This document shows, one piece after another, positions 1-53,744 of a DNA stretch of 53,744 nt (positions are counted from its first letter, which is position 1; every line of letters begins with the position of its first letter). Origin of the DNA: Spirochaetales bacterium Spiro_12. Its GTDB lineage: Bacteria; Spirochaetota; Spirochaetia; Treponematales; Rectinemataceae. Below the pieces are notes generated by a model that searched no databases, was not told the origin of the DNA, and worked only from the letters and a program-made list of their open reading frames with translations. The translations under genes were made by a program, and so were the position numbers. The stretch covers positions 1 to 53,744 of the forward strand of contig LVBN01000101.1 of the NCBI GenBank assembly GCA_001603165.1. Direction: 5' to 3'.

Positions 1-1
1 G

Positions 2-43
2 AAGACGATTCAGAGCCGCCTCTCGGGCGATTTCGATCGATGA
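2..43 (+). CDS. 3' end of an upstream gene, cut by the window edge
   Basis: The frame beginning at base 2 is open to a TGA at 41-43 and encodes a short hydrophilic tail ending in Gly-Asp-Phe-Asp-Arg. The stop overlaps the ATG of the permease gene as ATGA, the same coupling seen between most genes here. In iron-chelate and cobalamin operons the gene before a FecCD permease is usually the periplasmic binding protein, so that is the likeliest identity. Thirteen codons cannot prove it. Confidence 0.35.
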   Translation, partial: KTIQSRLSGDFDR

Positions 44-1044
44 AGCCCCCGAGGGCGAGAAAATCTTCCCTTGCCCTGCTGTTCGTAGGCGGCGCCCTCG
101 CCGCCGGGCTTTGCCTCTACCTCCTGGCGGGCCGCTACCCGCGCCCGGGCCTTTTGAACCCATTCACCCTCGGGCGGGACGACATAGCGATGAAAGTGCT
201 CCTTTCCCTGCGCCTGCCCCGGGCCTTGGGCGCCCTCCTTTTAGGCGCGGTGCTCGGCGGCTCGGGCGCGGTCTTCCAGAGCATTTTCGGCAACCCCCTG
301 GTGGACGCTGGTTTTTTAGGGGTATCCCAGGGAGCGGCTTTCGGAGCCGCCCTTGCCCTCCTGGTCGGCGCCGCCGGCTTTTACGCCGTGGCCGGGCTTT
401 CCTTTGTCTTTGCCATGATCGCCCTCTGGATCAGCCTGGGACTTTCCAAAGCCTTTACCTTCGGCGGCCAGGTTTTGCGCCTGCTCCTGGCAGGGCTGGC
501 CGTATCAGCCTTTTTCTCCGCCCTCCTCGGGGCGGTCAAATACGCCGCCGACCCGCTGTCCCAGCTTCCGGATATCGTATTCTGGACCATGGGATCCCTC
601 TCCCCCATGAGCTGGCAGCGGCTTAGGTTTGTTCTGCCCCCCTCCTCGGCGAGCTTGATTCTTCTGCTTCTCCTGCGCTGGAGGGCCACCCTCCTTTCCC
701 TGGACGACTCGGTGAGCCGCTCCCTCGGCCTTAGGTCGGAAACCGAGCGGGCCCTCTTGGCCGCCCTCGCGGCGGTCGGCGTTGCCACGGTCACCGCCGT
801 CTGCGGAATAGTCTCCTGGGTCGGCCTTGTGGTGCCCCAGCTGGTGCGCCTGAAAGCCGGGGCCGACGGAAGATCCGCCATCCCCCTCTCCATGGCGGGA
901 GGGGCGCTTTTCGTTCTCGTTTCCGACGGTATCGCCAGGCTGCTCTTTCCCGGCGAACTGCCTCTGGGAATCGTCACCTCGATTCTTGGCGCCCTCGCCT
1001 TCGTTCTCCTCCTTACCCGGAGAAAGATGGAGCTGCTGCGATGA
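40..1044 (+). CDS. FecCD-family ABC transporter permease (iron-siderophore/heme/cobalamin type)
   Basis: The 334-residue protein is almost wholly hydrophobic, with an N-terminal helix at about residues 10-30 and many further segments, as in BtuC/FhuB/FecC permeases of about 320-350 residues. Family hallmarks are visible: the NPLVDAGFLGVSQGAA stretch near residues 85-100, and a late GLVVPQLVRLKAG segment matching the cytoplasmic loop that contacts the ATPase. It would form the inner-membrane channel for a ferric chelate, heme or corrinoid. It overlaps the ATPase gene downstream and an unseen gene upstream by ATGA. The substrate cannot be read from the sequence. Confidence 0.9.
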   Translation: MKPPRARKSSLALLFVGGALAAGLCLYLLAGRYPRPGLLNPFTLGRDDIAMKVLLSLRLPRALGALLLGAVLGGSGAVFQSIFGNPLVDAGFLGVSQGAAFGAALALLVGAAGFYAVAGLSFVFAMIALWISLGLSKAFTFGGQVLRLLLAGLAVSAFFSALLGAVKYAADPLSQLPDIVFWTMGSLSPMSWQRLRFVLPPSSASLILLLLLRWRATLLSLDDSVSRSLGLRSETERALLAALAAVGVATVTAVCGIVSWVGLVVPQLVRLKAGADGRSAIPLSMAGGALFVLVSDGIARLLFPGELPLGIVTSILGALAFVLLLTRRKMELLR

Positions 1045-1805
1045 GCCGCCTTGAGGCCCAGGCTGTTTCCTTTTCCTGGCCCGGCAGGGGAGAGCTGCTC
1101 TCGGAAGTCTCCCTCTTTCTGGGGGCAGGAAGGATTATCGCGATTCTCGGCGCCAACGGGGCGGGCAAGACAAGCCTCCTTTCGGTTCTCGCCGGCAGGC
1201 TGCGGCCCAATCGGGGGAGGGTGCTGGTCGAAGGCACCCCCCTCTCCTCCTTGTCTCCCAGGGAAATAGCCCGCAGAATAGCCTTTCTTCCCCAGATCGA
1301 ACGGCTGCCCTTCAACTATCCCGTTCTGGACTTCGTGCTCCTCGGGAGGGCTCCCCATATCCCCCCCCTTTCGCTTCCCGGGGAGGAGGATTATCGGGCC
1401 GCGCGGAGCGCGCTGGAAGAGGTTGGGGTCGCCGGACTGGGGGAGAGGGGGGCAGCGACACTCTCGGGCGGGGAATTCCAGCTTGTCCGGATCGCCCGCT
1501 GCCTCGCCCAGGAGGCGGAAATCCTGCTGCTGGACGAGCCAAGCGCCCTCTTGGACCCCGCCCACGCCGCCTCGGTGGCTCGACAGCTTTCAGCCTTGGC
1601 GAAAAGCGGGAAATCGGTGCTCATCACCACCCACGATATCGGTCTGGCCTATTCCGTGGCGGATACGATCATCCTCTTACACGAAGGAGCGGTCCTCGAT
1701 TCGGGGCCGGCGGAACGTCTCTTCGATTTGGGAACCTTGAGAAAGGCCTTTGGCGCTGAGTTCGCCCAGATATCCCTGCCGAGCGCCTACTCGCCAAGGT
1801 CTTGA
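1041..1805 (+). CDS. ABC transporter ATPase of the FecCD system
   Basis: This 254-residue nucleotide-binding protein has a Walker A motif (GANGAGKTS, about residues 36-44), the signature LSGGEFQLVRIARCLAQ, Walker B with catalytic glutamate (ILLLDEPSALLD) and the switch histidine (TTHD). Order and length match FepC/BtuD/FhuC. Its ATG overlaps the permease stop (1041-1044), so the two proteins are probably made in stoichiometric amounts and assemble as an importer. It ends five bases before the stop of the convergent lipoprotein gene. No regulatory site is visible inside the window because the operon promoter lies to the left. Confidence 0.93.
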   Translation: MSRLEAQAVSFSWPGRGELLSEVSLFLGAGRIIAILGANGAGKTSLLSVLAGRLRPNRGRVLVEGTPLSSLSPREIARRIAFLPQIERLPFNYPVLDFVLLGRAPHIPPLSLPGEEDYRAARSALEEVGVAGLGERGAATLSGGEFQLVRIARCLAQEAEILLLDEPSALLDPAHAASVARQLSALAKSGKSVLITTHDIGLAYSVADTIILLHEGAVLDSGPAERLFDLGTLRKAFGAEFAQISLPSAYSPRS

Positions 1806-1810
1806 ATCTT

Positions 1811-3469
1811 TCAGGGTACGATTTCCCAGGCCAAGGCAATATCATAGTTTTTCCCGTTCTCCGAAAGACCCAGGCTTAGCTTTTCCGCCTTTGGGATTTT
1901 CAGACCCAGCTCGAAAATCCCCTCCTGGTTTTTAAGAAGGGGGATGAAGGTATCGCCGATTATCAGCGCGGCGTCCCGGCTTTCCGGGCTTTTATACGAA
2001 AAGAGAATCTCGCTTCCCGCCTTGAGCCTTCCTGCCAGGGGGGACAGGAGGGAGTCGGCGGACGAGTTCTGGTACCGGGCATAGACAGCGGGGTAGCCCG
2101 GGAATTGGGCGGGGGCATGGTTGATCAGTTTCAGGCTAAGGACCTTCTTTAATGGCCCCAGCGGGTAGCCTGCCCCGCGCAGGAGTTCGATGACCCTTTG
2201 CCGCTGCCCCTGGTCGAAGGGATCCTCCACGTAGAGGTAAGCCCGCGGAGTGGCGATTTTCCTGAAATGAGACAGGATTTCCGCCCTGCCGGCCTGGTCG
2301 AGGGCTATGAGCGCTTTTTGCTCGAACTTCGCTGCCTCGATTAGGTAATCGATTCGTTCCTCGCCGGGGTTTTTCGCGTACACCTCGAAGCCGTAGTCGC
2401 CCTTCGAGGGGAGGGAGGCCAGAAGCCGCCGCCGCCCGGGAGCCGGCCGCTGGATAAAGACAGCCCCGGGGACCTCCCTGCCCGCGGCGTCTATGAGGAC
2501 CCCCTCCAGGATTATATCCCGGGCGCCTGAGGAGATATCCAGGCTGAAGGAGCCCCGGGTCCGGATCGCCCAGGCAGGGGCGGGGGAGGTCAGCTCGAGG
2601 CCGTAGGAAAAAAAGTCGTTCTCCAGGTCGGGAAGCGCCAGGAACTCCTGGCCTGTTATGGGGGAGGGCAGGAGCTGCTGCCAGGCTTCCTTCGGAAAGC
2701 GGGAATAGATGCTTCGCGCAGGGTCGATAAAGAGATTGTCGGTGGAGTATTTTTTTACGAACACCCAGTCTTCCACATAGCCTGCGTCGAAGGTGGTATC
2801 CACGATGTACCAGCGCCCGAGGATCTGCGCCAAATTCCAAGCGTGGGAATTATCCTGGCCAAATCCGCGGACGTCCCGCTGGTTCTTTATATAGCCGGAT
2901 ACCGTGATACAGGGAATGCCCGCCATCTCGGCCATGGCCTGGAAGAGCCGGGCGTAGCCCGAGCACAGGGCCTTTCGGCTACCCAGAACGGTCTGGATGT
3001 CCTGGTTCACCGCCACGCCGCTTTTCAGCATGGCGACGTCGTAGGCTATGGTCGCGCAGATCCAATCGTGAATCAGCTTTACTTTCGCAAAAGGATCGGC
3101 CTCGCCTTTGAGCAGGGTTTGGGTGACAAGGCGAAGTCCCTCCCGGGCAGAATCGGGATATGCCGCGGTGATGCCCGGGCCGGCCTGGATTTTCGCCCGC
3201 GGATCGATCCTGCCGCTCCGGTACGGTTTTAGCGAAACCGGGGGGCGCTGTACGGCGCCGGAAGCTGCTGTACCCGAAACCGGCGCCGCGTTGAAAGGTT
3301 CCGCGCCTGCCGGCGCCGGACCTGTGGCCACCGTCGTGGTCGTGTTCGGGCCAGGCGGCAGGGATCTGGGGGGACGGAGTCGTTCCAGGAGGCTGCAGGA
3401 ACCCAGGGCGAGCACCGCGACCAGCAAGAGCGAAACTGGGGGGCGGCGCTTTTCTTGGCGTCCGTTCAT
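1811..3469 (-). CDS. Lipoprotein with a transglutaminase-like domain
   Basis: The 552-residue protein starts with a basic N-terminus, a hydrophobic core and a lipobox (Leu-Gly-Ser-Cys25), so it is probably an envelope lipoprotein. A Pro/Thr/Ala-rich linker follows to about residue 80. Residues 130-230 form a transglutaminase-like (microbial TGc) domain with the triad Cys169 (ALCSGYARL), His209 (SHAWN) and Asp224 (VDTTFD). The roughly 320-residue C-terminal part is unrecognised, probably beta-rich. Such proteins are usually peptidases or amide-cleaving enzymes of the cell surface. It starts 16 bases after ygeW stops and could be the last gene of that operon; a link to purine breakdown is not established. 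Confidence 0.8.
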   Translation of the reverse strand: MNGRQEKRRPPVSLLLVAVLALGSCSLLERLRPPRSLPPGPNTTTTVATGPAPAGAEPFNAAPVSGTAASGAVQRPPVSLKPYRSGRIDPRAKIQAGPGITAAYPDSAREGLRLVTQTLLKGEADPFAKVKLIHDWICATIAYDVAMLKSGVAVNQDIQTVLGSRKALCSGYARLFQAMAEMAGIPCITVSGYIKNQRDVRGFGQDNSHAWNLAQILGRWYIVDTTFDAGYVEDWVFVKKYSTDNLFIDPARSIYSRFPKEAWQQLLPSPITGQEFLALPDLENDFFSYGLELTSPAPAWAIRTRGSFSLDISSGARDIILEGVLIDAAGREVPGAVFIQRPAPGRRRLLASLPSKGDYGFEVYAKNPGEERIDYLIEAAKFEQKALIALDQAGRAEILSHFRKIATPRAYLYVEDPFDQGQRQRVIELLRGAGYPLGPLKKVLSLKLINHAPAQFPGYPAVYARYQNSSADSLLSPLAGRLKAGSEILFSYKSPESRDAALIIGDTFIPLLKNQEGIFELGLKIPKAEKLSLGLSENGKNYDIALAWEIVP

Positions 3470-3485
3470 GGCTCGTCTGAGGGTT

Positions 3486-4700
3486 TCAGCCCTCGAGGAT
3501 TCTGGGAGCGTTCCGCGCCAAGGCCGCCTCGAGTAGAGCCGCAGGGTCCTTGAATCTGCCTAAAAGAATCATCGCGGCGATGATATAGGGCTTGTAGCTG
3601 GCCTCCAGATAGGTATCGTCCCTGTAGCGGTCGAAGACCTGGGCGGCAACCTCGCCCGCATCGCAGGAAACGCCGGTGATGTCCGCCGGCAGGCAGTGCA
3701 TGTACAAGCCCTGGCCGTATTTGGGATCGCGCTTGCCGGTGAGCCTCATCTTCTCTTCGGTGCATTCCCAGTCCTTATGCTTGGCGTTGTCGGCCAGACA
3801 GGACTTTTCCAGCTCCTTGAGCCCGGCATGATCCCCCTTATGGAGCAGGGGAACCCGCTTGAGCATGACATCGTAGGGAGCCCAGCTCTTGGGATAGACG
3901 ATGTCGGCGTCCTTGAAGGCTTCGTCCATGGAATGGCCGATGCTGAAGGATCCACCCGATTCCCTGGCCTGGCGCCTTGATGTCTCGATCACCTCGGGGA
4001 GCAAATCGTAGCCCGCCGGATAGGCCAGGGATATTTCCATGCCGAAGCGGCTGGCCAGGCCGATCACTCCCTGGGGTACCGAAAGCGGCTTGCCGTAGGA
4101 AGGCGAATAGGCCCAGGTGACCGCGATTTTCTTGCCCTTGAGCTTGTCCAATCCGCCGTAATAGTGGGAAAGGTGGAGAAAGTCCGCCATGGTTTGGGTG
4201 GGGTGATCTATGTCGGACTGAAGGTTGACGATGGTGGGTCTTGAAGGCAGTACTCCCGAAGCCACGCCTGAGTCCAGGGCCTTGGCGATTTCCCGTTGGT
4301 AGCGGTCGCCCTCGCCCAGGTAGATATCGTCCCGTATGCCGATGGCCTCGGTAAGGAAACCGATCATGGTGGCCGTTTCCCGCACCGTTTCGCCGTGGGC
4401 CAGCTGGCTCTTGCCCTCGTCCAGGTCCTGGACGTAGAGCCCCAAGAGGTCGCAGGCCGAGGCGAAGGAAAAGCGGGTGCGGGTGGAGTTGTCCCTGAAA
4501 TTGGATACCGCTATGCCCGAATCCCATATCCGCGGGCTGATGTTGCGCTTCCGCATGGCCTGCAGTATGTCGGCCACCAGGAAGGTCGCCTGTATCTCTT
4601 CCTCGCTCTTTTCCCAGGTGAGAAAGAAATCCTTGCCCGCCATGGCCGTTTTTTTGGATGCCAGGGAATTGATAAGCGCTTCGATGCCTTTTCTGTCCAT
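3486..4700 (-). CDS. ygeW: YgeW-like knotted carbamoyltransferase
   Basis: This is a 404-residue member of the aspartate/ornithine carbamoyltransferase superfamily, of the YgeW type found in urate-degradation clusters. The carbamoyl-phosphate motif STRTR is at 72-76, HPTQ at 166-169 and HCLPAD at 335-340. YgeW is required for anaerobic urate breakdown in gut bacteria, probably moving or phosphorolysing the carbamoyl group of a ureido intermediate so that carbamoyl phosphate can yield ATP; the exact substrate is inferred. A longer frame begins at 4733. I chose the ATG at 4700 because GGAGG lies six bases upstream of it and the extra 11 residues are unlike the family. xdhD ends 114 bases upstream. 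Confidence 0.9.
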   Translation of the reverse strand: MDRKGIEALINSLASKKTAMAGKDFFLTWEKSEEEIQATFLVADILQAMRKRNISPRIWDSGIAVSNFRDNSTRTRFSFASACDLLGLYVQDLDEGKSQLAHGETVRETATMIGFLTEAIGIRDDIYLGEGDRYQREIAKALDSGVASGVLPSRPTIVNLQSDIDHPTQTMADFLHLSHYYGGLDKLKGKKIAVTWAYSPSYGKPLSVPQGVIGLASRFGMEISLAYPAGYDLLPEVIETSRRQARESGGSFSIGHSMDEAFKDADIVYPKSWAPYDVMLKRVPLLHKGDHAGLKELEKSCLADNAKHKDWECTEEKMRLTGKRDPKYGQGLYMHCLPADITGVSCDAGEVAAQVFDRYRDDTYLEASYKPYIIAAMILLGRFKDPAALLEAALARNAPRILEG

Positions 4701-4814
4701 TTCAATCCTCCGCGAAGATTTTGTCAAAGCCATAAGGCCGGCGCAAGTGGCTTCGCTTTCGCGCGCCCAAGCCTCCGTCGCCTGAAGAGGGAAGAAACAC
4801 GATCGCCGGTTCGA

Positions 4815-7685
4815 TCAACCAAGAGAGTCTAGGGCCTTCAATATGCGTTCCGGGGTGAAGGGCCATTCCCGCATCCATACGCCGACGGCGTCGTGAATGG
4901 CTATGGCTATGGCCGGTGCGGCCCCGTTCATGGAAATCTCGGAGACACTCTTGGCGCCGAAGGGACCTACCTCGTCCTCCACGGGCAAGAGTTCGACATG
5001 GAGATCCTCGGGTACCTCCGAGGCCATGGGGATCTTGTAATCCAGAAAGCGGGGATTGAGGCAGCGGCCTTTCTCGTCATAGAGCATTTCTTCGTAGAGG
5101 GAATGTCCGATGGACTTGAGCACGGCGCCGTAGATTTGTCCCTTGGCCAGGGCCGGGTTGATGGGCGTGCCGCAGTCCTGGTAGGCGTGGTAGCGCTGGA
5201 CCTTCACTTCGCCGGACCGCCGGTTTACCGCCACTTGGACAAAGTGCGCCCCGTAGGGAAAGGCGGCGTGGTCGGTCTTGAAGCCGCCGAAACCCGTAAG
5301 TTCCGAATGCCCTTCGCCCTGAACCGATTTCCTGCCCAACTCGGCAAGGCTGATTCTGCCCTTCCTGCCTGCCACCATGCCCCTGTATTCGATCCTGAGA
5401 TCTTCGGGCGCCTCATCCAACAGGACGGCGGCGGCTTCGAAAACCTTGCGCCGCAGGTCCTCGGCGGCCCGCAGGGCCGCCCCGCCGGAGAAGTAGGTCC
5501 CCGAGGAGGCGTAGGCCCCCTTGTCGAAGGGGGTGAGGTCGGTATCGCCCGAGACGACAGTTATATCGGCCATATCCAGACCGAGGGTTTCCGCCGCGGT
5601 TTTCGCCGTCACCGTGTCGAGCCCGGTACCCAGGTCCGCGCCTCCTGAGAGCATCAGAAGAGTGCCGTCGGAGAGCAGCCGCAGCTCGGCGTTGGCGGCG
5701 TCCAGGCCGGGGAGGCCCGAGCCTTGCTGGATAATCACCGCCCCCCGCCCGGTTCGCCAATCGGGCCCCGGGGCTTCGGGCCTTGGCGCATCCCAGCCGA
5801 AATTCTTCCTGCCCCGGGCTATCATTCGGTCCAGTCCGCAACGCCCCAATGTGACAGGGGCCCCTTCCCGGCCTTCGCCCAGGCTTTTGAGTATTTCGAT
5901 GGTCGTGCCCGAATCCACCCGGTTTTTCTCGATGAGTTCCAGCTGGTCGATGCCCAGCTCGGCGGCCAGCTCGGCCAGGGCTGTCTGGAGGGCGAAGGAA
6001 CCCTGGGGTGCGCCATAGCCCTGATAGGCCCCGGCGGGGGAAAGATTGGTATACCAGGAACGGACCTGGAAGCCCGCGTTCCCGCAGACCAGGAGAGGCA
6101 GGCTCTTGGATATGGCGTTCATCGGCACGGTGAGGCAATGTTGCCCATAGGGGCCTGTGTCGGCGTTCAAATCCATTTTTATGGCGGTGAGCCTCCCGTC
6201 CCGCTTGGCTCCGAGGGTCACCCTGATATCCATCGAATGTCTGGTTCGGCTTGCCGTGAATTCCTCTTCCCTGCTGAGCCGGTAGTAAACGGGCTTTCGG
6301 GTTGTCCATGCCAGATAGCCCGCCAGATCCTCGACGACAAGGTCTTGCTTGGCGCCGAAGCCGCCTCCGACCCGTTCTTTTATCACCCTGATTTTGTTCT
6401 CCGAAATGCCCACCACCCGGGCGACGATGCGCCGGACGTGCCAGGGCACCTGGGTGGAGGCATGGAGCACCAGCCGCCCCGCATCGATCCTGGCCAGGAC
6501 GACGTGGGGCTCCAGGGGGGTGCACTGAACCCTGTTGGCCCGATAGCTTCGTTCCAAGACCAGATCGGCCTCGGCCAAGCCCTTCGCGATGTCGCCGATT
6601 CCTCCGGAGGCCGAGGCCGCCAAATTACGGTGGGGATCGGCGTGGAGACTGAATTGATAGATAATCCCATCGTCCCTGCCGTCGCCCTTTACCGATATGC
6701 CCTCGGGCACCTCGCCCGAGGCGTAGGATACGGCGCCCGAATGTATCACCGGAGCGCCCTCGGTTTTGGCCTGGGCGATGGACAGCACGGGCTCCAGGGG
6801 CTGGTATTCCACCTTGATTTTTTTGATAGCCATCTCGGCTATTCCGGGGCTTTCGGCCAGAACCGCCGCGACCCTGTCGCCCACATACCGAAGCTTGCGG
6901 GGGAACAAGGCTTGATCGTAGGGAGATGGTTCGGGGAATCCCTGGCCGGCGCTGGTGTAGAGGGTCCGCGGGGTATTGAGGTGGCTTACGACGGCCACCA
7001 CGCCGGGCATGGCTTCGGCTTCCGACGTATCGATAGCCTTTATCCAGCCGTGGGCGATGGGGCTGCCCAGCACCTTGAGCCAGCAGACATCCTGGGGCAA
7101 CCTGTCCTCCACAAAGGCCCGTTCGCCTTGGACGAGCATCTGGGCGTCCACCTTTTCCCTGTCCTTGCCCACGTGGCGCAGATCGGGCCTGTATTCCTCC
7201 CCCGCCGGCGCCGCATAGCCGGGATCGGAAAGCCTGGCCGCCGCCAGATGAACCGCTTCGAAAAATTGCTTGTAGCCTGTGCACCGGCAGAGGGTGCCCG
7301 AAAGGGCGTCGGCTATCTGGGCATCCGTGGGCTTTAGGGACCTGGAAAGGAGTTCCCGCGCCGCCAGGACAACAGCGGGTGTGCAGTAGCCGCACTGGAC
7401 GCAGGAGCTGTCGATAAGGGCGCGCTGTATGGTTCTGAGAACCGGGTCTTTGTCGAAATGCTCGACGCTGATGAGAACCCTTCCCTGGGCTTCGGGGGCG
7501 AGAATCATGCAGGAGTTGACCAAACGGCCGTCCAGCAAGACCGCGCAGAGCCCGCAGGAGCCTTCGCCGTCGCATCCTTCCCGCAGGGAAACCAGGCCTG
7601 CGCGACCGAGGACAGTCTTGAGGGTTTCGCCGGGCGAGCATTCCAGCCGCTGGGGCCGGTCGTTGAGCATGAAAGAGACTGTCAT
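4815..7685 (-). CDS. xdhD: XdhD-type molybdenum hydroxylase (fused 2Fe-2S and Mo-binding subunit)
   Basis: The 956-residue protein has the length of E. coli XdhD. Residues 1-150 carry two [2Fe-2S] clusters (Cys38, 43, 46, 59; Cys98, 101, 133, 135). Residues 170-956 are the molybdopterin domain with GGGFGAKQ (440-447), YQGYGAPQ (554-561) and the catalytic glutamate 916. By alignment with bovine xanthine oxidase, the purine-binding Glu802 is Gln447 and Arg880 is Gln555. It is therefore probably not a classical xanthine dehydrogenase, and belongs with the selenium-linked molybdenum hydroxylases of urate-degradation clusters. Its ATG overlaps the FAD-subunit stop. FAD is supplied by that separate subunit, as with YgfM. 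Confidence 0.92.
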   Translation of the reverse strand: MTVSFMLNDRPQRLECSPGETLKTVLGRAGLVSLREGCDGEGSCGLCAVLLDGRLVNSCMILAPEAQGRVLISVEHFDKDPVLRTIQRALIDSSCVQCGYCTPAVVLAARELLSRSLKPTDAQIADALSGTLCRCTGYKQFFEAVHLAAARLSDPGYAAPAGEEYRPDLRHVGKDREKVDAQMLVQGERAFVEDRLPQDVCWLKVLGSPIAHGWIKAIDTSEAEAMPGVVAVVSHLNTPRTLYTSAGQGFPEPSPYDQALFPRKLRYVGDRVAAVLAESPGIAEMAIKKIKVEYQPLEPVLSIAQAKTEGAPVIHSGAVSYASGEVPEGISVKGDGRDDGIIYQFSLHADPHRNLAASASGGIGDIAKGLAEADLVLERSYRANRVQCTPLEPHVVLARIDAGRLVLHASTQVPWHVRRIVARVVGISENKIRVIKERVGGGFGAKQDLVVEDLAGYLAWTTRKPVYYRLSREEEFTASRTRHSMDIRVTLGAKRDGRLTAIKMDLNADTGPYGQHCLTVPMNAISKSLPLLVCGNAGFQVRSWYTNLSPAGAYQGYGAPQGSFALQTALAELAAELGIDQLELIEKNRVDSGTTIEILKSLGEGREGAPVTLGRCGLDRMIARGRKNFGWDAPRPEAPGPDWRTGRGAVIIQQGSGLPGLDAANAELRLLSDGTLLMLSGGADLGTGLDTVTAKTAAETLGLDMADITVVSGDTDLTPFDKGAYASSGTYFSGGAALRAAEDLRRKVFEAAAVLLDEAPEDLRIEYRGMVAGRKGRISLAELGRKSVQGEGHSELTGFGGFKTDHAAFPYGAHFVQVAVNRRSGEVKVQRYHAYQDCGTPINPALAKGQIYGAVLKSIGHSLYEEMLYDEKGRCLNPRFLDYKIPMASEVPEDLHVELLPVEDEVGPFGAKSVSEISMNGAAPAIAIAIHDAVGVWMREWPFTPERILKALDSLG

Positions 7686-8476
7686 AGGCGCCGCTCCTTG
7701 AGAGAGCCGAGCAGATCGGCTAGAAGCACCGCGGCGCGGCGCCGCTTAAAGGCGGCGCTGCCCCGGAGGTCGTCGATAGGCGAAAAGAAAGCCTGGGCCA
7801 TTTCTTCGAGTTCGGCCCTGGGCGGGAGCGGCTTACCCTCCAGCGAGGCTTCCAGGCCAGGGTAGCGCTGGGCATGGGCGGAGAGCCCGCCCAGGGCCAC
7901 CCGCAGATTGTCCAGCCTGCCGGCCCCCAGGTCGGCCCGAACCGCGCAACCGATGAGGGCCAGATCGCAGGCGCTGCGGGAGTACCTGCCGTAGGCGAAA
8001 CTGCGTCCCGCCGGCAGGGGGAACTCCACCGCGGTGATGATACCCGGCGGCTCTTCTCTCCAGCGTTGTGCTGGAATGGGGTCGGAGCCCGCCCGGTGAT
8101 AGATCGCCTCGGCGACGAGGAAAAAGGGCAGAAGACTGGAGCAGGACCTGTCGGCGCCGATGTTGCCTCCCACGGTGGCCCGGTTTCTCACGTTTCTGTT
8201 GGCCATGCCCAGAGCGGCTTGCCGCAGGGCTTCCGGAACGAGGCTCGAGTCGGCCAGGCTCTGAAAGCAGATCCCCGCGCCGATTATCAGGCTGTCCTTC
8301 CTGCGCTCGATTCCCTGGGGCAGAAGGGAGGATATGGCGATCGCCGATATTGCCCTGTCCTTGAACTGGGGACTCAGGAGATAGCTTCCCCCGGCCAAAA
8401 GACGAGCGTCCTTTTCCCGCCCGAGAAGCCCCAGGGCTTCCTCTAAGGTTTCTGGTCTATAATACGCTTGTACCAT
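7682..8476 (-). CDS. ygfM: FAD-binding subunit of the molybdenum hydroxylase (YgfM-like)
   Basis: The 264-residue protein belongs to the CO-dehydrogenase/xanthine-dehydrogenase medium-subunit family. It shows both FAD signatures: LLAGGSYL at about residues 26-33 and RNRATVGGNIGADRS near residue 100. The C-terminal third is the small CODH medium-subunit C domain. E. coli YgfM has 259 residues. The open frame runs up to 9274, but that extension is the shadow of the neighbouring deaminase gene. The ATG at 8476 has AAGGAAGG four bases upstream and starts exactly at the family's N-terminus. It is coupled to xdhD by a 4-base overlap, so the two likely form one enzyme that passes electrons from molybdenum through 2Fe-2S to FAD. 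Confidence 0.9.
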   Translation of the reverse strand: MVQAYYRPETLEEALGLLGREKDARLLAGGSYLLSPQFKDRAISAIAISSLLPQGIERRKDSLIIGAGICFQSLADSSLVPEALRQAALGMANRNVRNRATVGGNIGADRSCSSLLPFFLVAEAIYHRAGSDPIPAQRWREEPPGIITAVEFPLPAGRSFAYGRYSRSACDLALIGCAVRADLGAGRLDNLRVALGGLSAHAQRYPGLEASLEGKPLPPRAELEEMAQAFFSPIDDLRGSAAFKRRRAAVLLADLLGSLKERRL

Positions 8477-8631
8477 CTTTCCTTCCTTGGCATCGGCACA
8501 ACTTTGGCGGCAGGAGCTTGGCGCCTCCGCGTTCCCCCGCCCTCGCAGTCGCCACCCCGGTTGCCTATACCATTGCCTCGGTCGCCCCGGTCGAGGATAA
8601 CGCCAGCGCGGCGCTTTCGCGGCTGTGCCGC

Positions 8632-10110
8632 CTATGCGATCCCCGCTTTGGCGTAGAGCCTTTCGGCGGCCTTGCCGGCATTGATTCGTATCTCCTCCTC
8701 GTCCATCATGGCGAGCCGCCCGGAACGCACCGCGAACTTTCCGTTGACCAATAGATGATCCACCCTGTGGTCGCAGCCGGAGAAGAGGAGGGCCGCGACC
8801 GGGTCCGAATGGGCTCCCGTGTATTCGAGCTTCATGACATCGAAGAGCGCCAGGTCGGCCAGGGCTCCCGGCTCGATTCTGCCGGCTTCCTCGAAGCCCA
8901 GCATGGAGGCTCCGCCCCTGGTGGCGATACCCAGGACCTCCCGGGCGCCGATCCCCGCGGATCCGTAGCGAACCCGCTGGAGGAGCAAGGCCTGCCTGGC
9001 TTCTCCCAGCATATCCGAGGAGTCGTTGGAGGCCGATCCATCCACCGCCAGGCTCACCTTGACGCCCCGGTCCAGCATTTCCCTGACCCGGCATATGCCC
9101 GATCCCAATCTCATATTGGAGGAGGGGCAGTGGGAAACCCCGGTCCCCGTCCTGGCCAACAGGTCCAGTTCCCGGTCGTTGAAGAAGATGCCGTGGGCGT
9201 ACCAGACATCGGGGCCGACGAAGCCGCAATCCTCCATGACCTTCAGGGGTCTTCGGCCGTACATGCGCAGACAATACTCGTCCTCGTCGGCGGTTTCGGC
9301 CAAATGGGTATGGAGGCGTACGCCGTAGCGCCTCGCCAGCTCGGCGGAGCGACGCATGAGGTCTTCGGAGACCGAAAAAGGGGAACAGGGGGCCAGGGCT
9401 ACTTTGCGCATCCCGTCGGGAGCCGGATCGTGAAAGCGCCGGATCGTCTCCTGGCTATGTTCGAGGATGAACCCCTCGTCTTGGACCGTGGAATCGGGAG
9501 GAAGGCCTTTGTCTTTCTTCGAGCGGCTCATGGAGCCCCTTGTGGGGGCGAAGCGCAGGCCGATCCGGGCCGCCGCCTCGAACTGAAGCGAAGGAATGTC
9601 CTGACCGAAGCCCTGGGGGTAGAGATAGTGGTGGTCGCTGGTGAGGCTGCAGCCGGTCTTGGCCAGTTCGGCCAGGGCGAGCATGGAAGACCAGTACACT
9701 GCCTCAGGATCCAGGCCCTTCCAGATTTCGTACAGGTAGACTAACCAGCGGAAAAGTTTCGCGTCCTGAACCGCCGGAATGTTCCTGGTCAGAGTCTGGT
9801 AGAAATGATGGTGGGTATTCACCAGCCCGGGCAAGACCACGTGGCGGGAAGCATCGATAATCTCGGCGCCCCCGGGGGCTTCTATATCCCTGCCGATCGC
9901 GGCGATCCTGTTGCCCTCGATGAGGATATCGAGACCGGCCAGGTCCGACCCGGCGGCCCTGCGAATCGCCGCCGCAGCGCTTTTGGCCTCGGGCCTTTTG
10001 CCCGTCCTGGCCCCAGCCCTAGCCGCAGCTTCTAAACCGATCCTTTCGTCGGCATTTTCCGCGCCCGCCACGCCGGTAAATATCCTGTAGCATCGCCGCA
10101 GGAGAATCAT
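8632..10110 (-). CDS. 8-oxoguanine deaminase-like amidohydrolase
   Basis: This 492-residue enzyme is of the ATZ/TRZ amidohydrolase family. Metal ligands are His100/His102 (NTHHH), His269 (HTHLAE), His306 (YAHG) and Asp357 (VDGSASND). The strings LPGLVNTHHHFYQTLTR and SDHHYLYP resemble 8-oxoguanine deaminases, which turn 8-oxoguanine into urate and ammonia. That would feed urate straight into the neighbouring pathway; guanine-type or other purine substrates remain possible. Residues about 17-57 are an odd Ala/Arg-rich insertion in the first beta segment. The ATG at 10110 overlaps the upstream PLP-gene stop as ATGA; a longer frame to 10203 is a shadow. A 155-base spacer with no visible gene separates it from the FAD subunit. 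Confidence 0.82.
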   Translation of the reverse strand: MILLRRCYRIFTGVAGAENADERIGLEAAARAGARTGKRPEAKSAAAAIRRAAGSDLAGLDILIEGNRIAAIGRDIEAPGGAEIIDASRHVVLPGLVNTHHHFYQTLTRNIPAVQDAKLFRWLVYLYEIWKGLDPEAVYWSSMLALAELAKTGCSLTSDHHYLYPQGFGQDIPSLQFEAAARIGLRFAPTRGSMSRSKKDKGLPPDSTVQDEGFILEHSQETIRRFHDPAPDGMRKVALAPCSPFSVSEDLMRRSAELARRYGVRLHTHLAETADEDEYCLRMYGRRPLKVMEDCGFVGPDVWYAHGIFFNDRELDLLARTGTGVSHCPSSNMRLGSGICRVREMLDRGVKVSLAVDGSASNDSSDMLGEARQALLLQRVRYGSAGIGAREVLGIATRGGASMLGFEEAGRIEPGALADLALFDVMKLEYTGAHSDPVAALLFSGCDHRVDHLLVNGKFAVRSGRLAMMDEEEIRINAGKAAERLYAKAGIA

Positions 10111-11567
10111 GACAGGACTTCCCGGTTGAATTCTTCGATCATGGCGTCTATGTCCCCTACCTGGTCGTAGAGGGAACCCCAGTAGTCCCGGTAATCCTCC
10201 CACTGGGCCCGGAGCTCGTCCAAGGATTTTCCCAGCTGCTCGATCCAGGTGAAGTACTTGAGGTTATGCACCCTGCGCCGATCCACATGGCTCATCTCGA
10301 ACACATGATCCAGCCCCAGACTTCTGATGCTCTCGAGATCCCTGTCGGCCTGACGTTGGCCGTAATCGCCCCGTTCGGCCCTCAATTCCCTGAGCCTTGA
10401 TCCATAGAGCTCCATGGAATCGGTAAACATGGTAAAGACGATATCCTCCTCGCCCAGTTCGTAGTACTTGGCCATCTTGATGGCCCCTATGAGGTTGCCG
10501 ACCCCCGAAATGCCCATCCAATCCAGCTTGGTCAGCGCTTCGGGATCGGCCCCCGCCTCCAGAAGGTTTTTCCTGCCCGCCTCCTCGTTGAAAAGGCGTA
10601 TATAGCGGATCGCCAGCTCGTCATCCACGCCGACAGCCATGTCGGTGTCCCGGAAATTGTGGATCCATGGAATATGCTTATCGCCGATACCCTCGATTCT
10701 ATGACCCCCGAATCCGTTTTCCAGAATCGTCGGGCACTGAAGGGCCTCTCCCACCCCCAGCTTCGCCCCAGGGAACCTGCGCTTGATATAGGAGCCCGAG
10801 CCGAGGGTTCCCGCCGAGCCGGAGGAGAGCAGCACCGCGGCAAGCTGGTCCTTGGGACCCTTTAGCCTTAGGAACAGCTCCTCCATGGCAGGGCCTGTGA
10901 TCTGGTAATGCCAGAGATGGTTGGGGAGCTGGTCGAACTGGTTGAAGATGACCGCGTCGGGCCTGGTTTTTTCCAGCTCCACGCATTTGTCGAAGATTTC
11001 CTTGACATTGGATTCGCAGCCCGGGGTGGCGATCACCTCCTCGGCCATGGTCGCCAGCCATTCGAAACGTTCCCTGCTCATCTCCGCGGGCAGTATGGCT
11101 ATGCTGGGGCAGGAAAGAAGCCTGGAAATGTAGGCTCCGCCCCGGCAGTAGTTGCCCGTGGAAGGCCAGACCGCCTTTTTGTTGGCCGGATCGAAACGGC
11201 CGGTCACGAGCTCGGGGGCAAGGCAGGCATAGGCCGCCCCTACCTTATGGGCTCCCGTGGGGAACCATTTACCCGCCAGTCCGATAATCCTTGCCCTCGT
11301 GCCGGTAATCGCCCGGGGTATTTCGAGATAGTTCACTTCCCCGAAGCCGCCGCCCCTCTCCACCGGTTCGTTATGCCAGTTGACCCTGAAAAGGTTCCTG
11401 GGATGCACGTCCCAGAGCCCGATATTTGATAGTTCGTTTTTAACCGAGGAGGGGATCTTCGCCGGATCGCGCATCTGCGCAAAGGTGGGAAGGAGTATTC
11501 CCTTTTCCTTGCAGCGCTGGACATTCTTTTTCCTCTGCCCGTCGTTAATCATCAAATCGATCATCAT
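10107..11567 (-). CDS. TrpB-like PLP-dependent enzyme in the purine cluster
   Basis: The protein has 486 residues from the first ATG (485 from the second). AAGGAG lies three bases before the first and six before the second. It belongs to the tryptophan synthase beta/cysteine synthase fold. The PLP lysine is Lys108 in a TGAHKVGAA motif like that of TrpB, and a Gly/Ser-rich phosphate cup (SSGSAGTLGSGS) lies near residue 250. It is longer than most family members and lacks tryptophan genes nearby. As first gene of the operon with an 8-oxoguanine-deaminase-like gene, xdhD and ygeW, it may eliminate ammonia from a diaminopropionate-like or other amino-acid intermediate, a job usually done by YgeX. 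That role is inference; the fold assignment is firm. Confidence 0.75.
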   Translation of the reverse strand: MMIDLMINDGQRKKNVQRCKEKGILLPTFAQMRDPAKIPSSVKNELSNIGLWDVHPRNLFRVNWHNEPVERGGGFGEVNYLEIPRAITGTRARIIGLAGKWFPTGAHKVGAAYACLAPELVTGRFDPANKKAVWPSTGNYCRGGAYISRLLSCPSIAILPAEMSRERFEWLATMAEEVIATPGCESNVKEIFDKCVELEKTRPDAVIFNQFDQLPNHLWHYQITGPAMEELFLRLKGPKDQLAAVLLSSGSAGTLGSGSYIKRRFPGAKLGVGEALQCPTILENGFGGHRIEGIGDKHIPWIHNFRDTDMAVGVDDELAIRYIRLFNEEAGRKNLLEAGADPEALTKLDWMGISGVGNLIGAIKMAKYYELGEEDIVFTMFTDSMELYGSRLRELRAERGDYGQRQADRDLESIRSLGLDHVFEMSHVDRRRVHNLKYFTWIEQLGKSLDELRAQWEDYRDYWGSLYDQVGDIDAMIEEFNREVLS

Positions 11568-11625
11568 CCGCTCCTTGGAAATAACTCTCCGCAGGCCCGG
11601 TTAGACGCATCGGGGTTCGGCGCCG

Positions 11626-11690
11626 CGGAGGATAAAAGTATACGATATTTTTAGGTTTTTTTACAGGTTAATTATTTGTGCGGTCCTGCG
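11626..11690 (-). promoter_or_regulatory. AT-rich promoter candidate for the second purine operon
   Basis: An AT-rich island interrupts G+C-rich DNA between zupT and the TrpB-like gene. On the - strand it holds TATACT (11642 to 11637), five of six matches to a -10 box, about 70 bases before the start codon. No good -35 box sits at 17 bases, so a regulator or a weak promoter may be involved. Confidence 0.4.
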
Positions 11691-11698
11691 AAGCGTTA

Positions 11699-12541
11699 TC
11701 AGCCCGAGCCGAGGGCAAGGCTAATGGCCATCACCCCCATGCCTCCCGCCAGTCCCAGCATCGCCCAATGGCTTTTCCCATATTCCCTGGCCGAGGGAAG
11801 CAGTTCGTCCAGGGAAATGTAGATCATAATGCCCGCGACCGAGGCCAGGACGATTCCGAAGGTCGGCCCGCCCAAAAGGGGCATGAGAAGGAGGTAGCCG
11901 AGAATCGCGCCGATAGGCTCCGAAAGGCCCGAGGCGAAGGAATACCAGAACGCCTTGGCCCTGGAGCCGGTGGAGTAGTAGACGGGCACGGAAATCGCGA
12001 TACCTTCCGGAATATTGTGGATGGCCACGGCAAGGGCGATGGTGATTCCGAGATTCCTATCCTGGAGACCGGCGAAAAAAGTGGCTATGCCCTCCGGAAG
12101 GTTGTGCAGGGCGACGACAATGGCCGTCAGAACGCCGGTCCTGAGCAGCCTCCTGCCCCGGATTCCCTCGAATTCATCGCAGGCCTTGGAGTCGGTCGCC
12201 TCGAAGCGCGCCGCCTCGCCGGCCCTGGCTTCGTGGGGGTTCACCGCGGCGGGGACCAGGCGGTCTATGCCTGCGATGATACCCATGCCGAGAAAAAATC
12301 CGCCGATAGCCCCCCAGTACGAATTGGACTCGCCCCATAGCAGGGCAAGCTGAGCCCGGGCCTCGTTGAAAAGTTCGACCAGGGATACGAAAATCATCAC
12401 CCCCGCCGAAAAACCGAGGGACAGGGAAAGGAAACGTGGTGTGGTTTTTTTGGACAAGAGCGCGATAAAGCTACCCGCTCCCGTGGCAAGTCCGGCCAAA
12501 AGGGTGAGGGTGAAAGCGTGAAACAGGGCTGGGCTGGGCAT
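11699..12541 (-). CDS. zupT: ZIP-family zinc/divalent metal transporter (ZupT-like)
   Basis: The 280-residue inner-membrane protein has about eight hydrophobic segments and a hydrophilic loop at about residues 100-130. The two ZIP metal-site motifs are intact: HNLPEG in helix 4 (near residue 145) and HNIPEG in helix 5 (near residue 174). It imports zinc and perhaps iron, manganese or cobalt. It lies upstream of the second purine operon on the same strand and diverges from the Mrp gene. Many enzymes around it (amidohydrolases, M20 hydrolase) are metal-dependent, which may explain the location. Its ribosome-binding site is weak (GGAG eleven bases before the ATG), and an AT-rich gap separates it from the next gene, so it may be transcribed separately. 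Confidence 0.9.
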   Translation of the reverse strand: MPSPALFHAFTLTLLAGLATGAGSFIALLSKKTTPRFLSLSLGFSAGVMIFVSLVELFNEARAQLALLWGESNSYWGAIGGFFLGMGIIAGIDRLVPAAVNPHEARAGEAARFEATDSKACDEFEGIRGRRLLRTGVLTAIVVALHNLPEGIATFFAGLQDRNLGITIALAVAIHNIPEGIAISVPVYYSTGSRAKAFWYSFASGLSEPIGAILGYLLLMPLLGGPTFGIVLASVAGIMIYISLDELLPSAREYGKSHWAMLGLAGGMGVMAISLALGSG

Positions 12542-12612
12542 AGGTTTGAAAACTCCGGCGCTAGTCTATACGAAAGCCGCTTCCCTTCCAAGGGATAAAT
12601 GAGCGCCTGTCC

Positions 12613-12642
12613 TTGACAGTCCGGCGCCTGAAGGGTCATTAT
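12613..12642 (+). promoter_or_regulatory. Sigma70-type promoter for the mrp gene
   Basis: A perfect -35 box TTGACA (12613-12618) is followed after 18 bases by CATTAT (12637-12642), four of six matches to a -10 box. Transcription would begin near 12649, giving a leader of about 30 bases before the ATG at 12681. The site lies in the divergent gap between zupT and mrp. Confidence 0.6.
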
Positions 12643-12680
12643 TGGCTAATGATTATAACTACGCTCCGAGGAGTGCGAAA

Positions 12681-13478
12681 ATGGATCTAGTTCCTGAAAA
12701 AAAAATCAATCCGAAGATAAAACGAGTCATCGGGGTCGTGAGCGGAAAGGGGGGCGTAGGCAAGTCCACGGTGGCTGTATTGCTGGCCCAGTCCCTGGCC
12801 GCCAGAGAACTGAGGGTGGGCATGCTCGACGCCGATATCACAGGTCCGAGCCTTCCCCGCCTTTTGGGCGTCGATTCCTTCAGGGCGGAATCGGATGGGT
12901 CAAAACTCTTCCCCATCGTCAACGAGGAGGGAATCAGGGTTCTTTCCATCAATCTTTTCAATGAACGGGAGGATGAACCCGTCATTTGGCGGGGACCCCT
13001 CCTGGGCAAGGCGATAGAACAGTTCTGGAACGACTCCGACTGGGGCGATCTGGACTATTTAATCGTCGACTTTCCCCCGGGAACCTCGGACATAGCCCTT
13101 ACCGCCCTCCAGACCATTCCTTTTTCAGGTCTGGTCGTCGTAGGCACACCCCAGGATTATGTATCGATGATCGTAAGCAAATCCGTGAAGATGGCTGCCA
13201 TGCTCAAGGCTCCCGCCCTGGGTATGGTGGAAAATATGAGAACGATGGTCTGCCCCCACTGCGGCAAGGAAACCAAACTTTTCGACGACGGTAATGAGGG
13301 CGGAAGGGCGAGGATCGGCCTCCCTGTTCTCGCCGAGCTGCCCTGGCGGAAGGAGGTGGCCCAGGCCAGGAGCCTGCGCTGGTCCAGCCTCTCTGCGGAA
13401 GCGAAAAAGGACGCCGATACGATAGCCAGCGGGATGGAGCTTGCCCTGGCAAGCCTGAAATCGGCTTCGGCGAGGTAA
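12681..13478 (+). CDS. mrp: Mrp/NBP35-type P-loop ATPase, iron-sulfur cluster carrier
   Basis: The 265-residue protein has the deviant Walker A GKGGVGKST (22-30), the DADITGPS switch (50-57), the DFPPGTSD motif (130-137) and a CPHC pair (Cys191, Cys194) that bridges an Fe-S cluster between two subunits. This is the ApbC/Mrp/Nbp35 family, which delivers Fe-S clusters to apo-proteins. A TTG start at 12642 is possible on paper, but AGGAG seven bases before the ATG at 12681 decides for that start. The next gene encodes a NifX-type domain, a pairing common in anaerobes. The surrounding enzymes (XdhA, XdhD, YgfK) need many Fe-S clusters, so supplying them is a reasonable inference. Confidence 0.93.
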   Translation: MDLVPEKKINPKIKRVIGVVSGKGGVGKSTVAVLLAQSLAARELRVGMLDADITGPSLPRLLGVDSFRAESDGSKLFPIVNEEGIRVLSINLFNEREDEPVIWRGPLLGKAIEQFWNDSDWGDLDYLIVDFPPGTSDIALTALQTIPFSGLVVVGTPQDYVSMIVSKSVKMAAMLKAPALGMVENMRTMVCPHCGKETKLFDDGNEGGRARIGLPVLAELPWRKEVAQARSLRWSSLSAEAKKDADTIASGMELALASLKSASAR

Positions 13479-13482
13479 GCCT

Positions 13483-14157
13483 ATGCCCCGACCCGTAATA
13501 GGGCGCAGGCTTGGCGCCGCGCCCAGGCCACGGTTCATAAAGCCCTCGGGAATACCGGCGAGAGGATTGGAGGAGATAGTTTTGGGCTTCGACGAAGCCG
13601 AGGCGCTTCGCCTGGCGGATTTGAATGGTTTGTATCAGGAAGCCGCCGCCCGCTCCATGGGGGTTTCCAGACAAACCTTCGGGAGAATCGTCGAGATCGC
13701 CCGGCGGAAGGTCGCCGATGCCATCCTCAACGGCAAGGCCCTTCGGATAGAGGGCGGCGAGGTTAATCTGACGGATCAAGGAGAAAGAAGTATGAAAATT
13801 GCAGTACCCTCCCGGAATGGTTTGGTCGACGAGCATTTCGGCCATTGCCAGGAGTTTTTGATCTTCAGGGTGGAAAGGGACAAGCTCGTGGAAGAGCAGG
13901 CCGTGCCTTCGCCCTCGGACTGCGGATGCAAATCGGGGATCGCGGCGGTACTCGCCCGATCGGGGGTCACTCACCTGGTCGGGGGACATATGGGCGAAGG
14001 GGCGTTCAGGGTTCTGCAGGCCCAGGGGATCAAGGTAATCCGCGGCGCTTCGGGGTCCGCGAGGGCCGCCGCGGAGGCCCTGGTCGCTGGACAGGTTTCC
14101 GACAGCGGCGAAGGCTGCGCGGGTCACGGCGAAGCGGGCCACGGCTGCGCGCATTGA
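13483..14157 (+). CDS. DUF134 DNA-binding domain fused to a NifX/NafY-type cofactor-binding domain
   Basis: The 224-residue protein has two parts. Residues about 1-95 match DUF134, a small helix-turn-helix family (LYQEAAARSMGVSRQTFGRI is the predicted helix-turn-helix). Residues about 104-205 match the dinitrogenase iron-molybdenum cofactor domain of NifX, NafY and the NifB C-terminus (MKIAVPS, VDEHFGHCQEF). The tail carries Cys212, His215, His220, Cys222 and His224, a likely metal site. The gene starts four bases after mrp ends. A strong ribosome-binding site, AAGGAG (13778-13783), sits eight bases before an internal ATG at 13792, so the NifX domain may also be made alone. The role is probably metal-cluster carriage or sensing; no nitrogenase gene is present here. 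Confidence 0.85.
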   Translation: MPRPVIGRRLGAAPRPRFIKPSGIPARGLEEIVLGFDEAEALRLADLNGLYQEAAARSMGVSRQTFGRIVEIARRKVADAILNGKALRIEGGEVNLTDQGERSMKIAVPSRNGLVDEHFGHCQEFLIFRVERDKLVEEQAVPSPSDCGCKSGIAAVLARSGVTHLVGGHMGEGAFRVLQAQGIKVIRGASGSARAAAEALVAGQVSDSGEGCAGHGEAGHGCAH

Positions 14158-14181
14158 AAAACCTGCCGTTTTAACGCGTAA

Positions 14182-15432
14182 TTACAAGACGGCCCCGACC
14201 GCCGCTGCGGCATTCTTGATGTCCTTGAGCCCCGAACCGGTAAGCATGATGACAACTCGCTCGGCTCGGCCAAGCGTTTCTTTTACTTTCAGATAGCAGG
14301 CGAAGGCGCAGGCGCTGGAGGGTTCGACGAAAAGTCCCGAGCCCGAGGCAAGCCTGCGTTGGGCCGCCGCTATCCGCGAATCGTCGACGGTGACAGCCTT
14401 CCCTCCGTATTTTTTCAATTTCCTCAACGCGAAGCTGCCGTTGCGCGGCACGTCCACCGATATGGAATCGGCCAAGGTCTCCGACGGAAGGGCGATGAAC
14501 TCTCCGCTGTCCAGGGCGCGGGCGATGGCGCTCGATCCCTCCGCCTGGCAGGCCCAGAAAACCGGCATTGTCCTCACAAGTCCCAACCTCAGCATGTCCT
14601 CGAAACCCTTTATCAGCCCGGATAGAATAACTCCGTCCCCTACGGGTACGAAGACGTGATCGGGAGCGAGAAAACCAGGCTCGGCGCCGGCGGAGCGCCC
14701 GTAGCAAAAGCTTGCGCCACCAAAATCGCCCAACCTTGTTCGAGCGTTGGCTGACAAAGCCAGGTCCTTGGCGATCTCGAAAGCCGCTGTTTTTTTGCCT
14801 TCTATGGTCAGCGGATTATAGGCCGTGTTGCGGGACAGAACCCCTGTGGCCTCCGTGTAGGCGAGGGATTCGTCAAAGGCCTTATCGTAGGTTCCCCGCA
14901 CCTCCACCAGCTCCCCGCCGTACTGCAACACCTGGATTCGCTTGGCCGCGGGGGCCGAGGCGGGCACGAAAACCTTCACCCTGATCCCCGCCGCCGCGCC
15001 TACGCAGGCCATGCTGGAGGCGGCGTTGCCCGTCGAGGCCAGGGCGATTTCCTTGATTCCGTGTCGCAGCGCGAAAGCGCCCACGAGCCAGCTGGCCCTG
15101 TCCTTGAAGGAACCCGAGGGATTGCGGGTGTCGTCTTTGAGGAAGAGCCCGGGGGCATCCAATTCTTTTCGCAGACGCCCCGGCGCCCAGAGGGGGGTAT
15201 TGCCCACAGGGAGGGGAGGGAAAAAGCGCTGTTCCACGGGAAGGGGGATGAGCCTTCCTTCCCTGGCGGCCCTCATGTCCGCATCGTCCGCATCGGCCGC
15301 CCAGAGGCACTCCAGCACGCCCTCCAAAGGCTGGCCGGGCATTGCGCGGCCAGCGCAGTCATCGCAGAGATAGCGACCCGGCTCTATGGCATAGGTCTTC
15401 CCGCAGCCGGGGCAGGAATAAAACCATTTCAT
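14182..15432 (-). CDS. Threonine-synthase-like PLP enzyme ending the large purine operon
   Basis: The 416-residue protein begins with a zinc-ribbon-like module (Cys7, Cys10, Cys23, Cys26), as in many ThrC-like enzymes. It then shows the PLP lysine, Lys110, in PSGSFKDRAS, and STGNAAS at 133-139. Around residues 226-255 there is a non-conserved insertion. A threonine synthase would normally sit with hom or thrB, which are absent. Its start overlaps the ygeY stop by four bases, so it belongs to the purine operon, where YgeX (diaminopropionate ammonia-lyase, same fold type) would be expected. I infer that it performs a similar ammonia elimination, but a real threonine synthase role cannot be excluded. 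Confidence 0.8.
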   Translation of the reverse strand: MKWFYSCPGCGKTYAIEPGRYLCDDCAGRAMPGQPLEGVLECLWAADADDADMRAAREGRLIPLPVEQRFFPPLPVGNTPLWAPGRLRKELDAPGLFLKDDTRNPSGSFKDRASWLVGAFALRHGIKEIALASTGNAASSMACVGAAAGIRVKVFVPASAPAAKRIQVLQYGGELVEVRGTYDKAFDESLAYTEATGVLSRNTAYNPLTIEGKKTAAFEIAKDLALSANARTRLGDFGGASFCYGRSAGAEPGFLAPDHVFVPVGDGVILSGLIKGFEDMLRLGLVRTMPVFWACQAEGSSAIARALDSGEFIALPSETLADSISVDVPRNGSFALRKLKKYGGKAVTVDDSRIAAAQRRLASGSGLFVEPSSACAFACYLKVKETLGRAERVVIMLTGSGLKDIKNAAAAVGAVL

Positions 15433-16640
15433 ACACGTTTTTCCAGGGCGTAAGGCAGGGCCGCGTAGAAAGCGGAACAGATTTCCAGGTCCTCTATCCG
15501 ATTGACCTCGTTGGGGGCGTGGGCTTGGACCTCGTCGCCGGGTCCGAATCCTATGCAGGGGATGCTATGGCGGCCGCAGATAGCCACGCAGTTGGTCGAA
15601 AAGGTCCACTTATCCACCACCGGCGGCTTGTTGTAGAGTTCGCCGTAGGCTTCGACCCCGGCCCTCACCAGGGGATGGTCGGCTTTTATCTTCCAGGTGG
15701 GGAAATACAGCTCCTGGGCGTAGACCTTGCCTGTATAGGCGGGTTTTCTGTATTCGGGCATCGCGACGCTGAAATTGTCCACCCCCGCCTCGCCCAGGGC
15801 TTTTTCCACCTGGGCTATGGCGATGCGGTCGTTCTCGCCCCAGGTGAGACGCCGGTCGCAGTAGAGCATGGCCTGATCGGGCACGGCGCATTGGCTGGGA
15901 CCCTGAACCTTGATCTGGGATACGGTGATCGTGCCTTTGCCCAGGAATTCGTCCTCGTCGGGCTTGAGTTCGCCGTTCAGCTTTTCTATGGCCAGGGCGG
16001 CCCGGGCGGCCTTGTATGCCGCCGAGTCCCCCCGTTCGGGCGCCGAGCCGTGGCAGGAACGGCCGCGGATATCGATCTGAATCTCCATCCTGCCCCTGTG
16101 TCCCCGGTAGAGCCGCAAGGATGTGGGTTCGGTGGAGACAGCAAAGTCGGGGACAAAACCCTCTTCTTCGATGAGATGCTTCCAGCAAAGGCCGTCGCAG
16201 TCCTCCTCCAGTACGGTAAAGGAAAACCAGAGAGAAAAGTCACCTTGGTATGATAAATCCCTGAGAATCCGGGCCGCGCTGATCATCGCCGCGGCTCCTC
16301 CCAGCTGGTCCGTGGCGCCCCTCCCATGCACGAGACCGTCGGCTATTTTTCCGGAGAATGGGGGACTCTTCCATTGGGACTCGTCGCCCGCGGCCACGGT
16401 ATCGATATGAGCGTCGAAAACCAGGTTTTTGGAACCTTTTCCCACCCTGCCGATAAGTGAGCCGAGACCGTCTATCCTGAGGTCTTCCATGCCGGCTTCC
16501 CGGCAGAGCCCTTCCAGGAGCTGTATCCTTTCCTTTTCCGTGCCGCTGAAGGCGGGAACCTGAATTATGGCGCTCAGGTTTTTCGCGCTGTAGTCCCTGT
16601 ACGCCCTGGCTTTGTCCAAGATTTTCCTTGCGATGTTCAT
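15429..16640 (-). CDS. ygeY: YgeY-like M20-family metallohydrolase
   Basis: The 403-residue protein has the length of E. coli YgeY. Zinc and catalytic residues of the M20 family are present: His78 and Asp80 in FDAHIDT, Asp111 in GATDQLGG, Glu145/Glu146 in LEEDCDG, Glu171 in STEP and a late QAHAPNE histidine. YgeY is one of the genes needed for anaerobic urate degradation and is thought to hydrolyse an amide or ureido bond in an opened-ring intermediate. The frame extends to 16664, but the ATG at 16640 overlaps the ssnA stop as ATGA and gives the family length, so I chose it. It is coupled to the PLP gene downstream. Confidence 0.9.
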   Translation of the reverse strand: MNIARKILDKARAYRDYSAKNLSAIIQVPAFSGTEKERIQLLEGLCREAGMEDLRIDGLGSLIGRVGKGSKNLVFDAHIDTVAAGDESQWKSPPFSGKIADGLVHGRGATDQLGGAAAMISAARILRDLSYQGDFSLWFSFTVLEEDCDGLCWKHLIEEEGFVPDFAVSTEPTSLRLYRGHRGRMEIQIDIRGRSCHGSAPERGDSAAYKAARAALAIEKLNGELKPDEDEFLGKGTITVSQIKVQGPSQCAVPDQAMLYCDRRLTWGENDRIAIAQVEKALGEAGVDNFSVAMPEYRKPAYTGKVYAQELYFPTWKIKADHPLVRAGVEAYGELYNKPPVVDKWTFSTNCVAICGRHSIPCIGFGPGDEVQAHAPNEVNRIEDLEICSAFYAALPYALEKRV

Positions 16641-17980
16641 GCGATTCCTTCCATGGTTTTCCACAGGCGCCGTGCCTGCGTTCTTGCTTCCGCCCCGATC
16701 GCCTCGAGGTCGAAGAGCGGTTTTTTATCCTTTATCCTGAGCCGGCCGTTTACCACGACGCTGCGTACCGATCTGGAACTCAGGCCGAAGGCCAGGTGGC
16801 CCGCCACATTGCCCGCTTCCAGGGGGGTGGGGGGATCGTAGTCCCAGTGCACGAGGTCGGCCGCCGCCCCCGTTTCGAGTCTTCCGAAAGAACCGCCGAA
16901 ATAGTTTTCCAGCAGGCGGTTGCCCCGGTCAAGACAGGCCAGGAAGTCCCCGGGCCACCAAGGTCCCTGGGATTCCCTGTGGCGGAATACGGCGAATTTG
17001 AATTCCTCCAGCATATCGGATCCCATTCCGTCGGTACCGAGGACTACCTTGCGGTGGTTGTGCAAAAGATCATTATAGCCGACGGCGTTGTTCATGTTGG
17101 ATCGGGCGTTATGGGCGAGATAGGCGCCCCTTTCGTTCATCAGCTCCACTTCCTCCCGGGAAAGCCAGAGGCCGTGGGCGATGATGCTTTTTTCGTTCAG
17201 GGCGCCCACTTCCTCCAGTCTCGCCATCAAATCCTTGCCGTAGCTGCTGTGGGACTGGGCGGGATCGAAGCGGTCCTCGGCGAGATGAATGTGGATGCCC
17301 CGCCCGGAGGAGTTCACCGCCTCGCCTAAGAGCTCCATGCTCTCCGGGCCCAAGGTGAAGCCCGCGTGGGCCCCGATGGCGGCTTCCACCAATATCCCTC
17401 GGCCAGCCGCGCGCGATCGGTCGACCTCGGCGGCGAAGCGCAGGTTTTCCCTGATCCCCGCCTTCATGCCTTCCTTGCCGTTTCTGTCGCTGGTCTCGTA
17501 GCAAAGGATTCCCCTCAATCCCAGCTCCTCGAAGGCGTTCTCCAGCACCGAGAGGCTACCGTCTATGGCCGAGGGGCCCGCATGATGATCCACCACCGAA
17601 GTCACTCCGGCGCAGAGGGCTTCGGCGCCCCCCGCCAGAGCGCTGGCCTTTAGGATCGGTAAATCGATGGCCCTGTCCAGCCTCCACCAGAGATGTTGCA
17701 GCACCTGGACGAAGTCCTTGGAAGGCTTTATCGGCACGCCGATACCCCTGGAAAGCGCCGAATAGAGATGGTTGTGGGCGCAGACGAGGCCGGGGGACAG
17801 GTAGCCTCCCGCGCCGGTTTTCCCCGCCCCGGGGAAGCGCTTTGCCAGTTCTTTTCCGATGGCGGCGATTTTGCCTGGCTGGCCTTCGTCTTCCCCGGGC
17901 TCCCAGGCGACGAGATCCAGGGGAGCCGACACCGCAGGCGGAGCAAAGGATATGAGCCTTGTGTTTTCGAAAAGGATCAT
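16637..17980 (-). CDS. ssnA: SsnA-type aminohydrolase
   Basis: This 447-residue amidohydrolase matches SsnA closely: LVCAHNHLYSALSRGI (metal ligands His69 and His71), a CAGVTSVVDHHA block near residue 125, HIHLAED, IAHGLW and LGTDGMGSD. The LWWRLDRAI string near residue 97 is typical of SsnA and distinguishes it from the 8-oxoguanine-deaminase-like paralogue at 8632-10110. SsnA is required for anaerobic urate breakdown and is predicted to open a C-N bond of a reduced purine. It lies between ygfK and ygeY with ATGA overlaps on both sides, the same partners as in enterobacteria. Confidence 0.93.
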   Translation of the reverse strand: MILFENTRLISFAPPAVSAPLDLVAWEPGEDEGQPGKIAAIGKELAKRFPGAGKTGAGGYLSPGLVCAHNHLYSALSRGIGVPIKPSKDFVQVLQHLWWRLDRAIDLPILKASALAGGAEALCAGVTSVVDHHAGPSAIDGSLSVLENAFEELGLRGILCYETSDRNGKEGMKAGIRENLRFAAEVDRSRAAGRGILVEAAIGAHAGFTLGPESMELLGEAVNSSGRGIHIHLAEDRFDPAQSHSSYGKDLMARLEEVGALNEKSIIAHGLWLSREEVELMNERGAYLAHNARSNMNNAVGYNDLLHNHRKVVLGTDGMGSDMLEEFKFAVFRHRESQGPWWPGDFLACLDRGNRLLENYFGGSFGRLETGAAADLVHWDYDPPTPLEAGNVAGHLAFGLSSRSVRSVVVNGRLRIKDKKPLFDLEAIGAEARTQARRLWKTMEGIA

Positions 17981-20900
17981 GGGCTTGTCTCCAGCAGGTA
18001 GGAGTGATTCCTGTACAGTTCCCGGGCAAGGGCCACCATGGCGGCGGTTCCCGCCGGCGAAGAAGCTCCGTTCCAGCCCGGGTAATCGAGGTGGATAGGC
18101 TTTTCCTCCGGATGGGCGCGCAGCGCCAGGGACGGCAGGCCGTCGAAGATAAAGGCGAAACCTGGATTAGTCGAAGTCTCTAGCTCTTCTGCCGTGTCGA
18201 AGAGCGTGGCTTTGTCCTTATAGGGCTCGCCTTCGTAAGGGCAGAAGAAACCACAGTTTCCGCATTCGTTGCAGTACCTGTCCAGATGGACAATCTGCGC
18301 CCACTGGGAAAAAGGTCCCGGAGTTTCGATGAAGATATTCGCCCTGTTCGGACAGACTTCGACGCAGCGCAGGCAGGCCGAGTCGCAGGCCAGACAGCGT
18401 TCCGCCTCCCTGGAGGCGAAAGCCGGGTCGGTCGGGCCCGAAGTCGAAGGATCCAAGGAAAAGATCAGTTCCCCCCTGCGCAGAAGCGATTCTTTTTTAG
18501 GCGCCAAGGCTTGGTAGTCCGCCTCGGGGAGGGACCTCCCGAGCTTTGCCAGGATAGCCTTCGCGGCGCTGCGTCCGTCGGCTTCAGCCGCGATAATGGA
18601 CGACGGACCCTGGCGGGCGTCGCCGCCGATATAGATATGGGCGGTCCCCGTCTCCATGGTCAAAGGATCGACGGAGGGCGGTTGCCCTTTTTCGCCGTCG
18701 AGGCCCAAGGCTTTGAAAAAGGCGGTATCGGGGGCTTCGCCGATGGCGGCTATCAAGAGATCGCAGGGGATGTCCAGGCTTTCCCCGGTGGCCACGGGAC
18801 TGCGGCGGCCCGATGAGTCTTTTTCGCCGAGGCGCATCTTCCTCAGCCTCAGCCTTCCCGGACTTGCGCCCTCGGGCACGCTGAGTTCGAGAAGGGGGGA
18901 GGCTCTGCGAAACTCGTCAATTTTTGTAGCCTTTTTCCCCGGGGAATTACGACCGGATTCTCCGTTGAGTTTTCCCGCTTCGGCGAGGGCGTTTTCCAGT
19001 TCTTCCAGGTCCGCGGGCATTTCCCTTCTTGTTCTCCGATAGGAGAGCAGGACCTGCTCCACGCTTTCGATGCGGGTCGCGGCCCTGACCGCATCGCAGG
19101 CGGTGTTGCCTCCGCCGGCTACGACGACCCGCCGCAGCGTTTTCATGAAGTCCAGGTCGCCGGCGTGGAAGCGCCTTAAAAACTCCAACGCGCCCATGAC
19201 CTTGAGTCCCTTGCCTTCCAGGGGAAGGGTCTTTTCCCTGGGGGCACCCGTGGCGATAAAGAAAAGGGAGTAGCCTTGGCCTTTAAGGGCGTCCAGGGAC
19301 TCTATCCTCGCGCCGAATTCGAACTCCACCCCCAGCGCCGCGATCCGGTCCATATCGCGCCTGATTGTCTGACTTGCTATGCGGAACGGCGGAATGAGCT
19401 GGGTGGGCACCCCTCCGGGGGCCGGACCCGCCTCGAATACCGTAACCTTGACGCCGGCCAGGGCCAGGTGGTAGGCGCAGGAGAGGCCGGCGGGTCCGGC
19501 TCCTATAACCGCCACCGCCCGAGGCTTTGCGACGGCATCGAAATCGAAAGCCTCCGGGACACTGGCTTCCACGCCCCTCGCTCCCGGATCAATCCCCTCT
19601 CGCCTCTCCGGACCCGGCAGGGTCGTCCCTGGATCGAGGGCCTGAACTTGCAGCCTCGATGCCGCTTCAACAGCCTTTTTCACTTCCCGGATCAGTACCG
19701 GCCCCTCATAGTCGTTACGGGAGCAATGTTCCTGGCAGACATGGTCGCAGAGGGTCCCGGTGATACCGGGGAGGGGATTGTCCGAAAGCACCGTCGCCAG
19801 GGCCTGATCAGCCCTGCCTCGACCCATCGCCTCTATGTAGGAGGGGACTTTCTGGCCGACGGGGCAGGCGGCGATACAAGGCGCGGCGAAACAGTCGAAG
19901 AGGGGCAGATTTTTCCCGATCGACGCGTGACCTTTCTTCCAATCTCCCCTGTACTCGGGACGGGAAAGCGCCTCCTCCGCCAGGCGCTCCAGCGCCTCAG
20001 GATCCCTCTCTTCCTGTTCCAAGGGCAGAGGAAGGGCTTCCGCGGCGAGCTTGGCTATCTGAACCAGGCGCAGGTAACCGCCGGGCTTGAGGATGTCGGT
20101 GACCAGGGTGAGAGGACCTAAACCAGCCTTGATGAGCTTTTCCGCGTTGAAGGCGGAAACTCCCCCACAGTAGGAAAAGCGGGGTGCCGAGTCGCCCAGG
20201 GCTGAGGAGAGTGATGCGGCCAGGTTCAGCGTGAGGGGCAAAAGTGCGCGGCCGGACATGTAGCGCTCGGCGCCGGGCAGCCTTTCGCCGTCGTTCAGAT
20301 TTGCCAGGGTGTTGGAAAGCTTGATGCCAAAGCGCCTGCCCTTGGCGCCGGCGGCCTCGGAAAGTCGTCGGCATAGCCGGAGCGCCTGATCCATCTGAAG
20401 ATCCTGTTCGAAGCTCTCCCGTTTCAAACCGATATTTTCCCAACCCAAGGTGTCGAGGATGGAGCGTGCCTTGTCATAACCAATCAGGGTCGGATTGAGC
20501 TTTATATAGGTGTCGAAGCCCTTTTCCTGAATCAGATAAAGGCCGATTTTTTCGATTTCCTCAGGCAGGCAGCCGTGCATGGTCGAGAGAGTGACGGAAT
20601 GCACGGGTCTCACCGGCATATGGGCGGCGATATGCCGGGCTTTTTCCGCCGCCGCCTCTCCGAAGGCCGCGGCAAAGTCAGGGCTCCGAATAAAGGTCTC
20701 CAGCTCTTCCAAGGCCTGAGCCCAGTAGGGATGAACCTCCGGCCTGCGCATCCCCTCGATAAAGCTGTCCATCCTCTGGCTCTTTATTCCCTCCAGGCTG
20801 TAGCCCACCGAGAGGTTGAAGAAAAAGTCGCTGGGCTTCCGGGACCAGAGAAAGGCGAAAAGATGCAGGACGATCCAGGCGTTCAGGTATTCTCTCCGCG

Positions 20901-21264
20901 CTTCGTCCAGGCTCAACTCGGTGGACCACTCCACGTTTTGGCCTTCGTCCAGGGCGTCTATGCAGGGCTTTTCCAGTTCAAGCCGATCCTTGATCTGGAC
21001 GGTCTTCAATTCGAATACCCTGGCGCCCGCCAAATAGGCGGCCAGGATATTGGGGGCGATCTGCGTATGCGGTCCGGCGGCCGGACCTACGGGAATGCTC
21101 GCCCTGCCCGACATCACCGCCAAGCCCGGGCTCTCGGCCTCTATCTCGAAGATCGAGTCGAAAAGGGCGGCGGGAATCTCGAAGATGGAAGACTTAGCCT
21201 TGTACTCTCCCGCCGCCCGCCTGAGAATGCCGCTGAGCGAGCTGGGTTTCATCACTTTTGCCAT
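17977..21264 (-). CDS. ygfK: YgfK-type Fe-S flavoprotein oxidoreductase
   Basis: The 1095-residue multidomain protein follows YgfK (about 1030 residues in E. coli, once called a selenate reductase subunit). Residues 1-420 resemble a dihydroorotate-dehydrogenase/PreA-type barrel (PVGPAAGPH near 58). Residues 455-535 hold glutamate-synthase-small-subunit-type cysteines (458, 463, 467, 506, 510, 514). Residues 583-910 form a FAD/NAD(P) disulfide-oxidoreductase unit (GAGPAG 588-593; AGGGNTACD near 716). Residues 957-1008 are a double ferredoxin (Cys957, 960, 964, 967, 971, 998, 1001, 1004, 1008). It probably reduces a purine intermediate with NAD(P)H. It starts one base into the stop of the amidohydrolase gene. 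Confidence 0.93.
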   Translation of the reverse strand: MAKVMKPSSLSGILRRAAGEYKAKSSIFEIPAALFDSIFEIEAESPGLAVMSGRASIPVGPAAGPHTQIAPNILAAYLAGARVFELKTVQIKDRLELEKPCIDALDEGQNVEWSTELSLDEARREYLNAWIVLHLFAFLWSRKPSDFFFNLSVGYSLEGIKSQRMDSFIEGMRRPEVHPYWAQALEELETFIRSPDFAAAFGEAAAEKARHIAAHMPVRPVHSVTLSTMHGCLPEEIEKIGLYLIQEKGFDTYIKLNPTLIGYDKARSILDTLGWENIGLKRESFEQDLQMDQALRLCRRLSEAAGAKGRRFGIKLSNTLANLNDGERLPGAERYMSGRALLPLTLNLAASLSSALGDSAPRFSYCGGVSAFNAEKLIKAGLGPLTLVTDILKPGGYLRLVQIAKLAAEALPLPLEQEERDPEALERLAEEALSRPEYRGDWKKGHASIGKNLPLFDCFAAPCIAACPVGQKVPSYIEAMGRGRADQALATVLSDNPLPGITGTLCDHVCQEHCSRNDYEGPVLIREVKKAVEAASRLQVQALDPGTTLPGPERREGIDPGARGVEASVPEAFDFDAVAKPRAVAVIGAGPAGLSCAYHLALAGVKVTVFEAGPAPGGVPTQLIPPFRIASQTIRRDMDRIAALGVEFEFGARIESLDALKGQGYSLFFIATGAPREKTLPLEGKGLKVMGALEFLRRFHAGDLDFMKTLRRVVVAGGGNTACDAVRAATRIESVEQVLLSYRRTRREMPADLEELENALAEAGKLNGESGRNSPGKKATKIDEFRRASPLLELSVPEGASPGRLRLRKMRLGEKDSSGRRSPVATGESLDIPCDLLIAAIGEAPDTAFFKALGLDGEKGQPPSVDPLTMETGTAHIYIGGDARQGPSSIIAAEADGRSAAKAILAKLGRSLPEADYQALAPKKESLLRRGELIFSLDPSTSGPTDPAFASREAERCLACDSACLRCVEVCPNRANIFIETPGPFSQWAQIVHLDRYCNECGNCGFFCPYEGEPYKDKATLFDTAEELETSTNPGFAFIFDGLPSLALRAHPEEKPIHLDYPGWNGASSPAGTAAMVALARELYRNHSYLLETSP

Positions 21265-22781
21265 TATTTATATCCCCATCGAACAAATTTGCCGCTTCCC
21301 GGGGAGGCGACGATGCCTGGCTTATCTAGGGGCCCGCCCGTCGGAGCCCGGACGGCTCCATGCCCGTCGATTAGTCCGGAGCTAAGGTACACCCAGTTCC
21401 CCCGCAGGAGGGTTCCGGCCACCGAGCCGGCCAGCCTCATGCCCGCGAAGGGCGTGATCTTATTCTTGCACAACATGCTCCCGGCTTCCACCAGGGTGGA
21501 GAGCTCGGGATCCACCAGCACGAGGTCGGCGTCCTTCCCCGGGCTTATGGAGCCCTTGCCCCCGGAAATACCGTAGCGCTCGGCTGCGGCGCCGGCTGTC
21601 GCTTGTAAAAAGCGCTGGAGAGTCAGGCGTTTGGCAAAGAGGCCTTCCGAAAGCAGATAGGGGAAAAGCATTCCCGTCCCGGGTATGCCGCCGTAAGCGC
21701 TCAAAGGGTCGCCGGTGAATTTTTCGTATTCCGGCGCTCCGGCGTGGTCCGAGGAGACAAAGTCGATCCTCCTCGAAGCCAGGAGCCTCCATAGAAGGGC
21801 TTTTTGCCCCGGTTCCTTGACCGGCGGAGCTGTCTTGAGTGCCGGGCCGAGGAGTTCGAAATCCTCCTCGTCGAAGGCCAGGTAGTGGGCGCAGGTTTCG
21901 CAAGATCCTCCCGCGGCCTTGACCATTTGGGCAGCCTCGGCTGTGCCTATATGAACGATATGAAGGCTTGAGGCCCTGCCGCCGGCCAGCCTCAGGGCTG
22001 TGGCGCAGGCGGCGGTTTCCGCCTCCATGGGACGGGAAGCATAGTAGTCCCTCCAGCTCAAGACGTCCCTCGGCGCGGGCCCGCCCATGTAATGAAACCT
22101 CGGGGCCGCCCTGAGTTTCGAAAGCTGGGCTTCCCCCCCTCCGGTTTCCGCCGGTCGTTCCCTGGCCAGACGGGCCTGGGCTTCGGCGATGACTCCGGGA
22201 TCTTCGGCATGAAGAAGGAGGGGCCTTCCGGCTTGTGCGCATGCCTCCACCGCCAGGGCGAACTGCCTTTCGGACACCGCGGTAAAGCTCTCCATGCCGG
22301 ATACGAAATAACACTTAAAACCTAAAACTTCTGGACTAAGGCTATGTATCGTTTCGGCGATCGCCTTCTCGTCGCTCTTGCCGTTTACGCCGCCGAAAAA
22401 CCCGAAATCCACCACCGACGACGGGGCGACCGCCTTCAGCTTTTGCTTGAGGTTTTCCAGGCTCGTCACCGGGGGTATGGAGGTGCAGGGCATATCGATA
22501 ACCGTGGTGACACCGCCCCGGGCAGCCTCGGAACTCCCATGGAGAAAATCTTCCCGATGGGTAAAGCCGGGTTCATCGAAATGCACATGGGGATCTATCG
22601 CCCCGGGAAAGAGGAGAAGGCCTCGGGCATCGAGGACATCCCGCCCCGCCGGAGAACTTGCTTCGGCGTCTAGGGATCCCGGGACGGCGATCCTTTCGAT
22701 TTTACCCTTTTTTATGACGATATCGACTCGTTTGAAATCCGATTCCCCCGGCAGGGCGGCCAGGGCTTCTTTGATTATCAT
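21264..22781 (-). CDS. hyuA: Cyclic amidohydrolase (allantoinase/dihydropyrimidinase family, HyuA-like role)
   Basis: The 505-residue protein is a binuclear-zinc cyclic amidase. The metal ligands are His65 and His67 (DPHVHFDEPG), the carbamylated lysine Lys156 (GFKCYF), His191 (LLHAED), a His in SLHIVHIG and Asp345 (SSDHAG). DPHVHFDEPGFTHRED resembles allantoinase and dihydroorotase more than a hydantoinase, but position between xdhB and ygfK matches hyuA/hydA of urate-degradation clusters. It would open the five- or six-membered ring of a reduced urate derivative. It overlaps both neighbours (ATGA upstream, TAATG downstream). It is longer than E. coli HyuA (461), mainly from an extended C-terminus. 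Confidence 0.85.
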   Translation of the reverse strand: MIIKEALAALPGESDFKRVDIVIKKGKIERIAVPGSLDAEASSPAGRDVLDARGLLLFPGAIDPHVHFDEPGFTHREDFLHGSSEAARGGVTTVIDMPCTSIPPVTSLENLKQKLKAVAPSSVVDFGFFGGVNGKSDEKAIAETIHSLSPEVLGFKCYFVSGMESFTAVSERQFALAVEACAQAGRPLLLHAEDPGVIAEAQARLARERPAETGGGEAQLSKLRAAPRFHYMGGPAPRDVLSWRDYYASRPMEAETAACATALRLAGGRASSLHIVHIGTAEAAQMVKAAGGSCETCAHYLAFDEEDFELLGPALKTAPPVKEPGQKALLWRLLASRRIDFVSSDHAGAPEYEKFTGDPLSAYGGIPGTGMLFPYLLSEGLFAKRLTLQRFLQATAGAAAERYGISGGKGSISPGKDADLVLVDPELSTLVEAGSMLCKNKITPFAGMRLAGSVAGTLLRGNWVYLSSGLIDGHGAVRAPTGGPLDKPGIVASPGSGKFVRWGYK

Positions 22782-25039
22782 AAGGCACTCCCAGAGAGAA
22801 AGGCATGGATTTTTTCGGGAATGAAGGGAATATCATACCGGGTTTCGCCCTGGGGTTTCGCCGCCCTGAGGGCTTCGAGCAGGGCGAAGTAGGCGGCTAA
22901 GCCGTACTGCAAGGGCGGTTCCCCGACGGCCTTCGAGTTGAAGGGTGTCGTTGGGTTTTCCCTTCCCGGCAGAATGTCTACCACGAGCTTTTGGGGCATA
23001 AAGGAAATATCCGGAAGCTTATAGGTGGACAAGCTGTCCGAAAGCAGCCGTCCGTCGGGACCAAAGCGAAGGTCCTCCAGGAGCGTCCAACCCAGGCCCT
23101 GGGCCAATGCTCCTTCTATTTGTCCGCGGTCGACCTTTTCGTCCAAACTGTTGCCCGAATCGTGGACGATATGCGCGGACTCGACTTTACAGCGGGCCCT
23201 GAGCACATCCAGCCGCACGACGACACAGGCCGCCCCGTAAACATGATAGGCAAAGGGGCTGCCTCTTTCGGTTTCCATGTCATAGAAAAGTCCCGGAGTG
23301 GCGTAGAAGCCGTGGGCTGACAAATCGATACGGGATGCGTGGGCGGCCTCCACGAGTTCCTTCCATCCGATGGCGGCGTCCCCGCCCTTTCTTCGCAGCC
23401 TGCCTTCGTGGATATCCATCTCCTGGACAGGGGAGGAGAGTAACTCGGCGGCCTTTGTCTTGAGCCGGGACAGTATTGTTTCGCAGGCAGCCTTGGCCGC
23501 CATGCCGTTGAGATCGCTGCCCGTGCTGGCCGCCGTGGGAACGGTGTTGGCCACGGTGAGGGTGCTGGTTCTTTCCACCCGAATCCATTCCTGGGGGATG
23601 CCCAGGGTCCTGGCGGCGATTACCCTGATCTTGCGCGATACCTGCTGACCCATCTCGATCGCCCCGGTGGACACGAGAACCGATCCGTCCTGATAGACGT
23701 GGACCAGGGCTCCGGCCTGATTCATGGGCAGTTTGGTGAAGGAGATGCCGAAGCAGACCGGCAGCAGGGCCGCTCCCTTTTTTTCAAATCTATGGCTGGC
23801 GTTAAAATCTTTGATTTCGGCTTTCAGCCTATCCCAGGCGGTCAGTTCCTTGAGCCGGCCGAAGGCCTCTTCGGCTCTCACCGACTTCATGGGCATTCCG
23901 AAGTAGCTTCTGTCCCCCTCTCGGTAGAGGTTTTTCCCCTGTAGTTCTTCCCTGGGCAGGGCCATGGCCTGGGCGAGGGCGTCCAGGGCCGCTTCGAACA
24001 CGAAAAAAGCCTGGGGAGCCCCGAAGCCCCTGAAGGCGGTAAATGAGGGAAGGTTGGTCCTGCACATGTGGCCGACCACCCTGCCGTTGGGTACCCGGTA
24101 GGAGGCCGTGGCGTGGAGGAGGGTCCTGGCCAGTATGGCGGGGGAGAGATCACAGCTGCAGCCCGAGTTCTGGAAGTACTCGGCCTCGAAGGCGAGGATA
24201 TGGCCCTCCTTGTCGGCGCCGATTTTAAAGTCGCTGGTATAGGGATGACGCTTTCCCGTAGCCCTGAAATCGGTCTTCCGGTCCAGGTAGAGTTTTACCG
24301 GTTTGCCGGAGGCCCGGGCTCCCAGCGCGGCCAGGCTGGCCCAGAGCGCGGCCTGGTCTTCTTTCCCGCCGAAGGCTCCGCCCAGCCTGCGGGCTTCCAC
24401 CTCCACCTTGTTCATGGGAAGTCCCTGGCTCCGGGCGACTGCCCGCTGGACCCCCGTCGGCCCCTGGGTGCTGGAGATCAGGAAGAGCGTTCCGTTGTCC
24501 CGCACTTCGGCGTAAGCTCCCTGGGTCTCCAGGTATACATGCTCCTGCCCGCCCGAATCGACCCTGCCCGAGACCACGAAGGCGCAGTCTTCGAAGGCTT
24601 TTTGGGCATCGCCCCAGACAATGCTCCTGGATGGTAGGATGAAGTCGCCCCCGGCCGCCGCCGCCCTGGGGTCGATCCGCGCCGGCAACTCTTCCCAGTG
24701 GACGACCAGGGCGGCGGCGGCCTTGCGGGCGAGCTGCCTCGTTTCGGCGAGAACGAGAGCGATGGGCTGGCCCCAATACTCCCATTCTTCCTCGGGCAGG
24801 ACCGGCTCGTCGGGTTTCGTGAAGCCTATCTGGTTTTCACCCGGCAGATCCTCGGCCCTGAGCACCATCACCGAAGGATCAAGGGCGAGGGCGGCATCCG
24901 CATCGATGGAGAGAATCCTTCCCCTGGCGCTCTCGGAAAGGCGGACCGCCGCGTGGAGACAACCCTTCGGTTCCGGAAGGTCGTCGATGTACCTCGTCTC
25001 GCCCCGAAGATGCCCGATTGATTCGTCGATGGTCCTCAT
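22778..25039 (-). CDS. xdhB: Xanthine dehydrogenase molybdopterin-binding subunit
   Basis: The 753-residue protein is the large subunit of a classical xanthine dehydrogenase. The residues that bind and activate purine are conserved: Glu227 in GGAFGGKE (bovine Glu802), Arg337 in FRGFGAPQ (bovine Arg880) and Glu707 in AVGEPPL (bovine Glu1261). The GQEHVYLETQ and EMGQQVSRKI motifs of the family are also present. With XdhA it should oxidise hypoxanthine to xanthine to urate in the cytoplasm, or run in reverse under reducing conditions. It is coupled to xdhA and to the amidohydrolase by 4-base overlaps. Contrast with XdhD, where two of these three residues are changed. Confidence 0.94.
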   Translation of the reverse strand: MRTIDESIGHLRGETRYIDDLPEPKGCLHAAVRLSESARGRILSIDADAALALDPSVMVLRAEDLPGENQIGFTKPDEPVLPEEEWEYWGQPIALVLAETRQLARKAAAALVVHWEELPARIDPRAAAAGGDFILPSRSIVWGDAQKAFEDCAFVVSGRVDSGGQEHVYLETQGAYAEVRDNGTLFLISSTQGPTGVQRAVARSQGLPMNKVEVEARRLGGAFGGKEDQAALWASLAALGARASGKPVKLYLDRKTDFRATGKRHPYTSDFKIGADKEGHILAFEAEYFQNSGCSCDLSPAILARTLLHATASYRVPNGRVVGHMCRTNLPSFTAFRGFGAPQAFFVFEAALDALAQAMALPREELQGKNLYREGDRSYFGMPMKSVRAEEAFGRLKELTAWDRLKAEIKDFNASHRFEKKGAALLPVCFGISFTKLPMNQAGALVHVYQDGSVLVSTGAIEMGQQVSRKIRVIAARTLGIPQEWIRVERTSTLTVANTVPTAASTGSDLNGMAAKAACETILSRLKTKAAELLSSPVQEMDIHEGRLRRKGGDAAIGWKELVEAAHASRIDLSAHGFYATPGLFYDMETERGSPFAYHVYGAACVVVRLDVLRARCKVESAHIVHDSGNSLDEKVDRGQIEGALAQGLGWTLLEDLRFGPDGRLLSDSLSTYKLPDISFMPQKLVVDILPGRENPTTPFNSKAVGEPPLQYGLAAYFALLEALRAAKPQGETRYDIPFIPEKIHAFLSGSAL

Positions 25040-26697
25040 GGCTCAAGCTCCTCGGCAATGCCGTCCCGGGCGAAAAAACGCAGGAAGTGGGCCTGCACGA
25101 GCCGGCCGATCATGGATCGCCGGTACGAAGCCGATCCCCGCACATCGTCGATGGGACGCAGCTCTTCCTCGGCCAGTTTTCTTACAGTCCGGCAGAGTTC
25201 GGCCAGGTCTTTCGCCTTGGCACCCTTTATGCGGCTTCCTTCCATGGCCGAAGCCGCCTTGCCGAGGAGCAGGGGTACTTCGGCCACCCCTCCCGCGCTG
25301 ATCCGCACCGAGCGGGCGAAGGCGTCGTCCATTCTGAAGGACATGGCTGTGTTGACCGCCGCGATGTCCAGATTATCCCTTTTGGCGGCTTTTTCGAAGG
25401 AAAAAAAGAGTCTGCCCCCCCGGGCGCCAAAGCCTATGCCCCCCTCGAAGCGTCCCGTAAGGGATTTCCCGCCCTGTTCCCCGTCGTAGGCTCCCGAGCC
25501 GGCGAACTCCGAACCCTCGCTGCTGGCGGGAAGCAGAATCGCCGCGACAAATTCCCCGGCTTCCATCGCGGTTTTCTTGTACCCTATGAAAAAAGAATCC
25601 AGACTCTGTCGCCGCCTTTCCCGCCCGGCTCCTGACAGGCTTCCAAGCTCGACCCAGGCGCCCAGGCCCAGAAGCATGGCGCTGAGATCGGCCACCGGCG
25701 AGGCGTTGACGATATTGCCCCCCAGGGTGGCGAGATTCCTGACGAGGCTGCTCGCGAACTGGGTCTCGAACTCCTCTATGCCCGGAATATTTTCCCGCAC
25801 AGCCTCGGAGGCGAAGAAATCGGCGATCCGCAGCGCGGCGCCCAGACGCAGCCAGTGTCTTCCATCGCTGTCCACCCTCGCGATCTCCGAATAGGCTCGG
25901 GAGGTACCGAGCAGCAGGGGCGAAAAACCCTCCTCGGGTTCGGGATTTCTCACGTAAAAATCCGTTCCGCCCCCCAGGATGGTCCTTGCTTCGGCAAGCT
26001 TGTCCCCGGCGAGGTTTTCCTCTTCCGCGAGCGGCGTTCCGACGGAGGCCGCGTAGTCCAGAACCGAGGATGGCAGCACGGCTCTTTCCACCAGAACCCT
26101 GAGCCGGGCCATCCTGTCCTCGGGCAGATCGGCGAAATCCCTCGTCAGCCGTTCCGCGGCCCTTCGTATGGCCCCGTAGCCCGTACAGCGGCAAAGATTC
26201 CCGTCCACGGCCTTGAGCGCTCCCTGGATGTCCAACTTCTCCGATTCGGCCAGCCATGCGCTGAGGCTGATGATAAAACCGGGGCTGCAAAACCCGCATT
26301 GACTGGCGTTTTCTTCAAGGAAAGCCCCCATCACCGGGCTCAAACCCCCGGACACCGATGACAGCCCCTCGATGGTAATTAAATGTTTTCCCGCCAGATC
26401 GCCCAAAGCCAGAAGGCAGGAGGGGACAGCCCTGTAACGTGGCACCCAGATCCGCCGCTCCCTGTCCGCGGCGCCGGTTCCTCCGTCTTTTCCCCCAGGC
26501 GCGGCGGCCTGGCGGGTCCCTCCACCGGACTTTAGGGGCAGGGGTTCGCCGAGCATCACGGCGCAGGCTCCGCAGTCCCCTTCGCGGCAGCCTTCCTTGG
26601 TTCCCCTGAGGTTCATCTCCATGCGTATGAAATCCAATGCCGGCCGGCCGCTGAAGGTTTTGGGACTCACCCATGTATTGTTGACCAGTACTTTCAT
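25036..26697 (-). CDS. xdhA: Xanthine dehydrogenase Fe-S/FAD subunit
   Basis: The 553-residue protein combines two [2Fe-2S] clusters (Cys37, 42, 45, 94; Cys134, 137, 169, 171) with an FAD domain (ILGGGTDFYV, RNLATLGGNIVNASPVADL) and a CODH C-terminal domain (PIDDVRGSASYR). This is the two-subunit XdhAB layout of Rhodobacter. Gly/Ala-rich insertions occur at about residues 56-88 and within the FAD domain. A GTG at 26718 could start seven residues earlier, overlapping the adenine deaminase stop. I prefer the ATG at 26697, which has AGGG and AGG upstream and fits the family's N-terminus. It passes electrons from XdhB to NAD(+) or another acceptor. Confidence 0.93.
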   Translation of the reverse strand: MKVLVNNTWVSPKTFSGRPALDFIRMEMNLRGTKEGCREGDCGACAVMLGEPLPLKSGGGTRQAAAPGGKDGGTGAADRERRIWVPRYRAVPSCLLALGDLAGKHLITIEGLSSVSGGLSPVMGAFLEENASQCGFCSPGFIISLSAWLAESEKLDIQGALKAVDGNLCRCTGYGAIRRAAERLTRDFADLPEDRMARLRVLVERAVLPSSVLDYAASVGTPLAEEENLAGDKLAEARTILGGGTDFYVRNPEPEEGFSPLLLGTSRAYSEIARVDSDGRHWLRLGAALRIADFFASEAVRENIPGIEEFETQFASSLVRNLATLGGNIVNASPVADLSAMLLGLGAWVELGSLSGAGRERRRQSLDSFFIGYKKTAMEAGEFVAAILLPASSEGSEFAGSGAYDGEQGGKSLTGRFEGGIGFGARGGRLFFSFEKAAKRDNLDIAAVNTAMSFRMDDAFARSVRISAGGVAEVPLLLGKAASAMEGSRIKGAKAKDLAELCRTVRKLAEEELRPIDDVRGSASYRRSMIGRLVQAHFLRFFARDGIAEELEP

Positions 26698-26711
26698 CCT
26701 AATTATCCCTT

Positions 26712-28448
26712 TCAACACTCATTCTTGTCCTGTGTCTCGGCGTACAGACTTACGGGAACGAAGCGGTCCACGTCGATCAACCCGGCGTCGGTGATCTTGA
26801 GGCTGGGGATTACGGGCAAGGCCATGAACGACAGGGTCATGAGGGGCGAAGGATTGGCGATTCCCTCCTTCGCGAAAAGCTCCTCGAAACTCCTCAGTCT
26901 ATCGATGACGAAATCGGCGTTCCTGTCGCTCATGAGACCGGCAACCGGCAGGGGAAGGTCCAGAAGGACCTCGTCGCCCACTGCGTAGACAAGGCCGCCC
27001 TTGAGTTTGTTCAGATGCTTGGCCGCCTTGAAAATGGACCTGTCGTCCACGCCCGCCACGATCATATTGTGCGAGTCGTGGCTGATCGTCCCGCCGATAG
27101 CCCCTCGGCGCAGTCCCATTCCCCTGATAAACCCCTTTCCGATGCGCCCCGAACCGGAATGACGCTCGATGACGAATATTTTAACCAGATCCCGTTCCGT
27201 ATCCGCGACGCAGAGACCATTCTTCACCCTGGGATATTCCACGCCGCTGCCGGTGATGATCGACCCTGGCTTTGCCTCGATGACCCGAATAGGGCAAGCC
27301 CTGTCAGGGATGGAAAAATCCTCGGCGGAAAGCCATTTGAGATTGACCGAATCCCGGATTGTCATAGGCCTCGCGCTGAAGTCCTCCAGAAGCCTGTCGT
27401 TTTCGGCGATGAGTTTACCGGCCTTGAAGACTTTCTCCGCCCTGAAGTTCTCGAAAGAGGAGAATACGATAAAGTCGGCCTTGCGTCCCGGGGCGATAGC
27501 CCCGACGCCTCTCATATCGAACCATTGGGAAGCGTTGAGCGAGGCGATTCTGAAGGCGTCCACCGGGGCGATGCCTCCGGCGAGCAGCAATCGCAGGGCA
27601 TGGTCCATATGACCTTCGTCCCGCAAATCGTTGGAGTGCCTATCGTCCGAGCAGATCATAAAGCGGGAAACGGCATGGGGAGTCACGGCGGGCAAAAGGT
27701 TTTTCAGATCCTTGGCGGTAGAGCCCTCCCGCAACATGATATACATGCCCTTGGAGAGTTTTTCCCTGGCCTCGTCGACGGTGGTGCATTCATGATCCGA
27801 GCCTATCCCCGCCATTATGTACGCCGAGAGATCCGTTCCCGAAAGCCCCGGGGCATGGCCGTCTATAGGCCTGCGGGCGCTGGAAAAAAACGCGATCTTG
27901 TCCATCAGGCTTCTGTCTTTCGCCAGGACCCCCGGGTAATTCATAACTTCGCCCAGGCCGAGCACCCTCTCGTCATGGAGGAAGGGATACATATCCGAAG
28001 CGTAGAGAGCCGCGCCGGAGGTGTCGAACTCGGTGGCCGGCACGCAGGAGGGCACCATGAAGAAGATATCCAGGGGGAGTCCCTCGGAAGCGCTGAGCAT
28101 GAAACGCATGCCGTCGTATCCCAGTACGTTGACTATTTCGTGCGGGTCCGCCACCACCGTTGTGGTCCCCCGGGGAAGCACAACCTTGGCGTATTCCGCG
28201 GGGGTCAGGAGCGAGGACTCGATGTGGACATGGGCGTCGATAAGACCCGGCGCCAGGTACTTGCCCCCAATATCCAGGCTTTCCCGGGCTTCGTGATCAT
28301 CGTTGAGCCCGACTACGAAGCCGTTTTTAACGGAGAGGCTGGCGTTCCCGATTATTCGGCCGCCCAGGACATCCACGACATTGCAGCCGGTCAGCCTGAG
28401 GTCGCAGAGCGATCGGCCGGCCGCTGAGTCGATAAGCTCTTTGTCCAT
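26712..28448 (-). CDS. ade: Adenine deaminase
   Basis: The 578-residue protein matches the AdeC/Ade family (577 residues in B. subtilis, 588 in E. coli). It has the N-terminal amidohydrolase barrel with DAHVHIESS (His73, His75), VADPHEIVNVLG, DGHAPGL, GSDHECT and SDDRH. The C-terminal domain contains SHDSHNMIVAGVDD, which is specific for adenine deaminase. It converts adenine to hypoxanthine and ammonia, the first step toward xdhAB downstream. The frame is open to 28823, but AAGGAGG eight bases before the ATG at 28448 fixes the start and the extension is a shadow of the antisense frame. It lies 83 bases after the permease gene. Confidence 0.95.
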   Translation of the reverse strand: MDKELIDSAAGRSLCDLRLTGCNVVDVLGGRIIGNASLSVKNGFVVGLNDDHEARESLDIGGKYLAPGLIDAHVHIESSLLTPAEYAKVVLPRGTTTVVADPHEIVNVLGYDGMRFMLSASEGLPLDIFFMVPSCVPATEFDTSGAALYASDMYPFLHDERVLGLGEVMNYPGVLAKDRSLMDKIAFFSSARRPIDGHAPGLSGTDLSAYIMAGIGSDHECTTVDEAREKLSKGMYIMLREGSTAKDLKNLLPAVTPHAVSRFMICSDDRHSNDLRDEGHMDHALRLLLAGGIAPVDAFRIASLNASQWFDMRGVGAIAPGRKADFIVFSSFENFRAEKVFKAGKLIAENDRLLEDFSARPMTIRDSVNLKWLSAEDFSIPDRACPIRVIEAKPGSIITGSGVEYPRVKNGLCVADTERDLVKIFVIERHSGSGRIGKGFIRGMGLRRGAIGGTISHDSHNMIVAGVDDRSIFKAAKHLNKLKGGLVYAVGDEVLLDLPLPVAGLMSDRNADFVIDRLRSFEELFAKEGIANPSPLMTLSFMALPVIPSLKITDAGLIDVDRFVPVSLYAETQDKNEC

Positions 28449-28531
28449 TGCTCCCTCCTTGCGATCATCCGCAGCCTCTTCATGATAGCTGCAAAGAGAT
28501 CGGGGCGCAATGTTTTTCCCTTGCGGCTTTC

Positions 28532-29482
28532 CTACTTGTCTTCTCTCATATAGGCTTGGCTCAGGGCGGCCGGGGATCCCACCTTCTTGGAGAGCGCCTC
28601 CCACCAGGTCATCAACACAAGCACCGCTATGGTCCCCAGATAGGGCAGCATGTTCAAAAACGCCGCCGGTATGGTCGTGCCCGAGGCCTGAAGCCTGAAC
28701 TGCACGGCGTTGATCCCTCCGAAGAGAAGGGCGCCCCAGATAGAGCGGGCAGGGTTCCACATGGAAAAAATCACCAGGGCTACGACTATCCAGCCCCTGC
28801 CGCCGGTGATGTTTTCGGCCCATCCAGGGGTATAGGAAAGCGAAAGGTGGGCGCCGCCCAGGGCTATGAAGACGCCGCCCAGAATGGTGTAGAAATACTT
28901 GGCTTTGATGACGTCGATCCCCATGGCGTCGGCGGTCTGGGGGTCCTCGCCGATGGAGCGCAGCCAGAGGCCCGGTCTTGTCTTGTAGAGGAAAAACCAG
29001 CTCAAGGGTATGAGGAGATAGACGATATAGGTGAGAAGGTCTTGATTGGCCAGGGCTGAGAGGATGGGAACCTGCGAAAGGCCCTCGAAGGATGCCGGCG
29101 TGAAACGGGCGCCCTTGAGACCGACCAGCCTGAAGTTGTTGGCGGCCGGTCCGAGTCTCTGACCCAGGAAGCTGGCGAAACCGCTGCCGAAAAGGGTGAT
29201 GGAGAGGCCGGAGACAACCTGGTTGGCCCGCATAGTGACGGTGAGGAGGGCATGGAGGGCCGCCATGGCCGCGCCCACCGCCACCGCCACCAGAATGGCT
29301 ATGAAAAGGTTTTGGGTATAGAAGGAAGCGGCGAATCCCGTCACCGCGCTCATCAGCATGATGCCTTCGATGCCCAGGTTGAGAATCCCCGCCCGCTCGG
29401 TGAATATCTCGCCGATTGTGGCGAAGACCAGGCTGGTTCCCGCCCGTATGGTTATCGCCAAAATCGATGTGATCATGTCCAT
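28532..29482 (-). CDS. nupC: Nucleoside ABC transporter permease (NupC/BmpA-system type)
   Basis: The 316-residue hydrophobic protein is of the branched-chain amino acid/ribose/nucleoside permease superfamily. The run FATIGEIFTERAGILNLGIE near residues 22-41 is typical of the second permease of Bmp-type nucleoside importers. About eight to nine membrane segments are visible, plus GGRGWIVVALVIF near residue 227. It pairs with the upstream permease. Its ATG at 29482 shares one base with the stop of that gene (TGATG); a TTG one codon earlier is possible. The short hydrophilic C-terminus ends at 28532, and adenine deaminase follows, so imported nucleosides or bases are handed straight to catabolism. 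Confidence 0.92.
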   Translation of the reverse strand: MDMITSILAITIRAGTSLVFATIGEIFTERAGILNLGIEGIMLMSAVTGFAASFYTQNLFIAILVAVAVGAAMAALHALLTVTMRANQVVSGLSITLFGSGFASFLGQRLGPAANNFRLVGLKGARFTPASFEGLSQVPILSALANQDLLTYIVYLLIPLSWFFLYKTRPGLWLRSIGEDPQTADAMGIDVIKAKYFYTILGGVFIALGGAHLSLSYTPGWAENITGGRGWIVVALVIFSMWNPARSIWGALLFGGINAVQFRLQASGTTIPAAFLNMLPYLGTIAVLVLMTWWEALSKKVGSPAALSQAYMREDK

Positions 29483-30582
29483 CAAGCTTCTCCTTCGGCG
29501 CAGGCTTCCTTGCCTCTCTTATGTCTCCTGCCCAGGAGCCGTATCCGGTATTCGGTAAACAGCGAGCCGGCCAGCATGGGAAAAAGAATGAGTCCCTGCA
29601 TCACCGTGCCCATGGCCGAGGGCAGGCCCATCATCATCTGCACCTGGTCGCCGCCCACGAGAATTCCGCCCATGAGAAGGGCGACGAAGGGAATCGCCAG
29701 GGGGTTGAGCTGGGACATCCAGGCTATGATTATGGCGGTGAAACCGTAGCCGATATTCAGGCCCTGCTGAAGCCGATGGGAAATGCCGGTTACTTCGCAG
29801 GCTCCGGCCAGGCCGGAAATCGCCCCGGAGAGCAGCACCGCCAGGAGAATGTTCCTCTGCACGGCGATTCCCTGGTACCTGGCCGCCTTGGGACTCGCGC
29901 CGATGATGCTCAGCTCGAAACCCCAACGGGTGCGCCGCAGTAAAATCCAGAGGAGTATGGCGATCACCGGGATGAACCAGATGCCCGCGTGGGCCCGGCC
30001 GAAAATCCTGGGAAGCCAGGCCGATTCGACAAAGGGCGCCGAACCGGGGAATCCGTAGCCCTTCGGGTCGCGCCAGGGGCCGTAGTACAGGTATTCGGCG
30101 AAGAGAATCGCCACGTAATTGAGCATCAAGGTGACCAGGGTCTCGTCCACCGAAAGCCTGGTCTTGAGCAGGCCCGGAATGCCCGCCCAGAGCGCCCCGG
30201 CGGCTAGACCTGCGGCGATGCAGAGGGGCAGCACCAAGGGTCCGGGCAGGGAGGGACCGAAAAAGAGGGCCACCCAGGATGCGGCTATTCCTCCCAGCAC
30301 GAGCTGTCCCTCGGCGCCGATGTTCCAGAACCGGAGCTTGAAGGCCAGGGCTACCGCCAGCCCGGTCAGGGCCAGGGGAATAGTCTTTACCAGGGTTTCC
30401 GATACACCGTTGGAAGAGCCGAAGGCGCCAAAAGCCATGGACGCGAAGGTTTCGAAGGGATCGGCGCCGGCGATCAGGAGGACGATGCCGGTCAGAAGCA
30501 GGGAAATCATGAAGGAAAGGGCGGGAACGGCGAAAAGGACTCCCCGGGCCCTGGACTTTCGTTTTTCGAATACGATTCTCAT
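29482..30582 (-). CDS. nupB: Nucleoside ABC transporter permease (NupB/BmpA-system type)
   Basis: The 366-residue permease has the longer N-terminus and the AFKLRFWNIGAEGQLVLGGI motif (near residues 79-98) that mark the first permease of this family. KTRLSVDETLVTLMLNYVA (near 140-158) and GFTAIIIAWMSQLNP follow, as in known nucleoside systems. It has about nine to ten membrane segments and a basic tail. It overlaps the ATPase gene by ATGA and the second permease by one base, so all three are translationally coupled. Substrate specificity (nucleosides, nucleobases) is inferred from family and context. Confidence 0.92.
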   Translation of the reverse strand: MRIVFEKRKSRARGVLFAVPALSFMISLLLTGIVLLIAGADPFETFASMAFGAFGSSNGVSETLVKTIPLALTGLAVALAFKLRFWNIGAEGQLVLGGIAASWVALFFGPSLPGPLVLPLCIAAGLAAGALWAGIPGLLKTRLSVDETLVTLMLNYVAILFAEYLYYGPWRDPKGYGFPGSAPFVESAWLPRIFGRAHAGIWFIPVIAILLWILLRRTRWGFELSIIGASPKAARYQGIAVQRNILLAVLLSGAISGLAGACEVTGISHRLQQGLNIGYGFTAIIIAWMSQLNPLAIPFVALLMGGILVGGDQVQMMMGLPSAMGTVMQGLILFPMLAGSLFTEYRIRLLGRRHKRGKEACAEGEA

Positions 30583-32099
30583 GCCCCCACCCCTGCCATC
30601 AATAACCCGAGCCTTTCGGGCTCTGCTTGGGCTGAGGGCATGACCGCCATGATTTTCCCTTCGAAGAGCACCGCGATCGTATCCGCCACCTGGATCAACT
30701 CGTCGATATCCTCGGATACGAAAAGAACGCCTAACCCCTGGTCGCGCTGATCCACCAGCTGGCGGCGCACCGATTCGGTCGCCCCGATGTCCAAGCCCCG
30801 GGAAGGGTAGACCGCCACGAGCAGGCTCTTGCAGGCCCCGATCTCCCTGGCGAGGATCGTCTTTTGAATATTGCCTCCGGAAAGGAACTTCAAATGGGTG
30901 TCCGGTCCGGGGGTCATGATCTTGAATCGCTCGATCAGCCTTTTCGCCAAGGCTGTTATGCGCCGGGGAAAGAGGAAGATGCCCCTGGAGAGCGAGGGCT
31001 TGCGGTATTCCTTCATGGCCAGGTTGGAAGCTACGCTGAGATCGCCCACCGAGCCCACGGAGGCCCTGTCCTGTGGAACGTGGGCCACCCCCGCTTTTAT
31101 CATGGCTATGGGCGAACCCTGGCTCATGTCCCTTTCGTCCAGGCGCAGACTGCCCGATTCCAGCTTTCTCAAGCCCGTAATCACCTCGGCCAGCTCCTTT
31201 TGGCCGTTTCCCGCGACGCCGGCTATGCCCAGGATTTCCCCCGAGCGTATCCTCAGGCTCACTTCCTTTAGGGCGGTTAAGCCCCGGTCATCCTTGGCGC
31301 AGGCCCTGTCCAGCATCAGGATCGTCTTGCCCGGGGAGAAGGGTTTTTTTTCGATGGAAAAAAGCATTTCCCTGCCCACCATGAGCCGGGCGAGTTCCGA
31401 GGGACTGGTGGACCCGGTGGGAAGCCCTGCGACGACCCTGCCTTTTCGCAGCACCATCACCCGGTCGGAGAAGTTCATAACCTCATCCATCTTATGGGTG
31501 ATGAATATCGCGGATTTGCCCTCGGTTTTCATGAGCCGGATCACCTTGGCCAGCTCCGCCGATTCCTGGGGGGTCAGGACCGCCGTAGGTTCGTCCAGGA
31601 TGAGGATTTCCGCCCTGCGGTAGAGAAGCTTGAGAATCTCCACCCGCTGCTGCTCCCCCACCGAGAGCTGCCAGATGGACGCGTCGGGCTCCACCTTGAG
31701 CGTGTAGCGCTCGGAAAGCTGCAACACCTCGGCCCGGACCTTTTTCATGTCCAGGACCAGCGGCTGGTTTTTCATGCCGAGAATGATATTCTCCAGCACG
31801 GTCATGGAATCCACCAGCTTGAAATTCTGGTGCACCATGCCTATGCCCAGGGCCTGGGAATCCCTGGGCCCCCCGATGGACACCCTTCGGCCCCGAACCT
31901 CGATCTCTCCGGCATCCGGCCTGTAAAGTCCGCAGAGAATGTTCATAAGGGTACTCTTGCCGGCTCCGTTTTCGCCCAGCAGGGCCAGGACTTCGCCGGG
32001 ATAGAGTTCGAGGTCGACGCAGTCGTTCGCCTGGACTCCTGGAAAGGCCTTGGATATCCCTGCCATACGTACCAGGGGCTGAGAGTTGCTTTGTTCCAT
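30579..32099 (-). CDS. nupA: Nucleoside ABC transporter ATPase (two cassettes)
   Basis: The 506-residue protein has two fused nucleotide-binding domains. The first has Walker A GENGAGKST (42-50), signature LSVGEQQRVE and Walker B ILILDEPTAVLTPQ. The second has a degenerate P-loop GVAGNGQKEL and signature LSGGNIQKTILARE, as in ribose and nucleoside importers of this class. A GTG one codon before the ATG at 32099 is possible; neither has a close ribosome-binding site (GGAG lies more than ten bases away). Translation may depend on the structured RNA between bmpA and this gene. It energises NupB/NupC. Confidence 0.93.
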   Translation of the reverse strand: MEQSNSQPLVRMAGISKAFPGVQANDCVDLELYPGEVLALLGENGAGKSTLMNILCGLYRPDAGEIEVRGRRVSIGGPRDSQALGIGMVHQNFKLVDSMTVLENIILGMKNQPLVLDMKKVRAEVLQLSERYTLKVEPDASIWQLSVGEQQRVEILKLLYRRAEILILDEPTAVLTPQESAELAKVIRLMKTEGKSAIFITHKMDEVMNFSDRVMVLRKGRVVAGLPTGSTSPSELARLMVGREMLFSIEKKPFSPGKTILMLDRACAKDDRGLTALKEVSLRIRSGEILGIAGVAGNGQKELAEVITGLRKLESGSLRLDERDMSQGSPIAMIKAGVAHVPQDRASVGSVGDLSVASNLAMKEYRKPSLSRGIFLFPRRITALAKRLIERFKIMTPGPDTHLKFLSGGNIQKTILAREIGACKSLLVAVYPSRGLDIGATESVRRQLVDQRDQGLGVLFVSEDIDELIQVADTIAVLFEGKIMAVMPSAQAEPERLGLLMAGVGA

Positions 32100-32138
32100 C
32101 ACGTTTAATCCGATCTCCGGGCTGTCAGGTAGGATGCG

Positions 32139-32248
32139 AGCCTTAAAAAGGCTGTAAAAACAAGCCGTCCGGCGCTGGGCTTAAGGCGGCGAGGCCCCGA
32201 GGGCCGAAAAAAGCTTGGTTTTTTCGGCCCGATCCAAGTACCGGACGG
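32139..32248 (-). promoter_or_regulatory. Structured intercistronic region between bmpA and nupA
   Basis: Three nested or neighbouring inverted repeats fill this gap. An outer 8-base stem pairs 32241-32248 (CCGGACGG on +) with 32165-32172 (CCGTCCGG). Inside it, 32201-32230 forms a perfect 12-base-pair hairpin with a GGGCCG-A6 arm and a six-base loop. A small AGCCTT/AAGGCT hairpin lies at 32139-32153. Read on the - strand, the outer stem is followed by CTTGTTTTTA, like a leaky terminator. Such elements often make the binding protein more abundant than the rest of the transporter by protecting or partly terminating the mRNA. Confidence 0.6.
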
Positions 32249-32266
32249 TTGTCGATGAAAATATGC

Positions 32267-33340
32267 TTACTGAACCTTGCCGACCACGCCTTCCACGAAC
32301 CAGTCCATGGACAGCTGCTTGTCGTCGGGCACCACCTGGCCTGCGGCATAGACGACCTTGCCGCCCTGATCCTTGATGGGGCCGGTGAAAATGGACCAGC
32401 CGCCCAATATCTTCTTCTTGGCGGCCTCGACCTCGGCGACCACCGAAGCGGGAACCTTGGGGCTCAGGGACGAAAGCCTGACCACGTTGTCCTTAAGTCC
32501 GCCCCAGTATTCGTGGGTCTTCCACGTGCCCTCCAGGGCTTTCTGGATGGTGTCGATGTAGTAGGTGCTCCACTCCCAGACAGCGGAAGCCAAGACAGAG
32601 TCGCCCACGAACTTGCCCATGTCGGAGTCGTAGCCGATGGAGAACTTGCCCCTTTCCTGGGCCGCCTTCTGGGGTTCGGTGGTATCCTGGTGCTGGGCGA
32701 TGATATCGGCGCCGGCGTCCAGCAGGGCTACCGCCGCCTCCCGCTCCTTGACCGGGTCGTACCAGGTGTTGGTCCAGACAACCCGCACCTGGGCCTTGGG
32801 ATTGACGGATTTGACGCCGAGGGTGAAGCCGTTGATGCCCCGGACAACTTCGGGAATGGGGAAGGCCGCTGCATAGCCGATGATGTTGGACTTGGTCATG
32901 CGCCCGGCGATGATGCCCGTTAAGTAGCGGGCTTCCTCGATGCGGCCGAAATAGGTGGCCATGTTGGGAGCGGTCTTGTAGCCCGAGCAGTGCTCGAAGA
33001 TCACCTTGGGGAAATCCTTGGCCACAGCGAGGGTGGGGTCCATGTAGCCGAAGCTGGTGGTGAAGATCATGTCGAAGCCCGCCGCCGCGTACTGGCGGAT
33101 TACCCGCTCGGCGTCGGGGCCCTCGGGAACGTTTTCGATGTATTTGGTTTCGATCTTGTTGCCGAAGTGCTGCACCGCGGCGAGGCGTCCGCGGTCTTGC
33201 TCATAGGTCCAGCCCATATCGCCGGGGGGGCCGATATAGACAAAGGCGATCTTTAAGGGCTTCTTGGCCTGGGCCGCCAGCGGAGCGGCCAGGGAGAAGG
33301 CAATCGCGAGTACTAAGACTCCTAGAATCAGCTTTTTCAT
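32267..33340 (-). CDS. bmpA: BmpA-family nucleoside-binding protein
   Basis: The 357-residue exported protein has a signal peptide ending Ala-Gln-Ala25. There is no lipobox cysteine, unlike many Bmp/PnrA proteins, so it may be a soluble periplasmic protein. The mature part is a type-I binding protein of the BMP family: YIGPPGDMGWTYEQDRGR near the start, FTTSFGYMDP, GRIEEARYLTGIIAG, ADIIAQHQDT and a late D-rich C-lobe. It probably binds purine nucleosides or bases and delivers them to NupABC. Two in-frame ATGs lie two codons apart. AAGGAG abuts the first (33346) and is six bases from the second (33340), so I chose the second. Confidence 0.92.
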   Translation of the reverse strand: MKKLILGVLVLAIAFSLAAPLAAQAKKPLKIAFVYIGPPGDMGWTYEQDRGRLAAVQHFGNKIETKYIENVPEGPDAERVIRQYAAAGFDMIFTTSFGYMDPTLAVAKDFPKVIFEHCSGYKTAPNMATYFGRIEEARYLTGIIAGRMTKSNIIGYAAAFPIPEVVRGINGFTLGVKSVNPKAQVRVVWTNTWYDPVKEREAAVALLDAGADIIAQHQDTTEPQKAAQERGKFSIGYDSDMGKFVGDSVLASAVWEWSTYYIDTIQKALEGTWKTHEYWGGLKDNVVRLSSLSPKVPASVVAEVEAAKKKILGGWSIFTGPIKDQGGKVVYAAGQVVPDDKQLSMDWFVEGVVGKVQ

Positions 33341-33412
33341 CGACATCTCCTTGAGCGTTTATGGTTAAGTCTGGGCTTTTACCCCTCGGACGAGGAAACC
33401 CGCCCTTGGGCC

Positions 33413-33442
33413 ATACTACCTTTACGCCAAAGGCGATGTCAA
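33413..33442 (-). promoter_or_regulatory. Promoter for the nucleoside-uptake and purine-catabolism operon
   Basis: On the - strand a perfect -35 box TTGACA (33442 to 33437) is followed after 18 bases by TAGTAT (33418 to 33413), four of six matches to the -10 consensus. Transcription would start near 33406, leaving a leader of about 65 bases before bmpA. The leader can fold a small CCTC/GAGG hairpin inside a GGGC/GCCC stem. I do not recognise a purine riboswitch in it. Confidence 0.6.
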
Positions 33443-33449
33443 TTTCATT

Positions 33450-34229
33450 TTACTGGGTGATCCAGGATTGTTCGGCCCCTTTTACGGATTTTGCCGCCGA
33501 AAGCCACTTGGAAGCTTCGGCCCGGGAGGGGTAGGGGCCTACCCTGACGGTATACCTGCTCTTGCCATCCACCTCCTTGACCAGAATCGAAACAGGGAGC
33601 TTCCGTTGCTCGAACAAGGCTTTCAAGGCGTCGGCGTTGTTTTTTACCGAGAAACTGCCGGCTTGTATCCAATAATCGCCCGAAACTGGGGCATCCTTGG
33701 CGGTGGCGGCTGCGCTGGGAGCCGTCGCCGGGGACTTGGCCGGCGCCGGCTTGGCTGCCGTGGTGACCGTGGTTTTTGCCTGGGTGGTACTCGTCGCTTT
33801 CGCGCCGCCGCCCGTGACAGCCGGGGCGGAGCTTGTCGCCGCGGGCGCTGGGCTGGCCGTCGCCGGCGCCAAAGTCGTCGGTGCGGCGGAGGGGGTCGGG
33901 CTCGCGCTCTTAGTCGAAGGGCTTACGACAATGGTCGTGGGGCTTGAGCTGGAGGCTTTGGCATCCCCGGGTCTGGAAGGCTCGTTGCCGTAGACGATGA
34001 TTATGTCCCCGGCGCTGGTGGTTTGGGTGTTCATGCTGTCCTGCGGCGCGTTCGCCAGATAGTCCGAAGGATTTTTCTGTCGGGGTTCGGCCTTGGCTCC
34101 GATGGAGAAGGGGGCGCTGTCGTCGCCTTTGCCCGGTGAGAATAGGAAAAAGGCGGCGAGAACCACTATAAGCGCGAAGAAGCTGACCCCGAGGGCCAGA
34201 GCGAGTACTTTCCTGGATTGTTCGGACAT
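33450..34229 (-). CDS. Membrane-anchored SPOR-domain protein
   Basis: The 259-residue protein has one membrane helix at about residues 8-30 and a long Ala/Pro/Thr/Ser-rich linker to about residue 180. A C-terminal SPOR domain follows (YWIQAGSFSVKNNADAL to RVGPYPSRAEAS). SPOR domains bind denuded peptidoglycan glycans at the division site, so it is probably a septal or cell-wall protein facing the periplasm. The linker composition is low-complexity and likely flexible. GGAGG nine bases before the ATG supports the start. It lies 64 bases downstream of coaE in the dnaJ-polA-coaE run and ends just before the bmpA promoter. Confidence 0.88.
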   Translation of the reverse strand: MSEQSRKVLALALGVSFFALIVVLAAFFLFSPGKGDDSAPFSIGAKAEPRQKNPSDYLANAPQDSMNTQTTSAGDIIIVYGNEPSRPGDAKASSSSPTTIVVSPSTKSASPTPSAAPTTLAPATASPAPAATSSAPAVTGGGAKATSTTQAKTTVTTAAKPAPAKSPATAPSAAATAKDAPVSGDYWIQAGSFSVKNNADALKALFEQRKLPVSILVKEVDGKSRYTVRVGPYPSRAEASKWLSAAKSVKGAEQSWITQ

Positions 34230-34293
34230 GCGAGGGATCCTCCATCCATGAGTATCGGCGCGGCAGGGGCTTAGGTATAGGAGATTTTGATGC

Positions 34294-34875
34294 CTACGGA
34301 TCCAGGCCTGCTAGTGTCTTCTCTATCCTGGACCTGAGCGCCTGTCTATTGTTCGCATTCCGTATGAAAACGACGGGTGGCCTGTCCCGGGGACGGAGCT
34401 TCCAGAGCGGTCGCTGGCTGGCGATCCTTTGTAAAAAGGCGATCGGGCCTAATCCGTCCCTTTGCCGCGCCCGGCGATAACGGATCAGCAAGGGAGCCTT
34501 GATTTCCAATACGAGGGCGCAACGTTCCAGCTGGGGAAAGCGGTAGAGAAGGGCGGCGTTGATGCAGGTCCTCGGCGAAAAGCCGAGCTCCTCGTCCAAC
34601 AGCCCGAGCATGGCCGGATGAACTATCGCCTCATGTCTGCGCAGGGTTTCTGGATCCGCGAAGACGATAGCCCCCAGCGCCCTGCGGTCGATCTCCCCCC
34701 GGGGATTCAGGATTCCGCGGCCGAAGGCTCGGACCAGGGCTTCGGTTTTTAATTCCAGGGCTTTGTGACCCAGTTTGTCCACATCGATAACCCTGAAGCC
34801 CGACTCCTCGATGCAGAGCGCTGCTTCGTTCTTGCCCGCGCAGTATCCCCCCGTCAGCCCTATGATCGTAGCCAT
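34294..34875 (-). CDS. coaE: Dephospho-CoA kinase
   Basis: The 193-residue protein matches CoaE in size. It has the P-loop GGYCAGKN at residues 9-16, VIDVDKLGHKAL matching the CoaE DxD...H substrate motif, and VVHP-like IVHPAM in the middle. It adds the 3'-phosphate to dephospho-CoA with ATP, the last step of coenzyme A synthesis. The Walker A residue after lysine is Asn16 instead of Ser/Thr, which normally coordinates magnesium. The rest of the protein is also divergent from model CoaE, for example around residues 100-170. The ATG shares one base with the polA stop (TGATG). Confidence 0.82.
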   Translation of the reverse strand: MATIIGLTGGYCAGKNEAALCIEESGFRVIDVDKLGHKALELKTEALVRAFGRGILNPRGEIDRRALGAIVFADPETLRRHEAIVHPAMLGLLDEELGFSPRTCINAALLYRFPQLERCALVLEIKAPLLIRYRRARQRDGLGPIAFLQRIASQRPLWKLRPRDRPPVVFIRNANNRQALRSRIEKTLAGLDP

Positions 34876-37760
34876 CAGTGCATATCGCCCCAGGAAAAGG
34901 CTGTTTCCAGGCTTACCTTGAGGGGAACCGAGAGCTGCGCGGCCTTTTCCATCTCTTCCCTTATCAGGGCCAAGGCCTTTTCGACGCTGGCTTCAGGCGC
35001 CTCGAAGAGAAGCTCGTCGTGGACCTGGAGGAGCATGGCCACTTCCGGCGCTTCCTTGCCCAGCCGTTCGTCCACCCGCAGCATCGCCAGTTTGACTATA
35101 TCCGCCGCCGTGCCCTGGATGGGGGTGTTCACCGCCACCCTCTGGGCGGCCTGCCTCTCGTTCTTGTTGCGGGAATCGATGGCGGGTATGCGCCGCCTGC
35201 GCCCGAAGAGGGTCGTGGTGTACCCCGTTTTTTCCGTTTCGGCGATGGTTTTCTGGATGAAGGAGGCCACCCCCGAGTAGGTGCCGAAGTAGGTTTCGAT
35301 AAAGCTCTGGGCTCTCGCGTTGGGGATTCCCAGGTCCCTGGCCAGGCGGAAGGCGCTCATCCCGTAGATGACCCCAAAGTTGATCGTCTTGGCTACCCTG
35401 CGATGCTCCGGGCTCACATCCTTTTCGTCGATACCGAAAATGAAGGCCGCCGTCCTGCGGTGGACGTCCACCCCTTCCCTGAAGGCGGCCAGGAGGTTTT
35501 CGTCCTGGGACAGATGGGCCATGACCATCAGCTCTATCTGGGAGTAATCCGCCGAAATGAGCATCTTGCCGGAGGCGGCCGTGAAGGCCGAGCGTATTCT
35601 CCTGCCTTCCTCGTCCCGTATCGGTATATTTTGAAGGTTCGGATCCTTGCTCGCGAGCCTCCCTGTGGCGGCGCCGGTCTGAATGTAGGTGGTATGAACC
35701 CTGCTTTCCGGAGAGCGCTCCGCCAGCTCGGCCAGGGTATCCACATAGGTGTTTTTCAGCTTGGCTAAGAGGCGCTGGCGCAGAATGAGCTGGGGCACGG
35801 GGTCGAGGGGAGCCAGTTCCTCCAGCACCGAGGTGTCGGTGGAGTACCCTGTCTTTGTCTTCTTTTGCGGGGGAAGCTTGCGCTCGGTGAAGAGCACTTC
35901 CTGCAGCTGCTTGGTGGAGGCCAGGTTGAACTCATGGCCCACCAGCTCCCAGGCCTGCCGCTCTATCTGCCCGAGTTCCTTTTCCAGCTCCTGCCCGTAG
36001 GAACGGAGTTGCCGGGAATTCACCACGATTCCGCGGCGCTCCATTTCGGCGAGAATGGGGACCAGGGGCATTTCCATGCGATAGAAAATTTCTTCCAGGC
36101 CCTGCTCTGCCAGATCCTTTTTAAACCGACGATAGAGACGGAAGGTGAAATCGGCGTCCTCGCAGGCGTAACGCGTTGCGCGATCTATAGTGACCGAGTC
36201 GAACCGCAAGCCTTTTCCCACCACGTCCTTGTAGGAAAGGCCGCTCAATCCAAGAATCCTGTACGCCACGCTCTCGAGCGAAAAGGACATTGATTCTGCG
36301 TCCAGGATCCACGCGGCGATCATGGTGTCGAAGATTTCGTTTTCGACGTCGAGGCCGAAGTTTTTCAAGACGTGGAGATCGTATTTTATGTTGTGCCCGA
36401 CGATGCGCGATTTCGAAGAGAAAAGTCTGGCAAGATGACGTTGCGCGACTTTTTCTGAGACCGTCGGCGAGTCGGGCGAGCTTAAGGGGACGTAATAGGC
36501 TTCGCCGGGATTCAGCGAAATGGAGAATCCCACGATAGCCGCCCTCATGACGTCCAGATCGTCCGTCTCGGTATCCAGGGCGAAGGCCCCGGCTTTTATG
36601 CAACGGTCTATCAACTCGCCGAGCCCGGTCTCGTCCCGTATCGTCCGGTAACGATCCTCCGGCCCGGCCGCGCCGGGATGCAATTCCGGCGGTTCTTCGG
36701 CGGCGGAGCTTTGGGCGGGACCTTCGTCCCCTCCGTCCGGAGAGGAATCGAAAAGCGAGCCGATGCGGTTTTCCGATTCGGCTCGCTTCGGAGCGGAAAT
36801 CGGGGGCGAAGCCGATCCGTCCAGGGTACCCGAAGCCTTTTGCGCCTCCATAAGGTTGGCGGACGATGATCCTCGCTTGGGGCTGGCTGAGTCCAAAAGG
36901 AGACTTCTCATGCCTTCCCGCTGAAAGAGCGGGGAGGCGGCCTCTCTGTCGGGAGCTTCGAGATGGAGCTCTTCCAGACCTTTCAGCCCCAGGTCGATTC
37001 TATCCGACAGGCGGATGAGTTTTTTCGAAAGCTCCGCGTCGGCCCTGCCGGCCTCCAATTTCGCCCGAAGCGAATCGGGCTTTATCTCATCCAGATGGGC
37101 GTAGATTTCCTCCAAATCTTTGTAGCTGGCCAGAAGCTTGAGGGCGGTCTTGTCCCCTATCCCCCGCACGCCGGGGACATTGTCCGAGGCGTCCCCGGTG
37201 AGGGAAAGAAAGTCCAGTATCCGTTCCGGACCGACGCCCCACTCTTCCTGAACGGCCCTGCTGTCCAGCTCCTTGAAGCCGAATCCTTCCTGGGGGCGCA
37301 GGGCCTTGACGCTTCCGCCCACGAGCTGCAAAAGGTCCTTGTCGCCCGATACGACATAACAGTCCCGGCCTGCCTCGCGGCAGCTGCTGGCCAGGGTGGC
37401 GATAATATCGTCAGCTTCGTATCCCTCCCTCCGGAGGCTGGGGATCTTCAAGGCCTTCAATATTTCCTCCACCAGGGGGACCTGCTCGATGAGATCCTCC
37501 GGCGTCTTTTGTCTTGTGGCCTTATAGGCTTCGTACATCTGATGCCTGAAAGTCTTGCCCTTTGGATCGAAAACAGCCGCGAAGGCTTTTGGCTTACGTT
37601 GCTCGAAAAGGGAAAAGAGAAAACGAAAGAATCCATAAGCCGCGGAAACGTTCTTACCCTCGGGGTTCCGGAGGGGACGGGACAAGAAGGCGAAATACGA
37701 ACGATAGACGATGGCGTAGACATCCAGAAGATAGAGCGCCGGCGCTTTTTGCTCTTCCAT
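34875..37760 (-). CDS. polA: DNA polymerase I with 5' nuclease and 3'-5' exonuclease
   Basis: The 961-residue protein has the 5' nuclease domain (1-290) with GYEADDIIATLA and GDASDNVPGVRGIGDKTA. A low-complexity linker spans about 292-370. The proofreading exonuclease follows with its metal residues intact (DTETD, Asp396 and Glu398; YDLHVLKNFG; YACEDADFTF). The polymerase domain shows motif A (DYSQIELMVMAHLSQD), motif B (RRVAKTINFGVIYG) and motif C (LLQVHDELLFEAP). It functions in gap filling and Okazaki-fragment processing. The start at 37760 has the TGATG one-base overlap with the dnaJ-like gene upstream, and coaE overlaps its stop in the same way. Confidence 0.97.
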   Translation of the reverse strand: MEEQKAPALYLLDVYAIVYRSYFAFLSRPLRNPEGKNVSAAYGFFRFLFSLFEQRKPKAFAAVFDPKGKTFRHQMYEAYKATRQKTPEDLIEQVPLVEEILKALKIPSLRREGYEADDIIATLASSCREAGRDCYVVSGDKDLLQLVGGSVKALRPQEGFGFKELDSRAVQEEWGVGPERILDFLSLTGDASDNVPGVRGIGDKTALKLLASYKDLEEIYAHLDEIKPDSLRAKLEAGRADAELSKKLIRLSDRIDLGLKGLEELHLEAPDREAASPLFQREGMRSLLLDSASPKRGSSSANLMEAQKASGTLDGSASPPISAPKRAESENRIGSLFDSSPDGGDEGPAQSSAAEEPPELHPGAAGPEDRYRTIRDETGLGELIDRCIKAGAFALDTETDDLDVMRAAIVGFSISLNPGEAYYVPLSSPDSPTVSEKVAQRHLARLFSSKSRIVGHNIKYDLHVLKNFGLDVENEIFDTMIAAWILDAESMSFSLESVAYRILGLSGLSYKDVVGKGLRFDSVTIDRATRYACEDADFTFRLYRRFKKDLAEQGLEEIFYRMEMPLVPILAEMERRGIVVNSRQLRSYGQELEKELGQIERQAWELVGHEFNLASTKQLQEVLFTERKLPPQKKTKTGYSTDTSVLEELAPLDPVPQLILRQRLLAKLKNTYVDTLAELAERSPESRVHTTYIQTGAATGRLASKDPNLQNIPIRDEEGRRIRSAFTAASGKMLISADYSQIELMVMAHLSQDENLLAAFREGVDVHRRTAAFIFGIDEKDVSPEHRRVAKTINFGVIYGMSAFRLARDLGIPNARAQSFIETYFGTYSGVASFIQKTIAETEKTGYTTTLFGRRRRIPAIDSRNKNERQAAQRVAVNTPIQGTAADIVKLAMLRVDERLGKEAPEVAMLLQVHDELLFEAPEASVEKALALIREEMEKAAQLSVPLKVSLETAFSWGDMH

Positions 37761-38257
37761 CAGCGGCCCTTCCTCGATTCTTCATAGGCTTCGACTATCT
37801 GAAACGCGGCGTTGATGCGCGTGCTGGTCTCCGTGGCCTTTTTCAAAGCCTCGGGAGAGGAGGAATTGCGATCCGGGTGGTAGGTGAAAAGCAATTTCTT
37901 ATAGGCCGCCTTAACCTCGGAAAAGGGGGCGTAAGGCTTTAGGCCAAGATATCGGTAGGCCTGCTCGACAACGACGGTGGTCTGCTCGCCGTCGGCCTGA
38001 GTTCCATATCTGCGGCTTTGCTCCTCCCTGAACTTTCGCTCCCGCTGCGCTTGAGCCCTTTGTTCCTCCGCTTCCCGCCGCTCGGTTTCGGTCTTGCTCG
38101 TATCCAGATAATCGTCCAACTCGGCCATGGCGGCGTCCAGATCGGGATCGCCGTAGCTTTTAGACGAAGGGCCGCGTCCCCGCGGAGCCGAGGTCGATGT
38201 CCCGGAGTTGACCCAGGCCTTAACCAAGCGTTCGAGACGTTCGAAGATCTGATCCAC
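37760..38257 (-). CDS. Small J-domain protein (DnaJ-like)
   Basis: The 165-residue protein has its J domain at the C-terminus (YLGLKPYAPFSEVKAAYKKL with the HPD triad in FTYHPDRN). It is preceded by a charged Arg/Glu-rich helical region (about residues 65-95) and a short helix at the N-terminus. It probably recruits DnaK to a specific partner; it lacks the Gly/Phe and zinc regions of true DnaJ. An ATG-initiated frame starts at 38434, but its extra residues are Ser/Arg-rich and unlike a protein. CTCCTT (AAGGAG on the - strand) at 38265-38270 lies seven bases before a GTG at 38257, which I take as the start (TTG at 38260 is the alternative). Confidence 0.82.
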   Translation of the reverse strand: MDQIFERLERLVKAWVNSGTSTSAPRGRGPSSKSYGDPDLDAAMAELDDYLDTSKTETERREAEEQRAQAQRERKFREEQSRRYGTQADGEQTTVVVEQAYRYLGLKPYAPFSEVKAAYKKLLFTYHPDRNSSSPEALKKATETSTRINAAFQIVEAYEESRKGR

Positions 38258-38471
38258 CAAAGAACTCCTTCCGATGCTGAGGCTTGCATAACTGTATCCT
38301 GAGAGGCTCCGATACCGCAACACCTGGGCCCTTCCAGAAGAGGGGCTGATCGGCGGGCGGGCCGATTCCTGGCTAGGCCGATAGGATAAAGACCAATCGG
38401 AAGGGCCGCTCCGATGCCTTTGGGGCGTATACAATCATGCGGATCGATGTATAGTATGAAGATCTAAAGCT

Positions 38472-39515
38472 ATGGCAGCGACAAGCACCACGGTCCCGCA
38501 GGTGTTCGTGATAGGCGGCGCGAACATCGATATTCAGGGTCAATCCTCCGCCGTTTTTCGTGGGGGCGATTCCAATCCGGGGAGAATCGGCACGGCCTTC
38601 GGCGGGGTGGGAAGAAACGTGGCCGAGGTCTGTCTGCGCCTGGGTTTGGAGGTGCGTCTGATCACGGTCTTCGGAGGAGATCCGGAGGGCGAGCGGATGG
38701 AGGCGGACTGCAGGGCCAAGGGTATGGATACGGGCTGGAGCTTGCGCTGGGAAGGCCCGAGCGCGCGATACCTTTGCGCCCTGGATGCCGACGGCTCCCT
38801 GGTGGGGGCCGTCGCCGACATGGAGGCTCTGGATGCCCTGGTCCCCGGCCACCTGGAGTCGGCCGCGAAGGATTTGGACAAGGCTTTCTGTATTGTCGCC
38901 GATACAAACATACCCGCCACCAGTCTCGCCTGGCTTTGCCGCCGCTACGGAAGACTGGGCGGAACGCTCAAGGACGCCACCAGGCCCCTGCTCTTTCTGG
39001 ATACCGTTTCGGAGGCTAAGGCGGTCAAGGCCCTGGGGCTTTTCGGTGAGTTCGATTGCGTTAAGCCTAACATGGGGGAAGCCTTGATCATGGCGGCGAA
39101 ACGGTGGCCGCCGGAGACTCCGGGGGACGGTCCCGGAGCGATCTTCCCGAAGAGGCGGGAGGGAAATCCGGCGGAAATCAAGCGTCGTATCGAAAGCCTT
39201 GGCAATCTTCCGGGGGAACTCTACATTTCACTGGGGCCGAAGGGTATGTACTATAGCGCGAAAAAGGACGAGGGCGTCGTCCCTCTGCCGCCCGAGGCGC
39301 TGCGGCCGACGGCCCGCAACAGGTCGGGGGCGGGGGACAGCGCCTTGGCCGGCCTGGTCTGGGCGAGCCTCAAGGGCTTCCCGCCCAGGGAAAAGGTCCA
39401 TTACGCCCTGTCGGCCGCCCTTTTGGCGGCGGCCTCGGCTTCGCCGGTGCCCGATGACATGGACGAAAAAAAGCTAATGAGCCTGGCCGCGCTGATCGCG
39501 GAAAAGGAAGCGTGA
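38472..39515 (+). CDS. psuK: PfkB-family kinase, probable pseudouridine kinase
   Basis: The 347-residue protein has PfkB motifs: VIGGANIDIQG at the N-terminus, GGVGRNVAEVCLRLGL and the C-terminal anion hole with catalytic aspartate, NRSGAGDSALAG. The immediate partner psuG three bases downstream identifies the substrate as pseudouridine, which the kinase phosphorylates at the 5' position. Compared with typical PsuK (about 310-320 residues) it has an insertion of about 20 residues around 210-230. The ribosome-binding site is poor (AAGAT region). TATAGT at 38450-38455 may be a -10 box but lacks a clear -35. It diverges from the dnaJ-polA operon. Confidence 0.88.
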   Translation: MAATSTTVPQVFVIGGANIDIQGQSSAVFRGGDSNPGRIGTAFGGVGRNVAEVCLRLGLEVRLITVFGGDPEGERMEADCRAKGMDTGWSLRWEGPSARYLCALDADGSLVGAVADMEALDALVPGHLESAAKDLDKAFCIVADTNIPATSLAWLCRRYGRLGGTLKDATRPLLFLDTVSEAKAVKALGLFGEFDCVKPNMGEALIMAAKRWPPETPGDGPGAIFPKRREGNPAEIKRRIESLGNLPGELYISLGPKGMYYSAKKDEGVVPLPPEALRPTARNRSGAGDSALAGLVWASLKGFPPREKVHYALSAALLAAASASPVPDDMDEKKLMSLAALIAEKEA

Positions 39516-39518
39516 ACC

Positions 39519-40457
39519 ATGAACAAATACCTGTCTGTCGCCGAGGAAGTGGCCGCCGCGCTCGGGGCGAATAAACCGGTGATCGCCCTGGAGTCGACGA
39601 TAATCAGCCATGGCATGCCCTGGCCCAAGAATTTGGAAACCGCGCTCGCCGTTGAAGAACTGATACGGAACTGCGGGGCCGTCCCCGCCACGGTGGCCCT
39701 TATGGAAGGCCGCCTCTGCGCTGGGCTCTCCCGGGCGCAGCTGGAAGTCCTGGCCAGGGCGGGCAGCGCCGTGACCAAGGCTTCGCGCAGGGATTTCCCC
39801 AGGCTTTTGGCTTCCGGCGGCACCGGCGCGACCACCGTGGCGGGGACTATGATCGTGGCCTTTCTGGCCGGGATCCGCATTTTCGCCACAGGCGGCATGG
39901 GGGGCGTGCACCGGGGGGCCGAGTCCAGCTGGGACGTCTCCGCCGACCTGGAAGAACTTTCGAGGACCAGCGTCTGCGTCGTCTGCGCTGGCGCCAAGTC
40001 GATACTCGACCTTCCCAAGACCCTGGAGTATCTGGAGACCAAGGGCGTGCCCGTGATAGGGTACAAAACCAGGGAATTGCCCGCCTTTTACACCAGTCGT
40101 TCGGGTCTCGAGCTGGAGGAAATGGTGGAAAGCCCCGGGGAAGCCGCCGCATTGCTCCACGCCAAATGGGCGGCGGGCCTGGAAGGTGGGGTGGTCATTG
40201 CCAACCCTATTCCGGAGCGGTACGAAATGAAGGCGGAAGTGATCGAGCCACTGATTCAGCAGGCCATAGCCGAAGCCCAAAGCCGGGGGATCGCCGGAAA
40301 GCGGCTGACCCCCTTCCTGCTTGATAAGATAGTGGAAATTAGCGGTGGTGACAGCCTGGAATCGAACATAGCCTTGGTCAAGAACAACGCCCGCCTCGCC
40401 GCGGCGGTGGCGTCGGCCTATTCGGGAATCATGGAAAAAGCCGGGACGAAGCAATAA
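39519..40457 (+). CDS. psuG: Pseudouridine-5'-phosphate glycosidase
   Basis: The 312-residue enzyme is a clear PsuG: VIALESTIISHGMPWP near residues 21-36, SGGTGATTVAGTM, FATGGMGGVHRGAE, the SVCVVCAGAKSILDLPKTLEYLET block and ANPIPE. It splits the C-C glycosidic bond of pseudouridine 5'-phosphate, giving uracil and ribose 5-phosphate. It is translated directly after psuK and likely in the same operon. The substrate comes from RNA turnover or from the medium; a nucleoside importer is encoded 6 kb away, although its ability to carry pseudouridine is not known. Confidence 0.96.
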   Translation: MNKYLSVAEEVAAALGANKPVIALESTIISHGMPWPKNLETALAVEELIRNCGAVPATVALMEGRLCAGLSRAQLEVLARAGSAVTKASRRDFPRLLASGGTGATTVAGTMIVAFLAGIRIFATGGMGGVHRGAESSWDVSADLEELSRTSVCVVCAGAKSILDLPKTLEYLETKGVPVIGYKTRELPAFYTSRSGLELEEMVESPGEAAALLHAKWAAGLEGGVVIANPIPERYEMKAEVIEPLIQQAIAEAQSRGIAGKRLTPFLLDKIVEISGGDSLESNIALVKNNARLAAAVASAYSGIMEKAGTKQ

Positions 40458-40493
40458 GCTCCGCGATAAAATGGCTACGACGAGGAGGAAGCC

Positions 40494-41246
40494 GTGAAAC
40501 TGCTGCGCCTGCTGTATGAGGGAAAAGAACGCTATGGGAAGATGGAGGGAGGAGAAGTCCACTTGTTGAGGGGAAATCCCTTCGCAAAGCTCAAGGAGGG
40601 CGAGGGCCGGCTCGGGCTTTCGCAGGCCCGGCTCTTGGCTCCGGTTCTTCCCGGCAAAGCGCTCTGCATAGGGTTAAACTATAGGGACCATGCCAAGGAG
40701 TTCGATCTACCCATACCCACCAGCCCGGTGGTGTTCATAAAACCGCCGAGCGCGCTTTTGGCCCCCGGCGCCGAGATCATCAGGCCGACCCAATCCCGAC
40801 GGGTGGATTTCGAGGCCGAGCTGGTCGTCGTCATAGGCAGAAGGGCCAAGGATGTCCCGGCGAAAAAAGCCTTCGATTACATACTGGGCTATACCTGCGG
40901 CAACGATGTCACCGCCAGGGATCTCCAACCCAAGGACGGACAGTGGACGGTGGCCAAGTCCTTCGATACCTTCATGCCCCTGGGACCCTGGATCGAAACC
41001 GAGCTGGATCCCTCCAATCTGGCTGTGTCGGCCTATCTGAACGGCGAGAAAAAGCAATCCTCCAACACCGTCAATCTTATCTTCGGGGTTCCCGAACTCG
41101 TGGAATTTCTCTCTTCCGTGATGACCCTGGAGCCCGGGGACCTGATCATGACCGGGACGCCTTCCGGTGTCGGGCCCATGAATTCAGGGGATGAAATCGC
41201 CGTGGAGATTCAGGGTATCGGGCGGCTGGTGAACAAGGTCCGATGA
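40494..41246 (+). CDS. Fumarylacetoacetate hydrolase-family enzyme
   Basis: The 250-residue protein starts with a GTG three bases after GAGGAGGAA. It shows the FAH core: LCIGLNYRDHAKEF, VVFIKPPSALL, the metal-ligand strand VDFEAELVVVIG, YTCGNDVTARDLQ, GQWTVAKSFDTFMPLGP and MTGTPSGVG. Members hydrolyse or decarboxylate 2-oxo acids, for example acylpyruvates, oxaloacetate or 2-keto-3-deoxy acids. The exact substrate is not readable. It overlaps the AEC transporter gene by ATGA, so the pair may take up and cleave, or cleave and export, an organic acid. It follows psuG by 36 bases and may share its transcript. Confidence 0.88.
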   Translation: MKLLRLLYEGKERYGKMEGGEVHLLRGNPFAKLKEGEGRLGLSQARLLAPVLPGKALCIGLNYRDHAKEFDLPIPTSPVVFIKPPSALLAPGAEIIRPTQSRRVDFEAELVVVIGRRAKDVPAKKAFDYILGYTCGNDVTARDLQPKDGQWTVAKSFDTFMPLGPWIETELDPSNLAVSAYLNGEKKQSSNTVNLIFGVPELVEFLSSVMTLEPGDLIMTGTPSGVGPMNSGDEIAVEIQGIGRLVNKVR

Positions 41247-42154
41247 GTTCCCTTCCCCTCGTGTCCCGGGTGATGGCGATTTTCCTCCTCATCGTCATCG
41301 GGTACATCGCGCGAAAAACCAAGGTGCTCAACAAAGATCTCGTTCGGGGACTCTCGGGCTTCATTCTCAATGTCGCCATACCCTTTACCATCATAGCCGG
41401 CTTCGACCGGAGCATCCCCAAAACCGCCCTGCCGGATCTGCTCAGCACGGGGCTCTGGGCCATTCTGCTTCATGGCATGGCGATAATCCTGTCCACGGTG
41501 GCGTATGGGAAACTTCCCGACGCGGAGCGGAAGGTTGTCTCCTACGGGACGGTCTTTTCCAACTGCGGATTCATGGGTTTTCCCGTTGTCGCCAGCATCT
41601 ACGGCAAGATAGGGGTCATGTACGCCTCTATCTTCGTCGTGGTTTTTCAGACCTTTATATGGACCTACGGGGTGGCCCTTTTTTCGGGAGGCAGGGCCTG
41701 GGGCAAGCTGGCTAAGGCATTGATAAACCCGGGAATCATCTCCGTGATAATCGGCGCCATCCTCTGGTTTCTTCCCTTCGATCTGCCGGTTTTCATGTCC
41801 GATGCCGTCGGTTTCATGTCCGATCTGACCACACCTCTCTCCATGGTCGTGGTGGGAGCCAGCCTTGCGGAGGTGCCCCTCAAAGGCTTGGCCAAGGGCT
41901 GGGAACTCTGGCTGGGAACCGCGGCGCGGATTGTCCTCATGCCCCTCGTTTCGCTGGGCATGATGAGAATGCTCGGGGTAAGCGGCTTGCCGGCCAAGGT
42001 CGCGGTTTTCCTCACCGCCATGCCCGTCGCCGCCCAGAGCGTGATGTTCGCCGAACGCTACAACGCCGACGTGGGACTGGCCTCGCGCCTGGTATTCGTA
42101 ACGACGGTGCTGTCGGCGTTCACGATACCACTTTTCGCCCTGATCTTAGGCTAG
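41243..42154 (+). CDS. AEC-family (auxin efflux carrier-like) transporter
   Basis: The 303-residue membrane protein has about ten hydrophobic segments in two halves, as in the AEC family of the bile/arsenite/riboflavin transporter superfamily. Recognisable positions are FILNVAIPFTII in the first half, the central FSNCGFMGFPVV with its conserved Gly-Pro-like bend, and TTPLSMVVVGASLAEVPLK in the second half. Bacterial members move malate, malonate or other small carboxylates, or act as permeases for amino-acid derivatives. Coupling to the FAH-family enzyme by a 4-base overlap suggests a common 2-oxo or dicarboxylic acid substrate. This is inference. Confidence 0.9.
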   Translation: MSSLPLVSRVMAIFLLIVIGYIARKTKVLNKDLVRGLSGFILNVAIPFTIIAGFDRSIPKTALPDLLSTGLWAILLHGMAIILSTVAYGKLPDAERKVVSYGTVFSNCGFMGFPVVASIYGKIGVMYASIFVVVFQTFIWTYGVALFSGGRAWGKLAKALINPGIISVIIGAILWFLPFDLPVFMSDAVGFMSDLTTPLSMVVVGASLAEVPLKGLAKGWELWLGTAARIVLMPLVSLGMMRMLGVSGLPAKVAVFLTAMPVAAQSVMFAERYNADVGLASRLVFVTTVLSAFTIPLFALILG

Positions 42155-42157
42155 CCT

Positions 42158-43060
42158 ATGAATACCGAGGTTTTTTTACGCGAACGGGAAAAAGAGCTGG
42201 CGTGCATATACTCGATTTGTCTCTTGGCTGCCTCGGCGCCCGAGCCCGAAGCGGCCGCCCATGGTGTGGCCAGGGCGCTTTGCGGGGCGATGAGCTACCC
42301 ATCACAGGCCCGCTGCCGGATATATTTTTTTAACGAACTCACCGGAGGGCGGGTGGCGGAGGGCTACGGCTACGAAGGACTGGATTTCTTGACCCAGCAG
42401 GAGGTAAACGGGCCGGGAAAGGATCTGGGGGCTCCGGATAATGAAGGAGTCTCCCCCCTCGTTGCTTCGATGGATAAGGAAAGGGCCGATGGCTGGGGAG
42501 GGCGCATCGTTCTATCCTATGGCGATCCCGGGCTTACGTTCATTCCCCAAGAAAAATCGCTTTTGGAATCGGTGATTGTCGTATTGGCTTCCATGTTGCG
42601 TACGGCCAACCTGATAGAGCGGCTCAAATCGGCGGGCGAAAGACTCGAGGCTAAGAATACAGCCTTGAGAGAGATCCTCTCGACGATCGAACAGGAGAGA
42701 ATCCAGATTTCCAACACCTACCGCGAGCGCCTCGCGGCGGATGTGCTTCCCCTGGCCGAGAGGGCGATGGACAGCGGCCTCAGCCAGGCCAGGAGGGATT
42801 CCTACCTCGCGCTGCTCGTATCCGAGATTCGTCAACAGATGACAGTGATAGGCAAGGGCCCTGAATCGGAGACCTCCTTGAGCCCCCGGGAGCGGGAAAT
42901 TGCGGTGCAGGTGCGCAACGGAAGGACGAGCAAGGAAATCGCCGAACTATTGGGCATCGCCGAAGCGACGGTGGAGCGGCATCGCCATAATATCCGTCGC
43001 AAGCTTAGGTTGGTGGATAGGTCCGTCAACTTGGCGAGCCACTTATCCATGACTGAATAA
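42158..43060 (+). CDS. LuxR-type transcription regulator with GAF-like sensor region
   Basis: The 300-residue protein has an N-terminal domain (about 15-155) with the alternating pattern of a GAF sensor, followed by a probable coiled coil (about 150-195). The C-terminal LuxR/GerE helix-turn-helix is at about 234-285 (LSPREREIAVQVRNGRTSKEIAELLGIAEATVERH). No receiver aspartate region is seen, so it likely binds a small ligand or partners with a kinase. The same layout occurs in histidine-kinase-associated regulators. It starts three bases after the AEC stop. An AT-rich palindrome directly after its stop is a candidate binding site. Confidence 0.83.
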   Translation: MNTEVFLREREKELACIYSICLLAASAPEPEAAAHGVARALCGAMSYPSQARCRIYFFNELTGGRVAEGYGYEGLDFLTQQEVNGPGKDLGAPDNEGVSPLVASMDKERADGWGGRIVLSYGDPGLTFIPQEKSLLESVIVVLASMLRTANLIERLKSAGERLEAKNTALREILSTIEQERIQISNTYRERLAADVLPLAERAMDSGLSQARRDSYLALLVSEIRQQMTVIGKGPESETSLSPREREIAVQVRNGRTSKEIAELLGIAEATVERHRHNIRRKLRLVDRSVNLASHLSMTE

Positions 43061-43076
43061 TACTCACCTTGTAGAT

Positions 43077-43097
43077 TTGTATACAGGAAATATACAA
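43077..43097. promoter_or_regulatory. AT-rich palindrome, putative operator
   Basis: TTGTATA (43077-43083) and TATACAA (43091-43097) form a perfect inverted repeat with a 7-base centre. It lies between the LuxR-type gene and the small Rnk-like gene, inside an AT-rich gap of about 118 bases. It could be a dimeric operator for the LuxR regulator or overlap a promoter. It is not followed by a T-run, so it is less likely to be a terminator. Confidence 0.5.
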
Positions 43098-43178
43098 GAT
43101 AACTGGGACTACTCGGGATACTCATGGTTTCTTATTATCCACTCATACGCGAAGCCATAATTTTCTTAGGAGGAAGCC

Positions 43179-43559
43179 ATGAGCGGGGTAATGATACTCG
43201 CAGACGGATTGAAACGATTAAAAGCCCTGGTAAACCTGCTTCGCGCGAACAGGAAGACCGACAAGGCCGCGGCGCTGGCGAGCAGGGTATCTTTTCTCGA
43301 AGCCCAGGAGCGAAGCGGCTCCAAGCTGCCCAGGGTGTGGCCGAATTCCTATGTCACCGTAAAAAACCTGGACAGCGGCGAGACGTATGGTTATAAACTC
43401 GTTTTTCCCAACGAGGCCGATGGAGGGAAAGGCAATATATCGCTGTTGACTCCCCTGGGGATGGCGCTTATCGGCAGGGAGCGGGGCGAGAGTTTCGTCT
43501 ACAATTCCCCTGGAGGCCTGGTACGCATGGTGCTCCTGGATCTGAGCAATGAGGACTGA
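43179..43559 (+). CDS. Small GreA/GreB C-terminal-domain (Rnk-like) protein
   Basis: The 126-residue protein has a short helical N-terminus (about 1-50) and a C-terminal domain of the GreA/GreB C-terminal FKBP-like fold: SYVTVKNLDSGETYGYKLVFPNEAD, GNISLLTPLGMALIGRERGESF and NSPGGLVRMVLLDL. It lacks the long coiled-coil with the acidic tip that Gre factors insert into the polymerase channel. It therefore resembles Rnk, which binds RNA polymerase without stimulating cleavage. AGGAGG six bases before the ATG is strong. Its stop lies inside the start of the next gene (11-base overlap), so the two are coupled. Confidence 0.8.
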   Translation: MSGVMILADGLKRLKALVNLLRANRKTDKAAALASRVSFLEAQERSGSKLPRVWPNSYVTVKNLDSGETYGYKLVFPNEADGGKGNISLLTPLGMALIGRERGESFVYNSPGGLVRMVLLDLSNED

Positions 43560-44523
43560 TGGGTTTCCCTCCGCCTTGTACAACCATCCTGCCTGGATTG
43601 CCTGGAAGGAAGGCCTGGGATGGGAGAATTTGCGGACAGGCCTGGGATTCCCGGTTTTACTCCGATCCATCGGAAACGGTTATGCAATGGCCTACGCGGT
43701 GCCGCCGGGGCTGGAGGATTCCTCCCATATCCTGATACAGGACGCCGGGGCGGCCTTGGAAAGACTTTCCCACAGAGTGCTCTCCTTTCTTCCCCGGGCC
43801 GTCGCTTTTATCCGCTGGGACCTTATGGCGGGGCCTTGGAGAGATTCGGAAGGAGCGGTACTCGACCCGAGGCTGCAGGAGTTAAGGATGAACGCGTCCA
43901 CGGGCATGCGCCGCCTGCGCAAATCCCTGGTGGAGCATAGCGATTTGGAAACGATGATCGTGGATCTGCGGGGTGGGGAAGAAGCCATACTCGGACGATT
44001 CGATAAGCGTACCCGCTACTCCATCGGCCTGGCCGAGCGCAGGGGAACCAGGGTGGAGCGCTTGGGCGAGGAAGGGCTGGAGGTTTTTTATGCCTTGTAT
44101 CTCGAGACCGCCAAGCGCCAGGATCGGCGTCTGGAGGATTACGTATACTTCAAAGAATTGTTTCGCTCCGCCCGCGTCTGGAGGCTCGATCTTGAACTCT
44201 ATCTGGCGAGAAGGTTGGGCGAGACGGTGGCGACGGCCATAATCGCCCGCTGTTTGGATACCGCTTGGTATTTGTTCTCCGCATCGACAAAGGAAACGCG
44301 TTCATCCGCCGGCCCCAGCGCGATTCTGGCGGCGGCCTTGATCGATGCCTCGGGCTGGGGCCATGCAAGCATGGATTTGATGGGGGTGTCCCCGGCCGGT
44401 CTCGATACGCATCCGCTTTCGAAAGTCACCCGATTCAAGGCGGGCTTTGGCGGGCGGCGGGTATCCAGGGCCGGGGCTTGGGATTATGTCGTGAAACCGG
44501 CGGCCTATGCCCGCCTGCCCTGA
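43549..44523 (+). CDS. FemAB-family peptidyl/aminoacyl transferase
   Basis: The 324-residue protein resembles FemX/FemAB, two GNAT-like folds that add amino acids from tRNA to peptidoglycan precursors or cyclise other substrates. Recognisable are SGLEDSSHILIQDAG-type strands in the first half, a MNASTGMRRLRKSLV stretch, RFDKRTRYSIGLAERRGT (the FemAB lysine/arginine helix), and in the second half VATAIIARCLDTAWYLFSAS and DLMGVS. It could modify peptidoglycan cross-links or another wall component. The overlap with the Rnk-like gene implies coupling; that start has only a weak ribosome-binding site. The exact transfer is unknown. Confidence 0.8.
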   Translation: MRTDGFPSALYNHPAWIAWKEGLGWENLRTGLGFPVLLRSIGNGYAMAYAVPPGLEDSSHILIQDAGAALERLSHRVLSFLPRAVAFIRWDLMAGPWRDSEGAVLDPRLQELRMNASTGMRRLRKSLVEHSDLETMIVDLRGGEEAILGRFDKRTRYSIGLAERRGTRVERLGEEGLEVFYALYLETAKRQDRRLEDYVYFKELFRSARVWRLDLELYLARRLGETVATAIIARCLDTAWYLFSASTKETRSSAGPSAILAAALIDASGWGHASMDLMGVSPAGLDTHPLSKVTRFKAGFGGRRVSRAGAWDYVVKPAAYARLP

Positions 44524-44558
44524 GCGGATTTTTTCGATGACAAAAGCGGGAATCCGCT
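44523..44558. repeat. Inverted repeat at the end of the FemAB gene
   Basis: AGCGGATT (44523-44530) and AATCCGCT (44551-44558) are perfect complements separated by 20 bases. The repeat begins at the last base of the FemAB stop codon. No T-run follows the second arm, so it may stabilise or weakly terminate the transcript or be a protein site. Confidence 0.4.
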
Positions 44559-44600
44559 TACAGCTATAGCACCCCGAAAGAGGATCGTCAGGGAAACAGG

Positions 44601-44629
44601 TTGCCCCTTACCGCTCAGCTGGATATAGT
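44601..44629 (+). promoter_or_regulatory. Promoter for the GPH symporter and radical-SAM operon
   Basis: TTGCCC (44601-44606) is followed after exactly 17 bases by TATAGT (44624-44629), five of six matches to the -10 consensus. Transcription would start near 44636 and reach the symporter ATG at 44660 after about 24 bases. GGAG eight bases before that ATG is its ribosome-binding site. Confidence 0.6.
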
Positions 44630-44659
44630 GAATTATTCGACTCACATGGAGCGTACCTC

Positions 44660-46015
44660 ATGAGGGAAAAAGTGAAGAGCGGAACCCTGAGCAAGGCTAC
44701 GAAGCTGGGATTTGGAGCCGCCGACTTGGGCGGTAATCTTTTTTTCACGGCCATGGGCTTCTGGACCCTCAACTACCTCACGGATACCGTGGGGCTGGGA
44801 GCGGCGGCCGCCGGCGCGGCGGTAATGGTGGGCAAGCTCTGGGATGCGGTGACCGATCCCCTGATGGGCTTTACCTCGGACCGGACCAGGAGCCGCTGGG
44901 GGCGACGCCGACCTTACCTGCTGTTCGGCGCCCTTCCTTTGGCGCTGACCATGTGGCTTTTCTTCACCAATCCGGGGATAGAGAATCAGCTTTGGCTGGG
45001 CATTTGGGCGGCGGTGGCGCTCTGCCTCCTCAATACGGCCTATACGGTGGTGAACATTCCTTATTCCTCCCTTACCCCCGAACTGACCAGCGATTACCAC
45101 GAGCGCTCTTCGTTGAATGGCTATCGCTTCGGTTTCGCGGTGATCGGAACGATCCTGGGCGCCGGCGCCGTCCTTCCCTTGGTGGGGATATTCGGCGACA
45201 ACAGGTCGGCGGGTTTTTCCTTCATGGGGGCTGTCCTGGGCCTGCTCATGGCCCTCAGCACCCTCGTCACTTTTCTGGCGGTCAAGGAACCCGACCATAG
45301 CCAAGCGCCGAAGCCCACCGAGAAGTTTTTCCCCACCTTCCTGGCGGTGTTCCGCAACAAGCCTTACGTGATCGTCCTGGCCACCTACGCCCTCAATTTG
45401 ACGGCGCTCAACTTTGTCCAGGGCATCCTGGTCTACTACTTCAAGTACATCTACCGGAACGAGGCGCTCACGACCCTGGCGATGATCCTCCTTTTGGTGA
45501 CCGCCATGCTGTGTATACCCATCTCGGTGCTGGTGTCCAAGCACATAGGCAAGAAGCGTTGTTATCAGATCTGCTTCGCCGTCCTGGCCTCGGCCTGCCT
45601 CATCATCTACTTTTTGGGGCACAGGCTGGGATCAGGCTTCTTCCTGGCCATGATGGTCTACGCAGGCATCGGGGTGGGCTTCGGCTACGTGGCGCCTTGG
45701 GCGATGGTGCCCGACGCTATCGAGGTTGACGCGGTACGCAGCGGCAACCGGAAGGAAGGCGCTTTCTACGGGATGTGGACCTTTACCTCCAAGGTAGGCA
45801 CATCGTTGGCGATAGCCCTTACCGGCCTCATCCTCGGCGCCGGCGGCTACGCCGCCAATCTGGTCGAGCAGAGCCAAGGCGCTCTGGAGGCAATACGGTT
45901 GATCATTGGCCCCATTCCCGCCGCCATTTTTATCGCCGCCATGCTTCTGATCGAACGATATCCCATAGACGAAGCTGCCTACAACGCCATAGTGGGCGCG
46001 AAGGCCTCGAAGTAA
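44660..46015 (+). CDS. GPH-family sugar:cation symporter
   Basis: The 451-residue protein has twelve predicted membrane segments and the signature of the glycoside-pentoside-hexuronide (MelB-like) family: GFGAADLGGNLFF, the cation-site segment KLWDAVTDPLMGFTSDRT (near residues 58-75, with the paired Asp residues of MelB), RSRWGRRRPYLL and a second-half GFGYVAPWAMVPDAIEVD. It imports a glycoside or hexuronide with sodium or protons. It heads the operon that carries the radical-SAM genes, separated by only nine bases from the next gene. A sugar link to the GH13_18 gene 6 kb away is possible but not shown. Confidence 0.93.
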   Translation: MREKVKSGTLSKATKLGFGAADLGGNLFFTAMGFWTLNYLTDTVGLGAAAAGAAVMVGKLWDAVTDPLMGFTSDRTRSRWGRRRPYLLFGALPLALTMWLFFTNPGIENQLWLGIWAAVALCLLNTAYTVVNIPYSSLTPELTSDYHERSSLNGYRFGFAVIGTILGAGAVLPLVGIFGDNRSAGFSFMGAVLGLLMALSTLVTFLAVKEPDHSQAPKPTEKFFPTFLAVFRNKPYVIVLATYALNLTALNFVQGILVYYFKYIYRNEALTTLAMILLLVTAMLCIPISVLVSKHIGKKRCYQICFAVLASACLIIYFLGHRLGSGFFLAMMVYAGIGVGFGYVAPWAMVPDAIEVDAVRSGNRKEGAFYGMWTFTSKVGTSLAIALTGLILGAGGYAANLVEQSQGALEAIRLIIGPIPAAIFIAAMLLIERYPIDEAAYNAIVGAKASK

Positions 46016-46024
46016 GGGGGGGCC

Positions 46025-46645
46025 ATGGACTTTTCCGGGTATCTGCGCTGGTATTTCCGATCCACCCTGGGGGCGGCCAACCTGCTGGTGGCCGGCCTCG
46101 GCTTCGCCGGCGGATTGCTGCTGGGATTGTCCTTGCCGGGAGCGGCGGCCGCCGCGGCGGGCTTGGGTTTTGTCGTGGGGGCCGGAGCCCTGGTCGGCGG
46201 TTTCGGGGCCCGGGCGGCGGCCGCCGCCCGCCAGGCCCAGGCCGACAAGGTCAATGCCGAGCGCATCGCTTCCACCAGGGCCCTGCGCGATAAGCTCGCT
46301 CGCCTGCGCCTTAGCCCAGGCCCCGTCGCCGATGCCCGCCAGCTGGTTCTTCTTTCCTCCGGCGAGTATTTGGAAGCCTGCGCGAGAGAAAAGAGGCACG
46401 ATCCTTTGGCTGCCGAAGCCTTGAGCGAAGCCATCGAGTTGCTGGATATCCATCTCAAGGAAAAGGACGAGGCCGCCACGGAGCGCCGCTTCGGTCTCAA
46501 AGATGCCGATCCCTTCGCGGAGGGCGAGTCCAGGATTGTCGCCGCCCTCACGGAGAAGGCGGCCGTCCTGCGGGAGCGCAGGATTCAAATCGACGGGGGG
46601 CTCGCGGCCGCCGGCCTCATGGCGGTCAAGGAGGATTTGCGATGA
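46025..46645 (+). CDS. Two-helix membrane protein of unknown function
   Basis: The 206-residue protein has two adjacent hydrophobic segments (about residues 17-40 and 42-63, Gly/Ala-rich) and then a soluble, probably helical, domain rich in Ala, Arg, Leu and Glu (about 64-206). I do not recognise the family. AAGGGGGGGCC immediately before the ATG serves as ribosome-binding site. Its TGA overlaps the ATG of the cysteine-tailed protein (ATGA), so the two are made together. It may be a membrane partner or scaffold for that protein. Confidence 0.75.
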   Translation: MDFSGYLRWYFRSTLGAANLLVAGLGFAGGLLLGLSLPGAAAAAAGLGFVVGAGALVGGFGARAAAAARQAQADKVNAERIASTRALRDKLARLRLSPGPVADARQLVLLSSGEYLEACAREKRHDPLAAEALSEAIELLDIHLKEKDEAATERRFGLKDADPFAEGESRIVAALTEKAAVLRERRIQIDGGLAAAGLMAVKEDLR

Positions 46646-48303
46646 AGCGATATGCCAGAATGGGCTTTGCGATTTGTATCCTTCTTTTCGCCGTCCTGGG
46701 CGCCTGGGCTTTGGACGCCTTTCTCGACTCGACGGACATCACCGTCGTTCTGCGGGCCGACGGCAAGGCCGATATCTACTACAGCCTGGAGTGGAGTGCC
46801 TCGGGCGGACAGATGCATGGCTTTTATTTCCAGGGCGAAGCCTTCAATCCGGTGTGGAATCCCCAGGGCTGTTTCGCCGAGATCAACGGCGGCAAGCGCG
46901 TTCCCCTGTCCATCCGGGACCTGGGCTTTGGCAAGTACGACATCGTGCTGGCCAATGGGGAGGGTTTTTCCGGCAGGGCCTTTTACCATCTCAATTACGC
47001 CGGGGATTTTGCGGCCGCGGGCCTCATAGGCTCCACCACGAGTTCCGAGCTGGGCGAGCTGGTGTATTTCGACTGGGCGCCCGTTGAATGGGACCAGCGC
47101 CTGCAGTCCAGAACGCTGCGTCTGGTGCTGCCCGTGACGGTGGGCGGCGGGACGCTCACGGCCACCGAGCGCGAAGCCGTTCCGCTGAAAACCGAAACCT
47201 GGGTGAACGAAGAGAACAAGATGGATTTCTACGGCTCCCCCGGCTCGGACGGGGCTTTTTATCTCACGTTGCGGTTTTTTCAGCAGAATCCCGGGGCCGG
47301 CGCGTCGCAGCGGATCGCCCTCTACTTCCCCGCCGGGTATCTGCCCCTCACCGCGGCCTTGTCCCGGAACGGCGGGCCTGGGGCCGCCGGTTTCGACGGC
47401 ACTGACAGCCCCGACGATTCCGAAAATGATTTTTGGCTCACCACGCCCCTGGCCTTGGCCATCGGGGCTGTTCTCATAGCGCTGGCCATGGCTTTGTATT
47501 ACGCGAACCTGCGCCGATACGGAGCCCGGGCCGCCTTGGTCAGGCAAATCGCCTGGGCTGGGGATTCCTGGCTGCCGCCCAAGCTTTTCGCCGGAAGCTA
47601 CCAAGTTCCGGGCAAGATAGCGAAGGATCTGCATCCCGCCGAGGTCGCCCTGCTTTTCGAGCTGCCCCTCGCCAGGGTCGTGGCGCTCATGGTCGAGGGA
47701 TTGCAGGCCAAGGGTATGGTCAATTTGCTCGGGGAAGAGCCCTTGCGGATTTCCATAACCAGCGCCAAGCCCGGCGAGGGCTTGGAGGAGGCCTTCCTGG
47801 CCTGCTTCGACTCGGAAGGCAGAGCCTTGTCCGGGCTGCTTACCGATTTCTTCGAAGGCCTCATCAAAGATTTACAGGAAAAACTCTGGGATTGCGACAT
47901 GGAGGCTACCAAGACCTACTACCGCCAGTTGCTTTCGGAGGCTGAGCGAATGGAGGCCGAGGCCGACATCCGGGATGAGGAAGCCGAAGCCCGGAGGGCG
48001 AGCTGGCGAGCCGCCCATCCCCACTGGCTGTACTGGCACTCCTATTGCTACCTCCACGCCCAGCCGGTTCGGTATGGGCGAATGGGCCTCCATGAGGCTT
48101 TTTCCGCCAACTATGGGGAGTTCATGCGCTCCGCATCCTGCTTTTCTGGCTGTTTCAGCCCGACTGGCGGGGCCGCGGGTACCTGCGTCTCGGCCTGTCA
48201 CAACGCTTGTCACGATGCCTGCCATTCGGCGTGCCACTCGGCCTGTCATTCGGCTTGCCATTCCGCCTGTCATTCGGCCTGCGTTTCCGGGGGCGCGCAT
48301 TGA
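46642..48303 (+). CDS. YciQ/DUF2207-like membrane protein with a CXXX cysteine-histidine tail
   Basis: The 553-residue protein has a signal-like helix (about 7-24), a beta-rich extracytoplasmic domain (25-260), a membrane helix (about 268-291) and a cytoplasmic part. The layout recalls DUF2207/YciQ-like proteins, including a PPKLFAG...LHPAEVALLFELP winged-helix-like region near 315-350. The extreme C-terminus has Cys at 515, 519, 523, 527, 531, 535, 539, 543 and 547, every fourth residue, mostly as Cys-His-Ser-Ala. Cys500 and Cys504 precede it. The next gene, overlapping its stop, encodes a radical-SAM/SPASM enzyme with a PqqD-like domain, so the tail is a candidate modification target. DUF2207 relatives usually end in Gly-rich tails; the family assignment is tentative. 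Confidence 0.78.
   Translation: MKRYARMGFAICILLFAVLGAWALDAFLDSTDITVVLRADGKADIYYSLEWSASGGQMHGFYFQGEAFNPVWNPQGCFAEINGGKRVPLSIRDLGFGKYDIVLANGEGFSGRAFYHLNYAGDFAAAGLIGSTTSSELGELVYFDWAPVEWDQRLQSRTLRLVLPVTVGGGTLTATEREAVPLKTETWVNEENKMDFYGSPGSDGAFYLTLRFFQQNPGAGASQRIALYFPAGYLPLTAALSRNGGPGAAGFDGTDSPDDSENDFWLTTPLALAIGAVLIALAMALYYANLRRYGARAALVRQIAWAGDSWLPPKLFAGSYQVPGKIAKDLHPAEVALLFELPLARVVALMVEGLQAKGMVNLLGEEPLRISITSAKPGEGLEEAFLACFDSEGRALSGLLTDFFEGLIKDLQEKLWDCDMEATKTYYRQLLSEAERMEAEADIRDEEAEARRASWRAAHPHWLYWHSYCYLHAQPVRYGRMGLHEAFSANYGEFMRSASCFSGCFSPTGGAAGTCVSACHNACHDACHSACHSACHSACHSACHSACVSGGAH
48184..48282 (+). repeat. 12-base tandem coding repeat (CXXX array)
   Basis: Eight full 12-base units plus a final cysteine codon encode Cys-X-X-Ala, seven of the units as Cys-His-X-Ala. 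Units differ by synonymous codons: Cys is TGT or TGC, His is CAC or CAT, Ser is TCG or TCC, Ala is GCT, GCC or GCG. No two neighbouring units are identical. The protein pattern is therefore kept while the DNA has diverged. Confidence 0.9.
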
Positions 48304-49865
48304 AACTGCCCTGGGCTTTTAAGCCAAGTCGAAGGAAGGGTTGCGACCTGTCCTGGGTGCCGGATTTCTGGAAATCCCTGAGGCCCTATCTGATCGCCAG
48401 GCAGGAGGACGAGGTGCTCATTATTCCGCCCAACCTGGTGTACAAAACCAACAGGACAGGCCTGGCCTTGCTGGATGCCCTGGACAAGGGGCTGAGACTG
48501 GAACGCCTGCCCGGGATGGACGAGACGAAACTCAGGGATGTGGAACGTTTTTTTCTGGACATCAAGGCGCTGTGCGAGGGCAGGGAAGCCCCCACCGAAA
48601 AAATCGCTTACGATTTCAACTTCAGCCGCCTGCCCATCCTGGGCGAAATAGCCCTGACCTATCGTTGCAATAACGCCTGCCGGTTCTGCTACGCGGGCTG
48701 CGGTTCCGCCGGTTCCTGCGGCCTGAACCACGCCATTTCCGGCTCCTGCGGCTCCGCCGCCGGCCCGGAAGGCTCGACTGGCCGCCCCGCCTCTGCCGGC
48801 CTTCCCGGGACGACGGACTCCGCTATGGGCAAGGACTCAGGCGAAAAAGAAATGTCCACCCAGGAAGTGGAGCGGATCATCGACGTATTCGCATTCAAGG
48901 CCAAGATTCCCTTTTTCTCCTTCACCGGTGGAGAGCCTCTTTTGCGCGAAGACCTGGAGCATTTGATCGAGCATGCGCTCCGTCGGCGCCTGCGGGTGAA
49001 CCTGATCAGCAACGGCACCCTCATAAGCCCGGAACGCGCCAGGGCTTTGCGCCGCGCCGGCCTTACCACGGCCCAGATAAGCCTGGAGAGCCCCGGGGAG
49101 GAAATGCACGACAGGCTCTGCGGAGCCCGGGGCGCTTACAAGAGAACGCTGGCCGGCATCAAGGCGCTCCAGGAGGCGGGGATAAGGGTCCAGACCAATT
49201 CCACCCTTACGGCGCTGAACAGGGAAAGCCTTTTCGCCATGCCCGCCTTTCTGGCCTCCATAGCCGTGGAGCGCTTTTCCATGAACCTCTACATTCCGGC
49301 GGCGAGAATCGATACGGCTGCCGAGCTCCTGGTGCCGTATTCGCAGGTCGGCGCCTTCGTGGACTCCATGCGGAAGGCGGCCGCCGCTGCGGGCAGAATC
49401 TTCTACTGGTACTCGCCCACGCCGCTGTGCATCTATAATCCCATAGCCAGGGGCCTGGGCAATAAAAGCTGCGCCGCCGCCGACGGACTCATCCATGTGA
49501 ATCCTTCGGGCGATGTCCTGCCCTGTTCCTCCTACGCCGGGGCTTTGGGCAATCTTCTTGTCCAGGACTTCGAGGATGTATGGTTTTCCGCCCGGGCCGG
49601 GCATTTCAAGCAAAAACGCTACGCCCCCGAGGCTTGCCGGGCCTGCGCTTCCTTTACCGCCTGCCAGGCCGCCTGTCCCCTATACTGGAACTATGCGGGC
49701 TATGGGGAACTGGAACGCTCGGGTTGGGCCGGCGCCGCCCCGGGTCGGCGCGGCACATGCTCCGCCGGGGCCGGTACCGGCCGGGGCGAAGCCGGCGCGG
49801 CTTGTGCGGCGACGACTGGGGTGGAAACCGGGCCGGAGGGCGTCGAAAGCCCATGCGAGGTGTGA
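48300..49865 (+). CDS. Radical-SAM/SPASM maturase with N-terminal PqqD-like domain
   Basis: The 521-residue protein has a PqqD-like peptide-recognition module (about 20-75: LIARQEDEVLIIPPN, NRTGLALLDAL). The radical-SAM core has Cys123, Cys127 and Cys130 (CNNACRFC) and FTGGEPLL at 208-215. The SPASM domain has Cys391, 409, 446, 449, 455 and 459, for auxiliary clusters. A Gly/Ser/Ala-rich insertion spans about 135-184, and the C-terminus (about 476-521) is low-complexity with four cysteines. No ATG lies before the PqqD region; I chose TTG at 48300, which overlaps the upstream TGA as TTGA. The arrangement is typical of RiPP or peptide-modifying enzymes. The likely target is the adjacent cysteine tail. 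Confidence 0.85.
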   Translation: MKLPWAFKPSRRKGCDLSWVPDFWKSLRPYLIARQEDEVLIIPPNLVYKTNRTGLALLDALDKGLRLERLPGMDETKLRDVERFFLDIKALCEGREAPTEKIAYDFNFSRLPILGEIALTYRCNNACRFCYAGCGSAGSCGLNHAISGSCGSAAGPEGSTGRPASAGLPGTTDSAMGKDSGEKEMSTQEVERIIDVFAFKAKIPFFSFTGGEPLLREDLEHLIEHALRRRLRVNLISNGTLISPERARALRRAGLTTAQISLESPGEEMHDRLCGARGAYKRTLAGIKALQEAGIRVQTNSTLTALNRESLFAMPAFLASIAVERFSMNLYIPAARIDTAAELLVPYSQVGAFVDSMRKAAAAAGRIFYWYSPTPLCIYNPIARGLGNKSCAAADGLIHVNPSGDVLPCSSYAGALGNLLVQDFEDVWFSARAGHFKQKRYAPEACRACASFTACQAACPLYWNYAGYGELERSGWAGAAPGRRGTCSAGAGTGRGEAGAACAATTGVETGPEGVESPCEV

Positions 49866-49866
49866 G

Positions 49867-50754
49867 ATGGACTATGAATTCAAGCGCTTTTCGTTGAACG
49901 CCGGGCCGAGGATCATGCTCGGCGCGGGACTGTACGCCGCCGGGCTCCTTCTCCAGTTTCTCCTGCCCTGGGGCCTGATTCCCGGCTTTCTCCTTATCCT
50001 TTCAGGATGGGTACCCCTGGGGTTGAAGCCGATCAGCAACAAGCCTTCGGACAAGGGCCTCGAGGAATGGAGGCCCGTCTCCATGGGTGAGGTGGACCGC
50101 CTCGCCGATACCCTTCGTCAGTCCAGGAAACTCGCGACCTCCGCGGCCCTGGGGACAGTGGGCAGAATTCTTTTTCCCATCGCCACGGCATTCGTGTTAT
50201 TCGTATTGGCTTTTCTCCAACCTTTCACCGCCATCCTCGCGGCCGACGCTGCCCTGTTTCTCGTGCCGGCTATGTATTTCGGAAGGATCAGGGCCTTCGT
50301 CCCCAAGCTCCTCTCTCTCAAAATGCCTTGTTTCCAAGCTGTTTTGACCCGGCCCCCCCCCAAGGGCATGGTCCTCACCCCCTATCTGCGCTTCGACAAG
50401 GACGCAGAGGGCCTGGATGTGCCCGAGGACATAAGGCTTTTGTTGGAGCCCTCCCGGAAGGACGACGATTTTATCGGGGTGCAGTTCCAGGCCGCGGTAA
50501 ACAAGGGGCCCGGCGGCGAGGTTCCCTATATGTACGCGGTTTTTCTCACCAAAGGAAGGGGAAGTTCCTATTCGAAGCTGAAAAGCGTCAAAGCCGGAGG
50601 CTACGAAGCGGAGGCGGGAGGCGAGGGGGATTACGGCAGCATAGTGCTCAGGCAGAAAACTTCGGGTACGGGCTACGCCACGAAACCCTCGGACTGCGCG
50701 AATCTTTGGGACCTGGTCCTGGAGATCCTGCATACCAGGCTTTCCCTCCCCTGA
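49867..50754 (+). CDS. Membrane protein of unknown function in the radical-SAM operon
   Basis: The 295-residue protein has two membrane helices at about residues 18-55 and two at about 100-145, then a soluble C-terminal domain (about 150-295) with a DGT-like pattern of beta strands and no motif I recognise. AGG six bases before the ATG at 49867 and a one-base gap after the radical-SAM stop show coupling. A longer frame from 49513 is a shadow. It might help export, anchor or use the modified membrane protein; this is inference from position only. Confidence 0.75.
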   Translation: MDYEFKRFSLNAGPRIMLGAGLYAAGLLLQFLLPWGLIPGFLLILSGWVPLGLKPISNKPSDKGLEEWRPVSMGEVDRLADTLRQSRKLATSAALGTVGRILFPIATAFVLFVLAFLQPFTAILAADAALFLVPAMYFGRIRAFVPKLLSLKMPCFQAVLTRPPPKGMVLTPYLRFDKDAEGLDVPEDIRLLLEPSRKDDDFIGVQFQAAVNKGPGGEVPYMYAVFLTKGRGSSYSKLKSVKAGGYEAEAGGEGDYGSIVLRQKTSGTGYATKPSDCANLWDLVLEILHTRLSLP

Positions 50755-50821
50755 GCGGCGAACCTGAAGGCGGTCGGAGGCTGAAAACCGTCGATATTCC
50801 AGTATTGTAAGGAGATCGGTA

Positions 50822-51355
50822 ATGGACTATGAATCGCAGGGCTACAATGAAGTACCTATAGGGCGGGCCTACTCGTTGCAGAACGCCGGAGGCTTGGTGT
50901 TCGTCTGCACCAAGGGCGCCGATGGCCGTTACGACCTGGCCCCCGTGGCTTGGTGTTGTCCCCTGGACTACGATCCGGTGTCCATGTTCATAGCAGTCCT
51001 GGATACCAGTCACAAGACCTGGGCCGACATCCTCGCCGGCGGCGTTTTCGCCCTGGCCTTTCCCGGCTCGGATCAAAAGGAGTTGGTCGAGCGTTGCGGC
51101 TCGGTGTCGGGCTTCTCGGTGGATAAATACGAATCCTTTTCGATCCCCTCCATGCCGGGCGAAGCGCTGGACTTAAGGATTCCCGAAGGGGTGGCGGGCT
51201 GGGTCGAGTGTTCGCTTGTCAAGACGATCGTCCAGGGCACATCGGGGGTGGTTTTCGGCAAGGCACTCGCGGCGAGGGCCCGGGAGGAATGGTGGAAAGA
51301 GCGCCTGCACTACGTGGGCGATTCCGTTTATTTCAAGCCGGGCGACAGAGTCTAG
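50822..51355 (+). CDS. Flavin reductase-like FMN-binding protein
   Basis: The 177-residue protein has the FMN-binding split-barrel layout of flavin-reductase-like proteins: NAGGLVFVCTKG, YDLAPVAWCCPLDYDPVSMFIAVLD, TWADILAGGVFALAFPGSDQ and a late ECSLVKTIVQG...VFGKALAA strand pair. AAGGAG seven bases before the ATG is strong. Such proteins reduce or bind FMN and can supply electrons. It lies 67 bases after the membrane protein, so it may share the transcript; it could provide reductant to the radical-SAM enzyme, or be unrelated. Its stop faces the convergent GH13 gene across 82 bases. Confidence 0.85.
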   Translation: MDYESQGYNEVPIGRAYSLQNAGGLVFVCTKGADGRYDLAPVAWCCPLDYDPVSMFIAVLDTSHKTWADILAGGVFALAFPGSDQKELVERCGSVSGFSVDKYESFSIPSMPGEALDLRIPEGVAGWVECSLVKTIVQGTSGVVFGKALAARAREEWWKERLHYVGDSVYFKPGDRV

Positions 51356-51437
51356 CCTGCTCTGCGGAAGGAAAGGGACCGGCGGGCCCTCTCTTCGGCG
51401 CGCGCCTTACCGCGAAACGCCCGCCGTCCGCCCGGGA

Positions 51438-53189
51438 TCATATTTCGAGAACAGCCACGTCCTTGTCCCCGCCAAAGGCGATCCACCTTGTCCCGTGTGG
51501 GCCAAGCAGCAGCTCGGCGCCGAAAGCTCCTTGGGCAAACCCTTCGGGGATCGGCGGGGCGCTCGCCTTGTACAGGATAGCTTTGCCGCTGAAGTTGTGT
51601 AGACAGAGCGCGAAACGCCCTGTTCGGTCGGGTCCGCGCAGGATCGCGAAAATCGAGTCTTCGGCGGGCAGGACAAGCTGGGGGGACCCGGGGGCGAAGG
51701 CGGGTTCGGTCGCCCGGAAGGCAAGCATTTTCGAAAAGCCCGCATGCACCATGGCCCGCAGGGAGCCGGCGTCGGCCAGCGCGGCCTCGACTCGATTTAC
51801 GGGGGGCCTCTCTCTGTTGATCGCGCGATTATAGCCGCATAAAACCGGCCCCTCTGTCCAATGCTCCGAACCGATCCAGCTGTGGAAATAAATGGCGGGC
51901 AGACCCGCCAAGGCGCAAAGCACGGCGTGGCAGCGCAAAAAGGCGCGGGCCCGTGTTTCGGCGTCTCCCAGGGAAGGCGGCGCCACGACACTGAGATACG
52001 AGCAGTTCAGCTCGTAGGGGACGGGGTCTTCCCCGGTATCCTTGTACGAAAGCAGGGCGCCGCGCTGGCGGGCGATGTCCAATGTCCTGCGCAAGGCCGC
52101 GTCGTCGATAAGCCCTTTGGCGGGCAGAAGTCCCACCCCGTCATGGCTCGCCAAAAAATTTAGAAACAGGGACTTCTCTCCCGATCGAGGAAGGGACTGC
52201 GCCCAATCGCGGAGAATACCCGCGTCCTCCGAAACGGCCGCGTGCAGAACGAGCGGAGGCAGGGCGAAATTGTACACTATGTGAGCTTCATCGTTTTCTC
52301 CGAAATACGATATGTTTTCCCGGTGAGGTACATTTGTTTCCGTGAGAATAAAAACCTCGAGATCCAAATAATCGATGATGGCGCGCAGCAGTTTGACAAA
52401 GGCGTGGGTTTTCGCATGATGGATGCAGTTTGTGCCGTCCTCTTTCCAGAGATAGGCGATCGCGTCCAGGCGCACTATTTTCGCTCCCCTTTGGACGTAT
52501 TCCAGGAATATTCTTAAAAACTCGAGGAAAACCCCTGGCTCCGCGAAATTGTAATCGACCTGGTCCGGGCCGAAGGTTGTCCAAATATGGGCGGAGCTAC
52601 CGTCATCCCGCGGAAAGGCTGTCAAAAGCGGGCTCGTCCTGGGACGAAAAACCCCCGAGGGATCGTAATCAGAAGGTTTTTCGATATACCAACCGCGACG
52701 GGGGGCTTCGTTTTTGAGAAACGATCTAAACCATGCGCTTTGGGCGCTGCCGTGGTTGAGCACGAAATCGAACATCAACTTGTACTTGTGGGAAAGCGCA
52801 CGTATGTCGCCCCAGTTCCCAAAGCGGGGATCCACCGCGGCGTAATCGATGACCGAAAAGCCGTCGTCCGATGAGTAGGGATGAAAGGGCAAAAGATGGA
52901 GAAAACTAAAATATCCGCGATCGTACAGCCTTAAGAATTTTTCCAGCCGACCGAGTCCGGTCTCGGAACTCCCCCCGGTCCCCGTCTCGGAGGCCGCCAG
53001 CATGTCGCCATACGCGATGAGGCAGACATCTTTTTCCGACAGCGGGGCCCTTCGCCGGGCCTTTTTTTCCCCCTGGAGGGGCGGGCTTTTTAAGGATTTT
53101 TTGAGCGCGATGAACGTATCGTCGCCCTTGCCGCGCCCATATATGAAAATGAGCAAATCGTGAATCTTGGACAGATAGTTCTCATTCAT
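51438..53189 (-). CDS. GH13_18-family sucrose/glucosylglycerate-type phosphorylase
   Basis: The 583-residue protein is a GH13 subfamily 18 enzyme. The nucleophile is Asp242 (VRLDAIAYLWKE), the acid/base Glu284 (TETNVPHREN) and the third carboxylate Asp350 (ASHDGVG). LLPFHPYSSDDGFSVIDY near residues 99-116 is typical. Members split sucrose, sucrose phosphate, glucosylglycerol or glucosylglycerate with phosphate to glucose 1-phosphate. The GH63-like gene upstream favours glucosylglycerate, but this is inference. The frame extends to 53219, yet GGAG seven bases before the ATG at 53189 fixes the start. The start overlaps the stop of the GH63-like gene by eight bases. Confidence 0.88.
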   Translation of the reverse strand: MNENYLSKIHDLLIFIYGRGKGDDTFIALKKSLKSPPLQGEKKARRRAPLSEKDVCLIAYGDMLAASETGTGGSSETGLGRLEKFLRLYDRGYFSFLHLLPFHPYSSDDGFSVIDYAAVDPRFGNWGDIRALSHKYKLMFDFVLNHGSAQSAWFRSFLKNEAPRRGWYIEKPSDYDPSGVFRPRTSPLLTAFPRDDGSSAHIWTTFGPDQVDYNFAEPGVFLEFLRIFLEYVQRGAKIVRLDAIAYLWKEDGTNCIHHAKTHAFVKLLRAIIDYLDLEVFILTETNVPHRENISYFGENDEAHIVYNFALPPLVLHAAVSEDAGILRDWAQSLPRSGEKSLFLNFLASHDGVGLLPAKGLIDDAALRRTLDIARQRGALLSYKDTGEDPVPYELNCSYLSVVAPPSLGDAETRARAFLRCHAVLCALAGLPAIYFHSWIGSEHWTEGPVLCGYNRAINRERPPVNRVEAALADAGSLRAMVHAGFSKMLAFRATEPAFAPGSPQLVLPAEDSIFAILRGPDRTGRFALCLHNFSGKAILYKASAPPIPEGFAQGAFGAELLLGPHGTRWIAFGGDKDVAVLEI

Positions 53190-53744
53190 CCGCGCTCTCC
53201 TGGACCATATCGAGCACAATAGTGGACCAGCTTTGTCTTTGGGGGCAGCTTTGGCCGTACTTGCTTCCCGACTCGCCGGTGAGAGGATTGAAAAACTCGC
53301 AGAATCCCGATTTTTCGATCAAAGCGAGACTGTCGCGCACAATCGCTCCGGCCTGGGTTTTTTGCCCGTAGGCGCGCAAACCTCGCCATACGAGCCAGTT
53401 GAGGGGAAGCCATACGTTGCCGCGCCAGTATTCGGCCGGATCGAAGGATGGATCTGTTCGCGCCGTGGAGGCGATTTTGTAGCTCGTTTCGTAGGGTCCC
53501 GAAGGGTCGAACAGCTGCGCGGAAAAAGTTTCGGCCTCGGTGTCGGAAAGGCACTTGCCGAATAACAGGACGAATTTTCCCGCGTGATCGACAGGGCTCT
53601 TGAGCTCCTCGTGGCCGATCAGGTCGAAAGCCTGCGGCCTTTCGTCTTCCCAGGCGATCATTTTTTCTCTCACGGCCTCTTGGACAGCCCGGGCGCGGGC
53701 CTGAAGCTCCTCCCGTTCGGCGGTCTCGCGGAGTTCCTCCGCGA
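53182..53744 (-). CDS. C-terminal part of a GH63-like glucosidase (5' end outside the window)
   Basis: The frame is open to the window edge, so only the last 187 residues are seen. They hold a GH63/GH37-type (alpha/alpha)6-barrel end: EYWRGNVWLPLNWLVWRGLRAY, FCEFFNPLTGE and a QRQSWSTIVLDMV tail. This matches trehalase-like mannosylglycerate/glucosylglycerate hydrolases. It overlaps the downstream GH13_18 gene by eight bases. The two together suggest glucosylglycerate or a related compatible solute as substrate. Confidence 0.78.
   Translation of the reverse strand, partial: AEELRETAEREELQARARAVQEAVREKMIAWEDERPQAFDLIGHEELKSPVDHAGKFVLLFGKCLSDTEAETFSAQLFDPSGPYETSYKIASTARTDPSFDPAEYWRGNVWLPLNWLVWRGLRAYGQKTQAGAIVRDSLALIEKSGFCEFFNPLTGESGSKYGQSCPQRQSWSTIVLDMVQESADE

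Follow-up and report, generated by a model that had tools for sequence, protein, structure and literature searches.

What does a radical-SAM/SPASM enzyme do when its gene starts on the stop codon of a membrane protein ending in nine cysteines, one at every fourth residue? The pair lies in the window analysed here, a whole stretch of 53,744 nucleotides from Spirochaetales bacterium Spiro_12 (contig LVBN01000101.1), for which a first-pass annotation had proposed that the enzyme acts on the cytoplasmic tail of the membrane protein and not on a free precursor peptide. The features concerned are as follows.

46025..46645, forward strand: g1, 206-aa protein whose N-terminus holds two hydrophobic segments ahead of a soluble part
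46642..48303, forward strand: g2, 553-aa membrane protein with a C-terminal Cys tail; distant DUF2207 relative
48139..48153, forward strand: C500-x3-C504 pair, inside the conserved FMxSxxCxxGC segment directly before the tail
48184..48282, forward strand: CHxA tail of g2, nine Cys (515–547) at spacing 4; likely modification target
48300..49865, forward strand: g3, 521-aa radical SAM/SPASM enzyme with an N-terminal PqqD-like (RRE-like) region
49867..50754, forward strand: g4, 295-aa membrane protein after the enzyme
50822..51355, forward strand: flavin reductase-like gene (Pfam and neighbourhood), outside the conserved core

The four genes stand in a coupled row, as first annotated. The overlap of g1 with g2 is 4 nt, as is that of g3, which has a TTG start, with the stop of g2; g4 is taken from 49867, although a longer, 413-aa frame from 49513 is also in the ORF list. 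The earlier description of g1 as a two-helix protein agrees with the two hydrophobic segments computed at its N-terminus. This gene comes first in the operon in families f1, f2 and f4 and was not found in the f29 and f39 stretches; the f42 contig begins within g2 and hence allows no reading. g4 is kept in f1, f2, f4, f29 and f42, and f39 has in its place a 421-aa-type protein (6/6 stretches) and a 178-aa-type protein (5/6 as listed). The flavin reductase-like gene, a possible supplier of reductant, is adjacent or within ~1.2 kb in the window and in five of the 40 other loci, all f1 (L033, L034, L045, L068 and L071).

The tail of g2 is a CHxA repeat with cysteines at 515, 519, 523, 527, 531, 535, 539, 543 and 547, and two further cysteines lie at 500 and 504. 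The exact four-residue spacing claimed for the nine was confirmed by reading their positions, and neither of two sets of 20,000 shuffles reached nine: the longest run at spacing 4 was four when the whole of g2 was shuffled and seven when only its last 60 residues were. Nine cysteines are found in 36 of 37 tails and eight in the remaining one; His and Ala are invariant in each repeat, the third position varies (S/N/D/Q), and the terminal VSG is almost fixed. The tail is the best-conserved part of its protein, with a mean pairwise identity of 96% versus 20–57% elsewhere. Different codons encode 45% of the identical tail residues, a variation about as large as in the rest of the gene, and because identity stays so high despite differing codons, selection acts on the protein and not on DNA repetition.

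On which side of the membrane does this tail lie? The predicted layout of g2 is a signal-peptide-like helix (2–21), a beta-rich outer domain (25–230), one transmembrane segment (~269–292), a cytoplasmic helical domain (~303–475) and then the Cys tail. Hydropathy and charge support a cytoplasmic tail, with a clear signal in the f1/f4 type and a weak one in f39. Complete f1, f2 and f4 members are 549–587 aa long, and five f39 members 918–1023 aa. The proposed likeness to YciQ/DUF2207 is carried by relatives, with DUF2207 or DUF2207_C matches in six of 30 f1/f2/f4 members (E up to 5; best 5.4e-5) and matches to DUF2207 below Pfam cut-offs in f39 homologues, but not by window g2 itself, which has no Pfam match at E up to 1. 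TIGR04222 (cut-off 43 bits) gives no match for window g2, and in two f39 proteins it reaches 17.2 and 13.6 bits (best E 0.0031), under that cut-off. When the g2 model was used in a fold search, TMq was at most 0.27 among the best 50 matches listed; all of these, such as the ones to oligosaccharyltransferase and M1 aminopeptidase chains, are of low TM and were taken as generic.

The pairing of tail and enzyme is strict in the phylum sample. Of 392 Spirochaetota genomes, 22 are matched by a profile built on the membrane protein and the identical 22 by a separate one built on the enzyme, and among the 392 a tail-only profile gives E < 1e-10 solely in these. A search for tails lacking a radical-SAM neighbour, one of the two observations that would have told against the first-pass proposal, found none in this one phylum; in all 22 tail genomes the enzyme lies next to the tail, and all 22 enzyme genomes have the tail. 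Fisher's test for co-occurrence gives p 1.8e-36, uncorrected for relatedness and inflated by shared descent, since within the range searched the pair is limited to a single phylum. Enzyme and tail gene are direct neighbours in 37 of 40 relatives, the other three being cut by contig ends, so that all 37 readable loci agree. Tail and enzyme persist in f39, although most of the membrane-protein body differs there. No family member was found in the viral contigs searched, and no plasmid record above 60% identity, the rows listed being other SPASM proteins. A scan of a collection of genome contigs yielded two close relatives, neither of them from f4; it is uninformative on other phyla, because the f4 members it missed abound in another genome set.

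Nine of the loci with weak tail-profile matches (G059:C42 and L174–L181) were read individually and rejected as tails. The first, strong in appearance (40 bits, E 8.5e-10), consists of a 12-bp unit repeated 15 times with 97% matches; the same genome also bears a real CHxA tail. The other eight consist of strings such as LSVC, LLAC and FIAC, with a CHxA unit in none, and their Cys repeat appears in three frames in five cases and in one frame only in three.

The enzyme itself is a clear member of its superfamily. Pfam assigns g3 to Radical_SAM (E 2.8e-28) and SPASM (E 6e-9), the latter matched in all 31 enzyme-family members. The CxxxCxxC motif lies at 123/127/130 and the SPASM cysteines at 391, 409, 446, 449, 455 and 459; these three and six (GX4C-CX2CX5CX3C core) are invariant in all 38 aligned members, an alignment that leaves out one incomplete enzyme, from the f39 genome G259. 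The same 38 have no conserved cysteine after 459, that is, no seventh, trailing SPASM cysteine, for which an extra C377, conserved in 37 of them, may stand in. A PqqD-like N-terminus had been annotated: it is compatible with the predicted structure of g3 (helix, three strands, helices) and with Pfam PqqD matches in eight of 31 members (E up to 5; best 6.9e-4), but window g3 is not among the eight. In Foldseek the nearest solved folds to predicted g3 are SkfB, SuiB and CteB, at 14–20% identity over a whole-chain alignment, and SkfB is also nearest by sequence profile. These three are RRE-bearing enzymes of RRE-SAM-SPASM order.

In the 15 genomes compared, the family scores from 414 bits upwards and other radical-SAM matches at most 129.5, the one exception to this gap being a 240-bit fragment (in G002) that is itself of the family. 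Whether the enzyme falls within a clade of known, unrelated substrate receives a divided answer from a small sample. In a tree with 17 other rows, from which par_L150 and a second long row (Geobacillus) had been dropped beforehand, the family forms one side of a branch with an SH-aLRT of 92, which is not decisive; but in a fuller tree par_L150, on a very long branch (length 10), fell inside it. In G259 the tail is intact and the enzyme is in two pieces, broken or misassembled since these lie in different frames.

The reading that we prefer, with a probability of roughly 60%, is a dedicated tail-maturation system in which g3 crosslinks the cytoplasmic tail of g2 in place, probably by thioethers. 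g2 would be inserted with its outer domain outside and the CHxA tail in the cytoplasm, and the PqqD-like region of g3 would hold a segment near the tail, for which the conserved FMxSxxCxxGC of f1/f4 and the S(S/T)FSYD of f39 are candidates. The SAM radical would abstract hydrogen from one residue of the repeats; with help from the auxiliary clusters, that residue would then be joined to a cysteine sulphur, giving a series of links at about −2 Da apiece. Because His and Ala are invariant and the third position varies, either of the former is the likelier partner. Once stapled, the tail would remain part of the membrane protein and serve as a rigid metal- or redox-active element alongside g4 and, in f1/f4, g1.

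Crosslinking in place is favoured because two separate profiles find the same 22 genomes with adjacency at every readable locus, because tail identity is 0.96 with varied codons and f39 keeps tail and enzyme, and because the nearest folds are those of SkfB, SuiB and CteB, the radical-SAM and SPASM cysteines are invariant and the tail is predicted to be cytoplasmic. It is weakened by the faint sequence signal for PqqD, the missing trailing SPASM cysteine and the fragmented G259 enzyme. Pairing and topology thus speak for the target originally proposed, the cytoplasmic tail of a membrane protein; the binding, the modification and its chemistry, the retention of the tail and the tail's function we infer. 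A bolder version, to which we give somewhat less than an even chance, is a permanently stapled membrane protein: the tail of nine to about ten or more cysteines might become a multiply thioether-bridged (or otherwise crosslinked) rod, kept as a metal- or redox-sensing element by a spirochaete maturation system outside natural-product RiPPs.

Could the tail instead be left unmodified, as a Cys/His metal- or Fe-S-binding domain, with the enzyme modifying something else or taking electrons or clusters from the membrane-bound tail? Cysteine and histidine do occur in nearly every repeat, and the 178-aa protein of f39 matches zinc ribbons weakly (below cut-off, best E 0.0016). We nonetheless consider this unlikely, at perhaps one chance in five: no other shared candidate substrate was seen within the operon, the predicted fold of the enzyme is nearest to maturases of Cys peptides, and tail and enzyme are retained while other genes change. 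A giant precursor, from which the modified tail would be cleaved to give a free RiPP-like peptide, is improbable. A Cys-repeat core does follow a conserved segment, as in leader-core peptides, but a large soluble domain precedes this tail, and its VSG end and Cys number are almost fixed. Pfam found no protease or exporter domain in the operon proteins examined, in keeping with the first-pass statement that neither lies nearby, and no neighbour cluster beyond g1–g4 occurs in more than 11 of 40 loci (clusters unannotated, some loci short). Binding of haem c has very little to commend it: CHxACH can be read as CX3CH and PF01578 is matched in seven of 11 tail-bearing genomes searched, but the tail is predicted to be cytoplasmic, the other four lack PF01578 at E 1e-5 (a single marker family; one of the four, G117, is 81% complete), and haem c attachment needs no radical-SAM partner. 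Chance or DNA slippage can be dismissed for this family on the shuffles and codon variation, for although the window does contain a recognisable 12-bp tandem array and slippage arrays elsewhere yield CXXX strings, the window array has only a 77% self-match against a near-perfect protein repeat, and none of the nine weak loci carries CHxA.

How does in-place crosslinking of a membrane protein's tail compare with known systems? The substrates of SkfB, SuiB and the CteB/SCIFF maturases are short peptides. The anSME structures are also among the Foldseek matches of g3; anSME and the QHNDH maturase QhpD are SPASM enzymes acting on whole proteins, which are soluble or exported and have no repeat tail. 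YciQ/DUF2207, linked to g2 by the below-cut-off matches of its relatives, has the same layout of signal peptide, outer domain, transmembrane segment and cytoplasmic domain, but its tail is Gly-rich, unlike CHxA, and we know of no radical-SAM partner for it. TIGR04117 (Syntroph_Cxxx) shares a CXXX repeat annotated as a Cys-Xaa-Xaa-Xaa radical-SAM target; it is a 98-position model, and its matches to the tails are weak (E 0.33, 0.09 and 0.045; 11.1 to 13.8 bits, cut-off 50). A literature search of titles and abstract beginnings, with Haft and Basu 2011, the likely CXXX source, outside its scope, brought no recognisable description of a tail-enzyme system, and the excerpts of PMC5682303 and PMC7470986 hold nothing bearing on one.

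PapB makes a ranthipeptide with six Cys-X3-Asp thioethers from PapA (PMC9413430, PMC10470005). There too a SPASM radical-SAM gene lies beside a Cys-rich substrate with several four-residue-spaced units, but PapA occurs as a free peptide and offers Asp/Glu as acceptors, whereas most CHxA units lack Asp/Glu, and PapB has ten cluster cysteines including the last SPASM cysteine, of which the g3 family has no conserved counterpart. Against the NCBIfam model for PapB (NF047865, cut-off 340) two divergent members reach 88.3 and 66.1 bits, and the model is not among the best 25 families listed for window g3. The short free precursor of ranthipeptides and sactipeptides is likewise missing, the candidate substrate being a long membrane protein.

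Another near precedent is the TIGR04222 (near_uncomplex) group of membrane proteins, which Antoine et al. 2025 (PMC12452194) propose to be substrates of MNIO enzymes. They too combine a membrane protein, a Cys-bearing C-terminal low-complexity tail and an adjacent oxidative modification enzyme, but their tails are Ser/Gly-rich with interspersed Cys and predicted to be periplasmic, in contrast to a fixed CHxA repeat predicted to be cytoplasmic, and their partner is an MNIO and not a radical-SAM/SPASM enzyme (PMC12452194). An MNIO as the tail enzyme here was rejected, PF05114 being matched in none of 11 genomes at E 1e-5, with control matches in 2 of 14. The radical-SAM crosslinking enzymes compared above act on short peptides or soluble proteins. 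If the tail is crosslinked, g2 would represent a novel type of membrane protein, one that is chemically stapled, and the pairing of such an enzyme with an integral membrane protein's inner tail, conserved in five families of the phylum, would bring this chemistry into the physiology of the cell envelope. It would also open a first biochemical route to the uncharacterised DUF2207-like proteins, and the CHxA repeat would be a simple substrate on which to study iterative crosslinking. By analogy with the MNIO proposal, the Cys tails of possibly related membrane proteins may have recruited two oxidative enzymes that are themselves unrelated.

A membrane protein with a Cys-rich tail and a radical-SAM/SPASM enzyme are encoded by neighbouring genes of a four-gene operon, in which g1/g2 and g2/g3 overlap by 4 nt. 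The upstream neighbour in the window is a GPH-type sugar symporter gene. The operon and its downstream neighbour are:

46025-46645, + strand: g1, protein with two N-terminal hydrophobic segments
46642-48303, + strand: g2, membrane protein with the Cys tail
48300-49865, + strand: g3, radical-SAM/SPASM enzyme, TTG start
49867-50754, + strand: g4, membrane protein
50822-51355: flavin reductase-like gene, downstream of the operon

Elsewhere in the window, an ORF at 13483-14157 (+ strand) has a His/Cys/Gly-rich end (GCAGHGEAGHGCAH), a possible metal-binding tail.

Within its last 60 residues g2 has nine Cys, one at every fourth residue from position 515 to position 547, and two further Cys lie at 500 and 504. 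This run, the starting point of the first-pass annotation, is read directly from the sequence, and none like it arose in 20,000 shuffling trials of the whole protein or in 20,000 of its last 60 residues. Among 37 other loci with the tail, the run is of nine Cys in 36 and of eight in one (L042). The last eight Cys units have identical Cys, His and Ala in all 38 tails, window included, except for the Val that follows the last Cys in every one; the third position of this CHxA repeat is S, N, D or Q. In an alignment of 30 members the tail averages 0.96 pairwise identity, against 0.57 in the cytoplasmic domain, 0.54 in the outer domain and 0.20-0.54 in the remaining segments of g2. Identical residues use different codons in 45% of cases in the tail versus 51-62% elsewhere in g2, and the 12-bp tail repeat of the window matches itself at only 77% as DNA. 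Selection therefore holds the amino-acid repeat, not the DNA repeat.

Of 98 related genomes searched, 42 have g3 at an E-value no higher than 1e-30; families f3 and f5 contribute none. Larger stretches were examined for 40 of these, leaving out the window itself (G000) and the fragmentary G007. A tailed g2 adjoins g3 in 37 of the 40 loci, and the remaining three have g3 at the edge of a contig. Sensitive profile searches, which covered only Spirochaetota, the phylum of the window, were then made of 392 genomes across the phylum. The g2 profile (E 1e-5) and the g3 profile (E 1e-40) each match 22 genomes, and these are the same 22; that both searches covered the same 392 is presumed from the 20 negatives printed by each, which are identical. 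By coordinates, tail and enzyme are adjacent, on the same contig and the same strand, in all 22, which span 17 genera in five families (f1, f4, f29, f42 and f39). The co-occurrence of a Cys-every-fourth tail with the radical-SAM gene, set earlier as a check, thus holds within this sample of Spirochaetota. Fisher's test gives 1.8e-36, a value that ignores relatedness and is inflated by shared descent.

At E 0.01, a profile of the tail alone matches 50 of the 392 genomes. The 22 genomes named above all have E-values of 6.9e-11 or lower, and the best of the others has 8.4e-7. Eight weak loci, and one further 40-bit match in a genome that belongs to the 22, proved to be DNA repeats or unrelated strings without a CHxA unit. 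With these weak loci examined, no CHxA tail without the enzyme, no enzyme without the tail and no g2 body without the tail was found in the 392 Spirochaetota genomes at the stated thresholds. At L108:4486-4669, 15 almost identical copies of a 12-bp unit form an array whose open frame reads as CLSA repeats; it can serve as a negative control when CXXX repeats are searched for.

The body of the protein varies; the tail and the enzyme stay. In the six genomes of f39, which has a divergent type of operon, the protein before the enzyme, complete in five of them, measures 918-1023 aa in those five. Its tail consists of blocks of HSAC units with V between them, and its cytoplasmic part is related to that of g2 (e.g. 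E 8.9e-15 over profile positions 332-456). Both f39 proteins tested have DUF2207-like matches below the Pfam cut-off (DUF2207_C, E 1.8e-5; DUF2207, E 6.5e-4). After the enzyme, g4 is replaced in all six stretches (the L102-L107 operons) by a 421-aa-type protein (446 aa in L103) with weak SMC/Rad50-type matches, and five of the six, as listed, also have a 178-aa-type protein with two transmembrane segments and weak zinc-ribbon matches. The enzyme of one f39 genome (G259, L106:6192-7510) is in two pieces in different frames, and is broken or misassembled. g4 is retained in f29 and f42. g1 is present in f1, f2 and f4; the stretches from f29 and f39 showed none, and in f42 the contig begins inside g2.

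Pfam bears out the assignment of g3 as a radical-SAM/SPASM enzyme (Radical_SAM, 2.8e-28; SPASM, 6e-9), and none of the best 25 of the 75 NCBIfam families matched reaches its cut-off. The AlphaFold2 model (mean pLDDT 76, pTM 0.76) is nearest in fold to the maturases SkfB (E 2.8e-15), SuiB and CteB, and SkfB is also the best solved relative by sequence profile (1.2e-19). These three carry a PqqD-like domain. The first 100 residues of g3 are predicted to form a helix, three strands and two helices, and Pfam PqqD matches eight of the 31 members of the enzyme-family alignment, at best with 6.9e-4. Across 38 members (these 31 and seven divergent ones, without the incomplete G259), the three Cys of the radical-SAM cluster and six SPASM Cys are invariant, and 37 of the members also have C377. 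The family has no conserved counterpart of the trailing SPASM Cys reported for the maturase PapB (PMC10470005). A Gly/Ser/Cys-containing insert just past the CxxxCxxC motif (window 48702-48848) is very variable in length among relatives.

Family members in 15 genomes score at least 414 bits and other radical-SAM matches at most 129.5, except for a 240-bit match in G002, itself a fragment of the g3 family. This second, partial copy (G002:C3:7532-8008, L131; profile positions 292-446) has an in-frame TAG and is separate from the intact operon copy. In a first tree with long rows kept, one row of length 10 fell inside the g3 family; without the two long rows, a branch with support 92 separates all 38 members from 17 other rows. 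The tree does not firmly place the family among known maturases.

The first-pass annotation had put the tail in the cytoplasm, and hydropathy and charge agree. g2 has a signal-peptide-like helix and one strong transmembrane segment followed by net positive charge; a weaker hydrophobic segment (333-351) lies within a helical domain in the predicted model. In the f39 proteins one long hydrophobic stretch is counted as two transmembrane segments; there is one more such segment, and the charge bias is weak. Either arrangement is predicted to leave the tail on the cytoplasmic side, together with the enzyme. In the AlphaFold2 model the tail of g2 is helical, with a low pLDDT of about 50.

We propose that g3 would bind g2 close to the tail and, by analogy with PapB, form links within the CHxA repeats. 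The PapB substrate is a single peptide with six Cys-X3-Asp units; in each of them the enzyme links the Cys to the Asp, and 2 Da are lost per link (PMC9413430). The tails listed, in contrast, have Asp in at most two units, so an acceptor other than Asp would be needed; the invariant His and Ala are candidates. The main rival to such modification is that the tail is left unmodified and binds metal, the enzyme acting elsewhere. It is less likely that the tail is cut off as a peptide. Most likely it stays on the protein, because the number of Cys is nearly fixed, the VSG end is conserved, and neighbour clustering found no gene cluster beyond g1-g4 in more than 11 of the 40 loci. Binding of haem c by the tail is unlikely: PF01578 matches in seven of 11 tail genomes and not in the other four, although this is a single marker and one of the four is only 81% complete.

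Besides the window, five of the 40 loci have a flavin reductase-like gene near the operon. All are in f1, and the gene adjoins the operon except in L034, where it lies within about 1.2 kb. It is outside the conserved core. Since PapB can run on NADPH and FMN in vitro (PMC10470005), it may supply electrons in the f1 loci that carry one.

The NCBIfam model of CXXX-repeat radical-SAM targets, TIGR04117, scores g2 and two relatives at 11-14 bits, short of its cut-off of 50. No MNIO, an oxidative enzyme of another kind, was found in 11 tail-bearing genomes, and no description of the tail-enzyme system was found in the open literature searched. That tail and enzyme form a new protein-maturation system is a real possibility. 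Cys-tailed membrane proteins have already been put forward in print as substrates of an oxidative modifying enzyme, namely TIGR04222 proteins as proposed MNIO substrates (Antoine et al. 2025, PMC12452194); the tails described there are predicted to be periplasmic, whereas that of g2 is predicted to be cytoplasmic.
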